64,000 nucleotides of DNA from Leifsonia sp. Leaf336. Its GTDB lineage: Bacteria > Actinomycetota > Actinomycetes > Actinomycetales > Microbacteriaceae. The notes under the pieces were generated by a model that was given only the letters and a program-made list of their open reading frames with translations, was not told the origin of the DNA and searched no databases. The DNA lies in the NCBI RefSeq assembly GCF_001423695.1, contig NZ_LMOZ01000001.1:1797272-1861271 (forward strand). Direction: 5' to 3'. Positions 1 through 64,000 of this stretch are shown in pieces (position 1 is the first letter of the stretch; each line of letters begins with the position of its first letter). A program made the position numbers and the translations under genes.

Positions 1-412
1 CCGTCAGCGCCTCGAAGAACGTCAGCGGCGCTTTGCCTTGGGCCTCCAGCTCGGAGTCCACGATCTCCAGGTACGGACGCACGTCCTCCCAGTTGCGCAC
101 GAGCGCCTCGTCGGAGATCGGCTGGCCGTCGATCGTGATCCGCTCGTTGAAGCGCACCAGGTGCGGGCTCGTGAGCAGACCGGTGCGCAGTCCGTAGGCG
201 CGCAGGAGGCTCTCGGCGATGCGGCTGGTCGACGTCTTGCCGTTGGTGCCGGTGATGTGGATGATCGGGTACGCCCGCTGCGGGTCCCCCAGCAGCTCGA
301 CGGCCCGGCGGGTGGCGTCCAGCCGACGCTCCGGAGCGCCCTCGCCGACGCGCGCGAGCAGCGCCTGGTAGACGGCCTCCGCTTCCTCTCGCAGCTCCTC
401 GTCGTCGGTCAT
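1..412 (-). CDS. folC: Folylpolyglutamate/dihydrofolate synthase, N-terminal part (gene continues past the window start)
   Basis: This is the first ~137 codons of FolC, the cytoplasmic ATP-dependent ligase that adds glutamate to folates (and often also makes dihydrofolate). The Mur-ligase-type P-loop GTNGKTST is visible at about residues 55-62, followed by the family segment [12 protein letters not shown] near residue 80. The ATG at 412-410 overlaps the ileS stop as ATGA and is preceded by GGAGGAG, so folC is translationally coupled to ileS and shares its T-box-controlled transcript. The 3' end lies outside the window, so the C-terminal glutamate-ligase domain cannot be judged. Confidence 0.93.
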
Positions 413-3400
413 CGGGTCTCCTCCACCTTCGTCACCCCGACGGTGAACCGGCCCGCATTCGCAAACTGGCCAGCGCCGAACTCCTTCACGAACCCGTCTC
501 CGTCGTCGTCGAGGACGTCGCTCGCCGACGCGAACGCGAACTCCAGAGCCAGGGTTTCGGCCGCGATGTCGACGGCGTCGCCGGCGAGAGCGATCGCCCG
601 GGCGTCGTCGTCGTGCTCGAACGCGACGCTCAGCTCGATCCGGTCGCTGACGTCGAGCCCGGCCGCCTTGCGCGTGTCCTGCACCGCGCGGATGACGTCG
701 CGGGCCAGGCCCTCGGCCTCGAGTTCGGGCGTCGTGGCGGTGTCGAGCAGGATGAAGCCTCCGCCCGGGAGCAGCGCCAGGGCCGACGAGGCGTCCTCGT
801 CGGTCTGAGCGGTCTCCAGGACCAGCTCGTACTCGCCCTCGACGAGCTCCACGCCGCCCACGGTAACCACTCCGTCGTGCTCCGACCAGTCACCGGAGCG
901 CGCCGCCTGGATGACCTGCTGCACCTGCTTGCCGAGCCGCGGGCCGGCCGCGCGCGCGTTGACCGTCAGCCGGCTCGTGATGCCGTAGGAGGCCGCGCTG
1001 TCGTCGGCGAGCTCGACCAGTTCGACGGCCTTGACGTTCAGCTCGTCGCGGAGGATCGCCTCGAACGGACGCAGGGCGTCCGCGTCGGCGGCGACCACCG
1101 TGAGCGACGCCAGCGGGAGGCGCACCCGGCGCCCCGATTGCTTGCGCAGCGAGAGCGTGGTCGAGCTGATCGCGCGGATGCGGTCCATCGCGTCGACGAG
1201 CGCGTCGTCAGCGGGGAACACGTCGGCCTCCGGCCAGTCGGTGAGGTGGACGCTGCGCCCGCCGGTGAGGTCCTTCCAGATGCGCTCGGAGACCAGGGGG
1301 AGCAGTGGAGCCGCAACCCGCGTCATCGTCTCGAGCACCGTGTACAGCGTGTCGAAGGCCTCTGTGCCGGCTCCGTCCTCCGAGACGCCGACCCAGAACC
1401 GGTCGCGAGAGCGGCGCACGTACCAGTTGGTGAGCACGTCGGCGAAGTCGCGGAGCTTCGCCGCGGCGAGCGTGGAGTCGAGACCCTCGAGGTCGACGGT
1501 CACGGCCTCCACCAGGTCGCGCGTCTTGGCGAGCAGGTACCGGTCGAGCACGTCGGTGGAGGCGGTGGAGTGCTTCGCCTCGTAGCCCGTCGCGTTGGCG
1601 TACAGCGAGAAGAAGTACCACGTGCTCCACAGCGGCAGCAGCACCTGGCGGACGCCCTCTCGGATGCCCTCCTCCGTCACGATCAGGTTGCCGCCGCGCA
1701 GAACGGGGCTCGACATCAGGAACCAGCGCATCGCGTCGGAGCCGTCGCGGTCGAAGACCTCGTTGACGTCGGGATAGTTGCGCAGCGACTTGGACATCTT
1801 CTGCCCGTCGCTGCCCAGCACGATGCCGTGCGAGATCACGTTCTTGAACGCCGCCCGATCGAACAGCGCCGTGCCGAGCGTGTGCAGCAGGTAGAACCAG
1901 CCGCGGGTCTGGCCGATGTACTCGACGATGAAGTCCGCGGGGTTGTGGCTGTCGAACCAGTCGTGGTTCTCGAACGGGTAGTGCACCTGGGCGAACGGCA
2001 TCGACCCCGAGTCGAACCACACGTCGAGCACGTCGGGTATGCGGCGCATCGTCGACCGGCCCGACGGGTCGTCGGGGTTGGGCCGGGCGAGCTCGTCGAT
2101 GAACGGGCGGTGGAGGTCGGGCTCGCCCGCGGCGTTGACCGGCAACCTCCCGAAGTCGCGCTCGAGCTCCTCCAGCGATCCGTAGACGTCGACTCGGGGG
2201 TATGCGGGGTCGTCGCTCTTCCACACCGGGATCGGCGAGCCGAAGTAACGGTTGCGCGACACCGACCAGTCGCGGGCGCCGGCGAGCCACTTGCCGAACT
2301 GGCCGTCCTTGACGTTCTCGGGCACCCAGTTGATGCCCTGGTTCAGCTCGACCATGCGGTCGCGGAACTCGGTGACGCGCACGAACCAGCTCGACACCGC
2401 CTTGTAGATCAGCGGGTTGCGGCAGCGCCAGCAGTGGGGGTACGAGTGCTCGTAGCTCGCCTGACGCAGCAGGCGGCCCTCCTCGCGCAGCAGCGTCGTG
2501 AGCGGCTTGTTGGCTTCGAACACCTGCAGGCCGGCGACGTCCTGCACCTCCGGGAGGAAGCGCGCGCCGTCGTCCACGGAGATGATCACCGGGATGCCCG
2601 CGGCTTCACAGACCCGCTGGTCGTCCTCGCCGTAGGCGGGCGCCTGGTGCACGATGCCGGTGCCGTCCTCCGTCGTCACGTAGTCGTCGACGAGGATCTG
2701 CCACGCGTTCTGCGTGCCGTACTTCTCGGTGTCGGCGTAGTAGTCCCAGAGCCGGTCGTAGGTGACGCCCTCCAGCTCGCGGCCGACGATGGTGCGGGTG
2801 ACCGCCTCGCGCGCCGACTCCGGGGAGCCGTAGCCCAGCTCTTTCGCGTAGTTGCCGACCAGGTCGACCGCCAGCAGGTACTCGCCGCTCAGCGACTCCT
2901 CCTGAAGGCCGGCGCCGTGCCGGCCGCTCGCGCGTCCGTGCACGTCCGCAGCGCCGTTCGGACCGGCGGGGACGACGGCGTACCGGATGTCGGGGCCGAC
3001 CACCAGCGCGAGGTTGGTGGGCAGCGTCCACGGTGTCGTCGTCCAGGCGAGGGCGCGGACACCGGTGAGGCCCAGAGCCTCCGCCTTGGCGCCGGTGAGC
3101 GGGAACGTCACGGTGACGGTCTGGTCCTGGCGCATCTTGTAGACGTCGTCGTCCATGCGCAGCTCGTGGTTCGACAGCGGGGTCTGGTCGCGCCAGCAGT
3201 ACGGCAGCACGCGGTGGCCCTCGTAGGCGAGGCCCTTCTCGTGCAGCTGCTTGAACGCCCAGATCACCGACTCCATGTACGAGGTGTCGAGGGTCTTGTA
3301 GTCGTTGTCGAAGTCGACCCAGCGCGCCTGGCGGGTGACGTACTCCTGCCACTCGCGCGTGTAACGCAGCACGGAGTCCTTCGCGGCCTGGTTGAACGCC

Positions 3401-3792
3401 GCGAGCCCCATCTCCTCGATCTGGCTCTTGTCGGTGATGCCCAGCTGCCGCTCGGCCTCCAGCTCGGCGGGGAGACCGTGCGTGTCCCAGCCGAACCGGC
3501 GCTCGACCTTCTTGCCGCGCATGGTCTGGAAGCGCGGGAAGACGTCCTTCGCGTACCCGGTCAGCAGGTGACCGTAGTGCGGGAGGCCGTTCGCGAACGG
3601 AGGACCGTCGTAGAAGACCCACTCGGGAGCGCCCTCGCGGTTCTCGACTGAGGCGCGGAACGTGCCGTCCTCGGCCCAGAAAGCGAGGACGTCCGTCTCG
3701 ATCTCCGGGAACACCGGCGACGGCGTGACATCCTGACGCGGCTCGCGCCCGGGCTCGGCGGGACCATCCGGTGCGGACTTGGGGTACGGCAT
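409..3792 (-). CDS. ileS: Isoleucyl-tRNA synthetase, eukaryote-like long form
   Basis: IleRS charges tRNA-Ile with isoleucine. The protein is 1127 residues, in the range of the long, eukaryote-like IleRS class typical of Actinobacteria. The class I signatures are HYGH at residues 72-75 and KMSKS at 665-669; the editing (CP1) domain lies between them and the anticodon-binding domain follows. The open frame extends upstream to 3897, but that part is the T-box leader. The ATG at 3792 is chosen because AGGAGAGAG directly precedes it and the protein then starts [10 protein letters not shown]. The gene overlaps folC by four bases. Long-class IleRS enzymes are generally less mupirocin-sensitive; that is family knowledge, not tested here. 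Confidence 0.97.
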
Positions 3793-4000
3793 CTCTCTCC
3801 TGGCAGTTCTCGACTCTGCACGAGGACGCCGGACGCTTGCGCCCGCCGCGGTACCACCCCGCTTGCCCCCTCCGCCTCCGGCGCCGAAGAGAACCACTCG
3901 TCTGCGGCTGTGACGGGCCTGCCCCGTTCGGTTCTACTGAGCGGGCGAGTGCCCGCCGTTCTTCCGAAGACTCGCCGGTGATAGCCGGGTCGACGTCGTT
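3793..4000 (-). promoter_or_regulatory. T-box riboswitch leader of ileS (short actinobacterial, translational type)
   Basis: Reading the minus strand, the leader contains a specifier region GGCTATCACCGG whose ATC triplet (3982-3980) would pair with tRNA-Ile(GAU). Downstream are the segment CGGAAGAACGG, GAACCGAACGG, and the T-box core GGGGTGGTACCGCGG at 3860-3846, whose GGTGG pairs with the uncharged tRNA 3' end. The core lies about 50 nt from the AGGAGAG ribosome binding site, and no U-run terminator separates them. This fits the translational class with an ultrashort Stem I known from actinobacterial ileS genes. Predicted effect: uncharged tRNA-Ile frees the ribosome binding site and raises IleRS (and probably FolC) synthesis. 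Confidence 0.93.
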
Positions 4001-4006
4001 CGCACC

Positions 4007-4012
4007 AGTCTA
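4007..4012 (-). promoter_or_regulatory. Predicted -10 box of the ileS T-box transcript
   Basis: Minus-strand TAGACT overlaps the tetR stop codon and would start transcription near 4000, giving a leader of about 207 nt. No convincing -35 is visible; TTCGCG 18 bases upstream is the best candidate. Confidence 0.5.
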
Positions 4013-4642
4013 TCGGTTGGCGAGCACGGTCGCGAAGCCCGCGCAGACCGGCTCGACAGCGTCGCGCATCACCGGGGTGAGGGGGCCACGGCCCACGCCC
4101 GCGCGGGCCCAGACGCCCGCCGCGGCCACCGCTGCGCCGACGACCGCGGTCGCCGCCGCCCGCGGGAGGAGCCCGCCGGGGTCGTCGCCCGTCCGCCGGG
4201 CGATCGCGGCCTCCACCTGGCGCACCACTGTCAGGAAGCGCGGGAGGGCGGACGCCTGGAGCTCGCCGTCGGTGCCCATCAGCTCGACCTGCGTCACCGC
4301 GAGCGGAAGCCGCTCAGGGCCGAAGCCGTCGGCCAGCCGCACGACGGCGGCGAGCACGGCCGTCATGGGCTCCACGTCGTCGCCCGCCGCGGCGAGCATG
4401 GCGGGGAACGCCGCCAGCGACTCGTCGACCTCCAGCCAGAGCAGGTCGCTCTTGGAGGAGAAGTAGTTGAAGAAAGTCGCCCGGCTCACTCCGGCCCTGC
4501 GAGCGATGTCGTCGACGGTGGTGCCCGCGTACGTCTGCTCGAGGAAGAGCTCGCCCGCGGCCTCCGCGAGCATGCCGCGAGACGAGGCGCGCGGGCGCCC
4601 CGATCCGGCGGTGCCGTGGCCGCTGGAATGACGGGGTGTCAT
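4010..4642 (-). CDS. TetR/AcrR-family transcriptional repressor
   Basis: A 210-residue one-component regulator with an N-terminal helix-turn-helix at about residues 41-60 (TTVDDIARRAGVSRATFFNY), the usual TetR pattern; the C-terminal ligand-binding part is family-specific and its ligand cannot be read. The frame is open upstream to 4786, but the ATG at 4642 is preferred: it has GGAG about 10 bases upstream, places the HTH at the usual distance, and leaves room for a divergent promoter. It is divergent from the MHS transporter at 4707, which it probably represses. Its stop overlaps the -10 of the ileS leader. Confidence 0.9.
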   Translation of the reverse strand: MTPRHSSGHGTAGSGRPRASSRGMLAEAAGELFLEQTYAGTTVDDIARRAGVSRATFFNYFSSKSDLLWLEVDESLAAFPAMLAAAGDDVEPMTAVLAAVVRLADGFGPERLPLAVTQVELMGTDGELQASALPRFLTVVRQVEAAIARRTGDDPGGLLPRAAATAVVGAAVAAAGVWARAGVGRGPLTPVMRDAVEPVCAGFATVLANR

Positions 4643-4669
4643 CGTGCGTTGTCTCCTCACGCCTAATAT

Positions 4670-4682
4670 TGGACCCGGTTCA
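4670..4682. promoter_or_regulatory. Candidate TetR operator between tetR and the MHS transporter
   Basis: Imperfect inverted repeat TGGACC-C-GGTTCA (5 of 6 positions symmetric) at the centre of the 64-bp divergent gap, 28 bases from the tetR start and 25 from the transporter start. The position suits repression of both genes; binding is inferred. Confidence 0.4.
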
Positions 4683-4706
4683 GATACCCCTGTCAGAAGG
4701 ACACCC

Positions 4707-6068
4707 GTGACCTCCACCCCCACGCTCGCCGCAAGCGAGACCGACCGCCCCGGGATCACCCCGGGCACGGCTCGCCGCGTCGCCATCGCTTCGTTCGTCG
4801 GAACTTCCCTCGAATCGTACGACTTCTACCTCTACGCGTACTTCGCCGCGTTCTTCGTCGGCCCGCTGTTCTTCACGCCGCTCGGCGCGTTCGGCGGTGT
4901 GCTCGCCGGCTTCCTCGCGATCGCGGCCGGGTTCGTCATCCGCCCGGTCGGCGCCGTGGTCTTCGGCCACCTGGGAGACCGCATCGGACGGCGTCCCGTC
5001 CTCCTCATGACGATCCTGCTGATGGGCATCAGCACCGGACTGGTCGGCGTCCTGCCGACCTACGCGGCGGCCGGCTGGTTCGGCGGCGTCGTCCTCGTGC
5101 TGCTCCGGCTCGTGCAGGGACTCTCGCTCGGCGGCGAGTGGGGAGGCTCGATCCTGCTCGCGACCGAGTACGCCAACCCGAAGCGCCGCGGTTTCTACGC
5201 CGCCCTCCCCCAGCTCGGCTCGCCGGTCGGCTCCATCCTCAGCGCCGTCGTGTTCATCGTGCTGACACTCACGATGTCGCAGGCCGACATCGCGGCGTGG
5301 GGATGGCGCATCCCGTTCCTGACGGCGTTCCCACTGCTCCTGGTCTCGCTCTACCTGCGCTGGTCGATCGACGAGACGCCGGTGTTCCGCAAGCTCGTCG
5401 AGACCGGCCGGCGCGACCGCTTCCCGGTCATCGACGTGTTCAGAAAGGCCCCGACCGCCTTCGTGATCGCGATCGGCGCCGCGGTGCTCGGCATCGGCTC
5501 GTACTCGCTGATGAACACCTACATGGTCGACTACGGCACCGCGGTGCTCGGGTTCAAGTTCCAGGACCTCCTGGTGGCCACCACCATCGGCGGCCTGCTG
5601 CAGCTGGTCACCATCCCGCTGTTCGGGCTCTGGGCCACGAAGATCGGTTCGGCGCGCGTGGTCGCGATCGGAGCGATCGGAACGCTGGTCGTCGCCTTCC
5701 CGATGTATTTCGTGTTGCAGTCGGCATCCTTCGGTGTGCTCGTCGCCAGCATGATCATCGGCGGCATCCTTCCGACGCTCTCCTGGGCGGGACTCGGCGG
5801 GCTCATGTCCGATCTGTTCCCGAGCCCGATCCGCTACAGCGCGCTCTCGGTGGCCTACAGCGTGGCCGCGCTGCTCACCTCGTTCGTGCCCGCGCTGACG
5901 CTGGTCTTCGGCCAGGCGGTCGGCAACGCCTGGTGGCACCCGGGCATCGTCCTGGCTGTCATGTCGATCATCACCCTGGTCGCGGCCTGGGCGGCCGCCC
6001 GCCGCAGGCCGATCCTCGACGAGGATGCCGCAGTCGAGATCGGGGTGCCGGCGACCGACGTCGTCTGA
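4707..6068 (+). CDS. MFS transporter, metabolite:H+ symporter (MHS) family
   Basis: A 453-residue, 12-helix inner-membrane proton symporter of the MHS branch (relatives of ShiA, ProP and citrate/alpha-ketoglutarate carriers). Typical features are SYDFYLY at about 37-43, the loop 2-3 motif GDRIGRRPVL at 90-99 and LGGEWGGS at 141-148. The GTG at 4707 is chosen over the open frame from 4644 because GAAGGA lies just upstream and the extra N-terminal residues look non-coding. The substrate cannot be assigned; MHS proteins usually move organic acids, shikimate or osmolytes. Divergent from the TetR gene, its likely regulator. Confidence 0.9.
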   Translation: MTSTPTLAASETDRPGITPGTARRVAIASFVGTSLESYDFYLYAYFAAFFVGPLFFTPLGAFGGVLAGFLAIAAGFVIRPVGAVVFGHLGDRIGRRPVLLMTILLMGISTGLVGVLPTYAAAGWFGGVVLVLLRLVQGLSLGGEWGGSILLATEYANPKRRGFYAALPQLGSPVGSILSAVVFIVLTLTMSQADIAAWGWRIPFLTAFPLLLVSLYLRWSIDETPVFRKLVETGRRDRFPVIDVFRKAPTAFVIAIGAAVLGIGSYSLMNTYMVDYGTAVLGFKFQDLLVATTIGGLLQLVTIPLFGLWATKIGSARVVAIGAIGTLVVAFPMYFVLQSASFGVLVASMIIGGILPTLSWAGLGGLMSDLFPSPIRYSALSVAYSVAALLTSFVPALTLVFGQAVGNAWWHPGIVLAVMSIITLVAAWAAARRRPILDEDAAVEIGVPATDVV

Positions 6069-6162
6069 TCCCGGGTGGTCGTGGCTCTCCGGTACCCTTG
6101 ATCGGTAACCCACACTCAGGCACCCCGTTGACACGGTGCCGCACATATCGAATCGGAGAGCC

Positions 6163-8772
6163 ATGACCGCCGCGAACCCCGTGCCCGACAAGCCAGCACT
6201 CGAAGGCCTGGAGGCCGTCTGGGGCGACCGCTGGCAGCAAGACGGCACCTTCGCCTTCGATCGCGACGGCGCCATCGCCGCCGGCCGCGACGCGATCTAC
6301 TCGATCGACACCCCCCCGCCCACGGCCTCCGGCTCGCTGCACATCGGTCACGTGTTCAGCTACACGCACACCGACATCGTCGCCCGCTTCCAGCGCATGC
6401 GCGGCAAGCGCGTCTTCTACCCGATGGGCTGGGACGACAACGGCCTGCCCACCGAGCGCCGCGTGCAGAACTACTACGGCGTGCGCTGCGACCCGTCGCT
6501 GCCCTACGAGGCCGACTTCGTGCCGCCGTTCGAAGGCGGCGACAACAAGAGCAGCAGGGCTGCCGACCAGAAGCCGATCTCGCGCCGCAACTTCATCGAG
6601 CTCTGCGAGCGGCTGACCGCCGAGGACGAGAAGCAGTTCGAGGCGCTCTGGCGCACCCTCGGTCTGTCCGTCGACTGGTCGCAGACCTACCGCACCATCG
6701 GGCGGGAGGCGCTGCACACCTCCCAGCGGGCGTTCCTCCGCAACATCGCTCGCGGCGAGGCCTACCAGGCCCTCGCGCCGACGCTGTGGGACATCACCTT
6801 CCGCACAGCAGTGGCCCAGGCCGAACTGGAGGACCGCGAGCAGCCGAGCGCCTACCACCGCGTCGGCTTCCACGGCGCCGACGGCCCGATCTACATCGAG
6901 ACCACGCGTCCCGAACTCCTCCCCGCCTGTGTGGCCCTGGTGGCGCACCCGGACGACGAGCGCTACCAGCCGCTGTTCGGCACCACCGTGCGCACCCCCC
7001 TGTTCGACGTCGAAGTGCCCGTGGTCGCGCACCATCTGGCGCAGCCCGACAAGGGCACCGGAATCGCAATGATCTGCACCTTCGGCGACATCACCGACGT
7101 CACCTGGTGGCGGGAGCTCGACCTCCCGAACCGCGCGATCATCGGCTTCGACGGGCGCATCCTCCCCGAGCCGCCCGCGGTGATCGAGAGCGACGCGGGC
7201 CGCGAGGCCTACGCACAGCTCGCCGGCAAGACCGTGTTCTCGGCCAAGCAGGCCGTGGTGGAGCTGCTGCGCGCCTCCGGCGACATGGTCGGTGAGCCCA
7301 AGCCCATCCAGCACCCGGTCAAGTTCTTCGAAAAGGGCGACAAGCCGCTCGAGATCGTCTCCACCCGCCAGTGGTACGTGAAGAACGGCGCCCGCGACGA
7401 GAAGCTGCGCGAGCGGCTCATCGAGCTCGGCCGCGGCATCGACTGGCACCCCGACTTCATGCGGGTGCGCTACGAGAACTGGGTCAACGGCCTCACCGGC
7501 GACTGGCTGATCTCCAGGCAGCGGTTCTTCGGCGTGCCGATCCCGGTCTGGTACCCGCTCGACGCCGACGGCAACCCGATTTTCGACCAGCCGATCCTCC
7601 CGTCGGAGGACAGCCTCCCCGTCGACCCGTCGTCGGACGCCGCCCCCGGCTATGCGGAGGAGCAGCGCGGCCAGGCCGGCGGCTTCATCGGCGAGCACGA
7701 CGTGATGGACACCTGGATGACCTCCTCGCTCACGCCGCAGCTGGCCGGCGGCTGGGTGGACGACCCCGAGCTCTTCCGCACGGTCTCCCCCTTCGACCTG
7801 CGCCCGCAGGGCCAGGACATCATCCGCACCTGGCTGTTCTCGACGCTGCTGCGCTCGCAGCTGGAGGACGGTGTCTCGCCGTGGACGAACGCCGCCATCT
7901 CCGGCTTCATCGTCGACCCCGACCGCAAGAAGATGTCGAAGTCGAAGGGCAACGTGGTCACCCCGGCCGACATCCTCGAGCGCCACGGCTCCGACGCGGT
8001 GCGCTACTGGGCCGCGTCCTCGCGCCTGGGCACCGACGCCTCGTTCGACCCGCAGAACCCGACCCAGATCAAGATCGGGCGGCGCCTGGCGATCAAACTG
8101 CTCAACGCCGCGAAGTTCATCCACGGCTTCGACGCGCCCGCCTCACTCGACCTGTCGCAGGTGACCTCTCCGCTCGACCGCAGCATGCTCCAGCAGCTCT
8201 CGGTCGTCGTCGGCGACGCCACCGCGGCGCTCGACGGCTACGACCACGCCCGCGCGCTCGAGATCGCCGAGACGTTCTTCTGGACCTTCTGCGACGACTA
8301 CCTCGAGCTCGTCAAGGAGCGCGCGTACGGCGAATCGGACGCGGGGCAGGTATCCGCCGTCGTCGCCCTCCGCGTGGCGCTGTCCGCCTTCCTGCGCCTG
8401 TTCGCGCCGGTGCTCCCGTTCGCGTCCGAGGAGGCCTGGAGCTGGTCGGAGGCCGGCTCGGTGCACGTCGCCCCCTGGCCGCGCCCCGACGAGGTCGCCG
8501 CCGACTGGGCCGACGCGCACAGCGTCCTGACCGTGGTGGGCCGCGCCCTGACCGCCATCCGCGGCGCCAAGACGGCCGCGAAGGCCTCACAGCGCACGCC
8601 CGTCGACTCCGCCGTCATCAGCGGGCCGGCCGACGAGATCGCGGCCATCGAGTCGGCCGCGGCAGACCTGGCGTCGGTGGGCAGAATCGCCGAACTGCGT
8701 TTCGCATCCGCCGATGAGCTCTCGGTGACCGATATCCTCCTCACGCAGGTGCCCAGCGAGGAGGAACGATGA
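6163..8772 (+). CDS. valS: Valyl-tRNA synthetase (compact form without the usual C-terminal arm)
   Basis: ValRS charges tRNA-Val. The 869-residue protein has the class I signatures HIGH at 60-63 and KMSKS at 590-594, with an editing domain between and an anticodon-binding domain after. The end is short and lacks the long coiled-coil arm of standard bacterial ValRS. With the segment DNKSSRAADQKPISRRNFIELC, this resembles the archaeal/Rickettsia-like subgroup (inference from recall). The ATG at 6163 follows CGGAGAG; nine upstream in-frame residues are left out. No T-box is seen in the 94-bp leader. The stop overlaps the next gene by ATGA, so it heads a coupled operon with the acetyltransferases. 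Confidence 0.96.
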   Translation: MTAANPVPDKPALEGLEAVWGDRWQQDGTFAFDRDGAIAAGRDAIYSIDTPPPTASGSLHIGHVFSYTHTDIVARFQRMRGKRVFYPMGWDDNGLPTERRVQNYYGVRCDPSLPYEADFVPPFEGGDNKSSRAADQKPISRRNFIELCERLTAEDEKQFEALWRTLGLSVDWSQTYRTIGREALHTSQRAFLRNIARGEAYQALAPTLWDITFRTAVAQAELEDREQPSAYHRVGFHGADGPIYIETTRPELLPACVALVAHPDDERYQPLFGTTVRTPLFDVEVPVVAHHLAQPDKGTGIAMICTFGDITDVTWWRELDLPNRAIIGFDGRILPEPPAVIESDAGREAYAQLAGKTVFSAKQAVVELLRASGDMVGEPKPIQHPVKFFEKGDKPLEIVSTRQWYVKNGARDEKLRERLIELGRGIDWHPDFMRVRYENWVNGLTGDWLISRQRFFGVPIPVWYPLDADGNPIFDQPILPSEDSLPVDPSSDAAPGYAEEQRGQAGGFIGEHDVMDTWMTSSLTPQLAGGWVDDPELFRTVSPFDLRPQGQDIIRTWLFSTLLRSQLEDGVSPWTNAAISGFIVDPDRKKMSKSKGNVVTPADILERHGSDAVRYWAASSRLGTDASFDPQNPTQIKIGRRLAIKLLNAAKFIHGFDAPASLDLSQVTSPLDRSMLQQLSVVVGDATAALDGYDHARALEIAETFFWTFCDDYLELVKERAYGESDAGQVSAVVALRVALSAFLRLFAPVLPFASEEAWSWSEAGSVHVAPWPRPDEVAADWADAHSVLTVVGRALTAIRGAKTAAKASQRTPVDSAVISGPADEIAAIESAAADLASVGRIAELRFASADELSVTDILLTQVPSEEER

Positions 8773-9215
8773 CGGCTGATGTCCGGCGCGTGGAGGACAA
8801 CGAGTTCTTCACCTGGCTCGACCTCTACGCGGGGTACGGCGAGTTCTACGAGACGCCCATCACCGACGAGAAGGCGCTTCTCGTCTGGAGCTGGATCACC
8901 GACCCCGCGAGCGGCGTCGAGGCGTACTTCGCGGTCGACGAGGAGGGCACTCCCATCGGCATCGCCCACGTGCGCGAGTTCGCCCGCCCGCTCGACGGCA
9001 GCAAAGGGCTCTACCTCGACGACCTGTTCGTCGTGCCGGACGCGCGCGGCGCGGGTGCAGGCACGGCGCTGCTCGAAGAGCTCCGCACCGTCGCGAAGGA
9101 TCGCGGCCTCTCGGTGGTCCGCTGGATCACCGCGAAGGACAACCAGGAGGCGCGCAAGCTCTACGACCGTGTCGCGGAGAAGACGAAGTGGGTCACCTAC
9201 GACCTCGTCCCCTGA
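8769..9215 (+). CDS. GNAT-family N-acetyltransferase, copy 1
   Basis: A 148-residue protein with the GNAT fold. The acetyl-CoA site is the segment VVPDARGAGAGTALLEEL (an R/Q-x-x-G-x-G/A variant) at about 93-110, followed by IRxN-like ITAKDNQEARKLYDRV. The N-terminal half (WLDLYAGYGEFYETPITDEKAL) recurs almost intact in the next gene. It overlaps the valS stop by ATGA and so is co-translated with ValRS. The acceptor substrate is unknown; coupling to a synthetase gene could suggest acetylation of an amino acid or related small molecule, but that is only context. Confidence 0.88.
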   Translation: MTADVRRVEDNEFFTWLDLYAGYGEFYETPITDEKALLVWSWITDPASGVEAYFAVDEEGTPIGIAHVREFARPLDGSKGLYLDDLFVVPDARGAGAGTALLEELRTVAKDRGLSVVRWITAKDNQEARKLYDRVAEKTKWVTYDLVP

Positions 9216-9285
9216 ACGGGTCCGCGATATGGTCGATACACGTCCGGTGATGCGAGCCGGGCAGGGAAGCCGAACGGAGGGGCTG

Positions 9286-9756
9286 ATGTCGATCGAAGTT
9301 CGACCGGTCAAGGATGGCGACTTCTTCGCCTGGCTCGATCTCTACGCGAAGTACGCGGAGTTCTACGACACCGAGCTGACCGACCAGAGGGCACTCGTGC
9401 TCTGGTCGTGGCTCACGGACGCCGACCACGAGGAGGAGGGCTACGTCGCCGTCGACGGCGACCGCATCGTCGGGCTGGCGCACGTGCGCGAGTTCGCGCG
9501 GCCGCTGGAGGGCGACCGGGGGCTTTTCCTCGACGACCTCTACGTCCTGGAGGACGAGCGCGGCAAGGGCGTCGGCCACCAGCTGATCACCTCGGTCCGT
9601 TCGCTCGCCGAAGAGCGCAGGCTCGGCGTCGTGCAGTGGATCACCGCGAACGACAACGCCGACGCCCAGCGCGTCTACGACTCGGTCGCCAGCAAGACCG
9701 CCTGGGTGACCTACGAGATCGACCTCGTCGCCGCGCAGAAAGCCGAGACGGCCTGA
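9286..9756 (+). CDS. GNAT-family N-acetyltransferase, copy 2 (paralogue of the upstream gene)
   Basis: A 156-residue GNAT protein sharing long blocks with the preceding gene: WLDLYAKYAEFYDTELTD, AHVREFARPLEG, LDDLYVLEDERGKGVG, WITANDNADAQRVYDSVASKTAWVTYE. The two clearly arose by tandem duplication and have since diverged. The acetyl-CoA loop is DERGKGVGHQLI near residue 93. The ATG at 9286 has GGAGG six bases upstream. The stop shares bases with the next start (TGATG). Part of the valS operon; substrate unknown. Confidence 0.88.
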   Translation: MSIEVRPVKDGDFFAWLDLYAKYAEFYDTELTDQRALVLWSWLTDADHEEEGYVAVDGDRIVGLAHVREFARPLEGDRGLFLDDLYVLEDERGKGVGHQLITSVRSLAEERRLGVVQWITANDNADAQRVYDSVASKTAWVTYEIDLVAAQKAETA

Positions 9757-10022
9757 TGCAGCTCGGCACCCGCTGGGCCGTCGGTGAGGCCCCTCCCGCG
9801 AACCTCCCCGAGGTCGTGACCTACGCCGTCTCCACCGTCGAAGAGGAGCTGACGGCCACCGATGTCGAGACCGGCGGCTGGCGCTGGACGCTGACCTGGC
9901 TGGAGGGGAAGCCCGTGGTCGAGCTCGACGACGGCACGGTCATCCGCTACAACGACGCGGAAGACTCGGCGACGATCACCCAGGTGGTCGAGGCCGAGCC
10001 CTCCGACTTCGACGAGGCCTAG
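9756..10022 (+). CDS. Small conserved-looking protein of unknown function (88 aa)
   Basis: An 88-residue acidic soluble protein beginning MQLGTRWAVGEAPPANLPE. It has no recognisable domain; alternating hydrophobic/charged segments (WRWTLTWLEGKPVVELDDG) suggest a small beta-rich fold. The start overlaps the stop of GNAT copy 2 as TGATG, so it is expressed by translational coupling at the end of the valS operon. I do not recognise a family. Confidence 0.72.
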   Translation: MQLGTRWAVGEAPPANLPEVVTYAVSTVEEELTATDVETGGWRWTLTWLEGKPVVELDDGTVIRYNDAEDSATITQVVEAEPSDFDEA

Positions 10023-10047
10023 CTCTTCGCGCTTCGGGAGCGCGCGC

Positions 10048-10233
10048 TCAGCGCGGCAGCTGGGGCAGCATACGGGCTGCGCGATCGCGGTGCTGCTCGG
10101 CAGCGGCCACGAGCTCGGCGTGACGGGAGTGTCGTGCCGGTTGACGCATCCCCCACGCGGTGAGGGCGCGACCGAGCCGGAGTGCTGCGCGGTGGCTGAA
10201 GGGCCGGTGCGCGGGCACGGTGATGGCGGTCAT
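10048..10233 (-). CDS. Small basic protein of unknown function (61 aa), last gene of the ArsR/MFS operon
   Basis: A 61-residue, Arg/His/Ala-rich protein (starts MTAITVPAHRPF, ends MLPQLPR) with no signal peptide or domain I recognise. Its ATG overlaps the stop of the MFS gene (ATGA) and has AAGGAA upstream, so it is probably co-translated. It could be a helical accessory peptide of the exporter; there is no direct evidence for that. Confidence 0.6.
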   Translation of the reverse strand: MTAITVPAHRPFSHRAALRLGRALTAWGMRQPARHSRHAELVAAAEQHRDRAARMLPQLPR

Positions 10234-11540
10234 GATGCGGTTCCTTCCGAGATGGTCTGGTTCTGGTCGTCCGATGATCGTGAGGTGGAGGCCTGCGCCT
10301 GCCCGTAACGGCCGGCGCTGAGCAGAAGGCGCGTCGCGATCAGCGCGAGCACCACGACCACGGCCCCGCCGATGACGAACGGCAGCCGCAGGTCGATGCG
10401 GGCGACGAAGCCGCCCAGGACGGTGGCGATCGGGGTGAGCCCCCAGCCGATGGTGCGCACGATCCCCATCGCCCGGCCGAGCATCGCGCCCGGGATGATC
10501 GCCTGCCGCAGCGCGCCCCACGGCACGTTCCAGACGGCGACGCCGAACGCTCCGACGGCGTAGGCGAGCACGCCGACGACGACGTCGCCGGTGAGCCCGA
10601 CACCCAGGACGCCGAACCCGCTGATGAGGATCGCGACGTACATCACGCGGCCCCGCCCGAACCGGGCGACGAACCTGCTGGAGAGCAGGGCGCCGATGAG
10701 TGCTCCGACACCGACGGCGGCCGTGACGACGCCGACCATCGAGGCGGGCAGAGCGTAGGTCTGCAGCAGCAGGAGCACCACGCTCCCCTGAGCGAACGAC
10801 AGCGCGGAGGCGGTGATGGAGGTCAGGATGATCATCTTCCGGAGGAACCGGTCGTCCCACAGGAAGCGGACGACCGCCTTCATGCCGGGCCGCGGTACGG
10901 CCTCCTCGTCGCCCTGCTGAGCGCCGATCAGATGTGCCCGAGCAGCCGCGACGGGGACGCTCAGCACCAGCAGGGCCGAGATCAGGAACCCGCTGCCGGT
11001 GAGCCACATCGGCAGCGCGATCGCCGCAGCGAAGAGGAAGCCGGCGATGGGCGTCGCGATGAAGTTCTGCACGACGATCTCAGCCGACTGCATCCGGCCG
11101 TTCGCCCGGTCGAGCTGGTCGCGGGTCACCAGGCTCGGCACGACCGTCGTCGTGGCGTTGTCGAACACCGTCTCGCCCAGCCCGAACAGCAGCACGCATC
11201 CGTAAAGGCTCCAGATCGTCAGGGCATCGGTCGCGATGAGCAGAGCCACCAGCGCGGCGACGGCGAACCGGAGGCCGTTGGCGACGGCCATGGCGACACG
11301 CCGGTCGACGCGATCGAGCAGCATCCCGGCCGGGATGCCGAACAACAGCCAGGGCAGGAACGTGACCGCCGTGAGACCGGCGATCAGCGCCGGGTCGCGG
11401 GTGAGCGTCGTAGCGATGAGTGGAACCGCCGTGCGCCCGATGCCGTCGGCGAGGTTGCTGGCGATCGCCGCGGTCCAGAGCCGCCCGAAGCCGCCACCGA
11501 GGCCGGTGCGCGCCGCGCCCACGGAGGCCCCGGTGCTCAT
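10230..11540 (-). CDS. MFS exporter, module 1 (regulator-linked drug-efflux type)
   Basis: A 436-residue membrane protein with about 12 hydrophobic segments. Near the N-terminus is the block SNLADGIGRTAVPLIA, then PALIAGLTAVTFLPWLLFGIPAG and the loop motif DRVDRR. It belongs to the MFS_3/TIGR00900-like branch of multidrug or siderophore exporters. The same blocks recur in the MFS gene at 57970-59232, so the two are paralogues. It is preceded and followed by ATGA overlaps (ArsR-like regulator upstream, 61-aa gene downstream), forming a three-gene operon. The substrate is unknown. Confidence 0.88.
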   Translation of the reverse strand: MSTGASVGAARTGLGGGFGRLWTAAIASNLADGIGRTAVPLIATTLTRDPALIAGLTAVTFLPWLLFGIPAGMLLDRVDRRVAMAVANGLRFAVAALVALLIATDALTIWSLYGCVLLFGLGETVFDNATTTVVPSLVTRDQLDRANGRMQSAEIVVQNFIATPIAGFLFAAAIALPMWLTGSGFLISALLVLSVPVAAARAHLIGAQQGDEEAVPRPGMKAVVRFLWDDRFLRKMIILTSITASALSFAQGSVVLLLLQTYALPASMVGVVTAAVGVGALIGALLSSRFVARFGRGRVMYVAILISGFGVLGVGLTGDVVVGVLAYAVGAFGVAVWNVPWGALRQAIIPGAMLGRAMGIVRTIGWGLTPIATVLGGFVARIDLRLPFVIGGAVVVVLALIATRLLLSAGRYGQAQASTSRSSDDQNQTISEGTAS

Positions 11541-12169
11541 CGGTGCTCCTGCTCGACCAGGGGGAAGGCGTTGAACTGGACCTGGACGCGCTTGCGATCG
11601 TCGTCCTGCTCGGTCTTCCACTTCTCCTTGAGGCGGTTCAGCAGCTTGTAATACTCGGTGGAGAGTTCGGAGAGCTGCTCGCGCGAGACCTCCAGATGGG
11701 AGGTCGACAGCGCGGCGGCCTCCATCCACTCCATGCCGAAGGTGTCGAGTCCGCGACGCAGGAAGGCGTTGAGGCGGCGCTCGTTGTTCTGCTGCCAATT
11801 GAGCGAGATCTGCTCCGTGATCTCGCGGCCTGCCGGCGTCTCGAGCGTCTCGGGGCCGCCGATGGTCACGCCGCCCGCCGCCATGCGCCACCAGCGCTCT
11901 CGGCCGCTCCCGCGCTCCGGATCCTCGACGACGATGTCGTGCTTGGCGAGCTGGCGGAGGTGGTAGCTCGTCGAGCCGCTCGACTCCCCCAGCCGCTCCG
12001 CCAGCATCGAGGCGGTCGCCGGACCGAAGTCCGAGAGCTCGTTCATGATCTCGACCCGAAGCGGATGCGCGAGCGCCCGCAGGGCCGGCATGCCGATCGA
12101 TTCGAAATGCGGCTCGTATTCGTCGGTCGACTTCTCGGCGTCTGCGGGGGTGGGCTCGTCGGTGGACAT
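11537..12169 (-). CDS. ArsR-like winged-helix regulator, module 1
   Basis: A 210-residue regulator. An ArsR-type winged helix spans about residues 25-105 (LRALAHPLRVEIMNELSDFGPATASMLAERLGESSGSTSYHLRQLAKHDIV). A C-terminal helical part follows that is shared in style with the regulator at 57334. No metal-binding cysteines are visible, so it probably senses an organic compound. It controls the MFS exporter with which it overlaps by ATGA. Its own promoter is leaderless: -35 TTGCAA (12204-12199), 17-bp spacer, -10 TAGGGT (12181-12176), six bases to the ATG. The operator lies inside this promoter, so autoregulation is expected. Confidence 0.9.
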   Translation of the reverse strand: MSTDEPTPADAEKSTDEYEPHFESIGMPALRALAHPLRVEIMNELSDFGPATASMLAERLGESSGSTSYHLRQLAKHDIVVEDPERGSGRERWWRMAAGGVTIGGPETLETPAGREITEQISLNWQQNNERRLNAFLRRGLDTFGMEWMEAAALSTSHLEVSREQLSELSTEYYKLLNRLKEKWKTEQDDDRKRVQVQFNAFPLVEQEHR

Positions 12170-12175
12170 GGGACC

Positions 12176-12231
12176 ACCCTAGCGATGCAAAGGCTTCTTT
12201 GCAAGCAGTTCTTTGCAATTGATTCTTTGCA
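12176..12231. promoter_or_regulatory. Operator cluster and promoter of ArsR/MFS module 1
   Basis: The inverted repeat TGCAAAG-GCTT-CTTTGCA at 12186-12203 lies between the -35 and -10 of the regulator promoter. TTCTTTGCA occurs three times at 12195, 12209 and 12223, each exactly 14 bp apart. The regular spacing suggests cooperative binding of regulator dimers. The cluster ends 10 bp before the -35 of the divergent dcp promoter, so it may affect that gene too. Confidence 0.75.
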
Positions 12232-12240
12232 GCGATGTCT

Positions 12241-12269
12241 TTGGACCGAGGCCGGGGTGCCTCTAGGCT
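12241..12269 (+). promoter_or_regulatory. Leaderless promoter of dcp
   Basis: TTGGAC (12241-12246), 17-bp spacer, TAGGCT (12264-12269), then six bases to the ATG at 12276. No ribosome binding site is present, which fits a leaderless mRNA. Confidence 0.7.
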
Positions 12270-12275
12270 GGTCGA

Positions 12276-14315
12276 ATGGCAGACACCGCGAATCCGTTCC
12301 TCTCCCCCAGCACGCTCCCGTATCAGCTCCCGCCGTTCGCCGAGATCCGCGACGAGCACTACCGCCCCGCGTTCGACCACGGGTTCGCCGAGCAACTCGC
12401 CGAGATCGCCGCGATCACCTCGTCCGCCGAGTCGCCGACCTTCGAGAACACGATGATCCCGCTGGAGCGGTCGGGCCAGACCCTGCAGCGAGTGGCGGAG
12501 GTCTTCTTCAACAAGAGCTCGTCCGACAGCACCGATTTCACGAACGCTCTGGAGGAGGAGATCGCTCCCCTGCTGGCCGCGCACCAGGACGCCATCCGGC
12601 TCGACCCGGCACTCTACGGCCGGATCCAGGACCTCCACGCGCGCCGCGCGTCCCTCGGGCTCGACGCTGAGGGCGTGTACCTCATCGAGCGCTATTACAC
12701 TGAGTTCACACTCGCCGGCGCCGGCCTCGACGACGAGCAGAAGCAGCTGCTGCGCGACTACAACCAGCGCCTGTCGACGCTGACCACCCGGTTCGAGAAG
12801 AACCTGCTCGCCGACACCAACGAGCTCGCCGTGGTCTTCGACTCGGCGGAGGAGCTCGACGGCCTCGGCGACGGCGAGCTGTCCGCCGCGGCCGAAGCGG
12901 CCCGCGAGCGCGGCCTCGACGGCAAGTACGTCGTCACCCTCGTGCTGCCCACCGGTCACCCGTGGCTGGCGAGTCTCACGAACCGCGCGTCCCGGGAGCG
13001 CATCATGACCGCATCGCGGTCCCGCGGCATCCACGGCGGCGAGCACGACAACCGCGAGCTCGTGCTCGAGATCACCCGGCTGCGGGCCGAGCGCGCCCGG
13101 CTCCTCGGGTTCGACACGCACGCCGCCTTCGTGACCGCCGACGAAACCGCGAAGACCCCGCAGGCGGTCGCCGACATGCTCGGCCGGCTGGCGCCTCCCG
13201 CGGCTCGCAACGCGCGCGCCGAGGAGGCCGACCTCCAGAAGCAGCTCGCAGACGGCGAGACCGTACAGAGCTGGGACTGGGCGGCGCTCACGGGAACCGT
13301 GCGCCAGGAGAAGTTCGACGTCGACTTCGCGGCGATGCGCCCGTACTTCGAGGCAGAGCGCGTCCTGCGCGACGGCGTGTTCTACGCGGCGACGCAGCTC
13401 TACGGCATCACCTTCGAAGAGCGCCCGGACCTGGTCGCCTACCACCCCGAAGCGCGCGTGTTCGAGGTGCGCGACGAGGACGGCACGGGGGTCGGCCTCT
13501 ACATCCTCGACCTGTACACCCGGGACTCCAAGCGCGGCGGCGCCTGGATGAACCCGCTCATCTCCCAGTCGGCGCTGCTCGACTACCCGACCGTCGTGGT
13601 CAACAACCTCAACGTGCCGAAGCCGGCTGCCGGTGAGCCCACGCTGCTGACCTACGACGAGACCAACACGCTCTTCCACGAGTTCGGTCACGCCCTCCAC
13701 GGCCTGTTCGCACGTGTGACGTACCCGAAGTTCGCCGGCACCAACGTGTTCCGCGACTTCGTCGAGTTCCCCAGCCAGGTGAACGAGATGTGGATGCTCT
13801 GGCCCGAGATCGTCGCCAACTACGCCGTGCACCACCAGACCGGCGAGCGGATGCCGCAGGACCTGATCGACCGCCTCCACGCGTCGGAGTCGTTCAACGA
13901 GGGCTTCGCCACCAGCGAGTACCTGGCCGCGGCACTGCTCGACCAGGCCTGGCACGCGATCACGGCCGACGACGAGGTGACCGACGTCGCCGCGTTCGAG
14001 GCCACAGCCCTCGCCGCCGTCGGGCTCGACAACCCGGCCGTGCCTCCGCGGTACGCGAGCACGTACTTCGCGCACACCTTCTCCGGCGGCTACGACGCGG
14101 GCTACTACTCCTACATCTGGAGCGAGGTGCTCGACGCCGACACTGTCGAGTGGTTCAAGGAGAATGGCGGCCTGAAGCGCGAGAACGGCGACCGGTTCCG
14201 GCGCCGGCTGCTCGGCGTGGGAGGCTCGAAGGACCCGTTGGAGGCCTACCGCGACTTCCGCGGACGCGATGCGGTGATCGAGCCGCTGCTCAAGCGCCGC
14301 GGCCTGGACGGCTGA
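12276..14315 (+). CDS. dcp: M3-family peptidyl-dipeptidase (dipeptidyl carboxypeptidase)
   Basis: A 679-residue cytoplasmic zinc metallopeptidase of family M3, which releases dipeptides from peptide C-termini. The zinc motif HEFGH is at 468-472, and downstream FVEFPSQVNEMW supplies the third ligand Glu. The conserved C-terminal segment FAHTFSGGYDAGYYSYIW is present. Length matches bacterial Dcp rather than oligopeptidase F. The promoter is leaderless and starts at the ATG. It is divergent from the ArsR/MFS module, with whose operators its promoter nearly abuts. Confidence 0.95.
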   Translation: MADTANPFLSPSTLPYQLPPFAEIRDEHYRPAFDHGFAEQLAEIAAITSSAESPTFENTMIPLERSGQTLQRVAEVFFNKSSSDSTDFTNALEEEIAPLLAAHQDAIRLDPALYGRIQDLHARRASLGLDAEGVYLIERYYTEFTLAGAGLDDEQKQLLRDYNQRLSTLTTRFEKNLLADTNELAVVFDSAEELDGLGDGELSAAAEAARERGLDGKYVVTLVLPTGHPWLASLTNRASRERIMTASRSRGIHGGEHDNRELVLEITRLRAERARLLGFDTHAAFVTADETAKTPQAVADMLGRLAPPAARNARAEEADLQKQLADGETVQSWDWAALTGTVRQEKFDVDFAAMRPYFEAERVLRDGVFYAATQLYGITFEERPDLVAYHPEARVFEVRDEDGTGVGLYILDLYTRDSKRGGAWMNPLISQSALLDYPTVVVNNLNVPKPAAGEPTLLTYDETNTLFHEFGHALHGLFARVTYPKFAGTNVFRDFVEFPSQVNEMWMLWPEIVANYAVHHQTGERMPQDLIDRLHASESFNEGFATSEYLAAALLDQAWHAITADDEVTDVAAFEATALAAVGLDNPAVPPRYASTYFAHTFSGGYDAGYYSYIWSEVLDADTVEWFKENGGLKRENGDRFRRRLLGVGGSKDPLEAYRDFRGRDAVIEPLLKRRGLDG

Positions 14316-14327
14316 GCGGGGCCTAGC

Positions 14328-14390
14328 CCCCTTCCCGCGCGAGGCTCTACCCTGAGCGCATCGCCGCTGGGGCCCCAGCGCGGGAAGGGG
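14328..14390 (+). promoter_or_regulatory. Long inverted repeat covering the ribosome binding site of the ClC-type gene
   Basis: A perfect 13-base inverted repeat: left arm CCCCTTCCCGCGC at 14328-14340, right arm GCGCGGGAAGGGG at 14378-14390. The right arm contains the GGAAGGGG ribosome binding site of the gene starting at 14397. A 12-bp palindrome, CTGGGGCCCCAG (14367-14378), lies next to it. It could be an RNA switch masking translation, or partly a terminator for dcp. Confidence 0.5.
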
Positions 14391-14396
14391 CGCACC

Positions 14397-15704
14397 ATGA
14401 CGTCGAGGGAGCCGCAACCGGAGCTCGCCGCGCCATCCGTACGCTCGCTCGTGCTTCTGTCGATCCCGGCCGTGCTGATCGGTGTCATCAGCGCCCTCAC
14501 GCTCTGGGTCGTCGACGAGGTCGCCGGAGTCATCGATGACGGCATCTGGAAGTCACTGCCCTCCGCGCTCGGCATCGACCCCTCGTCCGGCTGGTGGATC
14601 TTCCTGATCCTGACCGTCACCGGCCTGGCCGTGGGGCTGACGGTATGGCTCGTCCCCGGCCACGCGGGACCGGACTCGGCGACGACGGAGCTGGTCACGA
14701 CCCCGCTGCGGATCGGGATCGTCCCGTCGCTCGCCCTCGCGGCCGTGCTCGGACTCGCCGGAGGCGTCAGCCTCGGGCCCGAGAACCCGATCATCGCCAT
14801 CAACGTGAGCATCCTCGTCGCGCTGGTCGGCCGGATCTGGAAGGCGGTGCCGTCTCAGCTCGTGATGCTGATGGCGGCCTCCGGGACCATCGGTGCGCTG
14901 TTCGGCACGCCGGTCGCGGCCGCACTGGTCTTCACAGGCATCGTCGCGGCCGTGAAAGGCGGAGGCGCGCTGTGGGACAAGCTCTTCCTCCCCCTGGTGT
15001 CGGCCGCAGCGGGGTCGCTGACCATGACGCTCCTCGCGCATCCGCACCTCGCGATCCCGATGCCCGCCTACACCCACGTGACCGGCTGGGACGTGCTCGC
15101 GGCGCTGATCATCGGCGCGGTGGCGACCGGTGTCGGACTACTCGGCGCCGTGCTCTTCCCGCTGATCCACCGCGCGTTCCACGCCCTGCGCCAGCCAGTG
15201 CTGATCACCCTGGCCGGCGGCATCGTCCTCGGCCTCGTCGGAGCCGTCGGCGGCCCGATCACGCTGTTCAAGGGGCTGGAGCAGATGGGTACGCTCGTCG
15301 TGAACCGCGCCGACTACTCCATCGGGCAGCTGGTGCTGATCGTCGTGGTGAAGCTGGTCGCCCTGCTCGTCGCCGCCAGTTCGGGCTTCCGCGGCGGCCG
15401 CGTCTTCCCCGCCGTGTTCATCGGCGCAGCGCTGGGAACCCTCACAGTCGCCCTCGTTCCGGTGGTCCCGCTCCCGGTCGCGATCGCCGCCGCGGTCATG
15501 GGGATCACGCTCGCGGTCACCCGGGACGGCTGGATCGCGATCTTCGTCGGCGTGGCGGTGACGCAGAACCTGCTGGTGCTGCCGATCTTGTCGCTGGCCG
15601 TCCTGCCGGCGTGGCTGATGGTGACGAAGGCGCCAGAGTTCCTGATCACCCCGAAGGCGATTACGCCGACTTCTCCTCGCGCCGCGGACGGTGCGGGACG
15701 ATAG
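14397..15704 (+). CDS. ClC-family ion transport protein (YfeO-like)
   Basis: A 435-residue polytopic membrane protein of the voltage-gated chloride channel superfamily. The selectivity-filter region [10 protein letters not shown] (about 122-131) keeps the gating Glu of the ClC GxEGP motif, at Glu129. Hydrophobic helices fill the rest, and the closest family style is YfeO. No cytoplasmic CBS domains are present. The last 44 bases overlap the 3' end of the convergent clpX. The ribosome binding site (GGAAGGGG) sits inside a 13-bp inverted repeat. Ion specificity cannot be told. Confidence 0.85.
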
Positions 15705-16935
15705 TCGGCGCCGCGTTCTCGAGCACGGCCTCCTTCGTGACGACCACCCGGGCGACCTCGGAGCTCGAAGGCACCTCGAACATGATCGGCCCGAGCACCT
15801 CCTCCATGATCGCGCGGAGGCCGCGGGCTCCCGTCTTGCGCAGCACCGCGAGGTCGGCGATCGATTCCAGCGCGGAGTGCTCGAACTCGAGCTGCACGCC
15901 GTCGAGTTCGAACATGCGCTGATACTGGCGGACCAGTGCGTTCTTCGGCACGGTGAGAATCTGCATCAGGGCGTCCTGGTCGAGCGGCGTGACCGTCGTG
16001 ACGACGGGCAGACGCCCGATGAACTCGGGGATGAGCCCGAACTTGTGCAGGTCTTCGGGCAGGACCTCGCTGAAGAGGTTGATGTCGTCGCCCTTGGAGT
16101 GCAGCGGGGCTCCGAAGCCGATGCCTTTCTTGCCCGCCCGCTGCGAGATGATGTCTTCGAGCCCCGCGAAGGCGCCGGCGACGATGAACAGCACGTTCGT
16201 CGTGTCGATCTGGATGAACTCCTGATGCGGGTGCTTACGGCCGCCCTGCGGCGGCACCGAGGCGACGGTGCCCTCCAGGATCTTGAGGAGCGCCTGCTGC
16301 ACACCCTCGCCGGACACGTCGCGCGTGATCGACGGGTTCTCGGCCTTGCGGGCGATCTTGTCGACCTCATCGATGTAGATGATGCCGGTCTCGGCACGCT
16401 TGACGTCGTAGTCGGCGGCCTGGATCAGCTTGAGGAGGATGTTCTCGACATCCTCGCCGACGTAGCCGGCCTCGGTCAGCGCGGTGGCGTCGGCAACCGC
16501 GAACGGCACGTTGAGCCGTCGGGCCAGCGTCTGGGCGAGATAGGTCTTGCCGCAGCCGGTCGGGCCGATCAGGAGGATGTTCGACTTGGCGATCTCGACA
16601 TCGTCCATGGCGTCGGCCGACGTCAGTGTCTGCTTGGCCCGCACCCGCTTGTAGTGGTTGTAGACGGCCACAGCCAGCGCGCGCTTCGCCGCCTCCTGGC
16701 CGATGACGTATTCCTCGAGGAAGCCGAAGATCTCCTTCGGCTTCGGGAGATCGAACTCGCCGGAGGCCTCTTCGCCCGCTTCGGCCAGTCGTTCCTCGAT
16801 GATCTCGTTGCAGAGTTCGACGCACTCGTCGCAGATGTACACGCCCGGACCGGCGATCAGCTGCTGAACCTGCTTCTGGCTCTTGCCACAGAAGGAACAC
16901 TTGAGCAGATCGGCGCTCTCCCCGATGCGTGCCAT
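15661..16935 (-). CDS. clpX: ATP-dependent Clp protease, ATP-binding unfoldase subunit ClpX
   Basis: A 424-residue AAA+ unfoldase that recognises tagged proteins and feeds them into ClpP1P2. The N-terminal zinc-binding domain has Cys13, Cys16, Cys35 and Cys38. Walker A GPTGCGKT is at 124-131 and Walker B IIYIDEVD is near 186. Length and order match the family. The ATG at 16935 is preceded by a strong AAGGAGG. It has its own transcription unit, separated from clpP2 by a terminator. The 3' end overlaps the convergent ClC-type gene by 44 bases. Confidence 0.98.
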
Positions 16936-17076
16936 CCGTCTCCCCCTCCTTCTCGGGTTTCTTCGTCGAGCCTAACCCGTGACGACGACAAAGGCGCGCA
17001 CCAGGGCGTTTTCGACACGCGGTGACGGTCATTATGCCGACAGCAGACGGCGACGCCGGCGCTTGTGCGGACGCAC

Positions 17077-17109
17077 GAACGCCCCCGTCCGCGTGGGACG
17101 GGGGCGTTC
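17077..17109 (-). terminator. Terminator hairpin downstream of clpP2
   Basis: Perfect 14-bp stem (GAACGCCCCCGTCC / GGACGGGGGCGTTC) with a 5-base loop, 62 bases beyond the clpP2 stop and before clpX. No T-run follows on the minus strand, as is common in high-GC Actinobacteria. Confidence 0.8.
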
Positions 17110-17170
17110 TTCGGACTCCGCTTCCGGCTGGGATCATCCCGAGGATCATCCCGACCGGTCGGCCGGAGTG

Positions 17171-17854
17171 CTACTTGACGAGCGCGGGCAGGGTCTTCCG
17201 GCTGGTGAGCACCTGGTCGATGAGGCCGTACTCCAGCGCCTCCTCGGCCGAGAGGATCTTGTCGCGGTCGATGTCCTTGTTGACCTGCTCGACCGAGCGG
17301 TTGGAGTGCCGCGCGAGCGTCTCCTCCAGCCAGGTGCGCATGCGCATGATCTCGTTGGCCTGGATCTCGATGTCGGACGCCTGGCCCTGGCCGGCCTCGC
17401 CGACGGCGGGCTGGTGGATCAGGATGCGGGCGTTCGGCAGCGCGAGTCGCTTGCCGGGGGTGCCGGCGGCGGTCAGCACGGCGGCCGCGGAAGCGGCCTG
17501 GCCAAGGACGACCGTCTGGATCTGCGGGCGGATGTACTGCATCGTGTCGTAGATCGCCGTCATCGCGGTGAACGAGCCACCGGGCGAGTTGATGTACATG
17601 ACGATGTCGCGGTCCGGGTCCTGGCTCTCGAGAACGAGGAGCTGGGCCATGATGTCGTCGGCCGACGCGTCGTCCACCTGCACGCCGAGGAAGATGATGC
17701 GGTCCTCGAAGAGCTTGGCGTACGGGTCCTGGCGCTTGTAGCCGTAGGCGGTGCGCTCCTCGAAGCTGGGCAGGATGTAGCGGGCGCCGGGCGCCTGCAC
17801 GCCACCGAAGGCCTGTCCGCCGAGGCTGGAGCCGCCGAGCATGGGAGTGTTCAT
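17171..17854 (-). CDS. clpP2: ATP-dependent Clp protease proteolytic subunit 2
   Basis: A 227-residue serine protease subunit of the hetero-tetradecameric ClpP1P2 found in Actinobacteria. The catalytic Ser is in [10 protein letters not shown] (Ser122), His in ILIHQP (His147), and Asp near residue 194 (NKDIDRD). A ~45-residue N-terminal extension precedes the core, as in other actinobacterial ClpP2. The ATG at 17854 has AAGGAC upstream; the longer open frame is a shadow. It lies 29 bases after clpP1 in one operon and is closed by a terminator. Confidence 0.97.
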
Positions 17855-17883
17855 AATGATGTCCTTAATCCTTCCGGCGGTTC

Positions 17884-18477
17884 CTAATTGGATTCCTGGT
17901 CGGTGCCGCCGCCGCCCGAGACGTCCAGCGCGGACTCCCGGATGTGGTCGACGAAGCCGTAGTCCAGGGCCTCCTGGGCGGTGAACCAGCGGTCGCGGTC
18001 GCCGTCGGCGTTGATCTGCTCGACCGACTTGCCGGTCGCCGCAGCGGTGATCTCGGCCAGACGCTTCTTCATGTCGAGGATGAGCTGGGCCTGGGTCTGG
18101 ATGTCGCTCGCGGTTCCGCCGAAGCCGCCGTGCGGCTGGTGCAGCAGCACGCGCGCGTTCGGGGTGATGTACCGCTTGCCCTTGGTGCCGGCCGTCAGGA
18201 GCAGCTGGCCCATCGACGCGGCCATTCCGATGCCGACGGTGACGATGTCGTTCGGCACGAACTGCATCGTGTCGTAGATCGCCATGCCCGCGGTGATCGA
18301 GCCGCCGGGAGAGTTGATGTAGAGGTAGATGTCTCGCTTGGGGTCTTCTGCGGCCAGGAGCAGCAGCTTCGCGGCGATCTCGTTGGCGTTCTCGTCGCGC
18401 ACCTCGGAACCGAGCCAGATGATGCGGTCCTTCAGCAGTCTGTCGAAAACACTGGGCTGGATACCCATGTCGGCCAT
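17884..18477 (-). CDS. clpP1: ATP-dependent Clp protease proteolytic subunit 1
   Basis: A 197-residue ClpP subunit. Catalytic Ser88 lies in GMAASMGQ and His113 in [27 protein letters not shown] is the standard substrate-binding strand. The partner of clpP2 immediately downstream; in Actinobacteria both are needed for an active mixed-ring protease. The ATG at 18477 (MADMGIQPS) is chosen because GGAG lies seven bases upstream; another ATG ten codons earlier (18507) is less likely. Confidence 0.97.
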
Positions 18478-18587
18478 GTTCGCTCCATTTCCTTTGTCGC
18501 TTGGCATCGAATCTATCGGAGGGCGGAGCGCAATTCCGCGCTGTTCGCCCTGGGCAGAGTGGGTGTCGCGCGCGGGCGAGTGGAGCG

Positions 18588-19076
18588 TCAGTGGTCGTCG
18601 TCGAGAGCGGCGGCGTAGGCCTCCACCGAGCGACGGTACCGCGGCAGGTGCGGAGCGAGAGCGCCGAGGGCCTCCCGCAGAGCGTCGGCGTGGAGGCCGT
18701 CGTCGAAGAGCGCGAGCGCCGCGAACGCGCGCGCGGCGTCAGAGAGCGGATGCTCGGGCTCGGCGAGGAGGAAGTCGCGCAGCAGGGCGAGCGACTCGTC
18801 GGGACGGTCGAGGTTGCGCAGTGTGCTCGCCAGCTGGACGATGGCCTGCCCGCGCTCGGGCTCGGCGAGCCCGTTGGCGAGCGCCGACCGGTACAGGGGT
18901 TCGGCCTCGGCCTCACGGCCCGCGAAGTCCCGCGCCCCGGCCGCCTCGAACAACGCGACGGGGTCGTCCGCGGCCCGTTCGGCCACGAGTGCGTCGATGG
19001 CCTCTGTCGTGCGCTCCTCCCCCAGGTCGTCCGCCGCCGCCCACACCGCGTCCACGCGCTGCCGCCAGTCGTCCAT
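18588..19076 (-). CDS. Tetratricopeptide-repeat protein of unknown role between tig and clpP1
   Basis: A 162-residue alpha-helical protein with TPR-like helix pairs ([54 protein letters not shown]), in the style of the small TPR_5 family. Such proteins bind other proteins. The ATG at 19076 follows AGGAG; the frame is open to 19127 without a better site. Its place in the tig-clpP-clpX block suggests, without proof, a link to protein quality control. Confidence 0.8.
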
Positions 19077-19174
19077 TCCCGCTCCTCTCTGCGCGTGCAC
19101 AGGGGACGCAACACGCCGCTTCCCCATGGTGGCAGACGGCGTGTTGCGTCCCTAGTCCTCAGCCCGACAGCACA

Positions 19175-19205
19175 AAGGCCGGGCACCCGTCGGGTGCCCG
19201 GCCTT
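19175..19205 (-). terminator. Rho-independent terminator of tig
   Basis: Perfect 14-bp stem AAGGCCGGGCACCC / GGGTGCCCGGCCTT with a 3-base loop, 16 bases beyond the tig stop, followed on the minus strand by TGTG after the terminal TT. Confidence 0.85.
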
Positions 19206-19220
19206 ACGCGGAAGCGTGTG

Positions 19221-20630
19221 CTATTCGGCCTTTTTCTTGGCGGCGCGCTTCTTCGGCTTCTCTTCGGCGGCCGGCTCCTCGGCCGGAGCCTCGGCAGCGG
19301 CGTCGGTGGCCTCGTCTGCGGTGGCCTCGTCGTCGGCTGCCTCGTCGTCGCTCTCGGGGAGGGCGACGAACTCGGAGAGGTCGACCTTCTTGCCGTCGGT
19401 GTCGACGACCTCGGTCTTGCCGAGGATGATCGCGAGGGCCTTGTTGCGGGCGACCTCGCCGACCATCGACGGGATCTGGCCGTTCTCGCTGAGGATCTTG
19501 ACGAACTCGTTCGGGTCCATGCCGTACTGGGCGGCGCCCTGCACGAGGTACTGGGTGAGCTCGTCCTGGCTGACCTTGATGTTCTCGGTCTGCGCCACCT
19601 CGTCGAGGAGGATCTGCGTGCGGAAGGTCTTCTCGCTCGACTCGGTCACCTCGGCACGGTGGGTGTCGTCGTCGAGACGGTTCTCCTGCTCGAGGTGACG
19701 GTGCACCTCGTCCTCCACGAGCTGCGCCGGGACCGGGATCTCGACCAGCTCGAGGAGCTTGTCGACCAGCTGGTCGCGGGCGGCCGTGCCCTGGCCGAAC
19801 GCCTTGGCGCGCTCGACCTGGGTGCGGAGGCTGGAGCGCAGCTCGCCGATGGTGTCGAACTCGCTGGCGATCTGCGCGAAGTCGTCGTCGGCCTCCGGGA
19901 GCTCGCGCTCCTTGACGGCGTTGAGCGTGACGGTGATCTGCGCGTTCTCGCCCTCGTGGTCGCCGCCCATGAGCGGGGCCTCGAAGGTGGTGGTCTCGCC
20001 GGCGGTCAGCGTGTCGAGCGCCTCGTCGATGCCCTCGATCAGCTCGCCGGAGCCGATCTCGTAGGAGATGTTCGCGGCGGTGTCGACCTCCTCGTCGCCG
20101 ATGGTGGCGACCAGGTCGATCTGGGCGAAGTCACCCGACTTGGCCGGGCGGTCGACGGTGACGAGCGTGCCGAAGCGGCTGCGCAGACGGTCGAGCTCCT
20201 CCTCGACGTCGTCGACCGAGACCTCGGCCGCGTCGACGGTGAGGGTGAGGTCGCTGAAGTCGGGAAGGGTGATCTCGGGCCGCGTGTCGACCTCGATGGT
20301 CAGCAGCAGGTCGCCGGAGAAGTCCTTCTCGTTCGGCCACTCGGTGATGTCGGCCTCCGGACGGCCGAGGGGACGCACGTCGTTCTCCTCCACCGCCTGG
20401 CGGTAGAAGGTGTCGAGACCTTCGTTGACCGCGTGCTCCAGCACGGCGGCCTTGCCGACGCGCTGGTCGATGATGGGCGGCGGCACCTTGCCCTTGCGGA
20501 AACCGGGGATGGTCACCTGCTCGGCGATGTGCTCGTAAGCGTGCTTGATGGACGGCTCCAGCTCCTCCGGCGTCACCGAGATGGTGAGCTTGGTGCGGGT
20601 GGGGCTGAGCTTCTCGACCGTGGTCTTCAC
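19221..20630 (-). CDS. tig: Trigger factor, ribosome-bound chaperone and prolyl isomerase
   Basis: A 469-residue trigger factor. The N-terminal ribosome-binding domain carries the signature GFRKGKVPP, followed by the FKBP-type isomerase domain (about 150-245), the helical C-terminal cradle and an acidic then Lys/Ala-rich tail ([14 protein letters not shown]). It starts at GTG 20630, with AGGAG 12 bases upstream (a slightly long spacing). The longer frame runs through the tRNA-Pro gene and is not real. It shields nascent chains; its place next to the clpP genes is a conserved bacterial arrangement. Confidence 0.97.
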
Positions 20631-20689
20631 GATGTCTGGGTTCTCCTGATGATCGAACGATGGTCTACTCGCAAGGAACGAGGTCCTCG

Positions 20690-20764
20690 TCGGGGCGACA
20701 GGATTCGAACCTGCGACCTCCCGCTCCCAAAGCGGGCGCTCTAGCCAAGCTGAGCTACGCCCCG
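20690..20764 (-). tRNA. tRNA-Pro (anticodon TGG)
   Basis: Full cloverleaf on the minus strand. The acceptor stem pairs CGGGGCG with CGCCCCG, with discriminator A. The anticodon stem-loop is CCCGC-TTTGGGA-GCGGG with anticodon TGG, and the T-arm is GCAGGTTCGAATCCTGT. The 3' CCA is not encoded. Confidence 0.96.
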
Positions 20765-20864
20765 GCTTCAAGCGGTGCGAAAGACCGTGCGCAAGTCTAC
20801 TGCACGCGAGCAGTCGCCCGCGTGTACTACGATGGTCGACGGCCGTCCGCTCAGGGCGGCCTTC

Positions 20865-20935
20865 GGGGATGTAGCTCAATGGTAGAGCCTCAGTCTTCCA
20901 AACTGATTACGCGGGTTCGATTCCCGTCATCCCCT
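20865..20935 (+). tRNA. tRNA-Gly (anticodon TCC)
   Basis: Cloverleaf with acceptor GGGGATG/CATCCCC and discriminator T. The anticodon loop is CTTCCAA (TCC) on stem TCAGT/ACTGA, and the T-arm is GCGGGTTCGATTCCCGT. CCA is not encoded. The AT-richer island begins right after it, which makes this tRNA a plausible integration site. Confidence 0.96.
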
Positions 20936-20984
20936 CCGAATTACGCGCTCCCAGATTGAGCGACCTCTCCTCTGGACGCCTCCA

Positions 20985-21689
20985 TCAGCTTGAGGCGACC
21001 ACGCGTGCCCGATCGATCCAGCGCGAGAGCAAGCTGAACCCTGCCAAAGCCTCTAGGGCTTCGGCCTCTCCTATCTGATGAATGTCCGCGTCCACATGAT
21101 TGAGCGGATTCCGCACGGCTGAGTAGAGTCCGTGCCCAAGCGCAGCCGCTCCGAGATGAACATCCTTGAAGAGGTCGGGGTTGACGTCGTCTACCAGCCT
21201 CAGACGCGGACGATTGGCTTCAGGCGCGTGAAGGCTAAACACCTCATTCAAAAGCCTTGTCTCCCCAAGGTTGAATCGACCCACCTTCTGTTGGAGCCGA
21301 GAATTCACGTTCACGGCGGCCGCCCATACTGCTGCGTCGTGATTCCCACTAAGCCAGTGTGGGCGAGCGGCATCCCACACCCAAGGGTGAAGAGAGTTCG
21401 CGTTGAAGGTCGGAGCAGGAGCGTCGAGCCCCAGCTTGGACCTCACTTCGTCGCCCTCCGTGAGTTCCCATTTCAACGTGTACACGAAATCGCTCGAGAT
21501 CCAGCGGGGACTTTGACCGTAAATGGCTTCGGCGATTGCGCGTATTGCGTTGTCGCTGTCATGAAGCTCGGTTGAAGTTCCCCGAATCCGGGTCTTCCTG
21601 TTTGCGCGCATTTCATCAGGCGGCAGCGGGACGCGCTCGCGAAGCCATATGTGTCGTTCGATCTGTTCTAGGGCGTACCCGATATCCAT
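20985..21689 (-). CDS. TIGR02391-family (Hypoth_Ymh) protein in an AT-richer island
   Basis: A 234-residue soluble protein. The C-terminal two thirds fit the TIGR02391 pattern: HPWVWDAARPHWLSGNHDAAVWAAAVNVNSRLQQ, then LLNEVFS, then GAAALGHGLYSAVRNPLNH, i.e. 'lHp...GhyaeAV..A' ending in the diagnostic G...RNPxxH. Members are often found in mobile or defence-type contexts; the biochemical role is unknown to me. Codon use is richer in A/T than the flanks, which points to transfer. It is divergent from the Ntn-hydrolase-like gene. It starts at ATG 21689 without an obvious ribosome binding site. Confidence 0.8.
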   Translation of the reverse strand: MDIGYALEQIERHIWLRERVPLPPDEMRANRKTRIRGTSTELHDSDNAIRAIAEAIYGQSPRWISSDFVYTLKWELTEGDEVRSKLGLDAPAPTFNANSLHPWVWDAARPHWLSGNHDAAVWAAAVNVNSRLQQKVGRFNLGETRLLNEVFSLHAPEANRPRLRLVDDVNPDLFKDVHLGAAALGHGLYSAVRNPLNHVDADIHQIGEAEALEALAGFSLLSRWIDRARVVASS

Positions 21690-21811
21690 AGCCAGAACCT
21701 ACTCATCGGCCGAACGTGGATGACTCATTGCTCTCGCAAATCCAAAATGAGGAAATCCAAAAACCGGACGCCTATTCCACCGTGGCATTAGCGACGGCGA
21801 TACTCGGCTTC

Positions 21812-22762
21812 ATGACCCTGCACGTGGCTTTCGTAAGCGAAGCGTCGATAGTTCAGTGCAGTGACCGCCTTTTGACCGTCAACACCGACCCGTGGGACGC
21901 AACTTCAAATAAGACAATCGTCGTTGAAGCAAGAAATGGACGCGCAGTACTAGGTTATGCGGGCCTCGCGCACATTCGGGGTGAACCCACCTCTGAGTGG
22001 CTGGTCCGAAAAATAACCGCGGCGAAGGAACCGTTCACGTCCTTTCAATTCGGCGGAGTCTCCCCTGTTTGGCTCGGAGACGTTCGCGACAGAGTCATCG
22101 GCGGCGTCGAGCGCGAGTTTCCATCCTCTCAGCGGGTTGGGAGACGTCAACGGCTTGAATTGATGATCTGTGGCTGGGGATATCCCCGTCGACTACGCAA
22201 CAGCAAACGTCCGACCGCGTTCATCTGGCAGTTGACGCACTCTGGGGTTCAAGGCGCCAGATGCAAGATTAGGCCAACGACCAGGCTCCGATTTCGAGAC
22301 CCGAGTCGTCGCTGGGCTATCGCGGGGATCGGTCGAGCCGATCTCCTGAATTGCGAGGCGATAAATCAAGAATTGCTTGCGGAAAGCGACCCGTTCGGTC
22401 GCGACGAGGTAGAACGGTCGCTTGTAGGAGCGATCCGATCTGTGGCGGACCTTCCTGGTAGCCGAGTTGGTTCGGACGTTATGTCGGTGTGCTTGCCTGC
22501 TCTGCCTCCAGAGAGTCCAGCGAGCTTTCGCTTTTTCCGCGACACCGGGGTAATTGATGACCGGTTGGGTTATACCCCTGCCCTAGTCAGCTCCCGATCA
22601 GTGTTCCCGCCGGCCGTCATGAATTCAAGTCAGGGATTCTCGGCGGTTTTCAACGCCGACACGCCCTTCGAGTGGGAGTACACAACCGAAACGATCCCAC
22701 CGTGGACTCAGACGGGAGTCCGCACTCTTAGTGTCCAGATGGGCAAGCGCTATGACCCGTAG
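21812..22762 (+). CDS. Proteasome-beta/HslV-like Ntn hydrolase homologue in an AT-richer island
   Basis: A 316-residue protein if started at ATG 21812. After loss of Met the chain begins TLHVAFVSEASIVQCSDR. Counting from that Thr1, Asp17 falls in CSDR, Lys33 in SNKT and Gly47 in LGYAG, which are the catalytic and oxyanion positions of proteasome beta and HslV. A later SDVMSV could supply the supporting Asp/Ser pair. The frame is open from 21716, but that start has no ribosome binding site and leaves only 26 bp to the divergent gene. The internal ATG has a leaderless -10 (GATACT, seven bases upstream). No prcA, pup or hslU is nearby. The substrate is unknown. Confidence 0.62.
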   Translation: MTLHVAFVSEASIVQCSDRLLTVNTDPWDATSNKTIVVEARNGRAVLGYAGLAHIRGEPTSEWLVRKITAAKEPFTSFQFGGVSPVWLGDVRDRVIGGVEREFPSSQRVGRRQRLELMICGWGYPRRLRNSKRPTAFIWQLTHSGVQGARCKIRPTTRLRFRDPSRRWAIAGIGRADLLNCEAINQELLAESDPFGRDEVERSLVGAIRSVADLPGSRVGSDVMSVCLPALPPESPASFRFFRDTGVIDDRLGYTPALVSSRSVFPPAVMNSSQGFSAVFNADTPFEWEYTTETIPPWTQTGVRTLSVQMGKRYDP

Positions 22763-22899
22763 CGAACTGCAAGATTATCTCCACCTGCCGTGAGCCATCG
22801 ACGACTCAATGAACCACTCTCGTGTGCTCTCGACTTCATCTACAGTGCTATTCGTTCCCGATGTGCTTATACGCAACTTCGCGCGCCGTGTTGATCCTG

Positions 22900-23047
22900 C
22901 CCCATGGGTTTTAGCGGTCGCCCTGCCGACTCCGTCGAGCAGGTTGTCGCTGATGCCTTCGGCCTTTTCGGAACACTAAGCGTTCTTGACGTTGGCGTCG
23001 TTCAAGAATTCCCGGCCCTTCCTGGTGATGTCGTCGAATCCGGACAA
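22900..23047 (-). pseudogene. Decayed small gene resembling MT0933-type antitoxin-like proteins
   Basis: On the minus strand, TTG at 23047 opens SGFDDITRKGREFLNDANVKNA, is cut by TAG at 22978-22976, and the same frame continues SEKAEGISDNLLDGVGRATAKTHG. The two halves together look like the small lysine-rich 'GLDD..KAKDFL....VKDALKSEKAEGISDKVLDGV' proteins common in Actinobacteria and annotated as antitoxin-like. The C-terminal part is then lost. This suggests a nonsense-mutated, truncated remnant at the right edge of the island. It fills most of the 330-bp gap; the rest of that gap shows nothing. Confidence 0.4.
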
Positions 23048-23092
23048 GGTTCCGCTGCCGCCTGTTGGTTACGTTTTGCCGCCACCGTCGTC

Positions 23093-23749
23093 TCACCGCT
23101 GCAGCACCGCCAGCACCGCGAGCACCCTCCGGTGGTCGTCCCCCGAGTCCTCGAGCCCCAGTTTCTGGAAGATCGACGTCACGTTCTTCTCGACCGCACC
23201 GACGCCGATGACCAGACGCGCCGCGATGGCGGCGTTCGTGCGGCCCTCCGCCATGAGGCCTAGGACATCGCGCTCGCGCGGGGTCAGCGACTCCAGCGGG
23301 TCGGTGCGGCGCACCAGCAGCTCGCGCACCACCTCCGGGTCGAGCACGGTGCCGCCGGCGGCGACGCGGGTCACGGCGTCGCGCAGCTCGTCGAGGGAGG
23401 CCACGCGGTCCTTGAGGAGGTAGCCGGTGCCTCCGCGGCCGCTCGCGAGCAGCTCCTGCGCGTAGGTGCCCTCCACGTACTGGCTGAGCAGCAGCACACC
23501 CACCCCGGGGAACGACGAGCGCAGCTCGAGCGCCGCGCGCACGCCCTCGTCGCGGAACGTGGGAGGCATCCGGACATCCAGGATGGCGACGTCCGGCTGC
23601 AGCGACGGGAGGGCGGCGAGCAGCGACTCCGCGTCGCCGAACGCGCCCACGGTCTCGAACCCGGCCTCGTCGAGGAGGCGCACGAGGCCTTCGCGCAGCA
23701 GCACGGAGTCGTCGGCGACGACGAGACGGAGCGGGGTGGTGGCAGGCAC
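23093..23749 (-). CDS. NarL/FixJ-type response regulator
   Basis: A 218-residue two-domain regulator. The receiver domain (about 7-125) has the acidic pair Asp13/Asp14, phospho-acceptor Asp58 in AILDVRMPP, and Lys in LLKDR. The LuxR-type helix-turn-helix follows at about 150-200 (LTPRERDVLGLMAEGRTNAAIAARL). It lies 38 bases downstream of the histidine kinase gene and is its cognate partner. The HTH carries IGVGAVEKNV where most relatives have LSxxTVxxHV. Target genes are unknown. Confidence 0.93.
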   Translation of the reverse strand: MPATTPLRLVVADDSVLLREGLVRLLDEAGFETVGAFGDAESLLAALPSLQPDVAILDVRMPPTFRDEGVRAALELRSSFPGVGVLLLSQYVEGTYAQELLASGRGGTGYLLKDRVASLDELRDAVTRVAAGGTVLDPEVVRELLVRRTDPLESLTPRERDVLGLMAEGRTNAAIAARLVIGVGAVEKNVTSIFQKLGLEDSGDDHRRVLAVLAVLQR

Positions 23750-23787
23750 GCCACCACCCTATTGCCCGACTCGGGCGCGCCGCCGTC

Positions 23788-25209
23788 TCAGGCGAGCGGG
23801 ATGCGCGCCCCGATCCGCGACGGGCCTCCGACCGGGCTGTCGACGACGAGCTCGCCGCCGAGGCCGTGGACGCGCTCGGCCAGGCCGCTGAGGCCGTGAC
23901 CCGCGACCATCGTCGCGCCGCCGTTCCCGTTGTCCGTCAACCACACCGCCAGCCAGGCGCGTCCCGCCTCGTCGACGGCACGGTCGAGCACGAGCCGCGC
24001 GGCCGTCGCCCCCGAGTGCTTCGCCAGGTTCGCCGACAGTTCGGCCAGCACGTAGTACGCGTTGCGCTCCACCTCCGGGCTGAACCGCTCCCCCGGCTGC
24101 AGCGACGACTCGACGGTCGTCGGGATGGTGCTGCGCGCCGCCAGCGAGTCGACGGCGGCCTGGAGGCCCCGGTCTTGCAGGATCGGCGGTGCGAACCCGC
24201 GGGACAGCGCCCGCAGCTCCTCCAGGGTGTCGCCGGCCTGCTTGCGCGCCTCGGCGAGCAGCGCCGCGGCGGCCTCCGGGTCGTCCGTGAGCTTGCGCTC
24301 GGCCGAGGCGATGTCCATCTGCAGGCGGATCAGGCGCTGCTGCGGGCCATCGTGGAGGTCGCGCTCCAGACGACGCAGCGACTGGTCCTCCGCTGACACC
24401 GCCGCACCGCGCTGCGCGGACAGGTCGGCGACCTCCCGCTCCAGGGCCTCCGAGCGCCAGGCGCCGAGGAGCCCGTGCGCGATCGCGTGGTGCAGGAGGG
24501 TGAGGCCACGGGTAACGAACGGCAGGGTCACGGCGAAGATCACGCCGAAGATCAGGTAGAGCACGCGGTCGCCGGCGACCGGATCGAACGTCGAGTGGAT
24601 GCCGAAGATCGAATCCGCCAGCACACGGGAGAGGAAGAAGTCCCGGTTCCCGGTCGGGATGAAGCCCAGCCAGATCCAGCCGGTCAGGCCACCGAGCGCA
24701 CCGGCGGTCCAGGTGATCGTGATGCTCCAGCTGATCACGCTCACGATGGGGTTGATGATCATCCCGTGCAAGAGGTACAGCCAGTAGTGGCCGTTCGCCC
24801 ACGGACCGAAGATCGCACGCCAGAACGTGCGCGGTCGGTCGGCGGGCTCCCACACCGGCCTCGGGACTGGCGCGGCGCCCGCCCAGTCGAGGCGCGTCAG
24901 CTCCACGGTGCCGAACGCCCGCGCGACATAGAACGTCGCGACGACGATGAAGAAGCCGACGTAGATGACGACCGTGCCGATGCCCGTCCAGAACAGGGAG
25001 GCGAGCACCGACAGCCCGATGATCGCGATCGGCATCGTCAGGAGGAGGAAGCCGAGCTCCCGCGGCACACGTCGCCACAGCGACCCGTAGGTCGTGCGCT
25101 CGGCGGTCGTCGGAGGGGCGGAGGAGACGGTCACAGGGTCCAGACTGGCAGACGCCCCGGCGGATTCGATGCTCCCCATGGGGAGGGACGCGGTGGTCGA
25201 TTCGTTCAT
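23788..25209 (-). CDS. Sensor histidine kinase, HisKA_3/NarX type with N-terminal membrane sensor
   Basis: A 473-residue membrane kinase. The N-terminal half carries several hydrophobic segments (FLLLTMPIAIIGLSVLA, TVVIYVGFFIVVATFYVA) of the actinobacterial 'putative sensor' type. The dimerisation/phosphoacceptor helix has His286 in ERDLHDGPQQRL, and the ATPase domain ends in GHGLSGLAERVHGLGGE. The ATG at 25209 has GGGAGG nine bases upstream; the frame is open further but without a site. It is transcribed with the response regulator downstream. The stimulus is unknown; this class often reports cell-envelope stress. Confidence 0.92.
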   Translation of the reverse strand: MNESTTASLPMGSIESAGASASLDPVTVSSAPPTTAERTTYGSLWRRVPRELGFLLLTMPIAIIGLSVLASLFWTGIGTVVIYVGFFIVVATFYVARAFGTVELTRLDWAGAAPVPRPVWEPADRPRTFWRAIFGPWANGHYWLYLLHGMIINPIVSVISWSITITWTAGALGGLTGWIWLGFIPTGNRDFFLSRVLADSIFGIHSTFDPVAGDRVLYLIFGVIFAVTLPFVTRGLTLLHHAIAHGLLGAWRSEALEREVADLSAQRGAAVSAEDQSLRRLERDLHDGPQQRLIRLQMDIASAERKLTDDPEAAAALLAEARKQAGDTLEELRALSRGFAPPILQDRGLQAAVDSLAARSTIPTTVESSLQPGERFSPEVERNAYYVLAELSANLAKHSGATAARLVLDRAVDEAGRAWLAVWLTDNGNGGATMVAGHGLSGLAERVHGLGGELVVDSPVGGPSRIGARIPLA

Positions 25210-25376
25210 GGGTCCAGCCTCCCGTTCGCGCCAGGGTCGACCCCATCCCGCCCGCCGCCGGATCCGTGCGGGGGTTAACCCGACCAAGGGTCGCCTTCGT
25301 AAGCGCAGCCTCAGCTTCGTTGCGGAATTCCGGGCGCGCAGTAGCGTTGTGGTCAGGCAGAAGAAAGGACGCCACC

Positions 25377-25859
25377 ATGACGGACATCGCTGCAAGCCAG
25401 AGCGTTTCGAACCCCGACGTCGCCGCAGGGGTCGCGCAGTTCCTCACCCCCGTTGTCATCGACCTCACCGCCCTCGTCGTGAACGGCAAGCAGGCGCACT
25501 GGCACGTGCGCGGCGCCAACTTCATCGGCGTGCACGAGCTGCTCGACACGATCGTCGACCACGCTCAGGAGTGGGCCGACCTGGCCGCCGAGCGGATCGT
25601 CGCCCTCGGCCTCCCCGTCGACGCACGGCTCGGCACCGTCGCGGCCAAGACCACCACCTCCGAGCTCACGGCCGGTTTCCGGCCGTCGAACGAGACCATC
25701 GCCGAAGTTATCGCTCAGATCGACGCCGCGCTCGCGAGCGTCAACACCGCGGTCGCAGAGCTGGACGAGCTCGACCAGACCAGCCAAGACGTCGCCATCG
25801 AGATCGCCCGCGGTCTCGACAAGGACCGCTGGTTCCTGTTCGCGCACATCAGCGAGTAA
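25377..25859 (+). CDS. dps: Dps-family DNA-protecting ferritin-like protein
   Basis: A 160-residue four-helix ferritin-like protein forming 12-mers that oxidise and store iron and shield DNA. The ferroxidase residues are visible: His41 (KQAHWHVRG), His53 and Asp57 (VHELLD), Glu72 (AAERI). The ATG at 25377 has AAAGGA upstream; the open frame before it is leader. It stands alone, divergent from the two-component operon, and ends in a long hairpin shared with the convergent amidohydrolase. Probably induced in stationary phase or by oxidants (family knowledge). Confidence 0.95.
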   Translation: MTDIAASQSVSNPDVAAGVAQFLTPVVIDLTALVVNGKQAHWHVRGANFIGVHELLDTIVDHAQEWADLAAERIVALGLPVDARLGTVAAKTTTSELTAGFRPSNETIAEVIAQIDAALASVNTAVAELDELDQTSQDVAIEIARGLDKDRWFLFAHISE

Positions 25860-25871
25860 CGCTCGACGCGT

Positions 25872-25932
25872 GCCGAAGGGCACGTTGTTGTCCCCTTCGG
25901 ACGTCGAAAGGGACGACAACGTGCCCTTCGGC
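25872..25932. terminator. Bidirectional hairpin, copy 1 of a dispersed palindromic element
   Basis: A perfect 17-bp outer stem (GCCGAAGGGCACGTTGT at 25872-25888 with its complement at 25916-25932) plus an imperfect inner stem. It lies between the convergent dps and amidohydrolase genes and is likely a terminator for both. The core CCGAAGGGCACGTTGT recurs in the hairpin at 55069. Confidence 0.75.
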
Positions 25933-25952
25933 GTCTCAGGCGGGCGTCGCGT

Positions 25953-27419
25953 TCAGAGGGTGTCGTGGGTGAAGCGGCCGGCGAGGAGGGTCGCGGCGAC
26001 GGGCATGGCGCGCAGCTCGTCCGGGGTCGCGGCAAAGGGGTCGCGCTCGATGATCGCGAGGTCGGCGGGCTCGCCGACGGCGACGCGGGATCGGGTCGAC
26101 GCGTCGAGGGCGGCCTCCACGGGGATGCGCTGCTCGGGATGCCACGGCTCGCGGCCGTCGCGCGTGCGGCCGACGGCCGAAGCGATCGCCGCCCACGGGT
26201 CGAGCGGTGCGACGGGCGCGTCGGAGCCGAACGCGAGGCGAGCGCCGGAGGCCAGCAACGACGCGAGGGGAAACGCGTGGCGCGTGCGCCCGGCCCAGAG
26301 CCGGTCGGCGACGTCGCGGTCGTCCATGGCGTGCTCGGGCTGGACGCTCGCCGCGATGCCGAGGGCGGCGAACCGCGGGATGTCGGCGGGATCGATGAGC
26401 TGCGCGTGCTCGATGCGACCCACGATCTGACCTCCCCGGCCCGATGCCCCGAGCTGTTCGAACGCGTCGAGCGCGCGCCGGTTCGCCTCGTCGCCGATCG
26501 CGTGGACGGCCGGTTCGATGCCGTTCGCAGCGGCGAACCGCAGATCGGCCAGGAGCTCATCGGGCGTGAGGTTGGCGACGCCGTGCCCGCCGCCAGGGTA
26601 CGCGTGCAGGCAGAGGGCCGTGCGGGTGTTGAGCGAGCCGTCGGAGATCACCTTGAACGGGCCCATCGTCAGGAGGCCGTCGGTGCCCTCGATCGGTTCG
26701 CCGGTGCGGAGGCCGAGGCCGACCGCGTCGGTCATCCGGTCGCGGTAGACGCCGAACTCGACGCGAAGCGATCGAGCGCCTGCCGCGATGCGCCTGGTCC
26801 ACGTCTCGAGGCTCCAGCCGTACTCGAGATCCACGATCCCGACGACGCCGTGCGTCGCCGCCCCGTCGGCCGCGTCGGACGCCCAGCGGTCGAGGATCGA
26901 CTCGTCCGACGGCGTGAGCGCGCTCGTCAGGGCGAAGCTCGCGTCCTCGCGCAGCAGGGCACCCTCCACGCCGGGCGCGTAGCGGGCCATCGCGGCAGAG
27001 TTCAGCCACGAGCAGTGGAGGTCGCCGGCGATCAGCACGACCGGTCGGTCACCCGCTGCCGCATCGAGCAGCTCGCGGCTCGGGAGGTCGTGCCAGAGCG
27101 CGTCGTGGAAACCGAAGCCCACGAGCACGTCCGTTCCCGGGTCCGCTGCGGTTCGCGCTCGCACCAGCGATGCGGCCTCCTCGGCCGACGATGCCCGCGA
27201 CACATCCAGCCGCCGCGCCGTCTGCGCCCACTGCGTGAAATGGACGTGCTGGTCCCACAGTCCGGGGACCAGCCAGCGCCCGTCGAGAGGGATGCGTTCG
27301 AGGCTCCGTTCGCCCGGCACCCCGGCCGGGTGGATGGACGCGATCGACCGATCACGAACCGTCACGTCCACAAGCCGATCGGAGCCCGGCAGCCGAGCGC
27401 CGGCCAGAACGAAGCTCAC
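25953..27419 (-). CDS. Amidohydrolase, YtcJ-like (amidohydro_3) family
   Basis: A 488-residue metal-dependent hydrolase with the TIM-barrel amidohydrolase layout. The first metal motif is WDQHVHF near residue 54; later come the His-bearing segments HAIGDEAN and GRIEHAQLI and the catalytic Asp segment LAFGSDAPV. YtcJ-like enzymes hydrolyse amide or formamide bonds; the true substrate is unknown. It starts at GTG 27419, which overlaps the stop of the PaiB-like gene (GTGA), so the two are co-translated. Upstream open frame is a shadow. Confidence 0.88.
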   Translation of the reverse strand: MSFVLAGARLPGSDRLVDVTVRDRSIASIHPAGVPGERSLERIPLDGRWLVPGLWDQHVHFTQWAQTARRLDVSRASSAEEAASLVRARTAADPGTDVLVGFGFHDALWHDLPSRELLDAAAGDRPVVLIAGDLHCSWLNSAAMARYAPGVEGALLREDASFALTSALTPSDESILDRWASDAADGAATHGVVGIVDLEYGWSLETWTRRIAAGARSLRVEFGVYRDRMTDAVGLGLRTGEPIEGTDGLLTMGPFKVISDGSLNTRTALCLHAYPGGGHGVANLTPDELLADLRFAAANGIEPAVHAIGDEANRRALDAFEQLGASGRGGQIVGRIEHAQLIDPADIPRFAALGIAASVQPEHAMDDRDVADRLWAGRTRHAFPLASLLASGARLAFGSDAPVAPLDPWAAIASAVGRTRDGREPWHPEQRIPVEAALDASTRSRVAVGEPADLAIIERDPFAATPDELRAMPVAATLLAGRFTHDTL

Positions 27420-28054
27420 CGGGCAGCGCGTCGGCGGTCGTGCACGAGCTGCATCTCGCGCAGCAGCGCCGGGCTCGCGTAGCCCGAGTCGCCACCGAGT
27501 TCGGCCATGATCGAGTCGACGATGTGATCGGGCCGGTTCTGGCTCATCTTCTGTTTGGCGACGATCTTCGTCGGCGTCAGGCGCAGGCCGACCGTGCCGG
27601 ACGAGATGCGCTCGGCATAGCGCTCGTCCTCCAGCGTGCCGCGCATCTGCCGAGGGTTCGGCAGCTCGCGTTCGAAGTGGTCGACGAGCTTCTTGAGCAC
27701 CTGGAGATTCTCGCTCGCACTCAGGATCTCGGGCACGCCCGAAAGATGGATCGCCACGAAGTTCCACGTAGGCACCGCGGGGTCGGCGTCGTACCACGAC
27801 GACGAGATGTAGCCGTGCGGGCCTTGGAGGATGACGAGAAGTTCGTGCTCCCCCAGCTCGTGCAACTGCTCGTCGGGCCGGCCCACGTGGCTGACGATGC
27901 TGAGCTCGTCGCGCGTGTCGTCGAGAATCACCGGGTAGTGCGAGGCGACAAGACCTGTCGACGCGTTGCTGACGAACGTTCCCCACGGGTTCTCGCGGAT
28001 GATCCGCTCGATCTCGGCGCGCTCTCCGAGGGCGAAGCTGGGATTCTGACGCAT
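27416..28054 (-). CDS. paiB: FMN-binding PaiB-type protein
   Basis: A 212-residue protein of the PaiB family (FMN-binding split-barrel, annotated as negative transcriptional regulator of sporulation and protease genes in Bacillus). The family blocks are present: NPWGTFVSNASTGLVASHYPVILD, SHVGRPDEQ, LLVILQGPHGYISSSWY, PTWNFVAIHLSG and KMSQNRP. The ATG at 28054 follows AGGAGG. It lies between nei (10 bases upstream) and the amidohydrolase (overlapping), so it is in an rpiB-nei-paiB-amidohydrolase operon. Direct DNA binding by such proteins is doubtful; a flavin-dependent detoxifying role is also possible. Confidence 0.9.
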   Translation of the reverse strand: MRQNPSFALGERAEIERIIRENPWGTFVSNASTGLVASHYPVILDDTRDELSIVSHVGRPDEQLHELGEHELLVILQGPHGYISSSWYDADPAVPTWNFVAIHLSGVPEILSASENLQVLKKLVDHFERELPNPRQMRGTLEDERYAERISSGTVGLRLTPTKIVAKQKMSQNRPDHIVDSIMAELGGDSGYASPALLREMQLVHDRRRAAR

Positions 28055-28064
28055 CGGAGGCCTC

Positions 28065-29039
28065 CTAGGCTTGGTCTTTCGGGCACCAGTAGAGCTTGCG
28101 ACCGCCCAGCTCCTCCATGAGGATGTGCGTGCCGCAGACCCGGCAGGGCAGTCCTTCGCGCTTGTAGACCCAGTGCCGGTCCTCCCGCTTGGCCATCGCC
28201 TTGCGGTACGACTCCTCGTCGAGGTCGTCCATCGTCATCATCTGGCCGGTCTCGACGCCGATCCGCAGCAGGTGCACCCAGTCGCGCCACAGTTCGCGCA
28301 CGGTCTCCTCGGGCACGAGCTTGCCCGGCGTGTGCGGGTTCTGCCGGGCGCGGAACAGCAGTTCGGCGCGGTAGACGTTGCCGATGCCGCTGACGACGCT
28401 CTGATCCATGAGCAGCAGAGCGATGGCGGTCGGCTTCTTGCGCACCTTCGCGACGAAGGCCTCCTCGGCCTCCGGGCCGTCGTCGACCTGCGGGTCGGGC
28501 CCGAGCTTGGCGATCACGGCGTCCACTTCGGCGGGGTCGAGCACCTCGCACGCGGTCGGCCCGCGGAGATCGGCCACGGCCGTGTCGCTGAGGAGGCGGA
28601 CGCGCACCTGGCCGACGGGCTCCGGCGGGAAGACGTCGATATCGGCCTCCACCTTCTCGGACTCCGACATGCGCAGCCGGGTGCGGCGCGGGGCGCCGAT
28701 CGAGTGCAGGGAGTTCTCGCCGGCCTCATCGAAGACGGTGCCGGTCTGGTTGGTCTGGCCCACCCGCCCGTTCGCGCTCGCGATGGTCGGATCGATGCTG
28801 ATGTCGCCGGCGAAGTCCCACGCGCCGTAGATGCCGAGGTGGATGCGCAACCAGAGGTCGTTGTCGAACTCCAGGAACATCTGCTTGCCGACGGCCTTGG
28901 CCGCCACCATCACGTGTCCGTCGATGCGCGCGGCATCGGCGGCGAACCGGCCCTGCGGGGAGGACACCGCGATACGGTGACCCACGAAGTTGACGGCGAA
29001 CTGCTTCGCGATGCGGTGGACGGAGTGACCCTCGGGCAT
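28065..29039 (-). CDS. Fpg/Nei-family DNA glycosylase/AP lyase with an altered zinc finger
   Basis: A 324-residue base-excision repair enzyme that removes oxidised bases. The N-terminus after Met is PEGH, giving the catalytic Pro2 and Glu3; the helix-two-turn-helix DQSVVSGIGNVYRAELLF is intact. The C-terminal zinc finger has Cys299, Cys302 and Cys319, but the fourth ligand position is Asp322 (CPKDQ instead of the usual CPxCQ). PEGH suggests the actinobacterial Nei branch rather than Fpg (PELP). Its start overlaps the rpiB stop as TGATG. Asp may still bind zinc, so activity is expected. Confidence 0.93.
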   Translation of the reverse strand: MPEGHSVHRIAKQFAVNFVGHRIAVSSPQGRFAADAARIDGHVMVAAKAVGKQMFLEFDNDLWLRIHLGIYGAWDFAGDISIDPTIASANGRVGQTNQTGTVFDEAGENSLHSIGAPRRTRLRMSESEKVEADIDVFPPEPVGQVRVRLLSDTAVADLRGPTACEVLDPAEVDAVIAKLGPDPQVDDGPEAEEAFVAKVRKKPTAIALLLMDQSVVSGIGNVYRAELLFRARQNPHTPGKLVPEETVRELWRDWVHLLRIGVETGQMMTMDDLDEESYRKAMAKREDRHWVYKREGLPCRVCGTHILMEELGGRKLYWCPKDQA

Positions 29040-29527
29040 CAGCGGTCCACGTTCTTGCCCGCGATGTCGCCGGTGGCCTCGAACTCGGCGAGCTGGGCGA
29101 TCCGTCGCACGTGCCGCTCTTCGAGCGAGAACGGTTCGGCGATGAAGATGTCGATGAAGCGCGTGGCCTCCTCGACGGTGTGCTGGCGTGCGCCGATCGA
29201 GATGACGTTGGCGTCGTTGTGCTGGCGCGCCAACCGGGCGGTGCTCTCGTTCCAGACGAGGGCCGCGCGCACGCCGAGGACCTTGTTCGCGGCGATCTGC
29301 TCGCCGTTGCCCGAGCCTCCGAACACCACTCCCAGCGCCTCCACACCGGCCTGCTGGTCGCGCACGACGGCCTTGGCCGCGTTGATGCAGAACGCCGGGT
29401 AGTCGTCGATCGGGTCGTACCCGGCCGGACCGTGGTCGACGACCTCGTGGCCGGCCTCCGAGAGGTGCTGCTGGAGGTGCGTGCTGAACTCGAGACCGGC
29501 GTGATCGGTGGCGATGTGGATGCGCAT
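29039..29527 (-). CDS. rpiB: Ribose-5-phosphate isomerase B
   Basis: A 162-residue RpiB/LacAB sugar isomerase interconverting ribose-5-phosphate and ribulose-5-phosphate in the pentose phosphate pathway. The signature elements are IATDHAG at 4-10, YPAFC near residue 45 and the phosphate loop GGSGNGEQIAANK. The ATG at 29527 is preferred over GTG 29533 because -10 TAGACT (29539-29534) sits six bases before it, the leaderless geometry. It is first gene of the operon running through nei, paiB and the amidohydrolase. Confidence 0.96.
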   Translation of the reverse strand: MRIHIATDHAGLEFSTHLQQHLSEAGHEVVDHGPAGYDPIDDYPAFCINAAKAVVRDQQAGVEALGVVFGGSGNGEQIAANKVLGVRAALVWNESTARLARQHNDANVISIGARQHTVEEATRFIDIFIAEPFSLEERHVRRIAQLAEFEATGDIAGKNVDR

Positions 29528-29533
29528 GCTCAC

Positions 29534-29539
29534 AGTCTA
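29534..29539 (-). promoter_or_regulatory. Leaderless -10 box of rpiB
   Basis: Minus-strand TAGACT, six bases before the rpiB ATG; no ribosome binding site is present. Confidence 0.6.
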
Positions 29540-29641
29540 GGGAAGGCCGCCGACGCCGCCGCAGCACCCGCGGCGCGACCTCACTAAGGTGGATCGGGTG
29601 GACACGATCCACACCCCAAACCGCTTTTCAAGGAGTCAGCG

Positions 29642-32185
29642 TTGCCCGGAGAAAACCTCACCCGCATCGAAGCCCAGGAGCGCGCGTCGCTCGTCCGCAC
29701 CCACAGCTACGACGTGGCGCTCGACCTGACCACGGGTCCGGAGACCTTCCGCAGCACCACCACCGTTCGCTTCACCGCGACGCCGGGTGCCTCGACCTTC
29801 ATCGACGCGATCACCCGCACCGTCCACTCCGTCGTGCTGAACGGCGTCGAGCTCGACCCTGCGGTCGTCGCCGACGGTGTGCGCATCCAGCTGGACGGCC
29901 TGCAGGCGGAGAACGAGCTCACGGTCGACGCCGACGCGATCTATACGAACACCGGTGAGGGCCTGCACCGCTTCGTCGACCCCGTCGACGGCGAGGTGTA
30001 CCTCTATTCGCAGTTCGAGGTGCCGGACTCGCGCCGCATGTTCGCCGTGTTCGAGCAGCCCGACCTCAAGGCGCAGTTCACGTTCACGGTCACGGCCCCC
30101 GCGCACTGGGCGGTCGTGAGCAACTCCCCCACCCCCGAGCCCGTGGAGGCCGGCGCGGGCACGAAGACCTGGTCGTTCGCCCCCACCCCGGTCATCTCCT
30201 CTTACATCACGGCACTGATCGCCGGCCCGTACGAGTCGGTACACAGCGAGCTCACCAGCCGCGACGGCCGCGCCATCCCGCTCGGCGTCTACGCGCGCAA
30301 GAGCCTCGCGGGCTTCCTCGACGCCGACTACATCTTCGAGAAGACCCGGGAGGGCTTCGCCTTCTACGAGGAGAAGTTCGACTACGCCTACCCGTTCGAG
30401 AAGTACGACCAGCTGTTCGTGCCGGAGTTCAACGCGGGCGCGATGGAGAACGCGGGCGCCGTCACCTTCACCGAGACCTACGTCTTCCGCTCGAAGGTCA
30501 CCGACGCCATCAAGGAGCGCCGGGTCGTCACGATCCTGCACGAGCTCGCGCACATGTGGTTCGGCGACCTGGTCACCATGAAGTGGTGGAACGACCTGTG
30601 GCTGAACGAGTCGTTCGCCGAGTACGCCTCCACCCTCGCCACGGCGGAGGCCACCGAGTGGACCGAGGCCTGGACGACCTTCGCCGCCATGGAGAAGAGC
30701 TGGGCGTACAAGCAGGACCAGCTGCCCTCCACCCACCCGATCGTCGCGACGATCAACGACCTGGAGGACGTGCAGGTCAACTTCGACGGCATCACGTACG
30801 CGAAGGGCGCGTCGGTGCTCAAGCAGCTGGTGGCGTGGGTCGGCCAGGACGACTTCCTGGCGGGCGTCGCGCAGTACTTCAAGAAGCACCAGCACGGCAA
30901 CACCGAGTTGACCGACCTCCTCGTCGAGCTGGAGGCCACCAGCGGCCGCGACCTCACGGAGTGGTCCGAGAAGTGGCTGGAGACCGCGGGCGTCAACACC
31001 CTGCGCCCGGAGATCGCGGTGGACGCGGACGGCACCATCACGGCGTTCGCGATCCTGCAGTCCGCCGCGGCCGACTACCCGACCATCCGCCCCCACCGCC
31101 TGGCCGTGGGCTTCTACGACCTCGTCGACGCCCGGCTCGTGCGCACCTCCCGTGTGGAGCTCGACGTGGACGGCGAGCGGACCGAGGTCGCCGAGCTCGT
31201 CGGCACGAAGCGTCCGGCGCTCGTGCTCCTCAACGACGACGACCTGGCCTACGCGAAGATCCGTCTCGACGACGAGTCGCACCGCGTCGCTCTCGAGCAC
31301 CTCTCGTCGATCGAGAGCCCGCTCGCGCGGTCGCTGGTGTGGGGCGCGGTGTGGGATGCCACGCGCGACGCCGAGTCGAGCGCGAGCGACTACGTGCGCC
31401 TGGTGCTCGGCAACATCGCCTCCGAGACCGAGTCGACGACGCTGCGCACCACGCTGAACCAGCTGGTGCTCGCCGCCGGAAGCTACGTGGCGCCCGAGCG
31501 TCAGAAGCAGACGAGCGAGGAGGCTGCCTCGACGCTCTGGGAGCTCGCGCAGCACGCCGAGGCCGGCAGCGACGCGCAGTTCCAGTTCGTGAAGTTCTTC
31601 GCGGCACTCGCCTCCACCCCGGATCAGCTCGCCGTCGTCGCCCGACTGCGCGACGGCTCGCTGACACTGCAGGGACTCACCGTCGACACCGACCTAGCCT
31701 GGGAGCTGCTCGTCGCCCTGGTCGCCGGCGGCGCAGCGGGCAACGCCGAGGTGGATGCCGCGCTCGCCGCCGACAACACCGCCAACGGCGCCCAGTTCGC
31801 AGCGCAGGCCCGCGCCTCCATCCCGACGCTCGCGGGCAAGCAGGCCGCGTGGGACTCGGTGTTCGGTTCCGACGCCCTCCCGAACACGATCGTGCGGTTC
31901 ACCGGGCTCGGCTTCCAGCGCGCCGCCGACAGGGAGGTGCTCGCGTCGTTCGTCGAGCCGTACTTCGCGGCGCTGCAGGAGGTCTGGACCTCGCGCACCT
32001 ACAAGATCGCCGAGTACCTGGTGGCCGGAATGTACCCGGCGCCGCTGGCGAACGCGGCGCTCCGTGATGCGACGCGCGCCTGGCTCGACGCCAATCCCGA
32101 GCCGGCCGCGCTGCGCCGCCTCGTGGTGGAGAACCTGGCCGGTGTCGAGCGCGCGCTCGCGGCGCAGGCCCGCGACGCCGGCTGA
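29642..32185 (+). CDS. pepN: Aminopeptidase N, M1 family
   Basis: An 847-residue cytoplasmic zinc aminopeptidase that trims N-terminal residues from peptides. The exopeptidase motif GAMEN is at 266-270, the zinc motif HELAH at 300-304, and the third ligand Glu323 lies in NESFAEY. The C-terminal helical ERAP-like domain makes up the last ~350 residues. It starts at TTG 29642, chosen because AAGGAG lies at the right distance and no ATG or GTG competes. It forms its own unit, divergent from rpiB, closed by a terminator. It acts with Dcp (12276) in peptide recycling. Confidence 0.96.
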   Translation: MPGENLTRIEAQERASLVRTHSYDVALDLTTGPETFRSTTTVRFTATPGASTFIDAITRTVHSVVLNGVELDPAVVADGVRIQLDGLQAENELTVDADAIYTNTGEGLHRFVDPVDGEVYLYSQFEVPDSRRMFAVFEQPDLKAQFTFTVTAPAHWAVVSNSPTPEPVEAGAGTKTWSFAPTPVISSYITALIAGPYESVHSELTSRDGRAIPLGVYARKSLAGFLDADYIFEKTREGFAFYEEKFDYAYPFEKYDQLFVPEFNAGAMENAGAVTFTETYVFRSKVTDAIKERRVVTILHELAHMWFGDLVTMKWWNDLWLNESFAEYASTLATAEATEWTEAWTTFAAMEKSWAYKQDQLPSTHPIVATINDLEDVQVNFDGITYAKGASVLKQLVAWVGQDDFLAGVAQYFKKHQHGNTELTDLLVELEATSGRDLTEWSEKWLETAGVNTLRPEIAVDADGTITAFAILQSAAADYPTIRPHRLAVGFYDLVDARLVRTSRVELDVDGERTEVAELVGTKRPALVLLNDDDLAYAKIRLDDESHRVALEHLSSIESPLARSLVWGAVWDATRDAESSASDYVRLVLGNIASETESTTLRTTLNQLVLAAGSYVAPERQKQTSEEAASTLWELAQHAEAGSDAQFQFVKFFAALASTPDQLAVVARLRDGSLTLQGLTVDTDLAWELLVALVAGGAAGNAEVDAALAADNTANGAQFAAQARASIPTLAGKQAAWDSVFGSDALPNTIVRFTGLGFQRAADREVLASFVEPYFAALQEVWTSRTYKIAEYLVAGMYPAPLANAALRDATRAWLDANPEPAALRRLVVENLAGVERALAAQARDAG

Positions 32186-32204
32186 CCCGCACCGCACCGG
32201 CCGA

Positions 32205-32237
32205 GGGGGTCGTGGCTCGTTCCGAGCCGCGGCCCCC
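32205..32237 (+). terminator. Terminator of pepN
   Basis: A 15-bp stem GGGGGTCGTGGCTCG / CGAGCCGCGGCCCCC (two G-T pairs) with loop TTC, followed by GTTTCG, 20 bases after the pepN stop. Confidence 0.85.
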
Positions 32238-32312
32238 GTTTCGCACTGCCGGGCCATACGGCCCGTCCGCAGGTCGTACCGCGGTTCGATGACGCGGCCG
32301 GCACGACGGCCC

Positions 32313-32318
32313 TAGTCT
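32313..32318 (+). promoter_or_regulatory. Leaderless -10 box of the ABC/two-component operon
   Basis: TAGTCT, seven bases before the ATG at 32326; no ribosome binding site lies between. Confidence 0.55.
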
Positions 32319-32325
32319 CGGTCTC

Positions 32326-33237
32326 ATGATCCAACTCGACAACCTCACCAAGACCTTCGGCAGCAAGACCGCTGTCGACGGCATCTCGGCGACGATCCAG
32401 CCGGGCAAAGTCACCGGCTTCCTCGGCCCGAACGGCGCGGGCAAGTCCACCACCATGCGCATGATCATGGGCCTCGACCGCCCCACCCGGGGCACCGCGA
32501 CCATCAACGGCAAGCGGTACGGCGAGCTGCGTTCGCCGCTCGGGGAAGTCGGTGCGCTGCTGGATGCGAAGGCGGTGCACACCGGTCGCACGGCCTACAA
32601 CCACCTCCTGGCGATGGCCGCGACGCACGGCATCTCCAAGAACCGCGTCCACGAGGTCATCGCGCTGACCGGTCTGGAGTCGGTGGCGAGCAAGCGCGTC
32701 GGCGGCTTCTCGCTCGGCATGGGCCAGCGTCTCGGCATCGCCGTCGCGATGCTCGGCGATCCGGCCACGCTGATCCTGGACGAGCCGGTCAACGGCCTCG
32801 ACCCCGAAGGCGTGCTCTGGGTGCGTCAGTTCGCCCGCCACCTCGCCGGACAGGGCCGGACCGTGTTCCTGTCCTCGCACCTGATGAGCGAGATGGCGCA
32901 GACCGCCGACCACATCATCGTGCTCGGCCGTGGCCGCATCCTCGCCGACGCACCTGTCGACCAGATCCTCGCCGGTGCTACCCGCAGCGCCGTCCGCGTG
33001 CGCACACCGGAGGTCGAGCGGCTCGTCAACGCGATCAACGGTCCCGACGTGACGGTCACCGGCGTCGAGGCCCAACTGCTCGAGATCAGCGGGCTCTCGG
33101 CCGCGCAGATCGGCGACGCAGCTGCTGCGGCGGGCGTCGCGCTCCACGAGCTCACGCCGCTCAGCGCCTCCCTCGAGGAGGCCTACCTCGAACTCACCCA
33201 GGACGAAGTCGAATACCACTCGGAGGTCACCCGATGA
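32326..33237 (+). CDS. ABC transporter ATP-binding protein (bacitracin/antibiotic-export type)
   Basis: A 303-residue ATPase. Walker A GPNGAGKST is at 34-42, the signature FSLGMGQR near 132, Walker B LILDEPVNGLDP near 152, and an extra C-terminal domain (about 215-303) is typical of the CcmA/BcrA-like export subfamily. It energises the permease encoded next. It is the first of four genes (ATPase, permease, histidine kinase, response regulator) that overlap by four bases each, so transport and sensing are made together. The linkage suggests self-regulated response to an envelope-active compound (inference). Confidence 0.94.
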   Translation: MIQLDNLTKTFGSKTAVDGISATIQPGKVTGFLGPNGAGKSTTMRMIMGLDRPTRGTATINGKRYGELRSPLGEVGALLDAKAVHTGRTAYNHLLAMAATHGISKNRVHEVIALTGLESVASKRVGGFSLGMGQRLGIAVAMLGDPATLILDEPVNGLDPEGVLWVRQFARHLAGQGRTVFLSSHLMSEMAQTADHIIVLGRGRILADAPVDQILAGATRSAVRVRTPEVERLVNAINGPDVTVTGVEAQLLEISGLSAAQIGDAAAAAGVALHELTPLSASLEEAYLELTQDEVEYHSEVTR

Positions 33238-34085
33238 GCGCCGCAACCGCCGCCGCACCCCACCAGCACTCGGAGATCGGCCGGCTCAGCTTCCCGCGCG
33301 TGCTGCGCTCGGAGTGGATCAAGCTCCGCTCGCTCCGCTCAACGTTCTGGACGCTGATCAGCGTGGTCGTGCTCGTCGTCGGGTTCGCCGCGCTGCTGAG
33401 CCTCGCGATCCCGTCCGCCACGACCCTCGCGACCGAGTCCGGACCGCGCGGTGCGACCCTCGATCTGAACAACATCGTCGCCACGGCGGCCACCTTCGGG
33501 CTTCGATTCGCCCAGCTCGTGGTGGCGGTGCTGGGTGTCCTCGCGATCAGCGGCGAATTCTCCACCGGGATGATCCGCTCGTCGTTCGCCGCGGTTCCGC
33601 ACCGCTTCCCCGTCCTCGCGGCGAAGGCGATCATGCTCTTCGTCGTCTCGTTCGTGATCGGCCTGGTGAGCCTCGCGGCGTCGTGGTCGATCGCGATCGG
33701 CGTCATGAGCAGCAAGGGCTACGAGCGCGAGCTGTTCGAGGCCTCCACCCTCTGGTCGATTCTCGGCGGGGCTGTCTATCTCGGCCTGATCGCCGTCTTC
33801 GCTCTGGGCCTCGGAACGATCATCAAGGCCAGCGCAGGCGGAATCGCCGCGGTGGTCGGTGTGCTGTTCCTCCTGCCGATCCTCGTCCAGGTCGCCGTCG
33901 GGCTGCTGCCCAAGGTCACCTGGCTGGCCGACTGGTCGCACTACCTGATCAGCAACAACGGCGACGGCCTGGCCGGCCTGGCGAACGGCTCCCTCGAGCC
34001 GTGGCAGAACATCCTCACCGTGGTGATCTGGACCGCCGTCTCCTTCATCGTGGGCGCGATCCTGCTGCAGCGACGGGACGCGTGA
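33234..34085 (+). CDS. ABC transporter permease (ABC-2-like)
   Basis: A 283-residue membrane protein with about six hydrophobic segments (TLISVVVLVVGFAALLSLA near the N-terminus, IMLFVVSFVIGLVSLAASW, AVYLGLIAVFALGLGTII, ILTVVIWTAVSFIVGAILL at the end). A short cytoplasmic N-terminus contains RSEWIKLRSLRST, typical of this family. It overlaps the ATPase gene by ATGA and the kinase gene by GTGA. The transported substrate is unknown. Confidence 0.9.
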   Translation: MSAATAAAPHQHSEIGRLSFPRVLRSEWIKLRSLRSTFWTLISVVVLVVGFAALLSLAIPSATTLATESGPRGATLDLNNIVATAATFGLRFAQLVVAVLGVLAISGEFSTGMIRSSFAAVPHRFPVLAAKAIMLFVVSFVIGLVSLAASWSIAIGVMSSKGYERELFEASTLWSILGGAVYLGLIAVFALGLGTIIKASAGGIAAVVGVLFLLPILVQVAVGLLPKVTWLADWSHYLISNNGDGLAGLANGSLEPWQNILTVVIWTAVSFIVGAILLQRRDA

Positions 34086-35407
34086 CCTCCCCGGTGACCG
34101 CTCCCGACGCCGCCCCGGCCGACCTCGAACTCCCGAGGCCGCCCGGGGCGGTGCGGCGCTACTTCGGCGCGCACCCTCTGCTCGTCGACTCCCTCGTCGT
34201 CGCCGTCTATCTCGTGCCGGCGCTGGCCGAAGGCGTCGTCGAGATGGTCAGGGACCCGAGCTGGTCGGTGGCGCTGCGGGTGGTCCTCGCGACCGTGGCC
34301 GGCGTGGCCCTCTTCGCCCGACGCCGGTCTCCCCGCATCGTCTTCGCCATCGCGCTCACGGTGCTCGTGCTGAGCGTCTTCGTCGGCCGCAACGTCGACT
34401 TCGTGCCGACCGTCTTCGCCCTGTACGCCCTTGCGGTGTACCGTTCGGCGCGCTCGGCGTGGATCGCCTACGCGATCACGGCCGTCGCGACCATCGGCGT
34501 CCTCAGCGTCACCGAGATCGTGGTCTCGGTCCACGACTTCGCGCCGCTCTCGACGGAGGCCATCCCCTCCGGATTCGCCGCCCTCTCCTTCTGCACGGTC
34601 GCGGTGCTCGTCGGTACCAACGTCGGCAACCGGCGCCGCTACCTCCGCGCTCTCATCGACCGCGCACGCCAGCTCGCGCGCGAGCGCGATCAGCAGGCCG
34701 AGATCGCCACCGCGGCCGAGCGCAGTCGCATCGCTCGCGAGATGCACGACATCGTCTCGCACAGCCTGACAGTGATGATCACGCTCGCCGACGGGTCGGC
34801 CGGGCTCGCCGCCACCGCACCGGAGCGCTCGGCTGAGACGATGCGACTCGTGGCCGAGACCGGCCGCAGCGCGCTCGGCGACATGCGCCGCCTGCTCGGC
34901 GTGCTTCGCCCGGGCGACGAGGAGGCCGCCGCTCACGCCCCGCAACCCGGCCTCGGCGAGCTCGGCGAACTGGTCGAGCGCTTCCGGGCGGCCGGTCTCC
35001 CGGTGCGCATCACCGTCTCCGGCGCCGCGCCGACGGACGTCGGTCAGCAGCTCACCGTGTTCCGGGTGGTGCAGGAGGCCCTCACCAACGCCCTCCGCCA
35101 CGCCGCTCTCGCCACCCAGGTCTCCGTGACGATCGAGTTCGGCGACGACCGCATCCGCATCGTCGTGGAGGACGACGCGACCGTGCACACCGGCTCGCTC
35201 CAGGGCTCGGGCAGCGGCCTGCTCGGCCTGCGCGAGCGCGTCGCCCTGTACGGCGGCACGCTGGAGGCGGGACCGCGTCGCGGCGGCGGCTGGCGCGTCG
35301 TCGCCGACATCCCAACCGTTCGACCCTCCGCCGCGGCGGCGGCCGCGCCCGCAGCGGCCGCAGAACCAGAACCGGCACCACAGCCAGAACCCAGGAGTCA
35401 CGAATGA
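34082..35407 (+). CDS. Sensor histidine kinase, HisKA_3 type
   Basis: A 441-residue membrane kinase starting at GTG 34082 (GTGA overlap with the permease). The N-terminal ~150 residues hold four to five membrane segments and almost no extracellular loop, as in intramembrane-sensing kinases. The phosphoacceptor is His222 in AREMHDIVSHSL; the N-box is VVQEALTNALRHA and the G-box SGSGLLGLRERV. The C-terminus is an Ala/Pro/Glu-rich tail without known function. It likely phosphorylates the regulator encoded next and senses the ABC transporter or its substrate. Confidence 0.93.
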   Translation: MTSPVTAPDAAPADLELPRPPGAVRRYFGAHPLLVDSLVVAVYLVPALAEGVVEMVRDPSWSVALRVVLATVAGVALFARRRSPRIVFAIALTVLVLSVFVGRNVDFVPTVFALYALAVYRSARSAWIAYAITAVATIGVLSVTEIVVSVHDFAPLSTEAIPSGFAALSFCTVAVLVGTNVGNRRRYLRALIDRARQLARERDQQAEIATAAERSRIAREMHDIVSHSLTVMITLADGSAGLAATAPERSAETMRLVAETGRSALGDMRRLLGVLRPGDEEAAAHAPQPGLGELGELVERFRAAGLPVRITVSGAAPTDVGQQLTVFRVVQEALTNALRHAALATQVSVTIEFGDDRIRIVVEDDATVHTGSLQGSGSGLLGLRERVALYGGTLEAGPRRGGGWRVVADIPTVRPSAAAAAAPAAAAEPEPAPQPEPRSHE

Positions 35408-36093
35408 CCGACCCCATGCCCGCCCTCGACCGTCCCGTGCGCATCCTCCTCGTCGACGACCAGGCGCTCGTGCGTCTCGGCTTCCGGATGGTGCTGGAGG
35501 CCGAACCCGACCTCCACGTGGTGGGAGAGGCGGCCGATGGCGCGGAGGCGGTCCGGCTCGCCGTCGAGACCCGGCCGGACGTGATCCTCATGGACGTGCG
35601 CATGCCGGCCCTCGACGGCATCGAGGCGACCCGGCGCATCGTCGCCGCCAACCCGGCCGCGCGGATCATCATCCTCACGACCTTCGACCTCGACGAGTAC
35701 GCCTTCGGCGGCCTGCGCGCGGGAGCGAGCGGGTTCCTGCTCAAGGATGCGCGGCCGTCCGAGCTGACGTCAGCGATCCGTTCGGTCGCGAGCGGCGACG
35801 CCGCCGTCAGCGGCCGGGTGACCCGCGCGATGCTGGAGCTCTTCGCCGACCGGCTCCCGGCCTCCGGCGGCGCACCGACCGGGGTCGACCCGGCCGCCGC
35901 CCTGACCCCGCGCGAGCGCGAGATCCTCCTCGCCATGGCCGACGGTCTCACGAACGGAGAGATCGGCGCCAAGTTCTTCCTCACCGAGTCGACCGTGAAG
36001 ACGCACGTGGGTCGCGTGCTGGCCAAGCTCCAGCTGCGCGACCGCGTGCATGCGGTGATCTTCGCCTACGACAACGGGCTCGTCGAGCGCTGA
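35404..36093 (+). CDS. NarL/FixJ-type response regulator
   Basis: A 229-residue regulator. The receiver domain has Asp18/Asp19 (LLVDDQ), phospho-acceptor Asp64 (ILMDVRMP) and Lys in FLLKDA. The LuxR-type HTH (LTPREREILLAMADGLTNGEIGAKFFLTESTVKTHV) is at about 160-200. It overlaps the kinase gene by ATGA. It probably activates its own operon; no binding site is evident in front of 32326. Confidence 0.95.
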   Translation: MTDPMPALDRPVRILLVDDQALVRLGFRMVLEAEPDLHVVGEAADGAEAVRLAVETRPDVILMDVRMPALDGIEATRRIVAANPAARIIILTTFDLDEYAFGGLRAGASGFLLKDARPSELTSAIRSVASGDAAVSGRVTRAMLELFADRLPASGGAPTGVDPAAALTPREREILLAMADGLTNGEIGAKFFLTESTVKTHVGRVLAKLQLRDRVHAVIFAYDNGLVER

Positions 36094-36148
36094 CCACGCC
36101 GCAGGGTCCAGGGGATGCCAAGGACCCACTCGATAGGATTTCGGACGT

Positions 36149-37312
36149 ATGGGAATTCTGAAAGCGAACTTCTGGACCAACCTCGGCGTCTGGGCGACCC
36201 AGGCGGGATGGAACCTCGTCCACGCGGCCGGGATCGTCGTCGGCGCCTTCGTCCTCAGCTGGATCCTCCGTGTCATCATCCGCCGCATCGTTCGGCAGAT
36301 CGTCAGCGGGGTGAAGAAGGGCCAGAGCGTCACCGACACGCAGGCGCTCGTGGCGTCTCCGCTTGCGGCCGTACGGGTCGTGCAGCGCACGCGGACGCTC
36401 GGATCGGTGCTCAGCAACATCGTCAACGTGACGATCGGCATCATCACGATCATCCTGGTGATCCAGGTCTTCGCTCCTGACGCCCTCACGTCTTTCGCGC
36501 TCCTCACTGCCGCGATCGGCGCCGGTCTCGGTTTCGGCGCCCAGAACATCGTCAAGGACGTGCTGAACGGCCTCTTCATGGTCATGGAGGACCAGCTCGG
36601 CGTCGGCGACGTCGTCGATCTGGGCTCGGCCACCGGCGTGGTGGAGGCCGTGGGCATCCGGGTCACCCAAGTGCGTGACGTCAACGGCACGCTCTGGTTC
36701 GTCCGCAACGGCGAGATCCTGCGAGTCGGGAACATGTCGCAGGGCTGGTCCCGCGTGATCATCGACCTCGCGGTGCCCTACGACACCGACATCGAGGCCG
36801 TACAGACCAAGATGCTCGAAGCGGCGAACGCCCTCGCCACCAGCCCCAAGTGGCGCTCCCGGATCCTCGACAAGCCGGAGTTGTGGGGGCTGGAGTCGGT
36901 CTCGGCCGATGCCATGGTGATCCGCCTCGTGCTGAAGACACGCACGACCGCCAAGGACGACGTCTCGCGCGAGTTGCGACTGCGCCTCAAGCAGGCCACC
37001 GACGAGTTGGGGGTCACCTTGCCCTCGCTCTCGGCCGTCGTGCTCACCGGGTTCGACAGCGCGGGCAGCGTCAACGGCGCCAAGCCCCCGCGCACGCGTC
37101 CGACCCCCGTGGTGCCTGAGAAGCCCCTCACGGGTCGCAAGGCGCGCGCCGCGGCCAAGCGCACGCCCAGACCGGCCACCGACCCTGGTGCGATCCGCAT
37201 CCGTCCGGCGATCGAGACGCCGCACGACGGCGCGGCGACGGCGAAGCCCGCAACGCCACCCAAGCCGCGCACACCGAAGCCCACCGCGCCCGACGAACAT
37301 CCCTCGGAGTGA
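36149..37312 (+). CDS. MscS-family mechanosensitive channel
   Basis: A 387-residue small-conductance mechanosensitive channel homologue. Membrane segments are at about 17-40, 85-105 and 112-135; the last is the pore-lining helix with the signature AAIGAGLGFGAQNIVKDVLNGLFMVMEDQ, followed by the cytoplasmic beta domain (GDVVDLGSATGVVEAVGIRVTQVR). A Pro/Ala/Lys-rich tail of ~80 residues ends the protein. Such channels release solutes on hypo-osmotic shock. The next gene follows after one base, implying co-transcription with the truncated haemoglobin. Confidence 0.94.
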   Translation: MGILKANFWTNLGVWATQAGWNLVHAAGIVVGAFVLSWILRVIIRRIVRQIVSGVKKGQSVTDTQALVASPLAAVRVVQRTRTLGSVLSNIVNVTIGIITIILVIQVFAPDALTSFALLTAAIGAGLGFGAQNIVKDVLNGLFMVMEDQLGVGDVVDLGSATGVVEAVGIRVTQVRDVNGTLWFVRNGEILRVGNMSQGWSRVIIDLAVPYDTDIEAVQTKMLEAANALATSPKWRSRILDKPELWGLESVSADAMVIRLVLKTRTTAKDDVSRELRLRLKQATDELGVTLPSLSAVVLTGFDSAGSVNGAKPPRTRPTPVVPEKPLTGRKARAAAKRTPRPATDPGAIRIRPAIETPHDGAATAKPATPPKPRTPKPTAPDEHPSE

Positions 37313-37313
37313 C

Positions 37314-37718
37314 ATGACAATCCCGATCGGATCCCCCTCCGGCGGCTCGTTCTTCGACCAGATCGGCGGCCACGACACGTTCGTCCGGCTCGTCGACGCC
37401 TTCTATCGCGGGGTCGCCGACGACCCCGTGCTGCGGCCGATGTACCCCGAGGAGGACCTCGGGCCGGCCCGCGAGCGCCTGACGCTCTTCCTCGAGCAGT
37501 ACTGGGGAGGTCCGACCACGTACAGCGAGGAGCGCGGGCACCCCCGCCTGCGGATGCGGCACAACCCGTTCCGCGTGAACCCCGACGCACGCGACCGCTG
37601 GCTCGCGCACATGCGCGTCGCTGTCGACGAGCTGGGTCTGCCTCCGCTGCAGGAGGAGACCCTCTGGAGCTACCTGGAGCGCGCGGCGTTCGCTATGGTC
37701 AACACATTCGAGGAGTGA
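37314..37718 (+). CDS. glbO: Group II truncated haemoglobin
   Basis: A 134-residue globin of the GlbO type. Recognisable blocks are FDQIGGHDTFVRLVDAFYRGVADDPVLRPMYPEEDL, YWGGPTTYSEERGHPRLRMRH (the proximal His is in the LRMRH segment) and the C-terminal W-Y/AF pattern. It binds haem and O2; proposed roles include oxygen delivery or peroxide handling. The ATG at 37314 has GGAG upstream. It lies one base after the MscS gene. Confidence 0.95.
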   Translation: MTIPIGSPSGGSFFDQIGGHDTFVRLVDAFYRGVADDPVLRPMYPEEDLGPARERLTLFLEQYWGGPTTYSEERGHPRLRMRHNPFRVNPDARDRWLAHMRVAVDELGLPPLQEETLWSYLERAAFAMVNTFEE

Positions 37719-37727
37719 TCCCGCCTC

Positions 37728-37747
37728 GAGGAGCAGCCCGGCTCCTC
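37728..37747 (+). terminator. Short hairpin after glbO
   Basis: GAGGAGC / GCTCCTC 7-bp stem with a 6-base loop directly after the glbO stop; a weak candidate terminator. Confidence 0.4.
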
Positions 37748-37773
37748 CCCCGACGTGCCGAAGGAGACACGCC

Positions 37774-39423
37774 ATGACACCCGAACCCGACTGCATCGTG
37801 GTGGGCGCAGGCCTCGCCGGACTGGTCGCCGCGAGCGAGCTGCTCGACGCGGGCAAGACCGTGACGATCGTCGATCAGGAACCGGCGGCCTCCCTCGGCG
37901 GTCAGGCGTTCTGGTCGTTCGGCGGTCTGTTCCTCATCGACTCGCCCGAGCAGCGCCGCATGGGCGTACACGACTCGCTGGCACTGGCCCGGCAGGACTG
38001 GTTCGGCAGCGCCGCGTTCGACCGTGACGAGGACCACTGGCCGAAGCGCTGGGCGGAGGCCTACCTCCAGTTCGCCGCCGGCGAGAAGCGGGCGTGGCTG
38101 CACGAGAAGGGAGTGCGGTTCTTCCCGGTCGTCGGCTGGGCCGAGCGCGGCGACGGCACTGCGGGAGGCCACGGCAACTCGGTGCCGCGCTTCCACATCA
38201 CCTGGGGAACCGGACCCGGCGTCGTGGAGCCCTTCGCGCGGCGCGTCCAGGAGGCCGCCGCCACCGGGCAGGCACGCCTGCTGCACCGCCACCGCGTCGA
38301 CGAACTCGTCGTCGAGGACGGCCGGGTCACCGGCGTGCGGGGCGCGATCCTCAAGCCCGACGCTGCCGGTCGCGGGGCGCCGAGCAACCGCGAGCAGATC
38401 GCGGACTTCGAACTGAGCGCGCCCGCCGTGGTGGTCGCCAGCGGCGGGATCGGCGGCAACCACGACCTGGTGCGCGCGGCCTGGCCCGAGCGGCTCGGCA
38501 CTCCCCCGGACTTCATGCTCTCCGGCGTGCCCGCCCACGTGGACGGCCGCATGCTCGGCATCGCCGAGGCCGCAGGCGCCCGTCTCATCAACGGAGACCG
38601 GATGTGGCACTACACCGAGGGCATCCAGAACTGGGACCCGATCTGGCAGCGCCATGGCATCCGCATCCTCCCCGGCCCGTCGTCCCTGTGGCTCGACGCC
38701 TGCGGCGACCGCCTCCCCGCGCCGCTCTTCCCCGGCTTCGACACGCTCGGCACTCTGGAGCACCTGCGCCGCACCGGCTCCGACTACAGCTGGTTCATCC
38801 TCACGCAGAAGATCATCGAGAAGGAGTTCGCGCTCTCCGGCAGCGAGCAGAATCCGGATCTGACCGGGAAGGACTTCGGGCTGCTCGCCAAGCGGGTGGG
38901 CCCGGGAGCGCCCGGCCCGGTGGAGGCCTTCAAGGAGAAGGGCGCCGACTTCGTCGTGGCCGACACGCTCGACGAGCTGCTGGCCGGGATGCAGCGGCTC
39001 TCGGAGGTGCCGCTCGACCTCGACCTCGTCACCCGCCACGTGCGCGAGCGCGACCGGGAGCTCGACAACGACTTCGGCAAGGACCTCCAGCTCGCCGCGG
39101 TGCGGGCCGCCCGCGCATACCGGGGAGACAAGCTCATCCGGGTCGCGTCGCCGCACAAGCTCACCGATCCGAAGGCGGGGCCGATGATCGCCGTGAAGCT
39201 GCACATCCTCACCCGCAAGAGCCTCGGCGGCATCGAGACGGATCTCGACGGTCGCGTGCTGTCGGCAGACGGGACACCCGTGCCCGGACTGTACGCGGCC
39301 GGCGAGGCGAGCGGCTTCGGCGGTGGCGGCGTGCACGGCTACCGGGCGCTGGAGGGCACCTTCCTCGGCGGCTGCCTCTTCTCGGGAAGGCAGGCCGGAC
39401 GCGCGATCGCCCGCGCGGTCTGA
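37774..39423 (+). CDS. FAD-dependent oxidoreductase (FAD_binding_2 family, ketosteroid dehydrogenase-like)
   Basis: A 549-residue flavoprotein. The N-terminal Rossmann dinucleotide fold is VVGAGLAGLVAASELLDAG (9-27) followed by Asp/Glu binding ribose (IVDQE). The C-terminal flavin segment LYAAGEASGFGGGGVHGYRALEGTFLGGCLFSGR is intact. Members oxidise or reduce C-C bonds (fumarate reductase or ketosteroid dehydrogenase relatives), but the actual substrate is not clear. No signal peptide. It stands alone and is convergent with the next gene. Confidence 0.9.
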   Translation: MTPEPDCIVVGAGLAGLVAASELLDAGKTVTIVDQEPAASLGGQAFWSFGGLFLIDSPEQRRMGVHDSLALARQDWFGSAAFDRDEDHWPKRWAEAYLQFAAGEKRAWLHEKGVRFFPVVGWAERGDGTAGGHGNSVPRFHITWGTGPGVVEPFARRVQEAAATGQARLLHRHRVDELVVEDGRVTGVRGAILKPDAAGRGAPSNREQIADFELSAPAVVVASGGIGGNHDLVRAAWPERLGTPPDFMLSGVPAHVDGRMLGIAEAAGARLINGDRMWHYTEGIQNWDPIWQRHGIRILPGPSSLWLDACGDRLPAPLFPGFDTLGTLEHLRRTGSDYSWFILTQKIIEKEFALSGSEQNPDLTGKDFGLLAKRVGPGAPGPVEAFKEKGADFVVADTLDELLAGMQRLSEVPLDLDLVTRHVRERDRELDNDFGKDLQLAAVRAARAYRGDKLIRVASPHKLTDPKAGPMIAVKLHILTRKSLGGIETDLDGRVLSADGTPVPGLYAAGEASGFGGGGVHGYRALEGTFLGGCLFSGRQAGRAIARAV

Positions 39424-39436
39424 CCCGCCCCTCGCG

Positions 39437-40195
39437 TCAGCCGCGCAGGCTCCAGGCCTGACGGCGGATGAGAGTGTGACCGCGGCGGGTCGTCAGCCGG
39501 GTCCACGGCCCCGTCTCCAGGATCGTGACCGGCTCGCCCGCCGCCAGGAAGCCCAGGCTCTCCGCGGCGAACGCAGCACCGGCCGGAACGTATTCGAGAC
39601 CGTCGATCGGCCGGCCCCACACCTCGGCGCGCACCCGCTGGACGAGTTGCTCCCCCGTGCCGGTGGGCACCGCGTTCGCGACCTCCGCGATGCCCGTGGC
39701 CGCCGTCGACTCCAGCAGCTCGTACGTCGTCTCGCCCACCTGGCGCCACCCGCCACGCGGCGGGGAGATGCCCGCCCAGGTCACCGAGGGGGCCTCCATC
39801 GGCAGCCGCACCTCCAGCGGAGCGCTCTCGACCGCACCGTCGACGGCGCCGCTCTCGTCGCCGTCGCGCCCCTCTTCTTCGACGGAGCCCTGCTCCGACG
39901 CAGCTGCGGCGCTCTCGGCCGCCTCACGCACCCGCGCCAGCCGGTCGAGGAGCGAGCGGATGGGCACGACGACGTCGAAGGCGACCTCGGGGCCGGTCAG
40001 GAAGGTGCGCAGCCCGAGCACCGTCGGCGTCTGATCGAGCAGCCCCCGCGGATAGAGGATGGCGGTGTACACGGCCAGCACGCCCGATCCGGCGATCAGG
40101 CGCACCGACCCCTCCTCGACACGGGCGGCCCGAGACAGGTAGGTCTGCAGGTCGGCGGCGGCGAGGGTGTCCTGGAGAGAAAACGACTGGTTCAT
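39437..40195 (-). CDS. Conserved-looking protein of unknown function (252 aa)
   Basis: A 252-residue soluble protein that I do not recognise. The N-terminal ~95 residues (LQTYLSRAARVEEGSVRLIAG, VLGLRTF) look like a compact alpha/beta domain. A low-complexity acidic linker (about 95-125, rich in A/E/D/S) separates it from a second domain (SVTWAGISPPRGGWRQVGE to the end, with WTRLTTRRGHTLIRRQAWSLRG). It is divergent from tesB with a 39-bp gap, so the two may share a promoter region. Confidence 0.75.
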   Translation of the reverse strand: MNQSFSLQDTLAAADLQTYLSRAARVEEGSVRLIAGSGVLAVYTAILYPRGLLDQTPTVLGLRTFLTGPEVAFDVVVPIRSLLDRLARVREAAESAAAASEQGSVEEEGRDGDESGAVDGAVESAPLEVRLPMEAPSVTWAGISPPRGGWRQVGETTYELLESTAATGIAEVANAVPTGTGEQLVQRVRAEVWGRPIDGLEYVPAGAAFAAESLGFLAAGEPVTILETGPWTRLTTRRGHTLIRRQAWSLRG

Positions 40196-40234
40196 CTGCG
40201 CTCTAAGCTACTAGAGACATCGGACGGAGACACT

Positions 40235-41116
40235 GTGACAGAGCCCCTCGAATCGCTGCTCGCCGCGCTCGACCTCACCGACACCGGTGCCCGGACGAGC
40301 GAGGACATCTTCACCGGACCCTCCCAGTGGATGCCGCTGGGCCGCGTGTTCGGCGGTCAGGTGCTCGCGCAGTCGATCGTGGCGGCCACACGCACGGTCA
40401 CCGACGACCGCAGCATCCACTCGATGCACGGGTACTTCCTGCGGCCGGGCGACGTGAACTTCCCGATCACCTTCTCGGTCGACCGCATCCACGACGGCCG
40501 ATCGTTCTCGACCCGGCGCACCCAGGCGTACCAGAACGGCCTGCCGATCCTGTCGATGATCGCGTCGTTCCAGACCGAGGACGACGGGGTGGAGCACCAG
40601 GTGACGATGCCGCAGGGCCTTCCCAACCCTGAGACGCTGCCGAACTCCGCCGCCACGCTCGAAGACGTCGAGCACCCGGTGGCGCAGTACTGGGCGAGCC
40701 AGCGGCCGTTCGACATGCGGCACGTGCCGTCGCCGATCTACCTCACGGTCGAAGGCCCGCACGTCGCGCACCAGGCGGTCTGGTTCCGCGCGATCGGAAC
40801 CCTGCCGGACGACCCCTCCCTCCATCGTGCCGCGCTCGCCTACGCGAGCGACTACACGATCATGGAGTCGGTGATGCGCCGGCACGGCGTGGCCTGGGCC
40901 ACCCCCGGGCTCAAGGCCGCCAGCCTCGACCACGCCATGTGGTGGCACCGGCCCGCCCGCGTCGACGAGTGGCTGCTCTACGTGCAGGAATCCCCCAGCG
41001 CCAGCGGCGGGCGCGGCCTGTCGCTCGGGCGGATCTTCAGCCGCGACGGGCGTCTGGTCGCCAGCGTGGCCCAGGAGGCGACCATCCGCGTTCCCGGAGC
41101 CGCGACGCGCGACTGA
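40235..41116 (+). CDS. tesB: Acyl-CoA thioesterase II
   Basis: A 293-residue double hot-dog thioesterase that hydrolyses acyl-CoA to free fatty acid and CoA. The N-terminal hot-dog has GRVFGGQVLAQS and HGYFLRPGD; the C-terminal one has the catalytic region LDHAMWWH (Asp) with the later Gln/Thr. It starts at GTG 40235 with CGGAG six bases upstream; the longer frame overlaps the divergent gene and is rejected. Confidence 0.95.
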   Translation: MTEPLESLLAALDLTDTGARTSEDIFTGPSQWMPLGRVFGGQVLAQSIVAATRTVTDDRSIHSMHGYFLRPGDVNFPITFSVDRIHDGRSFSTRRTQAYQNGLPILSMIASFQTEDDGVEHQVTMPQGLPNPETLPNSAATLEDVEHPVAQYWASQRPFDMRHVPSPIYLTVEGPHVAHQAVWFRAIGTLPDDPSLHRAALAYASDYTIMESVMRRHGVAWATPGLKAASLDHAMWWHRPARVDEWLLYVQESPSASGGRGLSLGRIFSRDGRLVASVAQEATIRVPGAATRD

Positions 41117-41152
41117 CGGCGGCGCTGCGCCGCTGCGGTGAGCGGCGACCCG

Positions 41153-41845
41153 CTAGCCGAAGGTGCTGCGCAGCAGTACCGTTCCGTTCGCCGCCGACCT
41201 GATGTCGATCGCCGCGATGTCGGAGACCGGCACGCTCGTGGTCGCAATCGGGACGACCGTGCTTCCTTCCGTCGCGGTCCACGTCGAGATCTGGGTCTGC
41301 TTCCCGGAGCGGTCGGTCACGACCATCGCGTAGGTCCAGGTGTGTCCGCCGTCGTCTCCCGGTACCTTCGCATAGGTGCACCGGGAGTCGATCCGGGTTC
41401 CCCACGGCTCCGAGGTGAGCCGGACGTCGGCGGCCAGCGCGCTCGGCACGACCTGCTCCATGGCGACGCTCGTGCCGGGCGACGGCGTCTGGAGCGCGCC
41501 GGGGATCGCGATCGCGAGGACGCCGACGAGCACCGCGGCGGCGACGGCCGCCAGGCCGCCGACCAGCCAGCGCGACCGGCGTCGGCGCTTGCGCGCCTGA
41601 TCGAGCAGGGAGGGAAGCACCTCGGCGCCCAGACCGGCATCCTGCGGCGCCTCCTCGTCGAGGAGGGCGAAAGCCTGCTCCCGCGGCACCCGGCCGAGCA
41701 GCCCGGGCATCCCGGCCAGCTCGCCGACGGCGGAGGCGCACCGATCGCATTCGTGGAGGTGCTCTTCGTACTGCTTGCGCTCGCTCGGCGAGAGGGAGCC
41801 GAGCACGTAGGCGGCATCCCAGGTGGCGAACTCGTCGTGGTTCAT
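41153..41845 (-). CDS. Anti-sigma factor, RskA-like with zinc-binding anti-sigma domain
   Basis: A 230-residue membrane anti-sigma factor. The cytoplasmic N-terminus has the zinc anti-sigma motif His29-x3-Cys33-x2-Cys36 (EEHLHECDRC). One membrane helix lies at about 93-118 (WLVGGLAAVAAAVLVGVLAI), and an extracytoplasmic RskA-type domain follows. It would hold the ECF sigma factor until an envelope or redox signal triggers proteolysis. The ATG overlaps the sigma stop (ATGA), giving coupled stoichiometric synthesis. The convergent upstream gene is tesB. Confidence 0.92.
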   Translation of the reverse strand: MNHDEFATWDAAYVLGSLSPSERKQYEEHLHECDRCASAVGELAGMPGLLGRVPREQAFALLDEEAPQDAGLGAEVLPSLLDQARKRRRRSRWLVGGLAAVAAAVLVGVLAIAIPGALQTPSPGTSVAMEQVVPSALAADVRLTSEPWGTRIDSRCTYAKVPGDDGGHTWTYAMVVTDRSGKQTQISTWTATEGSTVVPIATTSVPVSDIAAIDIRSAANGTVLLRSTFG

Positions 41846-42354
41846 CGCTCCGTCACCCCCCGCTCCTGCAGCGCCAAGCGCATGGCGCGCAGTCCATAGT
41901 GCAGCCGGGACTTGACCGTGCCCTCCGGGATCTCGAGCTCGCGCGAGATCTCGGCGATGGACCGGCCGCCGTAGTACGCGTGGACGATGACCGCGCGGTG
42001 CTCGTCGGAGAGCTCGGCCAGCGCGTCGGAGACCAGCCAGGCGTCCAGCACCGCGTCGGCGCCGTCGTCGGCCGAGGGCCGCTCCGGAAGCGTGTCGGTG
42101 CCGAACTCGTGCTGGCTGTGCGCGCTGCGCTTGTCGTCGATGACGATGTTGCGCGCGACGGTGAACAGCCAGGCGCGCGCGGACTGCTGGGACTGGTCCA
42201 GCACCGCTGGTCTGCGCCAGGCACGCAGCAGGGTCTCCTGCACGACATCGTCGGCCATCGCTCGATCGCCGGTGAGGTGGACGACATAGCGCCACACGGC
42301 CTGCGCGTGCTGGTCGTGCAGTTCCCGCAACAGGCGTGCGTCCTCATCCGGCAT
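41842..42354 (-). CDS. ECF-family RNA polymerase sigma factor
   Basis: A 170-residue ECF sigma factor (SigK/SigL-like by its anti-sigma partner). Region 2 spans about 15-80 (AMADDVVQETLLRAWR, ARAWLFTVARNIVIDDKR); region 4 spans about 105-160 (LSDEHRAVIVHAYYGGRSIAEISRELEIPEGTVKSRL). The ATG at 42354 has AGGAGG six bases upstream; a GTG two codons earlier overlaps that site and is rejected. Its promoter and that of the divergent Rieske gene share one signature, so it probably drives both. Confidence 0.95.
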   Translation of the reverse strand: MPDEDARLLRELHDQHAQAVWRYVVHLTGDRAMADDVVQETLLRAWRRPAVLDQSQQSARAWLFTVARNIVIDDKRSAHSQHEFGTDTLPERPSADDGADAVLDAWLVSDALAELSDEHRAVIVHAYYGGRSIAEISRELEIPEGTVKSRLHYGLRAMRLALQERGVTER

Positions 42355-42372
42355 AGTCACCTCCTGACCTTT

Positions 42373-42440
42373 AGCACGAAGCCGGTGATGAAAAGGTTCA
42401 GAACACCGTGAGTGAACCGGACCCTCTTCGCTCTCGTGCT
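42373..42440. promoter_or_regulatory. Divergent pair of ECF-sigma promoters
   Basis: Minus strand: TGAACC (42400-42395), 16-bp spacer, CGTGCT (42378-42373), driving the sigma operon. Plus strand: TGAACC (42413-42418), 16-bp spacer, CGTGCT (42435-42440), driving the Rieske gene. The two -35 boxes are back to back, 12 bp apart. Identical -35, spacing and -10 on both strands strongly imply one sigma factor, most simply the adjacent one. Confidence 0.85.
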
Positions 42441-42479
42441 TACGCTAGGAGAAAGCACCGCCGAACGGGAGGATCCACG

Positions 42480-42908
42480 ATGACCGATTCCACACCGCTC
42501 ACGCGACGTACCCTCGTCCAGATCGGCGGCGCGTCCGCAGCAGGCGCGGGGGTGCTCCTGCTCGCGGCGTGCACGCCGGGAGGGTCCGGAGCGACCGGTG
42601 GGTCGGGCAACGGCGGCACGGCCACCGTCGAACTCTCGTCGATCCCTGTCGGCGGTGCGGTCTCCGCCTCCCTCGGTTCGACGCCGATCGTGGTCGCGCA
42701 GCCGAAGGCCGGCGAGGTGGTGGCCTTCAGTGCCGTGTGCACGCATCAGGGCTGCACGGTCGCGCCGCAGGGCGACGAGTTCGACTGCCCGTGCCACGGC
42801 TCGCGCTTCAACGGGTCGACGGGCGATGTTCTGCAGGGCCCGGCCAGTAAGCCGCTGACCAAGCTCACGGCCACCGTCTCCGGCAACAAGGTCACGATCA
42901 CCTCGTAG
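42480..42908 (+). CDS. Rieske [2Fe-2S] lipoprotein
   Basis: A 142-residue secreted iron-sulphur protein. The N-terminus has a Tat-like twin-Arg ([10 protein letters not shown]) and a lipobox LLAAC with Cys31, so it should be exported folded and lipid-anchored. The Rieske ligands are Cys87 and His89 (CTHQGC) and Cys103 and His106 (CPCHGS), with Cys92/Cys105 placed for the usual disulphide. The ATG at 42480 follows GGGAGG; the frame open from 42408 includes the promoter and is rejected. Its promoter matches the divergent ECF sigma promoter. Electron partner unknown. Confidence 0.94.
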
Positions 42909-42918
42909 CGCGAGGCGT

Positions 42919-43404
42919 TCAGCGCTTCGTGAAGGTGACGGGGTCGTCGAGGTAGGGCGTCCAGGCGGAGCGCTCACGGTCGTTGATGCGACGCGGTCGC
43001 TGGGTCGTGGCGTCGACCAGCACGATCGTGGTCGCCGCCCGCGAGAACAGCGTTCGCGGTTCGACGCCCTCCGGCGACCACACCTCGTAGTTGACCTCGA
43101 GGCTCGCACCGCCGAGACGTCCGAGCCAGAGCTGCACGTCGAGCGGCTGCCGCAGGTACGGGATCGGTGCGAGGTATTCGATCTCCTGCCGCGCGATCAA
43201 CGTCAGGGTGTCCGCTCCCGGACGGCCGTCGAGCACCGCCGTCGAGCCGCCGACCGCCTCGCCGCTGCCGTGACCCGAATCGTCGGGTGCCCAGAACGCC
43301 TCGATGCGCGCCTCTTCGAGGAGGCGCAGCATCTCGGCGTTGTTGACATGCCCGTACGCGTCGAGATCGCTCCAGCGCAGCTTGATCGGAACGTGCAGTC
43401 GCAT
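42919..43404 (-). CDS. Hot-dog fold acyl-CoA thioesterase (4HBT/YbgC-like)
   Basis: A 161-residue thioesterase-type protein. The catalytic segment WSDLDAYGHVNNAEMLRLLEEAR carries the Asp and the HVNN motif of the 4HBT family. The ATG at 43404 (MRLHVPIKLRW) follows GAGGCAGG. It lies 10 bases after ettA on the same strand and is probably co-transcribed. Substrate chain length is unknown. Confidence 0.9.
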   Translation of the reverse strand: MRLHVPIKLRWSDLDAYGHVNNAEMLRLLEEARIEAFWAPDDSGHGSGEAVGGSTAVLDGRPGADTLTLIARQEIEYLAPIPYLRQPLDVQLWLGRLGGASLEVNYEVWSPEGVEPRTLFSRAATTIVLVDATTQRPRRINDRERSAWTPYLDDPVTFTKR

Positions 43405-43414
43405 CGACCCTGCC

Positions 43415-45097
<1,683 letters not shown>

Positions 45098-45119
45098 TCT
45101 TTTCCTAAACTCCCTGTCG

Positions 45120-45160
45120 TGGATTCGCGCTGCCCTGGATTCGCGCTGCCCTGGATTCGC
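45120..45160. repeat. Short tandem repeat, 16-bp unit, about 2.6 copies
   Basis: TGGATTCGCGCTGCCC is repeated at 45120-45135 and 45136-45151, followed by a partial TGGATTCGC at 45152-45160. It lies 22 bp upstream of the ettA start, within its probable promoter or leader. Confidence 0.85.
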
Positions 45161-45225
45161 ACAGGCAACCGGCGCGCCGGCGGCTCGACCGCGGGGCGCG
45201 CAGCCCTGTACGAGGATACCGGCTA

Positions 45226-45768
45226 CTACCAGTCGATAGGTCGGGTCTGGCCGATCAGGCACCCGCCGGTGGCCAATGTGGCGGACGTCGTGCTCTCGTA
45301 GCCGCCCGCGTCGGCACCGTACTGGCCGATGAGGCAGGTGTCGCCCAGCTGCACCGAGAACTGGATCGAGTTGGCCGCGAGGCCGATCGTCGTCGTGTCA
45401 GCCGTGACCTGCATGTCGCTCTTGGTGAACCCGGCGGCGACGAGCGCGTCGATGAAGTCGCGGCCGTGCGCCCCCGCGTTGGCGGCGATGGTCGCCTGGT
45501 TGACCTTGTCGAAGTACGGGAGGTTCTGGCTGGCCGTGCCGCCGGGCACGAGGGCGGGCGCGGCTGGCGCCGAGGACGTCGGTGTGGGAGTCGAGCTGGG
45601 GGCCGGGGCCGAGTGCGTCTGCGTCGGGATCGCGTGCGGCGGCGCGCTGCACGCGCTCAGCGCGACGGCGAGAGCGAGGGCCATGCCGGCGAGAGCCGCG
45701 CCGGCGAGGCCCGCCGCAGGCGACCTCCACCGGTGTCGGGCGGCGGTCGGACGGGCCTTCGCTGTCAT
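45226..45768 (-). CDS. Secreted lipoprotein of unknown function (DUF6993-like)
   Basis: A 180-residue lipoprotein. The signal sequence (LAGAALAGMALALAVAL) ends in the lipobox LSAC, followed by a Ser/Thr/Pro linker (about 45-75) and a C-terminal domain of ~100 residues (FDKVNQATIAANAGAHGRDFIDALVAAGFTKSDMQVT, with paired Cys in DTCLIGQYG and GGCLIGQT). The ATG at 45768 fits both the ssb stop 10 bases upstream and a leaderless -10 TAGTGT (45781-45776). Function unknown; similar domains recur in Microbacteriaceae. Confidence 0.83.
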   Translation of the reverse strand: MTAKARPTAARHRWRSPAAGLAGAALAGMALALAVALSACSAPPHAIPTQTHSAPAPSSTPTPTSSAPAAPALVPGGTASQNLPYFDKVNQATIAANAGAHGRDFIDALVAAGFTKSDMQVTADTTTIGLAANSIQFSVQLGDTCLIGQYGADAGGYESTTSATLATGGCLIGQTRPIDW

Positions 45769-45778
45769 GCTGACCACA

Positions 45779-46165
45779 CTAGGGCTCCCGAGCTGTGGGA
45801 TCTCCTCGAACCTCCTCATGCTCGACGAGCGGCGCGTGGGCCACGAACCGCGTGAACACGCTGCTCCCCCAACTCAGGTCGTGGCCGATGGCGTCCGCCT
45901 CGATCTCGGCGGTCACGCCCTCCGGTTCACCCTCCCAGTCGCGCACGCGCAGTCGTCCTGACACCACCAGTGGATCGCCCCGGGCCACGCAGCCGGCGGC
46001 GCTCACAGCCAGCTGGTGCGTGGCGGTCACGGTGTACCAGTTGTGCTCCGCGCTCCGCCCGTGCCCGGTCACCAACCGGAAGATCGTCACCGGCGCACCG
46101 GCCTCCGGTGTCACGTGCCTCGGCCTTGTCGCCACGACCCCGCGCACCGCCACCGCATCCGTCAT
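45779..46165 (-). CDS. Single-stranded DNA-binding protein-like (short OB-fold paralogue)
   Basis: A 128-residue OB-fold protein of the SSB family (VRGVVATRPRHV, VTIFRLVTG, NWYTVTATHQLA, GDPLVVSGRLRVRDWEGEPEGVTAEIEADAIGHDLSWG). It lacks the Gly-rich linker and acidic DDDIPF-type tail of the housekeeping SSB, so it is probably an accessory paralogue (repair or competence type). The ATG at 46165 has GGGGGAG upstream; the frame open to 46267 lacks a site. It lies directly upstream of the lipoprotein gene. Confidence 0.82.
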   Translation of the reverse strand: MTDAVAVRGVVATRPRHVTPEAGAPVTIFRLVTGHGRSAEHNWYTVTATHQLAVSAAGCVARGDPLVVSGRLRVRDWEGEPEGVTAEIEADAIGHDLSWGSSVFTRFVAHAPLVEHEEVRGDPTAREP

Positions 46166-46294
46166 CGTCTCCCCCGTCTCCGACCTCCCGACGAGGTCGA
46201 GACCACTCTCGCCGACGGCGGCTCGGCCCACTGCGGGAAGCCGTGGATCAGTGGAGAACCCGATCACTCCGAGAACTGTGGAGGAGCGAAGCCA

Positions 46295-46822
46295 TCAGGC
46301 CGCGATCACGTACGGAGCGTACGACGCGCGGATCTTGTTGACCTTCGGAAGGGCGACGGCCAGGCAGTAGCCCTGGCCGGGGTTCTTCGCGAAGAAGTCC
46401 TGGTGATACTCCTCCGCCCGGTAGAACGCGCCGAGCTGCTCGATCGTCGTCACGACGCCGCCCTCCCAGTATTCGGACGCCCGGTCGCGCGCCGCCTCGA
46501 ACAGCTGCCGCTGCGCGTCGCCGTCGGGAAACATCGCCGAACGGTACTGCGTGCCGACATCCGCGCCCTGGCGGTTCAGCTGACGGGGGTCGTGCAACGT
46601 GAAGAACACGTCGAGGATCACGTCGGCCGGGATGACCTCCGGATCGAATGTCACCGCGACCGCTTCGGCGTGTCCGGTCGTGCCGGTGCACACCTCCTCG
46701 TAGCTCGGGTCGACGGTCGTGCCGCCGGTATAGCCGGACACCACGTCCTGCACGCCCCGAAGGACGCGGTACACCGCGTCCAGGCACCAGAAGCAGCCGC
46801 CGGCGAGGACGAAAGTCTCCAT
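46295..46822 (-). CDS. msrA: Peptide-methionine (S)-S-oxide reductase
   Basis: A 175-residue MsrA that reduces oxidised methionine in proteins using thioredoxin. The catalytic Cys10 is in the invariant GCFWC. The family blocks GVQDVVSGYTGG, DPRQLNRQGADVGTQYRSA and YHQDFFAKNPGQGYC (with a resolving Cys) are intact. Stand-alone gene, divergent from the membrane protein at 46930. Confidence 0.97.
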   Translation of the reverse strand: METFVLAGGCFWCLDAVYRVLRGVQDVVSGYTGGTTVDPSYEEVCTGTTGHAEAVAVTFDPEVIPADVILDVFFTLHDPRQLNRQGADVGTQYRSAMFPDGDAQRQLFEAARDRASEYWEGGVVTTIEQLGAFYRAEEYHQDFFAKNPGQGYCLAVALPKVNKIRASYAPYVIAA

Positions 46823-46929
46823 CGCTCACATTCCCTTCGATCGTCGTCACCCTCATTCTCCTCCGCGGGATGCGCGACACAGCGCCCGCCCTGCCCGCCC
46901 CGGCGTCGAGACGCCGTTACCATCGCGGC

Positions 46930-47724
46930 ATGCAGTGGTGGAATGACTTCGTCGACTGGCTCAACTCGTCGGCCGCCCAGCCCGCGGTCTTCAATGCGGT
47001 GGTCCTCGCGATCGCCGTCATCGTCTCCGGATTGCTCGCCGCGTGGATCGCGCGCGGCGCCCTCCGCGGACTCCTCAAACGCACCGACCGCCAGCAGAAG
47101 GCCAGCGCGATCGCCGCGCTCGTCGACGCGGCGACCGAGGCGTCCGTCTGGAACTCGCTGACCCCCGCGGAGCAGGTGCTCTCGGACCGCGCCGTCGGCC
47201 AGGCCGACATCCTGGTGCGGCTGCTCCCGATCAAGGGAGCGGGGATCGCCGCCACCTGGGCAGGCCACCAACTCGCCGAGATGAAGCGCGCGTCGGCGAC
47301 CTTCGGATACCAGCTCGACCCCGCGATCGCGGAATTCCGCGACCGTCTCATCGAGTGGCAGAACAAACCGAGCCGCGCACGCCGCATCTTCCAGGGCGAC
47401 CTCGAGCGCTGGCGGTTCGAGTCAACCGACACCGACCGCACGCTGCTGGCCCAGCAGGATGCCTGGGTCGCCCAGCAGCACCACGAGCAGTACGCTCAGC
47501 CTGCCGCCGCATCGAGCACGCCGACCGCCCCGGCCGCCCAAGCGGCCCAGGCGGCCCCCGCAGCTCCGACGGCTCCCGCGACGACGCGTTTCGCCACCGA
47601 CCCGAGTGCCACGAGTCCGGTTGCCACCGGCGAGCAGGCGTCCCTCCCGGTGTCGGCCTTCGCCGCCTCCGGCGACAACAACGACACGTCCCCCAGCCCG
47701 CGCTTCGGCCAGCCCGTCGGCTGA
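46930..47724 (+). CDS. Membrane-anchored protein of unknown function (264 aa)
   Basis: A 264-residue protein with one N-terminal membrane helix at about 20-42 (AVFNAVVLAIAVIVSGLLAAWIA). It continues with a basic helical cytoplasmic part (RTDRQQKASAIAALVDAATEAS) and an Ala/Pro/Thr-rich, Gln-rich tail of ~90 residues. I do not recognise a family. The ATG at 46930 is preceded by -10 TACCAT six bases upstream, so the mRNA is probably leaderless. It ends before a strong terminator shared with nadE. Confidence 0.75.
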   Translation: MQWWNDFVDWLNSSAAQPAVFNAVVLAIAVIVSGLLAAWIARGALRGLLKRTDRQQKASAIAALVDAATEASVWNSLTPAEQVLSDRAVGQADILVRLLPIKGAGIAATWAGHQLAEMKRASATFGYQLDPAIAEFRDRLIEWQNKPSRARRIFQGDLERWRFESTDTDRTLLAQQDAWVAQQHHEQYAQPAAASSTPTAPAAQAAQAAPAAPTAPATTRFATDPSATSPVATGEQASLPVSAFAASGDNNDTSPSPRFGQPVG

Positions 47725-47773
47725 CCAGCGCACCACAGCCACCCGAACCCGCTCCGGGCCACCCACCACGGAA

Positions 47774-47809
47774 CGAAGGGGCGCCGACCATCCGGTCGGC
47801 GCCCCTTCG
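47774..47809. terminator. Bidirectional terminator between the membrane protein gene and nadE
   Basis: Perfect 16-bp stem CGAAGGGGCGCCGACC / GGTCGGCGCCCCTTCG with a 4-base loop (ATCC), between two convergent genes. Confidence 0.88.
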
Positions 47810-47838
47810 TCGTTCGTCGCACACAGGCGACGGCCGGA

Positions 47839-48681
47839 TCAGCGCGTGTAGTCGCCGCGCTCGATCCACCAGTCGTCGAACAGGCTCGCCGGCACGCGCC
47901 GCTTGTGCTCGGTCGCCAGATACCGGGTCTCGATCGCCGACGCGACCTCTTCCGACACCTCCGCGCCCTCGAGGAAGTCGTCGATGTCGCCGTACTGGAT
48001 GCCCAGGTTCGCCTCGTCGGTCTGACCGGGGTCGAGATCAAGGAGGTCCGCCGTCGGCGCCTTCTCGTACAGTCGAGCCGGCGCGCCCAGATGCTCGAGC
48101 AGCGCCCGGCCCTGTCGCTTGGTGAGCCCGGTCAGCGGGAGGACGTCGGCACCCCCGTCGCCGTACTTGGTGAAGAAGCCCGTGACCGCCTCCGCCGCGT
48201 GGTCGGTGCCGACCACCAGCAGCCGGCGCTGACCGGCGATCGCGTACTGCGCGACCATCCGCACGCGCGCCTTGACGTTGCCCTTGTTGAAGTCGGTCAG
48301 CGATTCGCCGAGCGCGTCGGCGAACTCGGCCTGAACTCCGTCGACGCCGCGCTGGATGTTGAACGTCACCGCCTGCTGCGGCCGGATGAACGACAGCGCC
48401 AGTTGCGCGTCGTCCTCATCGTGCTGCACGCCGTACGGCAGGCGCACGGCGAAGAACTCGGCATCGACGCCGTCTTGACCGAGGCGCTCCACCGCGAGTT
48501 GGCACAGCCGGCCGGCGAGCGAGGAGTCCTGCCCGCCGCTGATACCGAGCACGAAACCGGAGGCCCCTGTCGCCTTCAGATACCGGACGAGGAAGTCCAC
48601 TCTGCGCTCGACCTCCCCCGCGGGGTCGATGACCGGGGAGACATTCAGCTCGTCGATGATTCTGGCTTGGAGATCACGCAT
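47839..48681 (-). CDS. nadE: Ammonia-dependent NAD+ synthetase
   Basis: A 280-residue N-type ATP pyrophosphatase that amidates nicotinic acid adenine dinucleotide to NAD+. The P-loop SGGQDSS is at about 49-55; [20 protein letters not shown] and [22 protein letters not shown] are diagnostic. There is no N-terminal glutaminase domain, so it uses ammonia (as in E. coli NadE). Length and motifs are complete. It faces the divergent antiporter gene. Confidence 0.96.
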
Positions 48682-48743
48682 GACGACACATTAGCCCGCG
48701 CGGATTTCGTGCGTATGAACTCCCCGTCGGGCGCGCGGGCCTC

Positions 48744-48749
48744 TAGCAT
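48744..48749 (+). promoter_or_regulatory. Leaderless -10 box of the antiporter gene
   Basis: TAGCAT, seven bases before the ATG at 48757, with no ribosome binding site between. Confidence 0.55.
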
Positions 48750-48756
48750 CGGCACC

Positions 48757-49974
48757 ATGGATCCGAAGGTCGCCACCATCGTCCTGGTCCCACTGCTCGC
48801 GGTCGTCGCCGCCCTCCTCGCGTCGCTGGTCGGGCGGGTGGCCAAGATCCCGCTCGTCGTGTTCGAGATCGTGCTCGGCATCCTGGTCGGGCCGAGCGTG
48901 CTGGGCTGGGTCCCGGCCTCGGGCGCCCTGCACGCGGTCGGCCAGTTCGGCCTGGCGTTCCTCTTCTTCATGGCGGGCAACGAGATCGACTTCCACGCGA
49001 TCCGCGGGCGGCCGTTGCGCCGCGCCTCCCTCGGCTGGCTGATCTCCCTCGTCGCCGGTGTGCTGATCGGCGTGCTGCTGGCGCCCGATCCGATCGCCGG
49101 CGTCTACGTCGGCATCGCCCTGTGCTCGACGGCGCTGGGAACCCTGATGCCGATGCTGCGCGACGCGGGCGAGTTGCGCACACCGTTCGGGCTCGCGGTC
49201 ACCGCGGTCGGCGCCGTCGGCGAGTTCGGGCCGCTGCTCGCGATCTCGTTGTTCCTGAGCGGGCGCAGACCGCTCGCGGCCGCGCTGGTGCTGATCGCGT
49301 TCGCACTGATCGCCGCCGCGGCGGTCTGGTTCGCGGCGCGGGGAGGACACGAACGCTTCCACGCCCTGGTGCGGGCGACGCTGCACACGAGCGGACAATT
49401 CGCCATCCGGTTCGTCGTGCTCGTGGTGGCCGCGCTCGTCGGGCTGAGCCTCGCCCTCGGGCTGGACATGCTGCTCGGCGCCTTCGCCGCCGGCGTCATC
49501 TGCCGCGTGCTGCTCAGCGGGGCGAAGGAGGAGGACGCCCGGCTGATCGAGACCAAGCTGGAGGCCGTGGCGTTCGGCGTGCTGGTGCCGGTCTTCTTCA
49601 TCGAGACCGGGATCACCTTCGACCTCCGTACGCTCGTCAGCGACCCGCACGCGCTCCTGCTGCTGCCGATCCTCCTGGTCCTGCTGCTCGTCGTCCGCGG
49701 CCTCCCCGGCTCGATCGCGGCCCCGGCCGGGTCCACCTTCGCCGACCGGGCCTCCCTGACGCTGTTCAGCGCCACCGGACTGCCGATCATCGTGGCGGTC
49801 ACCAGCATCGGCGTCGCCGACCACGATCTGACCAAGGCCACGGCGACCGCGCTGGTCGGCGCCGGAATGCTCTCGGTGCTAATCTTCCCGGTCGTCGCGC
49901 TCACGCTGCGCCGCCGCTCGGCCGACGGCGGCCTCCGCCCTCCCGACCCGGATCGCGTGCCGCTGGAGGGATGA
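48757..49974 (+). CDS. Cation:proton antiporter, CPA2/Kef-like membrane domain only
   Basis: A 405-residue membrane protein with about 12 hydrophobic segments. The conserved CPA elements are visible: VVFEIVLGILVGPSVLG near residue 29, AFLFFMAGNEIDF (about 67-79) and LGLDMLLGAFAAGVI with its membrane-buried Asp. It lacks the C-terminal RCK/TrkA-N regulatory domains of Kef, so it is probably a simple Na+/H+ or K+/H+ exchanger. The leaderless -10 supports ATG 48757. It is convergent with the LysR gene. Confidence 0.88.
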   Translation: MDPKVATIVLVPLLAVVAALLASLVGRVAKIPLVVFEIVLGILVGPSVLGWVPASGALHAVGQFGLAFLFFMAGNEIDFHAIRGRPLRRASLGWLISLVAGVLIGVLLAPDPIAGVYVGIALCSTALGTLMPMLRDAGELRTPFGLAVTAVGAVGEFGPLLAISLFLSGRRPLAAALVLIAFALIAAAAVWFAARGGHERFHALVRATLHTSGQFAIRFVVLVVAALVGLSLALGLDMLLGAFAAGVICRVLLSGAKEEDARLIETKLEAVAFGVLVPVFFIETGITFDLRTLVSDPHALLLLPILLVLLLVVRGLPGSIAAPAGSTFADRASLTLFSATGLPIIVAVTSIGVADHDLTKATATALVGAGMLSVLIFPVVALTLRRRSADGGLRPPDPDRVPLEG

Positions 49975-49992
49975 GACCGCGCCGCGCGCAGG

Positions 49993-50847
49993 TCAGGGCA
50001 CTCGTGTGACCGCTCGGGCCAGGATCGCCGTGGTGAGCGCCTCCACCGGCTCGCGCGCCGCCGACGGGTTCGACAGCAGGGTGAAGTCGACATGGCCGAG
50101 CTCCGGCAGCCCGAAGCGATTGGTCACCTTGATCAGATCGGTCGGGATGAGCGAACGCGGGAAGACGGCGACCCCCAACCCCGCCCGCACCGCCGCCAGC
50201 ACGCCGTTGACTTCGCGCGTGTTGCAGGTGATCCGCCAGGTGCGCCCGGCCTGCTCCAGCGCCTCGATCGTGATCTGCCGGCTCAGGCTCGGGCCCTGGT
50301 AGGCGATCAGCGGCACCGGCGCATCCGGCTCGAGCGCGGTCTTCTCCTGCCCGATCCACACCAGCTCGTCGGTGGCGACGACCGTGCCTTCGGTGGTGCC
50401 GGGGTTCTGCTTGATGAAGATCAGGTCGAGATGGCCGGCCTGAAGACGGCGATGCAGCGGGCCCGACTGGTCGACCGTGAGCTCGAGATTGACCTGGGGG
50501 TTCTGCTGCCGGAAGTGCCGGAGGATGCGCGGGAGGGTCGTGATCGCCAGGTCGTCCGCGGCACCGAAGCGCAGCCTGCCTCGCATCGCCGACCCGCTGA
50601 AGTAGCTGTCCGCCTCGGCGTGGGCGGCAAGGATCGTGCGGGCGAACCCGGCCATCGCATCCCCGTTGTCGGTGAGCCGCACCTCCCGCGTGTCCCGGGC
50701 GACGAGCTGGCGCTTCGCCGCCTGCTCCAGCCTCCGCACGTGCTGACTCACGGTCGGCTGGCTGATGCCGAGGCGCTGGGCCGCCCGCGTGAACGAGCGG
50801 GTGTCGGCGATCGCCAGGAACGTCCGGAGCAGGACCGGGTCGAACAT
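49993..50847 (-). CDS. LysR-family transcriptional regulator
   Basis: A 284-residue LysR regulator. The winged HTH is at the N-terminus (RTFLAIADTRSFTRAAQRLGISQPTVSQHVRRLEQ), followed by a linker helix and a substrate-binding domain from about residue 88 (GRLRFGAADDLAITTLP). It is divergent from an MFS exporter with two ATTx-N7-xAAT repeats between the genes, which fit its operators. The inducer is unknown. Confidence 0.94.
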   Translation of the reverse strand: MFDPVLLRTFLAIADTRSFTRAAQRLGISQPTVSQHVRRLEQAAKRQLVARDTREVRLTDNGDAMAGFARTILAAHAEADSYFSGSAMRGRLRFGAADDLAITTLPRILRHFRQQNPQVNLELTVDQSGPLHRRLQAGHLDLIFIKQNPGTTEGTVVATDELVWIGQEKTALEPDAPVPLIAYQGPSLSRQITIEALEQAGRTWRITCNTREVNGVLAAVRAGLGVAVFPRSLIPTDLIKVTNRFGLPELGHVDFTLLSNPSAAREPVEALTTAILARAVTRVP

Positions 50848-50873
50848 ACGACCTCCATCGCGTCGAGAGAATC

Positions 50874-50919
50874 ATTGCGAAACCCAATGGGAGTTATAGG
50901 GTCGATTCGCTGAAAGAAT
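50874..50919. promoter_or_regulatory. Tandem T-N11-A sites for the LysR regulator
   Basis: ATTG-N7-CAAT at 50874-50888 and ATTC-N7-GAAT at 50905-50919. Both are 15-bp inverted repeats of the LysR T-N11-A type, with centres 31 bp (three helical turns) apart, in the divergent gap. Confidence 0.65.
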
Positions 50920-50985
50920 AGCGCGGATTCCGTAGCGTTGAAGGAAGCAGATCAGCATACGAAACCAGGAACGCAGGAAATCCCC

Positions 50986-52359
50986 GTGGCGAACACCTCC
51001 GCAGCCGTCCCCGCCCCAGCCACCTCCACCCCCTCGGCCCCGCCCACCGGCCCGATGCCGGTGCTCTCGGCACGGCCGCCGTGGCGCGAGACCTTCATCT
51101 CGCTCCGCGTGACCAACTACCGCCGCTTCGCCGCCAGCAACCTGGTCGCCAACACGGCGGTGTGGATGCAGCGCATCGCGATGGACTGGCTCGTCCTCCA
51201 GCTCTCGGGAAGCGTGGCCGCCGTCGGCATCACGGTCTTCATGCAGTTCACGCCGATGCTGATCTTCGGCCTCTGGGGCGGCGTCATCGCCGACCGCTAC
51301 TCGAAGCAGCGCCTGCTCGTCTGCACGCAGTCGGCGGCGGCGGCCCTCGCCGCGCTGCTCGCCGTGCTGACACTCAGCGGCGCCGTGCAGGTCTGGCACG
51401 TCTACGCGATCTCCTTCGCGCTCGGCCTCGTCACCGTCGTCGACAACCCCACCCGCCAGGTCTTCGTCAATGAGCTCGTCGGCCCCACCTACCTCCGCAA
51501 CGCGATCAGCCTCAACTCCTCCATCTTCCAGCTCGGCGGCCTGATCGGCCCGGCGCTGGGAGGCATCCTGATCACCGCGGTCGGCGGCGGCTGGTCGTTC
51601 GCCATCAACTCGGTCGCCTGTCTGGCGGTCGTCGGGTCGCTGCTCAGCCTCCGCCGCGGCGAGCTGCACCACTCCCCCGCGGTCCCGCGCGGAAAGGGCC
51701 AGCTGACCGAGGGGATGCGCTACGTGCGGCGCAAGCCGGTCATCTTCTGGACCGTGGTGATGGTCGCGGTGCTCGCGGTCTTCGCGTTCAACATGCCGGT
51801 GTTCCTGGCCGCATACGCGAACGACGTCTACGACGTCGGGGCTCAGGGCTACGGGATGTTCAACGCGCTCGTCGCCGCCGGCGCGCTCGCCGGCGCCCTC
51901 GCCTCCACCCGGCGCACCTCGGTGCGGCTCTCGATGGTCGTCGGAACGGCAGCCGCGCTCGGCGTCGTGCAGGCGCTCGCCGGATTCGCACCGGGCGAGA
52001 TCGCCTTCAGCGTGCTGCTCGTCGGCATCGGCGTCGGCAACCTCCTGTTCATCACCGCGGCCAACTCGCTGGTGCAGATGTCGTCGAACGTGCAGATCCG
52101 CGGCCGCGTGATCTCGCTCTACATCCTCGTCCTCCTTGGCGGACAGGCGCTCGGCGGCCCGCTCATGGGCTGGATCGTGGAGGCGCTCGGCCCGCACGTC
52201 GCGATGGCGATCTCTGGGCTCGTGCCCGCGGTCGCCGCAGTGGTCGTGGCGCTGATGATCGCCCGGAACGCAAGCCTGCGGTTGCGGTTCGGCCTCCGCG
52301 GACGCCGCCCCGTGATCGCGATCGTCAACCGCGCAGGAAAGGCGGGCGCGTCGCTGTAG
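50986..52359 (+). CDS. MFS exporter of the MFS_3/EntS-like group
   Basis: A 457-residue membrane transporter with 12 predicted helices and an N-terminal Ala/Pro/Ser-rich lead. Typical segments are NYRRFAASNLVANTAVWMQRIAMDWLVLQL, the loop DRYSKQRLL and RVISLYILVLLGGQALGGPLMG. The GTG at 50986 has AGGAAA at the right distance; a TTG at 50938 in the same frame has none. Probably exports a drug or siderophore; substrate unknown. Under LysR control by position. Confidence 0.9.
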   Translation: MANTSAAVPAPATSTPSAPPTGPMPVLSARPPWRETFISLRVTNYRRFAASNLVANTAVWMQRIAMDWLVLQLSGSVAAVGITVFMQFTPMLIFGLWGGVIADRYSKQRLLVCTQSAAAALAALLAVLTLSGAVQVWHVYAISFALGLVTVVDNPTRQVFVNELVGPTYLRNAISLNSSIFQLGGLIGPALGGILITAVGGGWSFAINSVACLAVVGSLLSLRRGELHHSPAVPRGKGQLTEGMRYVRRKPVIFWTVVMVAVLAVFAFNMPVFLAAYANDVYDVGAQGYGMFNALVAAGALAGALASTRRTSVRLSMVVGTAAALGVVQALAGFAPGEIAFSVLLVGIGVGNLLFITAANSLVQMSSNVQIRGRVISLYILVLLGGQALGGPLMGWIVEALGPHVAMAISGLVPAVAAVVVALMIARNASLRLRFGLRGRRPVIAIVNRAGKAGASL

Positions 52360-52402
52360 CTCGAAATCAAGCGGGGAACGGCTGCGGTATCGTGGAATCC
52401 GC

Positions 52403-52478
52403 GCCCCCGTAGCTCAGCGGATAGAGCAGGAGCCTTCTAATCTCTTGGTCGCAGGTTCGATTCCTGCCGGGGGCACCA
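52403..52478 (+). tRNA. tRNA-Arg (anticodon TCT), CCA encoded
   Basis: Acceptor GCCCCCG/CGGGGGC with discriminator A and genomic CCA. The anticodon loop CTTCTAA gives TCT, and the T-arm is GCAGGTTCGATTCCTGC. The anticodon stem GGAGC/TCTCT has a C31-U39 mismatch at the base next to the loop and a G-U at the other end. Confidence 0.94.
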
Positions 52479-52538
52479 CTGTGCCGGAGCAGCTCTCGCG
52501 GCCCCTCCGGGGCTCCGCGCTTGCCATAGAGTCGGTTC

Positions 52539-53072
52539 GTGAAAACCTATGCGGTCGTCGCATTGTTCGATCCGCTCGACATCGGGACGACTCTCAGTCG
52601 CCAGGCATGGCCGGCGCACGTCACCCTCGCCTCGAACTTCACCGCTGCCGCGCCCGCTGACCAGATTGTCGGGGTCGTCGCAGACGCCGCCCCGATCGCC
52701 GAGCCATTGAGCGTTCGCATCGGCGAAGCCGCGCTGTTCGGGCCGAACAACGATGTGCCAGTCCGGGTCGTGGATTCGGAACAGGCGGTCAGGGTGCACA
52801 ACCTCCTTGCTGATAACCTCGAATCCCTCCACGGCTTCGCGGCTGAAGAGCCGGCGTACTGGCGAGAGGGATACCGGCCCCACCTGACCCTCGGCCCATC
52901 GGTGATCGCGAAGGAGGGCGACCGCGAAACTGCGAGCTACGTCGCGGTCGTGGAGATCCTGGACAGCGACGCCAAGGTCCGCGCTCTACTCTTCGGCGGA
53001 GCGCCGACTGCGCGCGGGTCACGCACTCGATCGATCAGAGCGCGCGCGCTGCCGCGACGAGCACCTGATTGA
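52539..53072 (+). CDS. 2H phosphoesterase (2'-5' RNA ligase-like)
   Basis: A 177-residue protein with the two HxT motifs of the 2H phosphoesterase superfamily: His27-x-Thr29 (PAHVTL) and His115-x-Thr117 (RPHLTL), embedded in the usual duplicated fold. Such enzymes open cyclic phosphodiesters of nucleotides or RNA ends. It starts at GTG 52539, with -10 TAGAGT six bases upstream and no ribosome binding site (leaderless). The last ~38 bases overlap the convergent thioredoxin-like gene. It follows tRNA-Arg and has somewhat more A/T than the flanks. Confidence 0.86.
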   Translation: MKTYAVVALFDPLDIGTTLSRQAWPAHVTLASNFTAAAPADQIVGVVADAAPIAEPLSVRIGEAALFGPNNDVPVRVVDSEQAVRVHNLLADNLESLHGFAAEEPAYWREGYRPHLTLGPSVIAKEGDRETASYVAVVEILDSDAKVRALLFGGAPTARGSRTRSIRARALPRRAPD

Positions 53073-53337
53073 GCGTGGGAACGCCCACCGCACGGAACAC
53101 CTCCGAGCCGTCGGCGCCGTTCACGATGACGGTCGGCGTCGAGTGGATGCCGGCGTCCTCGGCGCGCTCGGACTCGCGCGCGACATCGTGTTCGACCACC
53201 CGCAACGACGGGACGATCCTGGCCGCCTCCGCGAGCACCGCTCTGGTCTGCATGCACGGCTCGCAGAAGGCCGATGAGTACAGGGTCAGCTCGACCTCCC
53301 GGGTGACGGGACGGTCAACAGAGGGTGTCGCATCCAC
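53035..53337 (-). CDS. Thioredoxin/glutaredoxin-like protein
   Basis: A ~100-residue thioredoxin-fold protein. The active site is CEPC (SSAFCEPCMQT) near residue 25 and the cis-Pro loop is STPTVIVNG. Unlike housekeeping thioredoxin (CGPC), the CxxC dipeptide is Glu-Pro. The start is uncertain: GTG 53337 is chosen because -10 TACACT (53350-53345) lies seven bases upstream (leaderless); GTG 53343 is an alternative. The 3' end overlaps the convergent 2H phosphoesterase gene. Confidence 0.82.
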   Translation of the reverse strand: MDATPSVDRPVTREVELTLYSSAFCEPCMQTRAVLAEAARIVPSLRVVEHDVARESERAEDAGIHSTPTVIVNGADGSEVFRAVGVPTLNQVLVAAARAL

Positions 53338-53433
53338 GACCACCAGTGTACGTCCGGCGAATTCCCGGCGACGATCCCGCAACCAACCACGGCGCGACAC
53401 CCGGGCGCAACCCGGGCGACCGACAATCGGGAC

Positions 53434-54291
53434 GTGAGCCGGACCACCTATACACGGTACGTGGCCCTCGGGGACTCGATCACCGAGGGGCTCTGCGATC
53501 CTGCCCCCGCCCGCCCGGGGACCTGGCTGGGGTGGGCCGATCGGCTCGCAGGCATCCTCGATGGGGACGCCCGTCTCTCCGGACACACCGTCGAGTTCGC
53601 CAACCTCGCGGTGCGCGGCCGGCGCATCGCCGACGTCGTCGGAGAGCAGGTCCCCGGCGCGCTCGCCCTGAAACCCGACCTCGTCTCGGTGCTCGTCGGC
53701 GCCAACGACCTGATGAGTCCCGCGGCGGACCCGGACGCCCTGGCCGAGCGGCTCGCCGACGGCGTGCGCATGCTCCGGGCGCACGGCACGACCGTGCTGC
53801 TCGCCAATCTGTTCGACCCTCAGTTCGCCTTCTTCCTCAAGCCGTTCCGCGGCCGTGCGGCGGTGTTCAACGCGAACATCTGGAGCATTGCACGCGATCA
53901 CCACGCCGTCGTGCTCGACGTCTGGGGCGTGCGCGAGTTCCGCGACCCGGCGATGTGGGGCGCGGACCGCGTGCACCTCAGCTCGCGCGGCCACCGCCTC
54001 CTCGCGGCGCACGCGGCCCACGCGCTCGGCGTGCCGTATGCGGAGACCACGGTCGTCGAGGCCTCCGACGGCCACGAACCGCCGATGCCGTCCACCGAGA
54101 CGACCGACGACCTGCCGTTCCGCACCTGGCTCCGCGTCCACGCCATCCCGTGGGCGGCCCGGCGCCTCCGCGGGATCTCGTCCGGCGACGGGCTCAGCCC
54201 CAAGCTCCCGCAGGCGCAGCCCGTGCGCACTCAGCCGTTGCGTGCTCAGGCCCTGGGCACTCAGCCGCGGATGGTCGGAGGCCCGCACTAG
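53434..54291 (+). CDS. SGNH/GDSL-family hydrolase
   Basis: A 285-residue hydrolase (lipase/esterase type) without a signal peptide. Block I is ALGDSITEG with the catalytic Ser, block III VGANDL has the oxyanion Asn, and block [11 protein letters not shown] has the catalytic Asp and His. A Pro/Gln-rich C-terminal tail contains a degenerate repeat ([17 protein letters not shown]). It starts at GTG 53434 with GACAAT six bases before it (leaderless style). Substrate unknown. Confidence 0.9.
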
Positions 54292-54294
54292 ACT
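54289..54294 (+). promoter_or_regulatory. Leaderless -10 box of orn
   Basis: TAGACT, seven bases before the orn ATG at 54302, overlapping the end of the SGNH hydrolase gene. Confidence 0.6.
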
Positions 54295-54301
54295 GGCCAG
54301 C

Positions 54302-54925
54302 ATGGCTGCCTCTACGGATCGACTGGTCTGGATCGACTGCGAAATGACCGGACTCGACCTCGAGGTCGACGAGCTCGTGGAGATCGCCGTCGTGATCACC
54401 GACTTCGAGCTGAACGTGCTCGACCCCGGCCTCAGCATCGTCATCAAGCCCGACGCCTCCGCCCTCGCCAACATGAACGACTTCGTGCGCGACATGCACA
54501 CGACCTCCGGACTCATCGAGGAGATCCCGCACGGCAAGAGCCTCGCCGAAGCCGAGTACGAGGTGCTGGAGTACGTGCTCAAGTTCGCGCCGGGAGCACG
54601 CACCGCCCCGCTCGCCGGTAACACGATCGGCACCGACCGGATGTTCCTGGCCAAGTACATGCCCCGCCTCGACAACCACCTCCACTACCGCAATGTCGAC
54701 GTCTCCTCCATCAAGGAGCTCGCCCGTCGCTGGTACCCGCGCGTCTACTTCAACGCGCCGGAGAAGAACGGCGGGCACCGCGCGCTGGCCGACATCCTCG
54801 AGTCGATCCGCGAGCTCGACTACTATCGCGCAGCGGCGTTCGTGGGCGAGCCGGGGCCGACCACGGAGCAGACCCAGGAGGCCGCCGCGGGCGTGGTGGA
54901 AAAATGGGCCGCTCGGATGTATTAG
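54302..54925 (+). CDS. orn: Oligoribonuclease
   Basis: A 207-residue DEDDh 3'-5' exoribonuclease that degrades 2-5 nt RNA and linear dinucleotides such as pGpG. The first exonuclease motif WIDCEMTG supplies Asp12 and Glu14; later motifs [16 protein letters not shown] and [15 protein letters not shown] complete the site. Full length for the family, with a short extra C-terminal tail. The leaderless -10 fixes the start. tRNA-His follows 60 bases downstream. Confidence 0.97.
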
Positions 54926-54984
54926 AATCGATGAGTTGCCTCGGACGGAACGGTCATCCCGGATGACCTCCGAACGTGGAGCAT

Positions 54985-55061
54985 GGTGGGTATAGCTCAG
55001 CTGGTAGAGCGCCTGGTTGTGGTCCAGGAGGTCGCGGGTTCAAGCCCCGTTACTCACCCCA
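54985..55061 (+). tRNA. tRNA-His (anticodon GTG), CCA encoded
   Basis: Acceptor GTGGGTA/TACTCAC with the extra G-1 (54985) facing discriminator C, the tRNA-His identity pair. The anticodon loop TTGTGGT (GTG) sits on stem CCTGG/CCAGG, and genomic CCA is at 55059-55061. Confidence 0.96.
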
Positions 55062-55068
55062 AATAGAC

Positions 55069-55105
55069 CGAAGGGCACGTTGTCACAACGACGACGTGCC
55101 CTTCG
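55069..55105 (+). terminator. Hairpin after tRNA-His, copy 2 of the dispersed palindromic element
   Basis: A 16-bp stem (one G-T pair) from CGAAGGGCACGTTGTC at 55069-55084 pairing with 55090-55105, loop ACAAC, 7 bases after the tRNA. The arm matches the hairpin at 25872 over CCGAAGGGCACGTTGT. Confidence 0.75.
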
Positions 55106-55263
55106 TCGTTCGCGGCCCGCTTGCACGATATTGCAACAGTTGCGCAAAGAATCGACAGTTTCTCGACAATTCACGTGAAGGCCTTGTGGCCCGATTCGGG
55201 TGCCCGTATTCTCGGGCGCAGTCGGGCGGCGTCGGGGCCGCCCGCCTCTCGAGAGGACCGTCG

Positions 55264-57306
55264 ATGACGACACGAACTCCCGCCCGGTTCCGCACGATCG
55301 CGGCGATCGCCGCCGCTGCCGCCGCCCTCGGCATCGGCCTCACCGGCGGACCGGCACTCGCGGCACCCGCACCATCCGCGCCCGCGACGCCGAGCCCGGT
55401 CAGCCGCGCCGCCCTCGATCCGGCGCTCACCGCGGGCCGCGGCGCAGACCTCGGCATCACCGAGCAGGAGGCCGAGAAGGCCACGACCACCGGCACGGTG
55501 ATCGGACCGGATCGCACGGCCTATACGCTCGCCGCCGAGGCCTCCGGACGCTCCGCCGTCTCCCTCAAAGCGGGCCAATACGTCGAGTTCACCCTCGCCG
55601 CCCCCACCAACGCCCTCACGGTGCGCTACAGCCTGCCCGACGCGCCCAATGGCGGCGGGATCACGGCACCCCTCGCCGTCACGCTGAACGGCGGCGCACA
55701 ACAGCGGATGACCCTGACCTCGCAGTACAGCTGGCTGTACAACCAGTACTCGTTCAGCAACGACCCGAACGCCGGGCTCTTGCACCCGGACTGGTGGATC
55801 ACCGAATGCAACTGCGTACCCGATGCGACGACTCCGGCGCCGACCGTTTCCACACCGTTCCGCCCGATGCACTTCTACGACGAGCAGCGCCTCCTGCTGA
55901 GCCGTAGTTATCCGGCAGGCACCCGCGTGCGCCTCGCCGCCCCGGCCGGCACTCCCGCCGCCACCACCACGATCGACCTCCTCGACTCGCAGCTGGTCGC
56001 TCCGCCCCACGTACGACTCGTAGCAGCGAACGTCCTCCTGTTCGGTGCCGACCCCACCGGTCGCAGAGATGCTGCGCCGGCGTTCGACAAGGCCATCGCC
56101 TTCGCCAAGAAGGCCCACCTGCCGGTCTACGTTCCGCCGGGGATCTACCAGGTGAACCGCCACATCATCGTCGACGACGTCACGATCGAGGGCGCAGGCA
56201 GCTGGTACACGATCATCAGAGGCCATGAGGTCGCGCTCGCGACCCCCGCCCCCGACGGCTCCGTGCACACGGGCGTCGGCTTCTACGGCAAGGACGCAGC
56301 GGCCGGAGGCTCCCACAACGTCCACCTTTCGGGTTTCGCGATCGAAGGCGACGTCCGCGAGCGCGTGGACCTCGATCAGGTCAACGGGATCGGGGGCGCC
56401 TTGAGCGACTCCACCATCCAGGGCCTGTACATCCACCACACCAAGGTCGGGATCTGGCTGGACGGTCCGATGCACGGGCTGAAGATCGCCGACACGGTCA
56501 TCGCCGACCAGATCGCGGACGGCGTGAACTTCCACCGCGGGGTGACGGACTCCAGCGTCTCGAACAGCCTGATCCGCAACACCGGTGACGATGGGCTCGC
56601 GATGTGGTCGGAGACGACAGCCGACGCCGGCGACACGTTCGACCACAACACCGTCCAGACGCCGACTCTGGCGAACGGGATCGCGGTCTACGGCGGCACC
56701 GACAACACGGTGTCGGCCAACCTCGTCGCCGACCCGATCAGGGAGGGCAGCGCCATTCAGGTCGGCAGCCGCTTCGGCGCGGTGCCGTTCAGCGGTCGGC
56801 TCGCGATCGCGGACAACACCACCGTGCGCGCGGGAACGTACGAGCTCAACTGGAACATCGGACTCGGCGCGATCTGGTTCTACGCGCTCGAGCACTCGAT
56901 CGACGCGGACATCGAAGTCACCGGGGACGCGTTCCTCGACAACACCTACAACGCGATCATGCTCGTCGCCGATTGGCCCGTGAAGGATCTGTACTCGATC
57001 ACCAACGTGCACTTCGCGGACATCCACGTCGATGGCACCGGCACGAGCGTCGTGAGCGCCCGCGCGGCGGGTTCGGCGTCGTTCCAGAACGTGGACGCGC
57101 GCAATGTGGGCGCCGTCGGGGTGAACAACTGCGGATCGTTCCACTTCACACCGGCCGGTTCGGAGTTCTCGCTCGACGACCTCGGGGGCAACGACGGCGG
57201 CGGCACCACCGGTGCGTGGCTCGCCCCGTGGGAGCTTCCGAACACGATCACCTGCGACGACCGTCCGCCGGTGGTGGCCCCTCCCGCGCCGTCGCCCTGG
57301 TCATGA
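55264..57306 (+). CDS. Secreted parallel beta-helix glycoside hydrolase, GH87-like (alpha-1,3-glucanase/mycodextranase type)
   Basis: A 680-residue exported protein. The signal peptide (TIAAIAAAAAALGIGLTGGPALA) is cleaved near residue 34. A beta-rich N-terminal domain (about 75-255) is followed by a pectate-lyase-like beta-helix starting at LLFGADPTGRRDAAPAFDKAI. Segments GVNFHRGVTDSSVSNSLIRNTGDDGLAMWSE and LANGIAVYGGTDNTV resemble GH87 enzymes, whose catalytic Asp pair lies in such a GDD. It probably cuts alpha-glucans of fungi or biofilms. The ATG at 55264 follows GAGAGG. GH28 or another beta-helix family cannot be excluded. Confidence 0.72.
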   Translation: MTTRTPARFRTIAAIAAAAAALGIGLTGGPALAAPAPSAPATPSPVSRAALDPALTAGRGADLGITEQEAEKATTTGTVIGPDRTAYTLAAEASGRSAVSLKAGQYVEFTLAAPTNALTVRYSLPDAPNGGGITAPLAVTLNGGAQQRMTLTSQYSWLYNQYSFSNDPNAGLLHPDWWITECNCVPDATTPAPTVSTPFRPMHFYDEQRLLLSRSYPAGTRVRLAAPAGTPAATTTIDLLDSQLVAPPHVRLVAANVLLFGADPTGRRDAAPAFDKAIAFAKKAHLPVYVPPGIYQVNRHIIVDDVTIEGAGSWYTIIRGHEVALATPAPDGSVHTGVGFYGKDAAAGGSHNVHLSGFAIEGDVRERVDLDQVNGIGGALSDSTIQGLYIHHTKVGIWLDGPMHGLKIADTVIADQIADGVNFHRGVTDSSVSNSLIRNTGDDGLAMWSETTADAGDTFDHNTVQTPTLANGIAVYGGTDNTVSANLVADPIREGSAIQVGSRFGAVPFSGRLAIADNTTVRAGTYELNWNIGLGAIWFYALEHSIDADIEVTGDAFLDNTYNAIMLVADWPVKDLYSITNVHFADIHVDGTGTSVVSARAAGSASFQNVDARNVGAVGVNNCGSFHFTPAGSEFSLDDLGGNDGGGTTGAWLAPWELPNTITCDDRPPVVAPPAPSPWS

Positions 57307-57333
57307 CGGCCTGACGGATCCGCCCGGCCGGGT

Positions 57334-57894
57334 TCAGTCGGCGGAGCGGTGCAGCAGGAAGATTCCCCCGTGCGCCGGCAGATGCCTGCGCTGGTCATCG
57401 GTCTCGACGTACTCGTCGATGACCGCGACGATCCGGCGGTCGAGTTCGGCGACATCCTCCGGAGACAGGTGCAGCGAGAACCGCGAGTATGTGGCGATGG
57501 AGGCCGGCCGCGCCTCCGCGAGCTCCTGCTGGAACGCCTCGACGGGTGCCAGGCCCTGGCCGGTGGCGACATCGTCCACGGGCAGCGACAGCCACCAGCT
57601 CTTGCGCGTCGACCGGTAGGGCTTCTCCAGGGCGCCGCTCTCGCCGGAGCGCACCGCGGCCGGCTCCAGGAATCCCGCGGCCACGAGCTGGCGCACGTGG
57701 TAGTAGACGGTGCCCGCGTCCTCCCCCAGGCGATCGGCCAGCTGCTTGTTCGTCAGCTCGCGGTCGCCGCACAGCCGCAGGATGCGCACCCGCAACGGGT
57801 GCGACAGCGCCTTGATCTCTTTCGCCGACGCCGGACGCCGCTTGGCGTCGGGGTCGCCCGACGGCAGAGGTACGGCAGCATCCTGCGAAGACAT
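57334..57894 (-). CDS. ArsR-like winged-helix regulator, module 2
   Basis: A 186-residue regulator with an ArsR-type winged helix at about 25-90 (EIKALSHPLRVRILRLCGDRELTNKQLADRLGEDAGTVYYHVRQLVAAGFL) and a C-terminal helical domain. It is organised like the regulator at 11537. It is leaderless: -10 TACGAT (57906-57901) lies six bases before the ATG at 57894. Divergent from its MFS partner, with two ATTGA-type repeats in between. It has no metal-binding cysteine cluster, so an organic inducer is likely. Confidence 0.88.
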   Translation of the reverse strand: MSSQDAAVPLPSGDPDAKRRPASAKEIKALSHPLRVRILRLCGDRELTNKQLADRLGEDAGTVYYHVRQLVAAGFLEPAAVRSGESGALEKPYRSTRKSWWLSLPVDDVATGQGLAPVEAFQQELAEARPASIATYSRFSLHLSPEDVAELDRRIVAVIDEYVETDDQRRHLPAHGGIFLLHRSAD

Positions 57895-57900
57895 GCAGCC

Positions 57901-57946
57901 ATCGTATTCGCTGATTGAGTTTTCTCACACCGATTGAATTTTCTCA
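57901..57946. promoter_or_regulatory. Operator repeats and promoter of ArsR/MFS module 2
   Basis: ATTGAGTTTTCTCA at 57914-57927 and ATTGAATTTTCTCA at 57933-57946, two near-identical 14-bp copies starting 19 bp apart. The second extends to a symmetric ATTGA-N6-TCAAT. The regulator -10 (TACGAT) is at 57906-57901. Confidence 0.7.
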
Positions 57947-57969
57947 ATCATTGTGGAAGCGTGAGAGTC

Positions 57970-59232
57970 GTGACAGCAGAACGTCTCGGATCCCGCTACT
58001 GGAAGCTCTGGACCTCCTCCGCGCTCTCCAACCTCGCCGACGGCGTCATGAAGGTCGCGCTCCCACTGGTCGCCATCCGCTACACGGACTCCCCCGCGCT
58101 GATCGCCGGCCTCACGTTCGCCTTCACGCTCCCCTGGCTCCTGTTCGCCCTGCTGGCCGGCGCGCTCGCCGACCGGTTCGACCGCCGTCGGCTCATGCTC
58201 GTCGCGAACGCGGCTCGCTCGGCGTTCCTCGCCTGTCTCACCGTCGCGGCGGTCGGAGGAGCGGGATCGATCTGGCTGCTCTACGCCGCGGCCGTCTGCA
58301 TCGGCGTCGCCGAGACCGTCTACGACACCTCGTCGCAGTCGATCCTCCCCCAGCTCGTCGGCAGGGACCTCCTGTCGCGCGCCAACGGGCGCCTCTATGC
58401 CGCGGAGCTCACCACCAACCAGTTCATCGGGCCGCCGCTCGGCGGCTTCCTCGTCGCCCTCGGCGTCGGCCTCGCGTTCGGCACGCCCGTGCTGCTCTGG
58501 GTCGCCGCGATCGGAATGCTGCTGCTCGTCCGTGGCCGCTTCACCGCCGACCACGCGCGCACCACGACCATCCGCGCCGACATCGCCGAGGGGCTCCGAT
58601 TCCTCCGGGACAACACGCTGCTGCGCACGCTCGCCGTGATGGTCGGCGGCTTCAACTTCGCCAGCAGCGCGGTCTTCACCGTCCTGGTGCTCTACGCCGT
58701 CGGGCCGACCTCCGCGATGAAGCTCACCGACCCCGGCTACGGCCTCCTGCTCACCGCGTCAGCGGTCGGCAGCGTACTCGGAACGTTCCTGGCGGAGCCG
58801 GCGGAGCGTCTGCTCGGGAGGTCGCGCTCGCTCACCCTCACCATCCTCGGCTCCCTCCTGACCGTCGCGACGCCCGCGTTCACGACGAACCCGGTGATCA
58901 TCGGCGCGGGCTTCTTCGTCGGCGGCATCACCGTCTCGATCTGGAACGTGATCACCGTCTCCCTGCGCCAGCGCGTGACACCGCAGCGCCTCCTGGGCCG
59001 GCTGAACTCCGCCTATCGGCTGCTGGCGTGGGGCACCATGCCGCTGGGCGCCGCCGCCGCCGGGATCATCGCGCAACTCTTCGGGATCCCCGCGGTCTTC
59101 CTCACCATGGGAGGCATCGTCCTGTGTCTGACGATCGGGATGATCTGGGTGACCGACGGCCGCATGGAGGCGGCAGAAGCGGAGGCCGAACAGTTGGACG
59201 GTGAGACACAGGCCGCGGCCGCCGAGCGCTGA
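57970..59232 (+). CDS. MFS exporter, module 2 (paralogue of the exporter at 10230)
   Basis: A 420-residue MFS_3-type exporter with 12 predicted helices. It shares SNLADGVMKVALPLVA, SPALIAGLTFAFTLPWLLFALLAG and VFDNA/VYDTSSQSILPQLV-type blocks with the exporter at 10230-11540, so the two modules are duplicates or parallel imports. GTG 57970 is chosen because GGAAG lies 10 bases upstream; GTG 57961 is too close to it. An acidic Glu/Ala-rich tail ends the protein. Substrate unknown. Confidence 0.88.
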   Translation: MTAERLGSRYWKLWTSSALSNLADGVMKVALPLVAIRYTDSPALIAGLTFAFTLPWLLFALLAGALADRFDRRRLMLVANAARSAFLACLTVAAVGGAGSIWLLYAAAVCIGVAETVYDTSSQSILPQLVGRDLLSRANGRLYAAELTTNQFIGPPLGGFLVALGVGLAFGTPVLLWVAAIGMLLLVRGRFTADHARTTTIRADIAEGLRFLRDNTLLRTLAVMVGGFNFASSAVFTVLVLYAVGPTSAMKLTDPGYGLLLTASAVGSVLGTFLAEPAERLLGRSRSLTLTILGSLLTVATPAFTTNPVIIGAGFFVGGITVSIWNVITVSLRQRVTPQRLLGRLNSAYRLLAWGTMPLGAAAAGIIAQLFGIPAVFLTMGGIVLCLTIGMIWVTDGRMEAAEAEAEQLDGETQAAAAER

Positions 59233-59552
59233 CGCACACACGACTTTTCCAGGGATCATGCCCGAGTTGTCCAGAGTAGGCGTCTAGCGTGAATACCCGA
59301 CGGCATCGATCGCCGTCCGTGCTGCGCCGTGCGTCCCACCCTGACCCGCGGACGACACCCCCGAAGATCCTGGTGCGGCACACCCGCGTCGAACGCTGCG
59401 CTCAGGGCCACAGGCCCACGGGCGCTCCCGTGCGTCCCGGCGCGGTTCCAGCCCGCCCTTTCGACCACTCACCCCCCGGGAGTGGTCACCGCTGTGCGCG
59501 CAGCTGAGAAGCTCGCGCGCGGCCTGGCGGGGAAGCCCGACCCAGGAAACCA
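59233..59552 (+). promoter_or_regulatory. 320-bp gap without a gene: long leader of the SLT-domain gene
   Basis: No credible coding region. It contains a hairpin with stem GACCACTC/GAGTGGTC (59463-59487) and several GC-rich segments, and ends in AGGAAACC before the ATG at 59553. A long structured 5' leader is plausible for a cell-wall enzyme gene, but I could not match it to a known riboswitch. Confidence 0.35.
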
Positions 59553-60344
59553 ATGCTCAGTTCTCTTCGTTCCACCCTGCGTTCCTCCAACCTCTCCTTC
59601 GGCCGTGTCGTCTCTGGCGCGGCGGCGATCATCATGTCGGCGAGCATCGTCACGCCGATGCTCGCCCAGCAGCAGGAGAGCGAGCGCGCCACCGCCGAAC
59701 TCTCGCAGTCGACCGGCATCCACCACGACCAGCTCGGTGTCTACGACAAGCTCTGGCGCGACCGCCTCGAGGGCGTCGCCCAGCAGAGCCTCGCCAAGGC
59801 CCAGGCCACCGTGCAGGCCAATGCGGCGAAGGCCGACGCCTCCGCCGCCAAGACCGCGATCGCCGGGCTCGACGACTACAAGAAGCTCGACGACTCGAAG
59901 CTCCGCAAGAGCATCGACACGACCGACGCCGCGACCGCATCGCTCGCCGCAGCCGGTGTCGCCGCCGATCAGCGCGCCGCTGCAGCAGCCGCTGCCGCCG
60001 CCGCCGCGGCAGCCGCCGCCCAGGCCGCGGCCAACACCCCGGACGGCGCCAAGGCCACCGCCCGCAGCATCGCCGCGAGCACCTACGGCTGGGGCGACGA
60101 CCAGTTCCAGTGCCTCAGCAACCTCTGGAGCAAGGAGTCCGGCTGGAACTACCAGGCCTCCAACGGCAGTAGCGGCGCGACCGGCATCCCGCAGGCGCTC
60201 CCCGGCAGCAAGATGGCGTCCTTCGGCACCGACTGGGCATCCAACGCGACGACCCAGATCAAGTGGGGTCTCGACTACATCAAGCGCGGCTACGGCACCC
60301 CGTGCAGCGCGTGGGGCCACTCCCAATCCGTCAACTGGTACTGA
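59553..60344 (+). CDS. Secreted SLT/aggregation-promoting-factor-type transglycosylase-like protein
   Basis: A 263-residue exported protein. An N-terminal signal/anchor (VVSGAAAIIMSASIVTPMLA) is followed by an Ala/Lys-rich coiled coil (about 55-135) and a run of Ala (about 145-162). The C-terminal SLT-like domain (about 170-263) has CLSNLWSKESGWNYQASN with the catalytic Glu, GATGIPQALPGSKMA and the closing CSAWGHS; the two Cys may form a disulphide. It probably remodels peptidoglycan. The ribosome binding site is AGGAA. Confidence 0.86.
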   Translation: MLSSLRSTLRSSNLSFGRVVSGAAAIIMSASIVTPMLAQQQESERATAELSQSTGIHHDQLGVYDKLWRDRLEGVAQQSLAKAQATVQANAAKADASAAKTAIAGLDDYKKLDDSKLRKSIDTTDAATASLAAAGVAADQRAAAAAAAAAAAAAAAQAAANTPDGAKATARSIAASTYGWGDDQFQCLSNLWSKESGWNYQASNGSSGATGIPQALPGSKMASFGTDWASNATTQIKWGLDYIKRGYGTPCSAWGHSQSVNWY

Positions 60345-60392
60345 TCCACGAGCGGGCCGATCCCGCGACACGAGGGACGGCGGCCGCGCCGG

Positions 60393-60398
60393 TAGACT
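60393..60398 (+). promoter_or_regulatory. Leaderless -10 box of the MetE-like gene
   Basis: TAGACT, seven bases before the GTG at 60406; no ribosome binding site lies between. Confidence 0.55.
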
Positions 60399-60405
60399 CG
60401 CCCAG

Positions 60406-61485
60406 GTGAGCACCGGCCCGGCCCCCGTCCCTTCGTCGTCTCCCGACATCCGTGGAGCGCACCTCGTCGGGAGCGTCAACCTCCCCGACGCCCAGACGGT
60501 GTTCCGCACGGTGAGCGAACATCTCGGCGATCGGCTGCGCCGTATCCCCGACGGGGAGGTCGGCGAACGCTTCTACTGGATCCAGTTCCAGACCAAGCGC
60601 TTCGACACGATGAGCGGCCTCTCCCGTATCCCGGTGGAGCCGTACTACCTCCGCGGCATCTTCGACGGCCGGCCGTTCCATCTCGACGAGGGCCTCAGCG
60701 CCGACGACCTCGTCTTCCCCGATCTCGGCTATGCGGAGGCCGCCCTCGGTTCCTATTCCGAATTCGCCCGGCTGCGCTCCGCAGGCGTCATCGCCCCCGG
60801 AACACGATTCCAGGTCTCGCTCCCCACCCCGGCGGCCGTCATCGGCGCCTTCGTCGTGCCGGAGGATCGCGCAGCCGTCGAACCCGCCTACGAGAGGGCG
60901 CTGTTCGCCGAGCTCGCGCGCATCCTCGACGGCATCCCGCACGCCGATCTCGCGATCCAGTGGGACACCGCCGTCGAGTTCGCCCTGCTCGAGGGCCGCA
61001 TCGAACCGTGGTTCGCGGAAGCCGGCTCCGACCAGGTGCTCGACGGGGTCGTCGCTCGCGCCGTCCGCCAGGCCGCCGCAGTCCCCGACGACGTGGAGGT
61101 CGGCTACCACCTCTGCTACGGCGACGTCGAAGAGCAGCATTTCGTCCAGCCGACCGACTCCGGCCGGCTCGCCGCCGTCATTTCCGGTGTCCTCGTCTCG
61201 ACGCCGCGTCCGATCACCTTCTTCCACCTCCCCGTTCCGATCGAGCGCGACGACGCGGCCTACTTCGCCCCTCTCGCCTCGGTGCAGTTGCCGGAGGACA
61301 CCGAGTTGTACCTCGGGCTCCTGCACCACGAAGACGGTGCAGATGGCGCTCACCGTCGCGCCGCTGCCGCCGCGACGGCACGGCCCCGATTCGGGGTGGC
61401 CACCGAGTGCGGCTTCGGCCGCGGCCCGTCGGAGCGCACCGTGGGCCTGCTCGACCTCCACGCTGCGATCGCCGAATCCTGGTGA
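60406..61485 (+). CDS. MetE/UROD-superfamily-like barrel protein of unknown role
   Basis: A 359-residue protein beginning at GTG 60406 (leaderless). Segments such as GSVNLPDAQTVFRTVSEHLGDRLRRIPDGEVGER, FQVSLPTPAAVIGAF, LAIQWDTAVEF and VGYHLCYGD resemble the C-terminal TIM barrel of cobalamin-independent methionine synthase (the 'methionine synthase-like' group). Clear zinc ligands of true MetE are not evident, so methyl transfer to homocysteine is unlikely. It overlaps the zincin gene by GTGA. Confidence 0.72.
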   Translation: MSTGPAPVPSSSPDIRGAHLVGSVNLPDAQTVFRTVSEHLGDRLRRIPDGEVGERFYWIQFQTKRFDTMSGLSRIPVEPYYLRGIFDGRPFHLDEGLSADDLVFPDLGYAEAALGSYSEFARLRSAGVIAPGTRFQVSLPTPAAVIGAFVVPEDRAAVEPAYERALFAELARILDGIPHADLAIQWDTAVEFALLEGRIEPWFAEAGSDQVLDGVVARAVRQAAAVPDDVEVGYHLCYGDVEEQHFVQPTDSGRLAAVISGVLVSTPRPITFFHLPVPIERDDAAYFAPLASVQLPEDTELYLGLLHHEDGADGAHRRAAAAATARPRFGVATECGFGRGPSERTVGLLDLHAAIAESW

Positions 61486-61841
61486 TCAGGCCCGTGGATC
61501 TCGACGCCGACGCTTTCGAGAGGCTCGTCACCGACGAACTCGATCAGCTGCCCGACGAGATGATCGACGGGTTGGAGAACGTGGTGTTCGTCGTGGAAGA
61601 CCGCCCGGAGGACGGCTCCCTCGACCTCCTGGGCCTCTACGACGGCGTCGCACTGACCGAGCGCGACACGTACGGCTTCGGCGAGATGCCCGACCGCATC
61701 ATCCTCTACCGCGAGCCGCTCCTCTCCATCTGTGCGAATGAGGACGAGCTCCGCGACGAGATCCACGTGACCCTCGTGCACGAGATCGCTCACTACTACG
61801 GCATCGACGACGACCGGCTCCACGAGCTCGGCTGGGCCTGA
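61482..61841 (+). CDS. Minimal zincin metallopeptidase-like protein
   Basis: A 119-residue protein of the small zincin family (PF06262-like). The zinc motif HEIAHYYGIDD (HExxHxxGxxD type) is near the C-terminus. The N-terminal part contains the conserved LPDEMIDGLENVVFVVED and ILYREPLL. Members are usually cytoplasmic with unknown substrates. It starts at GTG 61482 (GTGA overlap with the MetE-like gene), so the two are co-translated; GTG 61494 is a less likely alternative. Confidence 0.86.
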   Translation: MIRPVDLDADAFERLVTDELDQLPDEMIDGLENVVFVVEDRPEDGSLDLLGLYDGVALTERDTYGFGEMPDRIILYREPLLSICANEDELRDEIHVTLVHEIAHYYGIDDDRLHELGWA

Positions 61842-62090
61842 GACCGAGCCCGCATAGCGGCGTCGTAGCCGCGACGCACCGCGCGGATCCGTACTAAGGC
61901 ACGGGTGAATCAGGGGCGAACGTTCGCGAGGAGCCGCTGAACACGACGGAGTTCCCGCCGCCTGAATTGCTGGCATTTTCTCGCCCGCTGGCGACCCTAC
62001 GCCCCGAAATCGCGCGATCGCGCCCTGCTATACAGCCTGTGACGTCCCAGGGAAGTCCGATTCCCATTCGGCCACACAGGTGAGGTGCTC
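61842..62090 (+). promoter_or_regulatory. Promoter region of the DUF11/DUF7507-repeat surface protein
   Basis: A 249-bp gap without a gene. A -10-like TATACA lies at 62029-62034 and a perfect 12-bp palindrome GCGCGATCGCGC at 62012-62023 directly before it, where it could act as an operator. The gene at 62091 has AGGTGAGG upstream of its ATG. Confidence 0.4.
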
Positions 62091-64000
62091 ATGTCGATAA
62101 CAGCTGGTGCTGCGAAGCGGTCCACGAGGTCAACGCTGGCGTTCGCCGCCATCATCGCGCTGCTGATGACGATGCTCGCTGTCACGTCGACGAACTCATC
62201 GCCGGCTGACGCAGCGCAGCCGTGGTGCGGTGGAACGACTGTGTTCGGAGTCGTGCCAGACGACCCGGCAGCCAGCCCGACCAACACCGCCCTCGTGGAG
62301 ATCGACGGCTCGTCGGTCGGCAACGCACAGTTGAGCGGGTCTCTCGTGACGCGGAGCCCAGGAGACACCAACCTCCAGAACGGTCTCGGCCTCACCGCCG
62401 ACGGTTCAACGGCATACGCCGGTGCCGACAACGGGACCACGATCAGGCGCTACGACATGCTCACCGACACGTGGACGTCGTACCCGGGGCGGCCGCTTCC
62501 GGCCGGTGGCGAAGGCGTCGTTGCCGGAGCGGTGGATCCGGTGTCCGGAATCTACTACTTCGGCGAAATCGGCGCAGGGCCGACCGATCCGACGCTCGGT
62601 CACCTCTGGGGCTTCGACACCAACACCAATCAGCTCATCAGCCCAGCTCCGCTGATCACGTTCCCGTCGGTCGCCGGTGAGAACAACGGCGACATCGCCT
62701 TCGACGGCGCCGGCAACCTGTACATCGTCACTTCGTCGACGACACATGGCGACCTGGAGGTATCTCCCGGACCGCTTCCGACCACTGCAGCACAGGCACA
62801 ACTGCTCCAGCCGACGCTGCTCAGCGGTTTCACCGTGCCGCCCGCTGCCGGCGCGGCTGTGAACGGAATCGCGTTCGACGCGACCGGCACCCTCTACCTG
62901 AGCCTTTCCGGCGCGACCGGCGGGGTCTTCTCGATCGACCCTGGCACCGGCGCGCCTCAGTCGGCTTTGACACCGTTGTCTGCTGCGCTGATCGGCCCGA
63001 GCGGCACCGGCCTGGTCGACCTCGCCAGCTGCTCCTTCCCGCCGAGCGTCAGCGCTCAGAAGAACGTGCTCTCGCGGGTCAACCCCACGGATCAGTTCAC
63101 CCTCTCCGTGACCGGACCGACGGTGAGCCTTCCTGCGACAGCCACGACCGTCGGCACGGCGGACGGCCTGCAGCAGACCGCCGGCGGCCAGATTGTGCAG
63201 GCGGGTCCGGCGCTCGCCCGGTTCTCCGACACCTACACGGCCACTGAGACCGCCTCCGGTACGACCGACCTGTCGCAGTACTCCACGACATACAGCTGTG
63301 TTGACGTGGTCAATCCCACCAATCCACAGTTCCCCATCACCGGCTCCGGTACGACCGTGAGCTTCCCGCTCGATCCCTTTGTGGGCGAGTCACCGTCGGT
63401 CGTGTGCACCTTCACGAACGCGGCGCTGACCTCCGCCCTGACGCTGGAGAAGACGGCGAGCCCGACGGCCGTGAGCACCGTCGGTCAGACGGTGACTTAC
63501 TCGTTCCTCGTCACGAACACCGGTAGCACCATCCTCACGTCGATCGCGGTCGCGGAGACCGCGTTCTCGGGCACGGGTACGCTGCCCGCGCCGACCTGCC
63601 CGACCACCACGCTCGACCCGGGCGACAGCACCATCTGCACCGCCGCATATGACGTCACCGCCGCCGACATCGCCGCGGGCGTCATCGACAACACGGCCGA
63701 GGCGAACGGTCTGGACCCGAGCAACGACACGGTCACCAGCCCGGAGGACTCCGCCCAGGTCACCGCGACGCCTGCTGTCGCCGCCTTGGATTTGACGAAG
63801 ACGGCGAACCCGGCCACCGTGACCGCGGCCGGTGACACCATCACCTACACCTTCCACGTCACCAACACCGGCAACGTCCCGATCGACAGCATCGCCATCC
63901 AGGAAGGCAACTTCTCCGGCACCGGCAGCATCTCCGCGATCACCTGCAACGCCACCACCCTCGCCCCCGCAGCCTCCACCGACTGCACCGCCACCTACCA
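62091..64000 (+). CDS. Large secreted surface protein with DUF11/DUF7507-type repeats (incomplete, runs off the window)
   Basis: At least 636 codons open to the window end. A signal peptide (LAFAAIIALLMTMLAVTSTNSSPADA) is cleaved near residue 43. Residues ~45-310 form a beta-propeller-like region (NGLGLTADGSTAYAGADNG, NGDIAFDGAGNLYIV, NGIAFDATGTLYLSLSG). Residues ~315-445 look like a prealbumin/SpaA-type domain. At least two DUF7507 repeats follow, starting at about residues 450 (LTLEKTASPTAV) and 566 (LDLTKTANPATV). Such proteins are cell-surface or adhesin-like; a C-terminal anchor would lie outside the window. Confidence 0.85.
   Translation, partial: MSITAGAAKRSTRSTLAFAAIIALLMTMLAVTSTNSSPADAAQPWCGGTTVFGVVPDDPAASPTNTALVEIDGSSVGNAQLSGSLVTRSPGDTNLQNGLGLTADGSTAYAGADNGTTIRRYDMLTDTWTSYPGRPLPAGGEGVVAGAVDPVSGIYYFGEIGAGPTDPTLGHLWGFDTNTNQLISPAPLITFPSVAGENNGDIAFDGAGNLYIVTSSTTHGDLEVSPGPLPTTAAQAQLLQPTLLSGFTVPPAAGAAVNGIAFDATGTLYLSLSGATGGVFSIDPGTGAPQSALTPLSAALIGPSGTGLVDLASCSFPPSVSAQKNVLSRVNPTDQFTLSVTGPTVSLPATATTVGTADGLQQTAGGQIVQAGPALARFSDTYTATETASGTTDLSQYSTTYSCVDVVNPTNPQFPITGSGTTVSFPLDPFVGESPSVVCTFTNAALTSALTLEKTASPTAVSTVGQTVTYSFLVTNTGSTILTSIAVAETAFSGTGTLPAPTCPTTTLDPGDSTICTAAYDVTAADIAAGVIDNTAEANGLDPSNDTVTSPEDSAQVTATPAVAALDLTKTANPATVTAAGDTITYTFHVTNTGNVPIDSIAIQEGNFSGTGSISAITCNATTLAPAASTDCTATY

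Follow-up and report, generated by a model that had tools for sequence, protein, structure and literature searches.

What does the gene at 21812..22762 of this Leifsonia chromosome encode, and why does it sit between a tRNA gene and a response-regulator gene? The window, the whole 64,000-nucleotide stretch that was analysed and to which all coordinates refer, had been given a preliminary description that was made from the letters alone. It proposed a stand-alone proteasome-beta/HslV-like Ntn hydrolase which starts at an internal ATG and serves an accessory role such as defence.

Reading frame, start codon and composition

The open frame on the + strand runs from 21716 (GTG) to 22762, and the database record of the protein (P0001, 326 aa) begins at GTG 21782, contrary to the pattern of the family. 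At the internal ATG 21812 the next codon is Thr, and Asp, Lys and Gly follow at 17, 33 and 47 counting from this Thr. In 11 of the 15 family genes, a set that includes the window gene, the codon before Thr1 is the first in-frame start after the preceding stop; ten of these came from a set of 14, to which gp30 of the phage Nymphadora was added. Upstream in-frame starts are present in the window gene and in the relatives L007, L020 and L023. Because most family genes have no upstream in-frame start, ATG 21812 is favoured as in the preliminary description, and the starts at 21716 and 21782 were rejected since the family pattern speaks against both. The sequence thus supports a predicted CDS of 316 aa at 21812..22762 (+ strand), in which Met is followed directly by Thr1. 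As Met abuts Thr1 and the 11 genes have no other in-frame start, a propeptide is unlikely; the in-frame extension at 21716..21811 (+ strand) is, by the start codons of the relatives, probably untranslated.

The gene has a GC content of 0.577 and a GC3 of 0.609, compared to a GC3 of 0.90-0.94 in four flanking genes, which bears out the AT-richer island described earlier. A scan for promoters and terminators found nothing that exceeded shuffles.

Active-site residues across the family

The motif alignment comprises 18 family members, 17 of which have the N-terminal part. P0003 has a different N-terminus without Thr1, Asp17 and Lys33 and was excluded from the N-terminal motif counts. Thr1 (21815..21817, + strand), the predicted nucleophile, and Asp17 (21863..21865, + strand) are each found in 17 of 17 family rows, in 16 of 16 rows of a smaller alignment and in four of four PrcB sequences. 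Lys33 (21911..21913, + strand), also present in all four PrcB, is K in 16 of 16 rows of one alignment and in 16 of 17 rows of a larger one, where the aligner shifts the row of L024; as L024 has K in the first alignment, the count is 16 or 17 of 17. The four PrcB, which come from other actinobacterial genomes, align at these three positions and at the oxyanion Gly, and the family accordingly has all four elements of a proteasome-like site. Homologues lacking Thr1, Asp17 and Lys33 had been named beforehand as evidence against the proposal; in the rows with an intact N-terminus the three residues are conserved and in register.

The oxyanion residue, in contrast, is not the one counted in the preliminary description. 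The counted Gly47 (21953-21955) is G in 16 of 18 family rows and Ser in two, and it opens the motif [GS]-[YFL]-[ATS]-G, with the last residue of which the proteasome Gly47 aligns. This last residue is Gly50 (window residue 51; 21962..21964, + strand), G in 18 of 18 family members and four of four PrcB, and thus the predicted oxyanion-hole Gly. We therefore rejected the plain count, in which Gly47 is a coincidence of counting. The loop preceding Gly50 is longer in the window's clade.

For the proposed Asp/Ser support pair in SDVMSV only the Asp part stands. Asp221 (22475..22477, + strand) lies in a V-G-x-D motif and aligns with the G-G-P-D Asp of PrcB; 15 of the 17 rows have D or E here. The Ser is S in only six of 17. 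A Ser129-like residue, present in three of 17 family rows, is not conserved either.

Homology to the proteasome beta subunit

Aligning the family profile with proteasome beta places Thr1 on Thr1 with a score of 47.4 (hhalign E 4.1e-6). The best score among 300 column shuffles of the family profile was 21.4, so none of the 300 came near 47.4. The core-domain homology is seen only with this broad profile: a profile of the closest clade (four rows) reached a probability of 1.0 and the single sequence 0.1. PrcA gave no match to the family profile (0.2%).

The window protein is matched by no Pfam, NCBIfam, PHROG, PADLOC or PDB sequence family. Searches of PDB sequences with three query forms returned nothing below E 0.018, a row which is a kinase; an HslV chain was aligned to residues 2-52 at E 0.31, ranked under unrelated rows. 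The Pfam matches to Inh (0.15), CRISPR_assoc (0.011, in the relative L006) and Connectase (E 0.16, covering the first 24 residues of the relative L019) are all under the cut-off and were rejected. In the whole host genome nothing matches Proteasome (PF00227) above the cut-off and nothing matches the Pup ligase (PF03136), so the housekeeping 20S core (PrcAB/Pup) was rejected as an identity, as was HslV, since the window protein itself has no PF00227 match. Together with the profile and motif evidence and the low-confidence models below, it is therefore well supported that the gene encodes a predicted stand-alone proteasome-beta/HslV-like Ntn hydrolase, which is neither the 20S core nor HslV.

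A related observation concerns L035 (G422:C159:14495-15022), a stand-alone gene with an MTL start whose product scores over the Pfam Proteasome cut-off and, over 47 columns, reaches 57.7% with the family profile. PrcA/PrcB-like genes are present in the same genome, as is a short member of the window's family.

Structure models

Two AF2 models, built from alignments of 7 and 8 rows, are of low confidence with a mean pLDDT of 46.7 and 45.1. The structure prediction and comparison proposed in the preliminary description gave a divided result. In the Foldseek search with a low-confidence model all 50 listed rows are proteasome or Anbu entries, but with a pLDDT of about 45 the PDB rows have TM-scores by query length of only 0.29-0.39 and rmsd values of 6.5-9.2. 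The order of elements in the models matches the Ntn fold at these low TM-scores, and the first model is without strands S8 and S9. Modelled at low confidence are further the helices H1 (60-69) and H2 (88-102) and a short S3/S4 loop, with about 90 C-terminal residues beyond the modelled core.

With VIA-align, many 20S rows place residue 1 on 1 or 2 on 2; for 5lox and some other Anbu rows the register is off by one, with model residue 2 starting on chain residue 1. The VIA-align matches listed include no Connectase, HslV or BPH, which excludes none of them.

Size and distribution of the family

The family is small, divergent and sparse. Among 5.8 billion proteins, the single-sequence search detected at least four members, a 4-row profile at least six and a 9-row profile, with the number of candidates capped, at least five, the own protein included each time. 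These counts are lower bounds, as the search detects only relatives that have short exact words in common with the query. The genome searches covered genomes of a single phylum, Actinomycetota (the actinobacteria). With profiles, the family was found in two of 398 genomes at the family level, three of 396 at the phylum level, four of 394 at the class level (one rejected) and five of 376 at the order level (one rejected), with the own genome included in each; the samples overlap, and at most five candidates were scored per genome. Two further families gave one of five and one of 16 genomes. The phage protein as query found four of 396 genomes in the phylum, of which one (L013) was left aside. 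L021 and L025 were rejected as relatives by eye, as they are oxidase-like and HNH-like frames.

Outside of chromosomes, tblastn detected gp36 of the Gordonia phages CarolAnn and Blino and gp33 of Ruthy (six records), as well as a relative on a Mycobacterium marseillense plasmid. A fold search led to gp30 of Gordonia phage Nymphadora, which has the Thr1 motif and is present in nine records of six named phages. There are two 289-aa genes at 20000-42000 of the 53431 positions of Nymphadora, and gp30 was taken as the fold match by its motif; it is 35.5% identical to the plasmid gene, with which it is also found by plain tblastn. Viral contigs yielded no match to profile A1, to four distant relatives or to P0006; with the CarolAnn protein as query, the only matches were itself and that of Ruthy. 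Plasmids searched by tblastn yielded no match to the window protein or to those of L006, CarolAnn and L019.

The tRNA-Gly(tcc) hotspot

The window gene is positioned between the tRNA-Gly(tcc) gene (20865..20937, + strand), which forms the left boundary of the hotspot, and a response-regulator gene (23093..23749, - strand; annotated by Pfam), its conserved right neighbour. The tig and clpP genes lie beyond a tRNA-Pro, and clpX is placed on this tig/clp side by analogy with the locus L002. The tRNA region is kept in nine of nine same-genus genomes, and a tRNA-Gly(tcc) gene is present in L002 and L003 too; the response-regulator gene was found by tblastn in seven of the nine same-genus stretches and in L002. 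None of the nine carries the window gene. Homologues are located behind the same tRNA-Gly in Leifsonia sp. 71-9 and in a Microbacterium MAG.

In the seven genomes with both ends, the distance from tRNA-Gly to response regulator is 0.9 to 7.8 kb. Predicted defence genes occupy the slot in four of the nine same-genus genomes, the four in which the slot ORFs were examined. The cargo consists of PDC-M34A/B in L058, DUF5343 with bSEFIR in L062, TIR in L061, and a TIR-like protein with AbiTii and an integrase in L060, where a repeat of the tRNA 3' end (43/45) closes the element. The Microbacterium gene lies 29 bp after PDC-M34A/B, has a C-terminal integrase fragment downstream and is in an element closed by a tRNA-end repeat as well (35/45). 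The window has kept no such att repeat, the best matches being 22/45 on the + strand and 26/45 on the - strand. PDC-M34, a candidate system of PADLOC, and the other tRNA-Gly cassettes thus have their insertion site in common with the window gene, although the two are separable: PDC-M34A/B occurs at the site without a window-type gene in L058, and the window-type gene without PDC-M34 in the window and L002.

The divergent neighbour of the window gene (20985..21689, - strand) is a HEPN-like Hypoth_ymh/TIGR02391 gene (Pfam: PF09509, E 7e-21). Its product is under the NCBIfam cut-off for TIGR02391 and matches Aga_HEPN (1.2e-10) and PD-Lambda-3_B (1.3e-8) in PADLOC. By its GC3 of 0.643, this gene is also foreign. 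Across L056-L064, the tRNA-Gly(tcc) site by tig/clp appears as an accessory-gene hotspot in the genus and its relatives, with TIR, SEFIR, AbiTii, PDC-M34 and uncharacterised genes, and is worth mining for new defence genes.

Genomic context of the relatives

The phage homologues are located between tail genes and integrase, and two divergent temperate-phage lineages carry the family. We viewed the context of 15 loci, with neighbours chosen by eye and no random control; the contigs of P0003, P0005 and P0006 were left out. A mobile or defence context was seen at 12 of the 15, namely the window, L002, L003, three phages, the plasmid, L065, L066, L067, L070 and L071. The neighbours include a TrwC relaxase at L065, a TIR-TM gene at L066, an Mrr-type nuclease at L067, an ArdC-like gene at L070 and an integrase with DUF3800 at L071. 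At L068, L069 and L072 nothing mobile or defence-related was seen, with a single ORF tested at L068 and none at L069 and L072. No single gene recurs beside the family by eye in these 15 loci, and PADLOC 2.0.0 has no match for the window protein although its neighbours match.

Large ORFs were observed near two of the relatives. At L070:6609-9641 there are two unannotated ORFs of 447 and 505 aa on the - strand, whose first 400 residues are without a Pfam match over the cut-off, and at L067:7044-9941 (reverse complement) a 965-aa ORF is found near the relative and the Mrr-type nuclease.

Comparison with known proteasome homologues

Fuchs, Alva and Lupas 2021 described 22 novel subfamilies of proteasome homologues, some of them also in phages, which share the Thr1/Asp17/Lys33/Gly47 site (PMC8665760). 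Outside proteasome beta and HslV, the article reports that neither a propeptide nor an AAA+ partner was found (PMC8665760). One of the subfamilies is the Distant Actinobacterial proteasome Homolog (DAH) with 77 sequences and the representative WP_085249540.1; it is marked for Actinobacteria and phages in Table 1 of the article and has an extra C-terminal domain without a match of known structure (PMC8665760). Within the phylum searched, members of the window family come from actinobacterial chromosomes, from phages of Gordonia and from a plasmid of Mycobacterium, and about 90 residues follow the modelled core; this may correspond to the distribution and the added domain of DAH. Compared by description, the window family most resembles DAH and is likely identical with it. 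In the earlier wording, a new self-contained threonine hydrolase, 'new' claims too much, as proteins of this kind had already been described (PMC8665760). The article gives few clues to the function of the 22 homologues and reports DAH without informative context, in contrast to the mobile and defence context of the window family (PMC8665760). The kind of protein is known; its genomic context, with the tRNA-Gly hotspot, PDC-M34 and two temperate-phage lineages, is new.

Compared to PrcB, with which the site is in register by the profile match, the window family has probably no propeptide, no conserved Ser129, an extra C-terminal part and, in the host, a genome without a 20S or Pup-ligase match. 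Anbu, a stand-alone bacterial proteasome homologue, is among the best fold matches to the low-confidence model, but has no sequence match to the window protein. Its C-terminal H5 forms a long coiled coil (PMC8665760), which the low-confidence window model is without. Connectase (MJ0548) is likewise a stand-alone Thr1 enzyme. It is archaeal and without H1/H2 (PMC8665760), whereas the low-confidence window models keep both. It also has a two-helix insert between S3 and S4, where the low-confidence window model has the short loop.

Possible function

Temperate phages and a plasmid carry relatives of the window gene, and relatives also lie next to predicted anti-phage genes; a role in the conflict between phages and bacteria is therefore likely. 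We read the gene, with a probability of about 0.45, as encoding a stand-alone predicted proteasome-beta-like N-terminal-Thr hydrolase at a tRNA-Gly accessory hotspot, likely anti-phage. The accessory role suggested earlier, such as defence, is thus backed by genomic context as a predicted role. Translation would begin at ATG 21812, going by the relatives' start codons, and methionine aminopeptidase, which prefers small second residues, would remove Met to leave a free Thr1 without a propeptide. From the profile, the motif and the low-confidence models, the chain is predicted to fold as a proteasome-type Ntn domain with Thr1, Asp17, Lys33 and Gly50 as oxyanion Gly, followed by the C-terminal residues, and Thr1 would attack a peptide or amide bond. 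As the genome shows no 20S core or Pup ligase and the nearby Clp genes are conserved core, the enzyme would act alone or with housekeeping factors. Temperate phages, a plasmid and an integrated element all carry relatives; as part of a prophage or island the enzyme may, by its context, cut a protein of the infecting phage or of the host and so restrict superinfection.

Lysogens of CarolAnn transcribe genes 34 to 36, somewhat below other lysogenically expressed genes (PMC6426606). On the CarolAnn lysogen, plating is reduced for the phages Woes, Monty, Huffy, Vendetta, UmaThurman, Utz, Blueberry and Wizard, all of which plate normally on a strain with CarolAnn genes 43-45 (PMC6426606). The main text of this article uses neither the term gene 36 nor the term gp36 (PMC6426606). 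CarolAnn gp36 may be one candidate among several for the unexplained defence, for which genes 34, 35, 38 and 39 are equally open candidates. A bolder version, which we hold only tentatively, is that a descendant of the proteasome catalytic subunit became a self-contained anti-phage Thr protease traded among actinobacterial temperate phages, plasmids and tRNA-linked defence islands, with CarolAnn gp36 as part of a second exclusion system of the prophage.

The same enzyme class might serve another role, as a specific protease or connectase-like ligase that processes a protein of the element or prophage, or by aiding the host in lysogeny. Connectase shows that monomeric ligases exist among proteasome homologues, and Fuchs et al. 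report no context indicating a single function (PMC8665760); the gene is also found on a plasmid and near the TrwC relaxase. Yet no single gene stands out as a recurring neighbour at the loci viewed by eye, H1 and H2 speak against a connectase-like role at the low confidence of the models, and the tRNA-Gly hotspot with the TIR, Mrr and PDC-M34 neighbours leans to defence, so that we consider such a role unlikely, though a serious rival. Distinctly improbable is counter-defence or anti-restriction cargo, where the hydrolase would inactivate a defence protein of the host and thereby let the element become established: the ArdC-like anti-restriction gene near the L070 relative and the presence of the family in phages and on a mobilizable plasmid fit this, but chromosomal copies lie at a site common to defence genes and lysogens transcribe the phage copy (PMC6426606).

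Finally, the gene could be a catalytically dead or decaying remnant with a chance Thr-Asp-Lys-Gly pattern. It is rare and absent from the nine sampled genus relatives, the relative L007 has only 120 aa, and P0003 is without the N-terminal motif. With an intact frame, a motif that is invariant across large divergence and a family profile in register on PrcB, this is very improbable.

Among the titles listed in our literature searches, none tests a proteasome-like protein for a part in phage defence. The repeated mobile and defence context, which includes sequenced temperate phages of a tractable host, makes the function of these proteasome relatives testable, and an anti-phage role, if true, would tie proteasome-type catalysis to phage-host conflict.

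Two small genes directly before phage homologues may encode partners. L008:7749-7991 (80 aa, CarolAnn gp37) ends 9 bp before the homologue and L009:3713-3976 (Ruthy gp34) ends 24 bp before it.
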